The notes under the pieces were generated by a model. It was not told the DNA's origin and ran no database searches. It saw only the letters and a list, made by a program, of their open reading frames with translations. DNA of 14,851 bases from the NCBI GenBank assembly GCA_016932965.1, contig JAFGBW010000057.1:1-14851 (forward strand), given 5' to 3'. Within the stretch, counting starts at the first letter, position 1. Each line of letters opens with the position of its first letter. This DNA comes from Candidatus Auribacterota bacterium. Its GTDB lineage: Bacteria > Auribacterota > JAFGBW01. This document shows, piece after piece, positions 1 to 14,851 of this stretch. Made by a program: the position numbers and the translations under genes.

Positions 1-729
1 GAGATTCAGCGAAGGAAAAAAGCGCAGAAAGAGAAAAGAAAAAAATGGCAGTTTCCGATCAGGCATATCCTGTTTGAGGATGCCATGGTCTATTTCAGCG
101 ATCAGGAGGAGAATTTCTCCTTTGACGGGACCGTTCACGGAACCAGGGCCGTTTATAAGTACGATTTCAAAAATGAGCAGGGGGAATTGAAGGGGTTTTT
201 TGACATTCCTGATCATCCCAATTCATCCATTTTTATAGATCACACCTGGGAAAAATGGGATCCGGTTAACAACTACAGCCTGATTCTTCAGGGAAAAAAT
301 ATTCAACTGGCCCCTTTGAGTTATTACCAGTATCCTTTTTCCAAATGCAAGATCAAAGGCGGCAAAGGGACTTTTGATCTCGTATTGCGTCGCGCGCTGG
401 GCGTATTAAACGGTTATTCATACATGCGTCTTTCAGAACTCGAACTGGATGCTTTCAACGAAGGTATTTTTTCGACTATTTTAGGCCTTTCTTCCGCCGG
501 ATTTTTTTCGATCCTTGAAAAAAACAACCAGGAGCTTGAACTGGATTTCTATATCCGGGGGACGCATCAAAATCCCCAGATTAAACTCGGAGACACTTCC
601 AAAAATTTCATCCTTCAGACGCCGGTCTCTGTCGCGAAAGACACATTGAGTCTGGTTGAGAGTATTTTAAATGCCGCTTTGCTGGGAATTCCAAGAAAAA
701 TCTTCTCTACAAAATCAAGAAAGGAATGA
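1..729 (+). CDS. AsmA/DUF748-like envelope protein, C-terminal part
   Basis: The frame is open from the first base and ends at TGA 727-729, so this is the last 242 residues of a longer protein whose start lies outside the window. The visible part opens with a very basic stretch (many K/R in the first 15 residues), then becomes a beta-rich sequence with alternating polar and hydrophobic residues. Near its end is the segment LELDFYIRGTHQNPQIKLGD, which matches the usual closing motif of AsmA/DUF748-type proteins (hydrophobic strand, G-T, then N-P and another strand). AsmA-like proteins are long, inner-membrane-anchored periplasmic proteins linked to lipid transport and outer-membrane homeostasis. 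The basic stretch may be a linker between repeats. The stop overlaps the smpB start by 4 nt (ATGA), so the two are probably cotranslated. The family call rests on the general pattern and the closing motif only. Confidence 0.6.
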   Translation, partial: EIQRRKKAQKEKRKKWQFPIRHILFEDAMVYFSDQEENFSFDGTVHGTRAVYKYDFKNEQGELKGFFDIPDHPNSSIFIDHTWEKWDPVNNYSLILQGKNIQLAPLSYYQYPFSKCKIKGGKGTFDLVLRRALGVLNGYSYMRLSELELDAFNEGIFSTILGLSSAGFFSILEKNNQELELDFYIRGTHQNPQIKLGDTSKNFILQTPVSVAKDTLSLVESILNAALLGIPRKIFSTKSRKE

Positions 730-1208
730 CGTTAAATCCTCATATCATGAGCACGGAACCAGAAAAAATCATTTCCACCAATCGCAGGGTTTATCATGAT
801 TATCTCATTTCAGAAAATCTCGAGGCCGGGCTGTGTCTCAAGGGAACGGAAATCAAGTCCCTTCGGACACAGGGCTGCCGTTTGAATGAATCCTTTGTCC
901 TGCTTGAGAATGGTGAAGCCTGGCTCTGCCAGATGGAAATCCCGGAATACGCGTTTGGAAACAGGGAGAACCATGAACCCATGGCGAAAAGAAAACTGCT
1001 CCTGCACAAAAGGCAGCTGACCCACCTGAAAAAAGAGTTGGAAATAAAAAATCTTTCCTGTATTCCTTTAAAAATTTATTTAAAACGCGGACTGGCCAAG
1101 GTGCTTTTGGGAATCGGAAGGGGCAAAAAACTCTATGATAAACGCCAGAGAATCAAGAAGCGCGCCGTCGACCGGGAGATCGCGAGAGAAACAAAAAAAT
1201 TCCGATGA
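726..1208 (+). CDS. smpB: SsrA-binding protein SmpB
   Basis: SmpB binds tmRNA (SsrA) and delivers it to stalled ribosomes for trans-translation in the cytoplasm. The 160-residue product has the full family pattern: NRRVYHDYLI near the N-terminus, the AGLCLKGTEIKSLR strand, LNESFVLLENGEAWL, the NRENHEP loop, RKLLLHKRQL, the IYLKRGLAKVLLGIGRGKKLYDKR core and a basic C-terminal tail rich in K/R that enters the ribosome decoding site. Length is normal for the family. The start at 726 overlaps the upstream stop as ATGA. An internal ATG at 747 would give 153 residues and is also compatible with the family, but it has no Shine-Dalgarno sequence, whereas AAGGA lies directly before 726. Its own stop overlaps the next gene by another ATGA. 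No ssrA gene is visible in the window. Confidence 0.96.
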   Translation: MTLNPHIMSTEPEKIISTNRRVYHDYLISENLEAGLCLKGTEIKSLRTQGCRLNESFVLLENGEAWLCQMEIPEYAFGNRENHEPMAKRKLLLHKRQLTHLKKELEIKNLSCIPLKIYLKRGLAKVLLGIGRGKKLYDKRQRIKKRAVDREIARETKKFR

Positions 1209-2044
1209 AAAAGACTCTTCCCTTCTTATTTCCCTTTTTTGGAATGCCCGCTCTTTTATTGTTCAATCTGACGGTCACCGTTTGCTGGCTGATTGCTTCA
1301 CGTTCTCCTTTTGTCTCGCTTTTAATGCAAAATCATTTCACTTTGTCCCTCATTCATGTCAAGGAGTGGAGAATCCTTTCCGTTCTGATGTATGCTTTTT
1401 CCCATCAAACCATCCTTGAATTTCTTATTGTTTTCATCCCTTTATTTTTAATCCTTCGTAAGCTTAAGTTTTTTTATTCGATGCAGGAAATGGGTTTTTT
1501 TTATATCAACGCTGCTGTCATTGGGGGGATATTTCATCTGTTGATGGCCCCGGAAAATCAGGTGATTCACGGCGCCTTCGGCATCACATTGAGTTTTTTA
1601 ATTCTTTTATGCCAGGTTGACCGGAATTTTCCTCTCTTTAAATTATTCACGGTCCCCTTTAATCTGACCACGCTCACTTTTCTTTTAGTGATAGCGGATC
1701 TTTTTACCATCGATAGATCCTATCATCCGGACAGCAGCTCTTTTTCAAACCATCTCGGCATGTTTATTTATACGGTGTTTTATATGAAAAAACGGAGTCT
1801 TTTCGCTCCTTTTTTCCGTTCGTATTCATTTCCTCCTTTTCAGATTCGCTCCGGGGGATATTCTCACAGACCTGACCTGAATAAAACGGAAACCGGTTTC
1901 CCCTCTGTTGATTCTAAGAACAAATCCCCATTGAGTCCGGAGGAAGAAATCGATCGTATTCTGGATAAAATATCGAAATACGGAATTGACAGTCTTACCG
2001 GATTGGAACGGAAAAAATTGGAGGAGGCCAGCAGGAGGAAGTAG
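1205..2044 (+). CDS. Rhomboid-family membrane protein, apparently catalytically dead
   Basis: A 279-residue polytopic membrane protein with rhomboid architecture. Hydrophobic segments lie at about residues 9-31, 57-85, 98-114, 122-138, 147-168 and 180-194. The loop-1 WR motif is at 55-56, a TM2-like region starts with H67, and a GxxG turn is at 123-126 (GAFG). SNHLGMF carries the TM6 histidine H183. The soluble tail, about residues 244-278, contains EEEIDRILDKISKYGIDSLT, which resembles the short C-terminal domain (DUF6576-like) found after rhomboid domains in several bacterial phyla. Active rhomboids need a Ser in GxSG; here that position is Phe125 (codon TTC, 1577-1579). Positions matching the E. 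coli GlpG His150 and Asn154 are Glu72 and Val76. It therefore looks like a pseudoprotease that might bind membrane proteins rather than cut them. The start overlaps the smpB stop (ATGA), implying translational coupling. Confidence 0.75.
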   Translation: MKKTLPFLFPFFGMPALLLFNLTVTVCWLIASRSPFVSLLMQNHFTLSLIHVKEWRILSVLMYAFSHQTILEFLIVFIPLFLILRKLKFFYSMQEMGFFYINAAVIGGIFHLLMAPENQVIHGAFGITLSFLILLCQVDRNFPLFKLFTVPFNLTTLTFLLVIADLFTIDRSYHPDSSSFSNHLGMFIYTVFYMKKRSLFAPFFRSYSFPPFQIRSGGYSHRPDLNKTETGFPSVDSKNKSPLSPEEEIDRILDKISKYGIDSLTGLERKKLEEASRRK

Positions 2045-2057
2045 AGGTGCAAAATTA

Positions 2058-2092
2058 GAATTAAGAATGGAGAATTTAGAATTGAGAATGAC
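2058..2092 (+). repeat. Tandem degenerate heptamer array (GAATNNA x5)
   Basis: Five contiguous 7-nt units read GAATTAA, GAATGGA, GAATTTA, GAATTGA and GAATGAC. A less similar unit, AAAATTA, comes directly before. The array lies in the noncoding spacer just after the rhomboid-like gene. The same heptamer theme (GAATTCA) recurs near 12621-12776, so this is probably one member of a dispersed short-tandem-repeat family of this genome. No function is evident. Confidence 0.6.
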
Positions 2093-2137
2093 GAAAAAAT
2101 GTCAGCTGAGAGAGGATGATCTTTTAATCCTCTCTAC

Positions 2138-2155
2138 CCTTCATGTCCTTCATGG
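2138..2155 (+). repeat. 9-nt tandem duplication CCTTCATGT / CCTTCATGG
   Basis: Two adjacent 9-nt units differ only in the last base. They lie in the same 224-nt spacer as the heptamer array. The rest of this spacer (2093-2137 and 2156-2268) is AT-rich, and I see no convincing promoter or terminator in it. Confidence 0.4.
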
Positions 2156-2268
2156 TTTAAAATGATATATGCCACTTTGACTGGTTTAATAGATGAGGAT
2201 TTGAGCGGATATTCATTTCAAGTCTTCATTTCTGGCGGTAGCAGCTGTTTTTTTGAAGTTGGGTAAAT

Positions 2269-3762
2269 GTGATTGAAAATATGGGAATCATCAATAAATT
2301 GATACAGGAATTTATTAAGAGGATATTCTATTCTCTATTGTTTTTTCATTGTCTGTTTTGCCTTTCGGCTTTTGGATCCGATACAGTCAGCATTCGCAAT
2401 CTTTCTGCAGACCAATATTATTCTTCGGTCATGGAAAACGTAAAAAATGCCCGGATTTCTGTTCTGGCAGGACTTTCCTCTCTATCATGCAAAACGAATA
2501 ATCCTGATGACCCTGTTTTCCGGATGATACAAAGCCTTGTGCTCGCCTCCATGGAAGGAATCAAGGTGGTTTTGGTATTAAATCCTTTTTATACCGGGGA
2601 GCTATCCAACTGTGCCTTCCGGGATAAGGCGATGGAATTGATAAGAAATTCCCGTATTTTGCTGATCACGGTTCCTGAGCCTTTTAGCCTGCGTTTCAAT
2701 CAGATTATCATTGATCAAAAGATCATTTTGGAAAGCTCTATTCCATGGATTTCCGGGATAGACACCCAGAACCATCTTCATTCATCATGGATCATTACTT
2801 CTGCAAAACTGGCTGAAGAAAAAACTAAGCTTTTGTCTCCTCTCGTGGAAAAGGGTCAAAAATGGACCATGGGACTCTCTTCTCCGGTCCTTAATCTGCC
2901 CGCCTCGTTTATTGAAAATAATCAGATCGCCTATTTCATGAAAAATAAAACCGGTGCCCTCCTGGATTGTTATCTTTATCTGCTGAAGGAACAATCGTCG
3001 CGGAATACAAAATGGTTATCCGTTTCCTTTTCCTCTCTTTTCTCCAGTCTTTTCTCCGAGGCTTCTTCAAAAACACAATCGCGGAAAAAAGTCCTTGGAA
3101 TTCTGAAAAAACTGAAAAGGGATTCTTTCATCGAACTGGAATGGGTGGATGAACAGAGTGTGCGCGTAAAAATTAAGAATGATGATCCCCAGCAGTATTT
3201 CATGATTCCGGAACGTTATTTTACCTGTCATCATGACAGGGATCTCGAACTCAGAGAAAAGCTTCTATACCTGTGGATGTTGTATCAGGCCACGAAGGGA
3301 AGAGCGTTTCCTCTTTTTCAGATGGATGAATCCTTTTATCAGGCGATTCCCAAAATAAAAAAATCAGATATGGAATCTCTCCTTTCCTCCCTTGAAAAAA
3401 AGATGCTCATCGAATTCTATCCTCCTGCCGTGATCACAGGCAAAGATTCACTTTTTATGCCCGCCTTTCTTTTTTTAGATCCCATGGATCTGAAAATCCT
3501 TCAGCAATCTCTGGAAACATTGAAAGATCAATACGGAGAAAGGGAAGTGAAAAAAGCCAGGATGATCCTGACTCAGGTCAACCGGGAGAATGACCCTGAG
3601 GCCGTTGCGGAAATTTTGTATTACCTGAAGAAAATCGGGATGGTGGAAACCCAGAAAGTGTTTTATCTTGTATGCAGTCTCCCTCCATACCACCCCAACA
3701 GAAATTACACTCATATCATCAGCCGGCTTGGCCAATCTGCCGCTGCTGAAAAAATGAAATGA
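2269..3762 (+). CDS. Predicted exported degenerate phospholipase-D-like protein with winged-helix-like regions
   Basis: I do not recognise a named family for the full 497-residue protein. Residues 15-36 form a basic then hydrophobic signal-peptide-like segment (FIKRIFYSLLFFHCLFCLSAFG). Residues 45-165 resemble one PLD phosphodiesterase repeat: an N-terminal helix (YYSSVMENVKNARISVL), a helix followed by a strand (LASMEGIKVVLVLNPF), then RFNQIIID followed six residues later by SSIPW. In active PLDs these would be HxKxxxxD and GSxN. Here only D149 and S157 survive, so catalysis is unlikely. Residues 209-303 (LPASF, YLYLL, a serine-rich helix, VLGILKKLKRDSFIEL, a closing strand) and 312-390 look like two winged-helix domains of the kind seen in replication initiators. 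The start is GTG 2269 with ATG 2281 as an alternative; neither has a clear Shine-Dalgarno sequence. It ends 10 nt before the metallo-hydrolase gene. Domain calls are by eye. Confidence 0.5.
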   Translation: MIENMGIINKLIQEFIKRIFYSLLFFHCLFCLSAFGSDTVSIRNLSADQYYSSVMENVKNARISVLAGLSSLSCKTNNPDDPVFRMIQSLVLASMEGIKVVLVLNPFYTGELSNCAFRDKAMELIRNSRILLITVPEPFSLRFNQIIIDQKIILESSIPWISGIDTQNHLHSSWIITSAKLAEEKTKLLSPLVEKGQKWTMGLSSPVLNLPASFIENNQIAYFMKNKTGALLDCYLYLLKEQSSRNTKWLSVSFSSLFSSLFSEASSKTQSRKKVLGILKKLKRDSFIELEWVDEQSVRVKIKNDDPQQYFMIPERYFTCHHDRDLELREKLLYLWMLYQATKGRAFPLFQMDESFYQAIPKIKKSDMESLLSSLEKKMLIEFYPPAVITGKDSLFMPAFLFLDPMDLKILQQSLETLKDQYGEREVKKARMILTQVNRENDPEAVAEILYYLKKIGMVETQKVFYLVCSLPPYHPNRNYTHIISRLGQSAAAEKMK

Positions 3763-3772
3763 TTGGATAGAC

Positions 3773-4441
3773 ATGGATAATGATATCATCATTGAGACTT
3801 TTCCCGTCGGCCCATTAGAGGTGAATTGTTCTATCATCTATTCACTAAGCACAAAAAAGGCCTTGGTCATTGATCCGGGGGATGATTATGCCGTTTTTTC
3901 AGAAAGAATCAGGAAGAAAGGACTGATCCTGGACAAGCTGCTTCATACGCATGGGCATTTTGATCATATCGGGACATCGGCAAAAATCAAAAAAACAAAT
4001 CAGGTCCCGATTTATCTTCATAAAGATGACCGTCTTCTTTATCAGCGGCTTAAAGAGCAGGGAGAATTATTCGGGTTTCCGACCGAGCCGCCTGCCGTCG
4101 TCGATGTTTTTTTTAATGACGGCCATGCCATAGGATGGGCCGGTTCATCCGGCAAGCCTTTTATAACCGTTATTCATACCCCCGGACATAGTCCTGGTTC
4201 TTCCTGTTTTTATACGGAGATCACCGGTAAACCGGTCCTTTTCAGCGGAGACACTCTTTTTGCACGCTCCATAGGAAGAACAGATGTCTTCGGGGGAAAT
4301 CATGCAAAAATTTTGAGTTCTATTAAGGAAAAGCTGTTTCTGCTTCCGTCTCAAACCGAGGTCATTCCGGGACATGGCCCTTATACGGTTCTTGGAATAG
4401 AAAAAAAAGAGAATCCCTTCCTGGATGATTCTGAGCTGTAG
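3773..4441 (+). CDS. Metallo-beta-lactamase-fold hydrolase, glyoxalase II type
   Basis: A 222-residue cytoplasmic hydrolase of the MBL superfamily. All metal ligands are visible: H60, H62, D64 and H65 in THGHFDH, H139 in HTPGHSPGS, D160 in FSGDTLF and H201 in PGHGP. The segment FARSIGRTD and the ending GIEKKENPFL are typical of the short, glyoxalase-II-like clade, which is near 210 residues and lacks the C-terminal helical domain of classical GloB. Family members hydrolyse thioesters such as S-lactoylglutathione or related substrates, but the substrate cannot be told from sequence alone. The start ATG 3773 has only a weak GGA at 3765-3767. It lies 10 nt after the PLD-like gene, so the pair is probably cotranscribed; a functional link is not evident. 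Confidence 0.9.
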   Translation: MDNDIIIETFPVGPLEVNCSIIYSLSTKKALVIDPGDDYAVFSERIRKKGLILDKLLHTHGHFDHIGTSAKIKKTNQVPIYLHKDDRLLYQRLKEQGELFGFPTEPPAVVDVFFNDGHAIGWAGSSGKPFITVIHTPGHSPGSSCFYTEITGKPVLFSGDTLFARSIGRTDVFGGNHAKILSSIKEKLFLLPSQTEVIPGHGPYTVLGIEKKENPFLDDSEL

Positions 4442-4507
4442 TGAATCCTGAGCAGAGCCGTCTAGAATTTTCGTGCTCTTCATGATCCCGTAGTATAACA
4501 TGGTTAA

Positions 4508-4513
4508 GAAAGG
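4508..4513 (+). promoter_or_regulatory. Ribosome binding site supporting a GTG start
   Basis: GAAAGG is placed 8 nt before GTG 4522. This supports GTG as the true start, since the next codons encode KILFVISRL, a normal glycosyltransferase N-terminal strand. Confidence 0.6.
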
Positions 4514-4521
4514 CTCCTGAT

Positions 4522-5487
4522 GTGAAAATATTATTCGTCATTTCCAGGCTTGAAAAACCTTCATCCAAATTCCGTGTGCTGGCCTATCTTCCCTGGCTTA
4601 GAAAAAACGGGTTTCAGTGTGATGTCATGGAAGCCAGCAAGGGATTCATCAATCGTTTGCTGCTGCCTTTTAAATCCCTCTCCTATGATGTCTGTTTTAT
4701 CCAGAAAAAACTGCTTAATTTTTTTGAATTGAAAGCGCTCCGTGCGTGCGTGCCGAAGATCATTTTTGATTATGATGATGCGATTCTTTTTAAGGAAGAC
4801 GGAAGCCCCAACGATGGAAGCAGGAGAAATTTTATTCATACTCTGGAGATGGCCGATCTGGTGATAGCCGGCAATCCCTATCTTGGGGGGCTCGCTTCTC
4901 CTTATCATGGAAGGGTGCTGATTCTTCCCACTCCGGTGGATACCGAGCGGATCCTTCCCAAACCTTTTGAGTGTTCTTCGGTTCCGGTCATCGGCTGGAT
5001 CGGGACGGATTCAACTTTTCAATATTTTGTCCGGGAAGAAAAGCATTGGCAGAGAATCACCCAGATTGAACGTGTGAAATTCAGGGTGATTTCATCTTCT
5101 TTGCGGAAATTGGGTCTGGATTTCGAATTTTGCAGATGGGATGCCGAACAGGAGGCCGAACAATTGAAAGGGATGGATATCGGTCTCATGCCCTTGCCCG
5201 ACAATGCCTGGACCAAGGGAAAATGCGCGTTTAAAGTCCTGCAGTATCAGTGTGCCGGCGTGCCTGCCATCGCTTCCCGGGTGGGTTTTAATGAATCCGT
5301 GATTGAGCATGGTAAAACCGGTTTTCTTATAGATGATCATTTTTCATGGGAGGAGGCGGTTTACACGCTCGTTCACGACAGGAAATTGTATGAAACGATC
5401 GCCAGACAAGCCAGAATGGATGTTGAAAATAAATACAGTTTATGCCATCTTCAATCTGTGTTCCTCAAGACATTGCAGACGCTCTGA
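4522..5487 (+). CDS. GT-B fold glycosyltransferase (GT4-like)
   Basis: A 321-residue cytoplasmic glycosyltransferase. The N-terminal Rossmann half begins with KILFVISRLEKPSSKFRV and includes YDVCFIQKK and IIFDYDDAILF. The C-terminal half begins with VIGWIGT (156-162). It continues with DIGLMPLPDNAW (219-230), then KCAFKVLQYQCAGVPAIAS (234-252) and E258 in GFNESVIEHGKTGFLI, the donor-binding pattern of GT4 enzymes. GT4 members move sugars from nucleotide donors to lipid, polysaccharide or protein acceptors; donor and acceptor cannot be read here. It is slightly shorter than the usual 350-400 residues, yet both halves are present. An 80-nt spacer separates it from the hydrolase gene and 102 nt follow before the kinase. 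It belongs to the surface-sugar theme of the window. Confidence 0.87.
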   Translation: MKILFVISRLEKPSSKFRVLAYLPWLRKNGFQCDVMEASKGFINRLLLPFKSLSYDVCFIQKKLLNFFELKALRACVPKIIFDYDDAILFKEDGSPNDGSRRNFIHTLEMADLVIAGNPYLGGLASPYHGRVLILPTPVDTERILPKPFECSSVPVIGWIGTDSTFQYFVREEKHWQRITQIERVKFRVISSSLRKLGLDFEFCRWDAEQEAEQLKGMDIGLMPLPDNAWTKGKCAFKVLQYQCAGVPAIASRVGFNESVIEHGKTGFLIDDHFSWEEAVYTLVHDRKLYETIARQARMDVENKYSLCHLQSVFLKTLQTL

Positions 5488-5589
5488 TTCATGATCTGAT
5501 GCATGACTTTTATCGCATGGATTGAATGCTGAAATTGATTTTCTTTTTTAAAGTAAAGTAAGGAATAAAAGGCACACTGGGCAGGAATA

Positions 5590-7392
5590 ATGAAACCGGA
5601 ACGATTCTTCGAACTGATTGCGGCGATCATCCTTTTCGTCTTTGCATTTCCGGATTTTTCCTGGGAAAAGGATGTGAATACCTGGGTGAAAGAGACTTTC
5701 ATCAGGATTTCTTTCAAATTGAGGGACCCGGGAGATACGGCGCGGAAGGCTTCTCATTATCTGGTGATTGAATGTCCCAAGATCCCGATACCGGAGACGA
5801 ACGAGAGTTTTTATGATGTGGCGGGAGTATTAAAAAAACTGCAGGTGTTGAATCCGGCCGTGATCATTTTTGATACGGATCCGGGCGTTTCAAAGGACTC
5901 TCCTCTCCAATATTGGCTCACCTCGCTGACATTCAAGGAAAAAATGGTATTCGTTTCCCCTGAAAAGGGCAGAAACATCGCCACGCTGTATAAACGTAAA
6001 AGGGACTATTCGATGACGAATGCTGTTTTTGCGTTTCATCAAAAAAAGAATCTGGAGGTGGCTTATTTCAAAGAATGGGATCATCTGCCACCCGTAGGGG
6101 ACAAAGTCGTTGAAATCATTTCTGATCGTTCCCAAACTCCAGGGGGGAAGGAGCCCGTCTTTATCCATTATTATTTTAATGATGAGGATATTCCGCATCA
6201 AAACAGCAGGGAACTGATTCAAACCCGGCTGCCCCCTTGCTCTTATGAAGGAAAAATCATTCTGATACGTACAGGGTCATTTTCCGCTTTTGAGAAACCT
6301 TTTCTCACGGCGGTAGGCATTCAGAAACCCGAAACTCTTTTATTCAATGATATTGAGACCCGTCTCAACAGGCCTGCTTCAAAAATGATTCCCGGGTATG
6401 CGGAATGGATTCTTCTGGGATTGTTTCTCTCTCTTTTGGCCTGGCTTTTTTTGCAATGCAATGTGTTGAAAGCTTTGATTTTTTCAATCTTTCTCTATGA
6501 ACTCAATTTTTTTGCCTGGTATTTTCTTTTTCAAAAGGGGTGGGATTTCCGTTATGGTGATTTTATCATTCTTCCGTTCCTGTTCATCCTGGCGGCAGGC
6601 GTTTTCAGGATTTCCCGGCTGACCCGCAATCAGGACGCTTTAAAAGAGCTGGAAGTGTTGAAAAAAATTCTCATTCACAGGAATAAAGAACTGGCCGCCA
6701 AGAATAGATTGAGTGAATTGGGAAGATTGAGCGCGAGCATTTATCATGAGATCAGCAATCCGCTTCATAATATCACGAATGCCATGAAATCGCTTAAACA
6801 GGGGGGGAAGTTTTCTCAGGAGTCCTCAGAAATCCTCGATATTGCCTTATCAGAACTGCAGCGTCTTCAGAGGCTGAGTAAAAATCTCAAACAGTTCTAT
6901 CATCCGGTCTCACAGGAAAAAAAACAGATCGATGTTAATGAACTATTGACATTTGGTTTTCAAATGATGAACACGGCGTTTTATGCGAAAAAAATTGAGA
7001 TCGTGAAAGACATGAAAACAGGTCGCTGTTTGGTGGATGCCAATCCGGATCAATTGCTGCAGGTTTTTCTTAATTTATTGCTGAATGCACTGGATGCGGT
7101 GAGGGAATCTGGAAAAATCTGGATCGAGAGCGGGGAGAAGGAAGGGCGGATTGTTGTGAAAATCAGGGATTCGGGCCCGGGTATAATAGATGAAATACGG
7201 GCCGATATTTTCAAAGCCTTTTTTACAACCAAGGGGGAGAAAGGCAGCGGACTGGGTCTTTCCGTTTCCTATGAGATCATCAACAGCCTCGGCGGGGACA
7301 TTGTTCTTTCTCCGTTTCAGGCAGGTTATGGGGCAGAATTCGTGATCCATCTGCCCAAAGCAGATCAAGTCGGATCAGACCTGAATAAATAG
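5590..7392 (+). CDS. CHASE2-domain sensor histidine kinase
   Basis: A 600-residue membrane sensor kinase. A hydrophobic segment (about 8-21) leads into a periplasmic region 30-265 with CHASE2 features: ISFKLRDPGD, YLVIEC, a helix plus LNPAVIIFDTDPG (88-99) and the closing strand YEGKIILIRTG. Three membrane helices follow (about 272-289, 293-313, 324-339), the standard CHASE2 topology, then a short linker helix. The dimerisation/phosphoacceptor box contains H386 in SIYHEISNPLHN. The ATPase domain has the N box NLLLNALDAV (N499), G1 DSGPGI (527-532), F box FKAFFTTK and G2 GSGLGL (552-557). All catalytic elements are intact, so it should autophosphorylate. No response regulator lies next to it, so its partner is elsewhere. 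CAGGA at 5582-5586 sits just before the ATG. It converges with the minus-strand CvpA-like gene 21 nt away. Confidence 0.92.
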   Translation: MKPERFFELIAAIILFVFAFPDFSWEKDVNTWVKETFIRISFKLRDPGDTARKASHYLVIECPKIPIPETNESFYDVAGVLKKLQVLNPAVIIFDTDPGVSKDSPLQYWLTSLTFKEKMVFVSPEKGRNIATLYKRKRDYSMTNAVFAFHQKKNLEVAYFKEWDHLPPVGDKVVEIISDRSQTPGGKEPVFIHYYFNDEDIPHQNSRELIQTRLPPCSYEGKIILIRTGSFSAFEKPFLTAVGIQKPETLLFNDIETRLNRPASKMIPGYAEWILLGLFLSLLAWLFLQCNVLKALIFSIFLYELNFFAWYFLFQKGWDFRYGDFIILPFLFILAAGVFRISRLTRNQDALKELEVLKKILIHRNKELAAKNRLSELGRLSASIYHEISNPLHNITNAMKSLKQGGKFSQESSEILDIALSELQRLQRLSKNLKQFYHPVSQEKKQIDVNELLTFGFQMMNTAFYAKKIEIVKDMKTGRCLVDANPDQLLQVFLNLLLNALDAVRESGKIWIESGEKEGRIVVKIRDSGPGIIDEIRADIFKAFFTTKGEKGSGLGLSVSYEIINSLGGDIVLSPFQAGYGAEFVIHLPKADQVGSDLNK

Positions 7393-7413
7393 AAAGAGGG
7401 ACTTTCCCGTTTA

Positions 7414-8040
7414 TTATTCTTTTTTTCCGTCAGGAGTTTTTTCTTCCAGCCGTTTATTGACGTCCGCAACGTATCGTTCTGCCTGGAATTTTTTTTCCAG
7501 GGTGAGCGCCGTTGATGCGGTATTGTAAACAGGGGCGACGGCAGTGAGAAAGTACGAGACTGTCATGCAATGATGGGAAAGGATTTTTGTCAACGGGGGA
7601 AATGGCACGAGCAGAAGAAAAAATAAAAAAGTAGCAGCCAGTGTTCCTGTATTGGCCATTCCGATGAGGCTTCCGAACGACTGTTCCAGGGTAGGGATGA
7701 ATTTGATTTCAACGATTTTTTTCTGAATGGCAATGCACAGGGTTGCCAGGAGGAATGTTGCGGTCCAGATGGAAAGGAAAATGGCTGTTTCCACGATTTC
7801 TTGTGTGATGATGCTTTCCTTGGTAAGAAGGGTGGATGTGAGGATTTTTTCTGCTGCAAACTGATGAAAATGAACCGCCAGGGCTACTGCGGCAAAGCTT
7901 CTCATCCAGCTGAAAATCTCCTGGGAGAGGCTTTTTTTAGCCCCCAGGTACGCCCCTAATAAAATGATGATGAGGATCACTCCATCGCCAATCCAGTTTG
8001 CGGCGCCTCCCGTTAATAATGAATCAGAAAATTTATCCAT
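7414..8040 (-). CDS. CvpA-family membrane protein
   Basis: A 208-residue inner-membrane protein with about four hydrophobic segments (16-34, 47-57, 85-106, 130-150). Its pattern matches the CvpA/colicin V production family: an N-terminal helix ending in GAYLGAKKSLSQEIFSWMRSFAA, and a central LEQSFGSLIGMANTGTLAATFLFFLLL. CvpA proteins are small membrane proteins of poorly defined role, linked to envelope stress and, in E. coli, colicin V secretion. The C-terminal 40 residues are charged and probably cytoplasmic. The start lies inside the end of the GT2 gene (28-nt overlap), and the upstream 20 nt are almost pure A/T with no Shine-Dalgarno sequence, so translation probably depends on readthrough of ribosomes from the GT2 gene. 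The family is fairly secure, the function is not. Confidence 0.72.
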   Translation of the reverse strand: MDKFSDSLLTGGAANWIGDGVILIIILLGAYLGAKKSLSQEIFSWMRSFAAVALAVHFHQFAAEKILTSTLLTKESIITQEIVETAIFLSIWTATFLLATLCIAIQKKIVEIKFIPTLEQSFGSLIGMANTGTLAATFLFFLLLVPFPPLTKILSHHCMTVSYFLTAVAPVYNTASTALTLEKKFQAERYVADVNKRLEEKTPDGKKE

Positions 8041-9014
8041 TTATTTTTTAAAAAATATTTTCGGTATTGGTACTTGTTTTCCCAGTTCAAAAATTTTTTT
8101 GAATGATTAAAAGAAGAATTCCATAAACCGATCAATACATAAAGATTTCTTAAAAAAAGGTCAATAAAGCATTCCGTCAGAAGAGTGAGGCTGAAAAGCA
8201 TCTTGAAAAAAATCATGAAGAGGAGATAAGAGAAAGGCCGCATATTCTTCTGGAGGTATTTCATATAAGACTCAAAGCGGTAAAACTGAACGAGATTGTT
8301 GACCTGTTTTCTGCTTTGTCCTCCGGAATGGGTGATTTGCGCGTCAGGAAGATAACAGACGGACAGATTTTTTTCCCTGGCTCTCCGGCAGAAGTCCACT
8401 TCTTCGCAAAAGATGAAAAACCGTTCATCCATCAGACCGATCCTATCAAGCGTTTTCCGGCTGAACATCATGGCCGCTCCTGATACCTGGTCGACTTCCA
8501 TGAATACGGAGAGATCGGCATTCCTCATGCGATAACGGTCAATACGGGTCCTGAAAAAGGGGAATTTCTTTAAAAAGGTGTAGCGTGCCAGAATAACAGC
8601 AGCGGTCGGAAACTGTCTCAATCCGTTTTGGATGGTTCCGTCCGTATTGAGAAGCTGAGGGCCTATGATTCCAATTTCGGGATGCGTATCCAGAAAAGCC
8701 GTCATTTTTTCAAGACTCTGCTCGTGAAGTATCGTATCCGGATTCAACAGCAGAATCATAGTCCCCTTGGATGCTTTGATGGCCACATTGCAGCCCGCGG
8801 CAAAACCGATATTTTTTTTCTGGGGAAAAAACTGGATCGCGGGGAATTCCTTGACGATCATGTCCGCAGTCTGGTCTAAGGAGTCGTTGTCCACCAGTAA
8901 GATTTCATACGACAAATTTTTTACGTGCTGTTGAATGGAGTTGAGGCACTTTCTCAATTCGTTCTGCACGTTATAAGAGACAATGCAGATACTCAAATCA
9001 GGTGCTTTTTCCAT
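8013..9014 (-). CDS. GT2 family glycosyltransferase (rhamnosyltransferase-like)
   Basis: A GT-A fold glycosyltransferase of about 333 residues. Visible elements (numbered from the optional TTG 9026) are the nucleotide-binding strand DLSICIVSYN (10-19), LLVDNDSLDQT (43-53), KNIGFAAGCNVAI (71-83), the DXD-equivalent NPD (95-97), VSGAAMMFSRKTLDRIGLMDE (181-201), FCEEVDFCRRAR (206-217) and HSGGQSRK (233-240). This set is typical of WbbL-like rhamnosyl or related sugar transferases that extend O-antigen or similar glycans. Two hydrophobic stretches near 264-302 followed by a basic, aromatic tail suggest membrane association. ATG 9014 is chosen as start; TTG 9026 adds four residues and lies nearer a purine-rich stretch, so the start is uncertain. 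It is followed by the overlapping CvpA-like gene. Confidence 0.92.
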   Translation of the reverse strand: MEKAPDLSICIVSYNVQNELRKCLNSIQQHVKNLSYEILLVDNDSLDQTADMIVKEFPAIQFFPQKKNIGFAAGCNVAIKASKGTMILLLNPDTILHEQSLEKMTAFLDTHPEIGIIGPQLLNTDGTIQNGLRQFPTAAVILARYTFLKKFPFFRTRIDRYRMRNADLSVFMEVDQVSGAAMMFSRKTLDRIGLMDERFFIFCEEVDFCRRAREKNLSVCYLPDAQITHSGGQSRKQVNNLVQFYRFESYMKYLQKNMRPFSYLLFMIFFKMLFSLTLLTECFIDLFLRNLYVLIGLWNSSFNHSKKFLNWENKYQYRKYFLKNKWINFLIHY

Positions 9015-9082
9015 ATATTGGGCCAAAGCTTTCTTTTTTCCGGTTGATCTGAGAGGAGACAGATTTTATAAAAGCAGAAGCA

Positions 9083-9091
9083 TGGTATAAT
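9083..9091 (+). promoter_or_regulatory. Possible extended -10 promoter (TGGTATAAT)
   Basis: TGGTATAAT matches the extended -10 form TGnTATAAT. No good -35 hexamer lies upstream. It points toward the HU/hisS operon and would give a leader of about 145 nt, making it a candidate second promoter upstream of the stronger one at 9150-9178. Confidence 0.35.
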
Positions 9092-9112
9092 GTACTCTGA
9101 TAAGGAATACAA
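9084..9112 (-). promoter_or_regulatory. Possible minus-strand promoter for the GT2-CvpA pair
   Basis: On the minus strand TTGTAT (9107-9112) and TATACC (9084-9089) are separated by 17 nt, a plausible sigma-70 arrangement reading toward the GT2 gene. The -10 match is weak and overlaps the plus-strand TATAAT at 9086-9091. Confidence 0.3.
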
Positions 9113-9149
9113 TAGAAATTTTTACTCGTCAGATTTAAAAAAAGAGTGG

Positions 9150-9178
9150 TTGACTCTGGAGTCTGATAATCCTATAAT
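9150..9178 (+). promoter_or_regulatory. Sigma-70 type promoter of the HU-hisS operon
   Basis: TTGACT (9150-9155) and a perfect TATAAT (9173-9178) are separated by 17 nt, the optimal spacing. Expected transcription start is near 9185, giving a leader of about 55 nt before ATG 9241. This is the strongest promoter match I see in the window. Confidence 0.85.
9152..9163 (+). promoter_or_regulatory. Palindrome overlapping the -35 element, possible operator
   Basis: GACTCTGGAGTC has perfect 5-nt arms (GACTC/GAGTC) around TG. It covers four bases of the -35 hexamer and the start of the spacer, a position where a bound repressor would block RNA polymerase. The protein that might bind is unknown, and a palindrome this short can arise by chance. 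Confidence 0.3.
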
Positions 9179-9229
9179 ACGTTCGTTCAATTTGTTGGAA
9201 ATAATTTGTGAATGGATAGGATGGCCCGG

Positions 9230-9236
9230 AAGGAGG
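9230..9236 (+). promoter_or_regulatory. Strong ribosome binding site (AAGGAGG)
   Basis: AAGGAGG ends 4 nt before ATG 9241. It is the best Shine-Dalgarno match in the window and fits an abundant nucleoid protein. Confidence 0.85.
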
Positions 9237-9240
9237 CGTT

Positions 9241-9534
9241 ATGGCTACAAAACGTGATATAGTCAATCAGATCTCGAATCAGACTGGACTCACACAATTG
9301 GAAGTGAGAAGAGTGGTACAGGGTACTTTCGATTATATTTTCAATACCCTGGTTGAAGGTAAAAAGATTGAGTTGAGGGATTTTGGAGTTTTTCAGGTGA
9401 AAGTACGCAAGGCACGTCAGGGAAGAAATCCCAATCGTCCGGAAACCGTTATACCGGTTCCTCCTAAACGTGTGCCCACCTTTAAAGCTGGAAAATTGCT
9501 TAAACAAAAAGTGGCTCAATTGCCGGTTTCCTGA
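9241..9534 (+). CDS. HU/IHF-family nucleoid DNA-binding protein
   Basis: A 97-residue DNA-bending protein that should act as a dimer on the nucleoid. The N-terminal helices (ATKRDIVNQISNQTGLTQLEVRRVVQGTFDYIF) form the dimer body. GKKIELRDFGVFQVKVRKAR is the saddle of beta-strands. GRNPNRPE (61-68) is the conserved RNP start of the DNA-embracing arm, followed by VPTFKAGKLLKQKV, the closing helix. Length is normal (90-100). HU and IHF subunits cannot be separated by eye here; a single generic HU/IHF-like protein is the safest name. It has the strongest promoter and ribosome site in the window, and hisS follows after 13 nt, so both are likely on one transcript. Confidence 0.94.
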   Translation: MATKRDIVNQISNQTGLTQLEVRRVVQGTFDYIFNTLVEGKKIELRDFGVFQVKVRKARQGRNPNRPETVIPVPPKRVPTFKAGKLLKQKVAQLPVS

Positions 9535-9547
9535 ATCATTTTTTTTC

Positions 9548-10828
9548 ATGTTGCAAAACGTCCGCGGCACAGAAGATGTCCTACCAGGAGCCAGTCAGCA
9601 GTGGTTGTGGTTGGAAGAAAAGGCGAGAAGCTGGTTAAAACGGTTTAATTTCGAAGAAATCCGCACTCCCATTTTTGAATTGACGGAACTGTTCATCCGT
9701 TCCATCGGGGAGACTACCGATATCGTCAACAAGGAGATGTACACTTTTTCTGACCGCAAAGGCCGTTCGTTGACTTTGCGGCCTGAAGGAACCGCATCCG
9801 TAGTCAGAGCCTGTCTCCAGCACAAGCTGATCCAGCCTAATCAGGTCCTTAAACTCTATTATATCGGCCCCATGTTCCGGTATGAAAGACCCCAGGCCGG
9901 GAGACAGCGTCAGTTTCATCAGATCGGTATAGAAATTCTCGGGTGTGAAAGACCTGCAGCTGATCTGGAATCCATTTTATTATTGAAATCTCTGTTTCAG
10001 GAATGGGGAATTTCACGAGTCGGTTTCCGGATCAATTCCACAGGAAGCAGGGGATCAAGACCTCTTGTTCAGAAGCGTTTGAGAGAGTGGCTTTCACCCC
10101 ATATTCAAGATCTATGCGCGGATTGCCGCAATCGTTACGAAAAAAATGTTTTCCGGGTTTATGATTGCAAAGAAAAGTCCTGTAAATCCATCATCGGAAC
10201 CCTTCCCGGAATACTGGAGATATTGTCTGAAGAGGACAGGAAATACTTTGATGATGTAAGGAAAGGGCTTGACCAGATGGGAGTAGAGTATGAGCTGGAT
10301 CCTCATCTGGTTCGCGGTCTGGATTATTATACCCACACGATTTTTGAAGCGTATTCAGATCAGCTCGGTTCCTGTGATGCCATAGCAGGGGGGGGAAGAT
10401 ATGACGGGCTCTTTCAGGAGATGGGTTCCGCAGTACAAGTGCCTGCGGTCGGATGGGGCATAGGCATGGAGCGGATCCTGAACGTTCTGCAGTCGCTTTC
10501 TCTTTTGCCGTCTGTTTCCGGACCGGATATTGTTGTGATTGCTTCCGGAGATGAAAATACATCCCAAAATATCCCTGTAGTCCAGGAGTTAAGACAAGCC
10601 GGATTCAAGGTTGAATACGACCTTCTGGGAAGAAACATGAAGGCGCAATTCAGACTCGCCGACCGTACCGGTGCCAGACTGGCCGTGATTCGCGGCGAAA
10701 ATGAAATCCAAGGCAGAAAAGTAAAAATCAAAGATTTGACCTCCCATGAGGAAATCGAATTGGATGAAGACAAGCTTCTTTTAAAAGTAAAAGAAATCCT
10801 TTCTGCTGCTAAGAAGGTGTCATCATAG
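9548..10828 (+). CDS. hisS: Histidyl-tRNA synthetase
   Basis: Class II aminoacyl-tRNA synthetase that charges tRNA-His in the cytoplasm. The 426-residue protein begins MLQNVRGTEDVLPG, the usual HisRS N-terminus. Motif 1 surrounds RTPIFELTELFIRS (39-52), and TLRPEGTASVVRA is at 76-88. Motif 2 is GPMFRYERPQAGRQRQFHQIG (107-127). The histidine-specific boxes are LVRGLDYYT (254-262) and AGGGRYDGL (280-288), and motif 3 is GWGIGMERIL (302-311). The C-terminal anticodon-binding domain runs from about 325 to 425 with DLLGRNMKAQFRLADRTGA. Four cysteines (190, 193, 207, 212) sit in the insertion between catalytic parts. The same frame stays open upstream to GTG 9470, but that would overlap the HU gene and add non-homologous residues. 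ATG 9548 has no Shine-Dalgarno sequence; a T8 run lies in the 13-nt gap, so coupling to HU translation is likely. Confidence 0.97.
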   Translation: MLQNVRGTEDVLPGASQQWLWLEEKARSWLKRFNFEEIRTPIFELTELFIRSIGETTDIVNKEMYTFSDRKGRSLTLRPEGTASVVRACLQHKLIQPNQVLKLYYIGPMFRYERPQAGRQRQFHQIGIEILGCERPAADLESILLLKSLFQEWGISRVGFRINSTGSRGSRPLVQKRLREWLSPHIQDLCADCRNRYEKNVFRVYDCKEKSCKSIIGTLPGILEILSEEDRKYFDDVRKGLDQMGVEYELDPHLVRGLDYYTHTIFEAYSDQLGSCDAIAGGGRYDGLFQEMGSAVQVPAVGWGIGMERILNVLQSLSLLPSVSGPDIVVIASGDENTSQNIPVVQELRQAGFKVEYDLLGRNMKAQFRLADRTGARLAVIRGENEIQGRKVKIKDLTSHEEIELDEDKLLLKVKEILSAAKKVSS

Positions 10829-10863
10829 GATCCTCATTCAACATTTTTTCGATCCCCGCTTTT

Positions 10864-12543
10864 TTGAAGAAGGGAGAATGCTGCCCCCCAAAGCGGCTTT
10901 TTCTTCTCCTTTTGATTTTGATGGTGGTCGTTGTTTTTGGCAGGACTCTGGAGAATGGATTTGTCTACGATGACTGGGAGACCATCGTGGATAATCCCCA
11001 TGTCCATTCACTCCAAAACGGTTTTTCATTTTTTTTTGACAGGAATTCCACGGCTCCGGAAACGCACCTGAAGCATGAGATTTACCGTCCAATAAAAAGC
11101 TGGAGTTGCGCTCTGGATCATTTCATATTCAGGGGCAATCCTGCAGGTTATCATCTGACAAATGTGTTGTTACATCTTGTTGCGGTCCTCTTGCTGAATC
11201 AGTTGCTGATCAGTATGGGTTATCCTGTTTTCACGGCTTTCATGGCCTCACTGTTTTTTGCCGTCCATCCGGCCATAAGCCAGAATGTCTCTTACATCAG
11301 CGCCAGGGCTGACATCCTGGCAACCGTTTTTCTGCTTGCCTGTTCCCGGATCGTTTTTTTAGGCCAGCCGGAGACGGTGTTCCGGAAGATAGTTGGACCA
11401 GCCTTGTTTTTCACAGCCTGTCTGGCCAAGGAAACCTCGGTGGTCTTCCCCATATTTTATGTTTTCGTGTATCGTTATGTTCATAAGCCTTTTCGTTCCG
11501 TTTTTTCTTATGGCATTGCCGCTCTTTTATATCTGGTATTGAGACAAACCGTTGTGGGCGGGTTTTTCCAGACCTATTATTATCAAAACAGTTTTTGGAT
11601 CACACAGGCGGCCATGGTCAAGGTCTGGCTTTTGTATATTGCGGGATTTTTCTGGCCGTTTCATCTGGAGATTGCGCCCATCATCGAGACTGAATCTGGC
11701 TGGGCCGGGCCCTTTGTCTGGTTTTCGGCAGTGGCGCTTGCCAGCCTGGGGATCCTGATATGGATAAGAAGGAAACATCTTGGAAAGGCAGGAATAGGGC
11801 TGGTCTGGTTTTTCCTTTTTCTTCTGCCGGTAGCGAATTTGATCCCTATTAAGGCCTTGATGGCATGGCGTTTTGTCTATATCCCCTGGGTCGGTATGAG
11901 CCTGGTTTTCTGTCATTACTTTGAAAAAATTCAGCGGTCGAGAACGGCCGTATTTTTTATTTTTTTCTGGCTGCTGGTTTTAACGCTGTATTCTGTGAGG
12001 ACGGTTTCGACTTTTCAAACCGATGAAACCCTCTGGAAGCCTTTAATGGAGAAATACCCCCATTTGTCCAAACCCTACCATGTGGTAGGGAACTATTATT
12101 TGAGAGAGAAGGAAATCGTCCGGGCCCAGCATGTTTTTGAAACAGGATTACAGTCTGTTCCTGATGATGCTTATCTGATGTGGGATCTGGCCCGTATCCA
12201 TGCCATGCAAGGGAATACAGGGAAATCCCTCGATCTCCTGGAGAAAATAAATCAGCCGATGCGGCGGGAACTGGGCCAGGGTTTTTTGTATGATTACGTG
12301 TTCGCGTTATATCAGGAAAAAAAGTACGGGCAGATATGGAAAACCCTTTCTTTCCCGGATATTTCAGGCATGAAAACCAAGATACTTTTGATCCAGGCCC
12401 ATGGGTCGGTCCTGGCTGATCACAAGGATTCAGCCGAGATCCTTTATGAGGAGTTGCTCACCAGAGGGGATTTGACTGCTGCCCAGCGTGAAGATTGTTC
12501 AGCTGTCCTGGCGATGCTGAAAGCGGAAAAAATACATGAATGA
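10864..12543 (+). CDS. TMTC-like GT-C membrane glycosyltransferase with C-terminal TPR-like repeats
   Basis: A 559-residue polytopic membrane protein. After the first membrane helix (about 11-26) comes NGFVYDDWETIVDNP (31-45), whose acidic pair D36-D37 is the catalytic-loop signature of GT-C enzymes using lipid-linked sugars. Further TMTC-like marks are EIYRPI (72-77), GYHLTNVLLHL (95-105), FFAVHPAISQNVSYISARAD (131-150), CLAKETSVVFP (186-196) and LPVANLIPIKALMAWRFVYIPWVG (321-344). About ten membrane helices end near 378. Residues 400-460 then hold two TPR-like helix pairs (YHVVGNYYLREKEIVRAQ.., YLMWDLARIHAMQ..). TMTC proteins in animals O-mannosylate proteins; bacterial relatives are mostly uncharacterised. 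No ATG start is in frame before M20; TTG 10864 is assigned. ATG 10878, better placed after AAGG, is in another frame and would join this one if the C6 tract 10884-10889 were C5. It lies 35 nt after hisS. Confidence 0.78.
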   Translation: MKKGECCPPKRLFLLLLILMVVVVFGRTLENGFVYDDWETIVDNPHVHSLQNGFSFFFDRNSTAPETHLKHEIYRPIKSWSCALDHFIFRGNPAGYHLTNVLLHLVAVLLLNQLLISMGYPVFTAFMASLFFAVHPAISQNVSYISARADILATVFLLACSRIVFLGQPETVFRKIVGPALFFTACLAKETSVVFPIFYVFVYRYVHKPFRSVFSYGIAALLYLVLRQTVVGGFFQTYYYQNSFWITQAAMVKVWLLYIAGFFWPFHLEIAPIIETESGWAGPFVWFSAVALASLGILIWIRRKHLGKAGIGLVWFFLFLLPVANLIPIKALMAWRFVYIPWVGMSLVFCHYFEKIQRSRTAVFFIFFWLLVLTLYSVRTVSTFQTDETLWKPLMEKYPHLSKPYHVVGNYYLREKEIVRAQHVFETGLQSVPDDAYLMWDLARIHAMQGNTGKSLDLLEKINQPMRRELGQGFLYDYVFALYQEKKYGQIWKTLSFPDISGMKTKILLIQAHGSVLADHKDSAEILYEELLTRGDLTAAQREDCSAVLAMLKAEKIHE

Positions 12544-12620
12544 AATGCAATAAGATGAATTGAATCTTACGCTTACAGTTTTATTGTTTAAAATTTTTGC
12601 TTGCAAATATATTGTGTTTA

Positions 12621-12776
12621 GGAATTCAGAATTCAGGAGAGAAAATTCAGAATAGTTGAGGAAATATTCTTGAGAGAGAAGCCGGTTATCTGATTGCATC
12701 CTTAGTAAGATTAATATCCATGTATTCAATCATCTATTTTTTTATACTGGATTCTGAATTCTGACTCCTGAATTCC
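12621..12776 (+). repeat. Inverted heptamer-repeat arms flanking about 100 nt
   Basis: The element begins GGAATTCAG (12621-12629) and ends CTGAATTCC (12768-12776), perfect inverted 9-nt termini. A longer alignment pairs 12629-12653 with 12751-12775 at 22 of 25 positions. The left arm is made of GAATTCA units (GAATTCA, GAATTCA, GGAGAGA, AAATTCA); the right arm has the same units on the other strand. The 97 nt between the inner arms is AT-rich, with no ORF of note. I see no clear target-site duplication outside the ends, so a mobile origin is only a possibility. Confidence 0.55.
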
Positions 12777-12797
12777 GTGAGCTGACGGATGGTTGGT

Positions 12798-12803
12798 TAT
12801 AAT
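12798..12803 (+). promoter_or_regulatory. Possible -10 element upstream of the GT-C gene
   Basis: A perfect TATAAT lies 61 nt before ATG 12865 in a spacer where a promoter is expected, since the preceding gene ends 254 nt upstream. The only -35 candidate, TTCCGT (12773-12778), is poor and spaced 19 nt away. Confidence 0.3.
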
Positions 12804-12864
12804 GGTAACTTTTTATATATCTGTGTCAGATCAAATACAAATGTTATATAAATGAAATGACAAC

Positions 12865-14340
12865 ATGAATTCCAATCGAACATTATCCGAACGGGTGGAA
12901 GTGAAGCTGTTTCTGCTTTTGTTTATTACCTTCATTTATTTTTACAACGGCAGCGGGTGGAATGCCGATTCCAGGATGGCTCAAATATACCGTGTGGTGG
13001 AACAGGGGAAATGGGACATCACCCCGTTTTTGAATAAGACAAAAGATATTTCCATAAAAGGGGATCGAATTTATCCAAACAAGCCGCCTGGGTCCTCCTT
13101 GTTGGGAATCATACCCTATTCCCTCATTTATTATCTTCAGAAAACAGCCGGGTTTATTCCTGCTGTTCATCCGGAGCTGGTGTTACTGAATGCGTACCTG
13201 GTGAACGTTTTTTCCAGCAACCTTTTAAGCGCCCTGGCATGTCTTTATTTTTTCAGGCTTTGTTTTCTTGTTTCAGGCACGGTTTTTCCCTCTCTTCTCC
13301 TGACAGTCTCGCTTGGACTGGGGACGCTTTTTTTTCCGTACAATTCGGTATTTTTGGGCCATACGCAGGCGGTCTCCCTTTTTATCATTGGATTTTATTT
13401 TGCATTCAGATCATTTTTCATGGATGATCCGGGTTCACCGTCCGGTTCCGGTCCCTTTTTAACCGGTCTCTTTCTTGGACTTTCTGTTGTAGTGGATTTT
13501 TTCATGATTTATTTGTTTCTGCCTTTGGTGATTTATCTTTTCCTGTCGGGGAAAAAAAAGGTCTTATTTTTGACAGCAGGGCTTATCATCCCTTTTCTTA
13601 TCCTGACAGTCTATCAGTCCGCTGTTTTTGGGGGGCCTTTCGAAACGCCGATGCGTTATAATAACCCGATTTTCAGTTACAACAGGACCGATCTTTTTTT
13701 AGGGGTTTTTCAGCGGCCGAATTGGACCATCATGAAAGAACTGTTTTTGGGAGAATATTACGGGTTTTTTACTTTTAATCCGGTGCTTTTTTTCGGGATC
13801 ATCGGGATGGGATTCTGTTTCAGGATCGGGAAGTATCAGCAATTAAGTGTGATCGCGTTCGTGCAGACTATCCTCACTTTTGTCTCCAATGCGGCTTTTA
13901 TCGGCTGGTGGGGCGGACAGACAGCGGGTCCCCGTTATTTATCCGGTTGCATTCCGATATTGCTTTTTTCAGCCCTTCCCTGTTTCAAATACAGATGGCT
14001 CCCCTATGTTTTCATACCTGTCCTTTGTTTGAGTCTGTATTTCAATCTTGCCGTTACGGCTACCACTCCGATTCCCGGAAAGCTGACATCCCTTCGGGAA
14101 AAAATCATTCCGGCTTTTCAGGAGAAAAGGTTTGCCTTGTCCAAAGAGTACCCCAGGATGATGAATGAGGATGTCCCGCATTCTTTATTGAAATACAGTT
14201 CGTTCAATTTGGGTCAGATGATGGGGCTTTCTTCTTCAAAAAGCCTCTGGCCGCTTTACGGTTTACAACTGCTGTTTCTTTTTCTGATCTTGAAGATAAT
14301 CCGGCAAAGCTTGCTGCAAAAAAGCCCCCATGATGAATAA
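12865..14340 (+). CDS. Polytopic GT-C-like membrane protein, putative glycosyltransferase
   Basis: A 491-residue inner-membrane protein with about ten to eleven hydrophobic segments spread along the chain. After the first helix comes NGSGWNADSRMAQIYRVVEQGKW, in which D35 sits where GT-C enzymes carry a catalytic acidic residue. Then come IKGDRIYPNKPPGSSLLGI (64-82), FLGHTQAVSLF and WWGGQTAGPRYLSGCIPILLF. The NADSR, YPNKPPG and GPRYL signatures recur in a family of bacterial and archaeal GT39/ArnT-like membrane proteins thought to transfer sugars from polyprenyl-phosphate carriers on the outer face of the inner membrane. I cannot name the substrate. ATG 12865 has no clear Shine-Dalgarno sequence. 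Its C-terminus is close to or overlaps the next GT-C-like gene, so the two form an operon. Together with the TMTC-like gene it makes three membrane transferase candidates nearly in a row. Confidence 0.7.
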   Translation: MNSNRTLSERVEVKLFLLLFITFIYFYNGSGWNADSRMAQIYRVVEQGKWDITPFLNKTKDISIKGDRIYPNKPPGSSLLGIIPYSLIYYLQKTAGFIPAVHPELVLLNAYLVNVFSSNLLSALACLYFFRLCFLVSGTVFPSLLLTVSLGLGTLFFPYNSVFLGHTQAVSLFIIGFYFAFRSFFMDDPGSPSGSGPFLTGLFLGLSVVVDFFMIYLFLPLVIYLFLSGKKKVLFLTAGLIIPFLILTVYQSAVFGGPFETPMRYNNPIFSYNRTDLFLGVFQRPNWTIMKELFLGEYYGFFTFNPVLFFGIIGMGFCFRIGKYQQLSVIAFVQTILTFVSNAAFIGWWGGQTAGPRYLSGCIPILLFSALPCFKYRWLPYVFIPVLCLSLYFNLAVTATTPIPGKLTSLREKIIPAFQEKRFALSKEYPRMMNEDVPHSLLKYSSFNLGQMMGLSSSKSLWPLYGLQLLFLFLILKIIRQSLLQKSPHDE

Positions 14341-14377
14341 GCCGAACAGAGAGGAAAACCTCCCGGGAACCGGTTGC

Positions 14378-14381
14378 AGGA
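14378..14381 (+). promoter_or_regulatory. Ribosome binding site favouring ATG 14390
   Basis: AGGA is 8 nt before ATG 14390, whereas the in-frame ATGs at 14330 and 14333, inside the end of the preceding gene, have no purine-rich site. Confidence 0.5.
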
Positions 14382-14389
14382 ATGAACGC

Positions 14390-14851
14390 ATGAAAATGTT
14401 GATGATTGCGGTTTTTTTTCTGCTGGTAACGCTGGTTCTCACCTATCCCGTTGCTGTTAAGATGGATTGTGCTGTCAGGGACCCGGGCGACCCACTCCTC
14501 AATACCTGGATCCTCAACTGGCAGGCTGAACAGCTCGCGCGGTTGGATGTTACGAAGTTTTTTCAGGCCAATTTTTTCTGGCCGCATTCAAGGGTCCTGG
14601 CCTATTCGGAATACATGTTTCCCAATGCCGTTTTAGCCATGCCGGTTATCCTTTTTTCCGGCAACCCGATTCTGGGTTATAATACGTTGATTCTTTTTTC
14701 CTTTTTCATGAACGGCTTGGCCATGTACATCCTGGCTTATTCTCTGACACGCCACCGGATCGGGTCCGTGATTGCCGGAGTCAGCTATTCTTTTTCGCCA
14801 TTTATGTTCGCTCATTTATGTCATCTCCAGGTCCTCTCCGCCTGGGCAATC
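14390..14851 (+). CDS. GT-C-like polytopic membrane protein, N-terminal part
   Basis: The frame runs open off the right edge, leaving 154 residues visible. A first membrane helix (about 2-23, MLMIAVFFLLVTLVLTYPVAV) is followed by the periplasmic loop RDPGDPLLNTWILNWQAEQL (30-49), then QANFFWPHSRVLAYSEYMF (59-77). Further hydrophobic helices lie at about 80-90, 97-119 and 125-143. The GDPLLNTWIL signature followed by NFFWPH and AYSE is found in a recurring family of bacterial membrane proteins annotated as YfhO/GT-C-like, probable lipid-linked sugar transferases. The acidic pair region D31/D34 is in the first outer loop as expected for GT-C. In-frame ATGs at 14330 and 14333 overlap the upstream stop and would add 19-20 polar residues. 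Function beyond putative membrane glycosyl transfer cannot be stated. Confidence 0.7.
   Translation, partial: MKMLMIAVFFLLVTLVLTYPVAVKMDCAVRDPGDPLLNTWILNWQAEQLARLDVTKFFQANFFWPHSRVLAYSEYMFPNAVLAMPVILFSGNPILGYNTLILFSFFMNGLAMYILAYSLTRHRIGSVIAGVSYSFSPFMFAHLCHLQVLSAWAI

Follow-up and report, generated by a model that had tools for sequence, protein, structure and literature searches.

Nuc of pKM101/Salmonella (1byr) and NucT of H. pylori (6ehi) carry a signal-like N-terminus and one PLD repeat, with an active site of the form HxK(x)4D(x)6GSxN. NucT is a periplasmic, membrane-associated nuclease that has been linked to purine salvage and transformation and has its active site at the dimer interface (PMC5714352). 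Two further groups of described proteins resemble homologues of the gene analysed here: Rep_3/RepE plasmid initiators contain two successive winged helices, and DnaD-like helicase loaders and DnaB_2 proteins (phrog_186, PF07261) combine a winged helix with a C-terminal helical domain. The plasmid initiators act in the cytoplasm, and winged helices of the RepE/DnaD type are, outside the proteins described below, known from cytoplasmic initiators and helicase loaders.

The window, the whole stretch of 14,851 nucleotides that was analysed, is one entire contig (C116) of a Candidatus Auribacterota genome of 3.1 Mb (G000); Auribacterota is a phylum within the PVC group, and G001 is a relative in the same order. 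One of its genes, with GTG as the start codon and an in-frame ATG at 2281 as an alternative, encodes a protein in which a signal-peptide-like segment is followed by a degenerate PLD domain, a pair of winged helices and, at the C-terminus, a helical domain (Table 1). A sequence-only reading of this DNA had seen the combination of the first three and had offered two ways out of the conflict in location: either the hydrophobic segment is not a signal, or the winged helices serve protein contact in the periplasm. As shown below, its reading of the domains holds, while the option of a non-signal segment is disfavoured.

Table 1. Coordinates of the window gene, its parts and its downstream neighbour
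Feature	Position in window	Strand	Details
Complete gene: export-type N-terminus, degenerate PLD, two winged helices, helical domain	2269..3762	+	497 aa
Signal-peptide-like N-terminus	2269..2379	+	basic n-region, hydrophobic residues 19-37 (IFYSLLFFHCLFCLSAFGS), net negative flank
Single PLD domain, Nuc/NucT-type, fold kept	2389..2844	+	residues 41-192; HMM and fold search
Degenerate active site	2692..2748	+	RFNQIIID replaces HxKxxxxD, SSIPW replaces GSxNW
Winged helix 1	2887..3174	+	residues 207-302; HMM E 5.9e-10; model elements H229-245 to E297-302
Winged helix 2	3196..3474	+	residues 310-402; HMM E 2.6e-8 for 302-383; model
C-terminal helical domain, DnaD / DnaB_2-like in homologues	3490..3756	+	residues 408-496; model helices
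Metallo-beta-lactamase-fold hydrolase, downstream neighbour	3773..4441	+	11 bp after window gene

Domain architecture of the window protein

We searched the window protein with an HMM of 19 related PLD domains and with HMMs of the C-terminal module, all of which exclude the window protein itself, the other degenerate copy (G001:C5) and the second copy of its own genome (G000:C154). The PLD HMM matched residues 41-192 with an E-value of 8.9e-13 (44 bits, compared with 7.5 bits for the best of 1000 shuffles). The PLD part of an AlphaFold2 model of the window protein, computed on an eight-sequence alignment (mean pLDDT 74), was superposed by fold search, over residues 39-201, on H. pylori NucT (6ehi; Z 18.3) and on Nuc of Salmonella (1byr; Z 18.6, with 147 residues aligned at 2.3 A). 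The window protein has the single PLD fold that defines Nuc and NucT. Its active site reads R142-x-N144-xxxx-D149 ... S156-S157-I158-P159-W160, that is, RxN(x)4D...SSxP, and three of the eight scored positions (H, K, D, G, S, N, W, E) are kept, namely D149, S157 and W160. Because the defining active-site pattern is lost, the window copy should not be called a nuclease; judging from these residues, it is a pseudo-enzyme paralogue, predicted to be catalytically dead. The sequence-only reading was right about the single degenerate PLD repeat. When the window protein was searched by itself, none of Pfam, NCBIfam, PHROGs, PADLOC and the PDB sequences gave a match above cut-off, the copy being too diverged to be recognised in curated searches. 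Its Pfam matches to MksE and Ipi1_N, below cut-off and confined to the winged-helix region, were rejected as chance or generic winged-helix similarity.

The whole-module HMM matched residues 207-485 of the window protein with an E-value of 1.6e-30 (102 bits; best shuffle, 11), and residues 229-302 and 328-402 of the AlphaFold2 model show the helix/strand order of two winged helices. The matches listed in the fold search of this model are to PLD proteins; the superposition on RepE comes from L068, an intact homologue that shares 25% identity with the window protein (model pLDDT 78) and whose residues 212-426, comprising both winged helices, align with RepE54, the initiator of mini-F, and with complexes of it (8ac8_C, Z 12.8, 189 residues, 4.3 A; 1rep_C, Z 12.3). 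A search of a viral structure library gave phage replication initiators among its matches. At the sequence level, 8 of 16 modules matched phrog_186, annotated as “DnaD-like helicase loader” (best 2e-7), and other matches were to “replication initiation” families; in a PLD-less member (L099), residues 158-319, covering winged helix 2 and the helical domain, matched phrog_186 at 4.5e-5. Single members matched HTH_36 (2.9e-6) and DnaB_2 (0.003) of Pfam, and the module profile found one winged-helix regulator among PDB sequences at 6e-4, with the rest at chance level. Structural and sequence methods both point to initiators and helicase loaders as kin of the module, and HMM homology together with the same helix/strand order suggests that the module of the window protein is likewise initiator-type. 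The two replication-initiator-like winged helices proposed earlier agree with the module HMMs, the window model and, for the homologue, the RepE54 superposition. We infer that the module binds DNA. Most members have a basic winged helix 1, but in the nucleases of one genome (G269) this domain is acidic; the acidity of the module in these PLD-bearing copies argues against general DNA binding there.

Family members and their N-terminal segments

The family comprises 26 collected members from Auribacterota and two further phyla. Four Auribacterota genomes (G000, G001, G006 and G011) contain at least two copies each, and a fifth has a relic only. In the second phylum, copies were found in three of the four genomes sampled (G269, G129 and G384), and the copy in the single genome from the third (G185) is divided between two frames. 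A profile scan of genome contigs with closer alignment gave seven loci, and overlapping samples of 384-386 genomes across the domain yielded no other convincing member. Among the 23 PLD-bearing members, the H, K, D, S and N of the PLD site are intact in 21, and the site is lost in the window protein and in G001:C5 (NxRxxxxD...GSxV), a degenerate active site being the exception in the family. A common origin of these two dead copies is not supported by the tree, in which both lie on long branches. Three of the 26 members lack the PLD domain: those of G129 and G269:C3 are orthologues with 66% identity and shared synteny, each flanked by a response-regulator/GGDEF gene on one side and a beta-helix gene on the other, and G384:C206 has an internal deletion with a frame change. 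Some G011 copies end after winged helix 2, without the helical domain, and winged helix 1 of G000:C154 is too diverged for HMM recognition. The constant part consists of two winged helices behind an N-terminal hydrophobic segment, with the PLD domain intact, dead or missing. The family appears to be small and unrecognised, its novelty being an initiator-type module added to an exported protein of the Nuc/NucT kind; limited literature searches with partial coverage returned no paper on RepE/DnaD-type winged helices preceded by an export signal.

Topology was judged from composition and from conservation among homologues. Each of the 24 members whose N-terminus could be read carries a signal-like segment, whether it has a PLD domain or not, and in the syntenic orthologues without PLD (L098 and L099) it runs directly into the winged helices. 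The 24 N-termini begin with a net charge of +1 to +4 and continue with 11-19 hydrophobic residues; the flank that follows is in most cases neutral or negative, and AXA-like ends are frequent (NLFA|V, PLFA|D, LKA|E, NLAA|E, IAFA|Q). Cleaved signal peptides are laid out in this way, and the positive-inside rule would place the rest of the protein outside. The signal of the window protein is the weakest of the full-length set (11-residue hydrophobic maximum, 2.24), with a longer n-region, of 18 residues if counted from the GTG and 14 if counted from the ATG. The segment is conserved and looks like a genuine signal, and the family members are predicted to be exported from the cytoplasm. Composition and conservation agree with the signal-peptide-like segment of the sequence-only reading and disfavour its alternative of a segment without signal function. 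None of the 24 starts beyond residue 36 without the hydrophobic segment, an outcome that this reading had named as one that would refute it. The conflict in location that it had pointed out, with initiator-type folds behind an export signal, is real and conserved rather than an accident of one gene.

Genomic context and interpretation of the window gene

The window gene lies downstream of a gene for a rhomboid-type protease and one that we take, from its own sequence, to be smpB, and it may share a transcript with the metallo-beta-lactamase-fold (MBL) hydrolase gene that follows. The pairing is not conserved, as MBL homologues in G001, G002 and G006 have different neighbours, and no rhomboid gene was found there. 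No restriction, AbiE, OLD-like or RmrA-like gene and no integron integrase adjoins the window copy, a search upstream of it for an attC-like structure found none, and no conserved neighbour links it to DNA uptake. Elsewhere in the window, a histidine kinase (5590-7392) whose N-terminal sensor weakly resembles CHASE2 (E 0.1) is placed between glycosyltransferase and CvpA-like genes, and inverted repeats (34 bp, 74%; 25 bp, 88%) flank a GAATTC-rich stretch between two membrane-protein genes (12621-12776). Another locus of the same genome (L048) contains dispersed repeats of 140-210 bp between genes in both orientations (240-443, 1079-1218, 5730-5872, 7974-8138, 9646-9821 and 11814-12030), two of which bracket the second family copy.

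Other copies have different surroundings. Three are near integron integrases (TIGR02249, E 3e-126 or better; L049 2739-3785, L054 489-1457 and L113 2228-3517) whose 3′ ends face the family copies, a reversed-integron layout. Inverted repeats of attC-like form were seen downstream in L049 (2427-2453/2546-2572) and L054 (1510-1547/1618-1655), and one copy has an attC-like perfect inverted repeat of 27 bp between gene and integrase; some family copies may be gene cassettes. In L065 (5573-7966), copy G011:C144 is interrupted by an IS with an integrase-type transposase (5809-7389). The G011 genome also contains intergenic palindromes about 60 bp long (GGGAAAGTCCCAAGCGAGCG...GGACTGTCCC) that flank family copies and resemble a small dispersed element (L061 9799-9855, 11087-11145 and 11495-11553; L063 2504-2564, 5061-5120 and 8811-8871).

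We consider the window gene to be a dead paralogue in a family of exported nucleases that has kept the DNA-binding module, with a probability of about 0.5. The signal peptide would lead family members out of the cytoplasm, the NucT-like single-HKD PLD domain would, from its intact residues and fold, cut nucleic acid as a dimer, and the RepE/DnaD-type double winged-helix module would hold DNA in the periplasm or at the cell surface. The window protein would have lost the chemistry and kept the fold, the signal and the module, and would most likely act outside the cytoplasm by binding DNA that it does not cleave, or by binding the subunits of an active paralogue as its partners. The purpose may be DNA capture or uptake, for nutrients or transformation. 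Extracytoplasmic DNA binding had not been considered in the sequence-only reading; it fits a NucT-like fusion better than protein contact does, which is nevertheless a possible role of the winged helices. As a tentative and rather doubtful extension, an initiator or helicase-loader module of phage or plasmid origin may have become an exported DNA receptor, with the window protein and the PLD-less orthologues binding sequence-selectively in the periplasm or at the surface and the nuclease paralogues cutting.

We favour a functional pseudo-nuclease over a functionless paralogue that is being lost and has stayed open so far by chance, which we judge unlikely. Its branch is the longest in the tree (3.9, compared with 2.35 for the other dead copy and a median of 0.51), and both dead copies have long branches as do genes losing constraint. 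The identity of its PLD domain to intact members is 0.195, whereas that among intact members is 0.393, other relics occur in the family, and a test for preferential loss of catalytic residues relative to other conserved ones was negative (3/8 versus 12/25 kept). The dN/dS of the whole gene is 0.10-0.22 in pairs of close relatives, indicating purifying selection on PLD and module, and 0.13 for winged helix 1 of the PLD-less pair, where dS is near saturation; the window copy has no close relative for such an estimate. Loss by decay is nevertheless difficult to reconcile with 497 codons that are open despite changes at five of the eight site residues. In a neutral simulation with 62.5% of residues changed, the share changed at the site, about 31 stops were expected in 496 codons, and 3 were still expected at 10% amino-acid change, whereas none is seen. 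The hydrophobic core is also kept at 33 of 38 positions in the PLD domain and at 23 of 24 and 21 of 25 in the winged helices, although this conservation is partly owed to common ancestry alone.

A role at the envelope as a barrier is about as improbable as decay: the genes would be mobile cargo, an exported nuclease aimed by the initiator-type module would attack incoming phage or plasmid DNA, and the dead copy would be a diverged variant or a regulator of an active paralogue. Several copies adjoin genes of defence type, including type I restriction-modification (L061 11634-16570), AbiEi/AbiEii (L062 5524-6962), an OLD/GajA-like ATPase directly upstream (L056 7305-9131) and an RmrA-like gene with DUF4411 (L050 9422-11052). 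The vicinity of integron integrases, the many copies per genome with a patchy distribution, and the breakage of some by IS or deletion point the same way. The window copy, however, lies among smpB, rhomboid and MBL hydrolase genes, neighbours vary between copies, and such islands collect genes of every kind; moreover, the nearest defence profile, DrmC of DISARM, gives 67 bits for L068, half its curated cut-off of 133, and none of the DISARM partners was noted. Least probable, and in our view very unlikely, is that the N-terminal segment is only a membrane anchor of a cytoplasmic body, the protein being a membrane-bound initiator- or helicase-loader-like protein of a mobile element fused to PLD. 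The resemblance of the module to RepE, DnaD and DnaB_2, the last of which is given by Pfam as acting in replication initiation and membrane attachment, would suit such an origin. Against it stand the charge distribution around the segment, the short h-regions with their frequent AXA-like ends as in cleaved signals, and the periplasmic location of NucT, the nearest fold of known location. Viral contigs also gave no relative, and in plasmid and phage records the matches were confined to the PLD domain and spanned no more than 32% of the query, with no full-length relative.

In 24 proteins from three phyla, initiator-type winged helices stand consistently behind an export-type segment, whether the nuclease is present or not. 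If exported, they would represent a new sort of extracytoplasmic DNA-binding part and would be relevant to the capture, processing or blocking of foreign DNA by environmental bacteria that have received little study. Around a constant module the nuclease occurs naturally in intact, dead and missing form, a series that makes the role of the module by itself accessible to questioning.

Comparison with known systems

DrmC of DISARM contains a PLD-like domain and is the top NCBIfam and PADLOC match of intact members. We rejected membership in DrmC, since the intact homologue falls short of the cut-off as given above and the window protein gives no match, and DrmC is not known to occur with an export signal or an initiator module. 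The two successive winged helices of Rep_3/RepE plasmid initiators superpose on those of the homologue over 189 residues (Z 12-13), but the family differs in its low identity (9-10%), its export signal and its fused nuclease, and no replicon context was noted. DnaD-like helicase loaders and DnaB_2 proteins share with the family a winged helix followed by a C-terminal helical domain, and their profiles are matched by homologues, though not by the window protein alone; the family has an extra winged helix in front, an export signal and usually a PLD domain. For the models of both the window protein and the intact homologue, the top structural matches include Nuc and NucT (Z 18-20). These two stop after the PLD domain, whereas family members continue for about 280 residues with initiator-like winged helices and the helical domain, and their active site, that of Nuc and NucT, is lost in the window copy, whereas HxKxxxxD...SxN is kept in 21 family members. 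The window protein is most like Nuc/NucT with an added, putative DNA-binding part.
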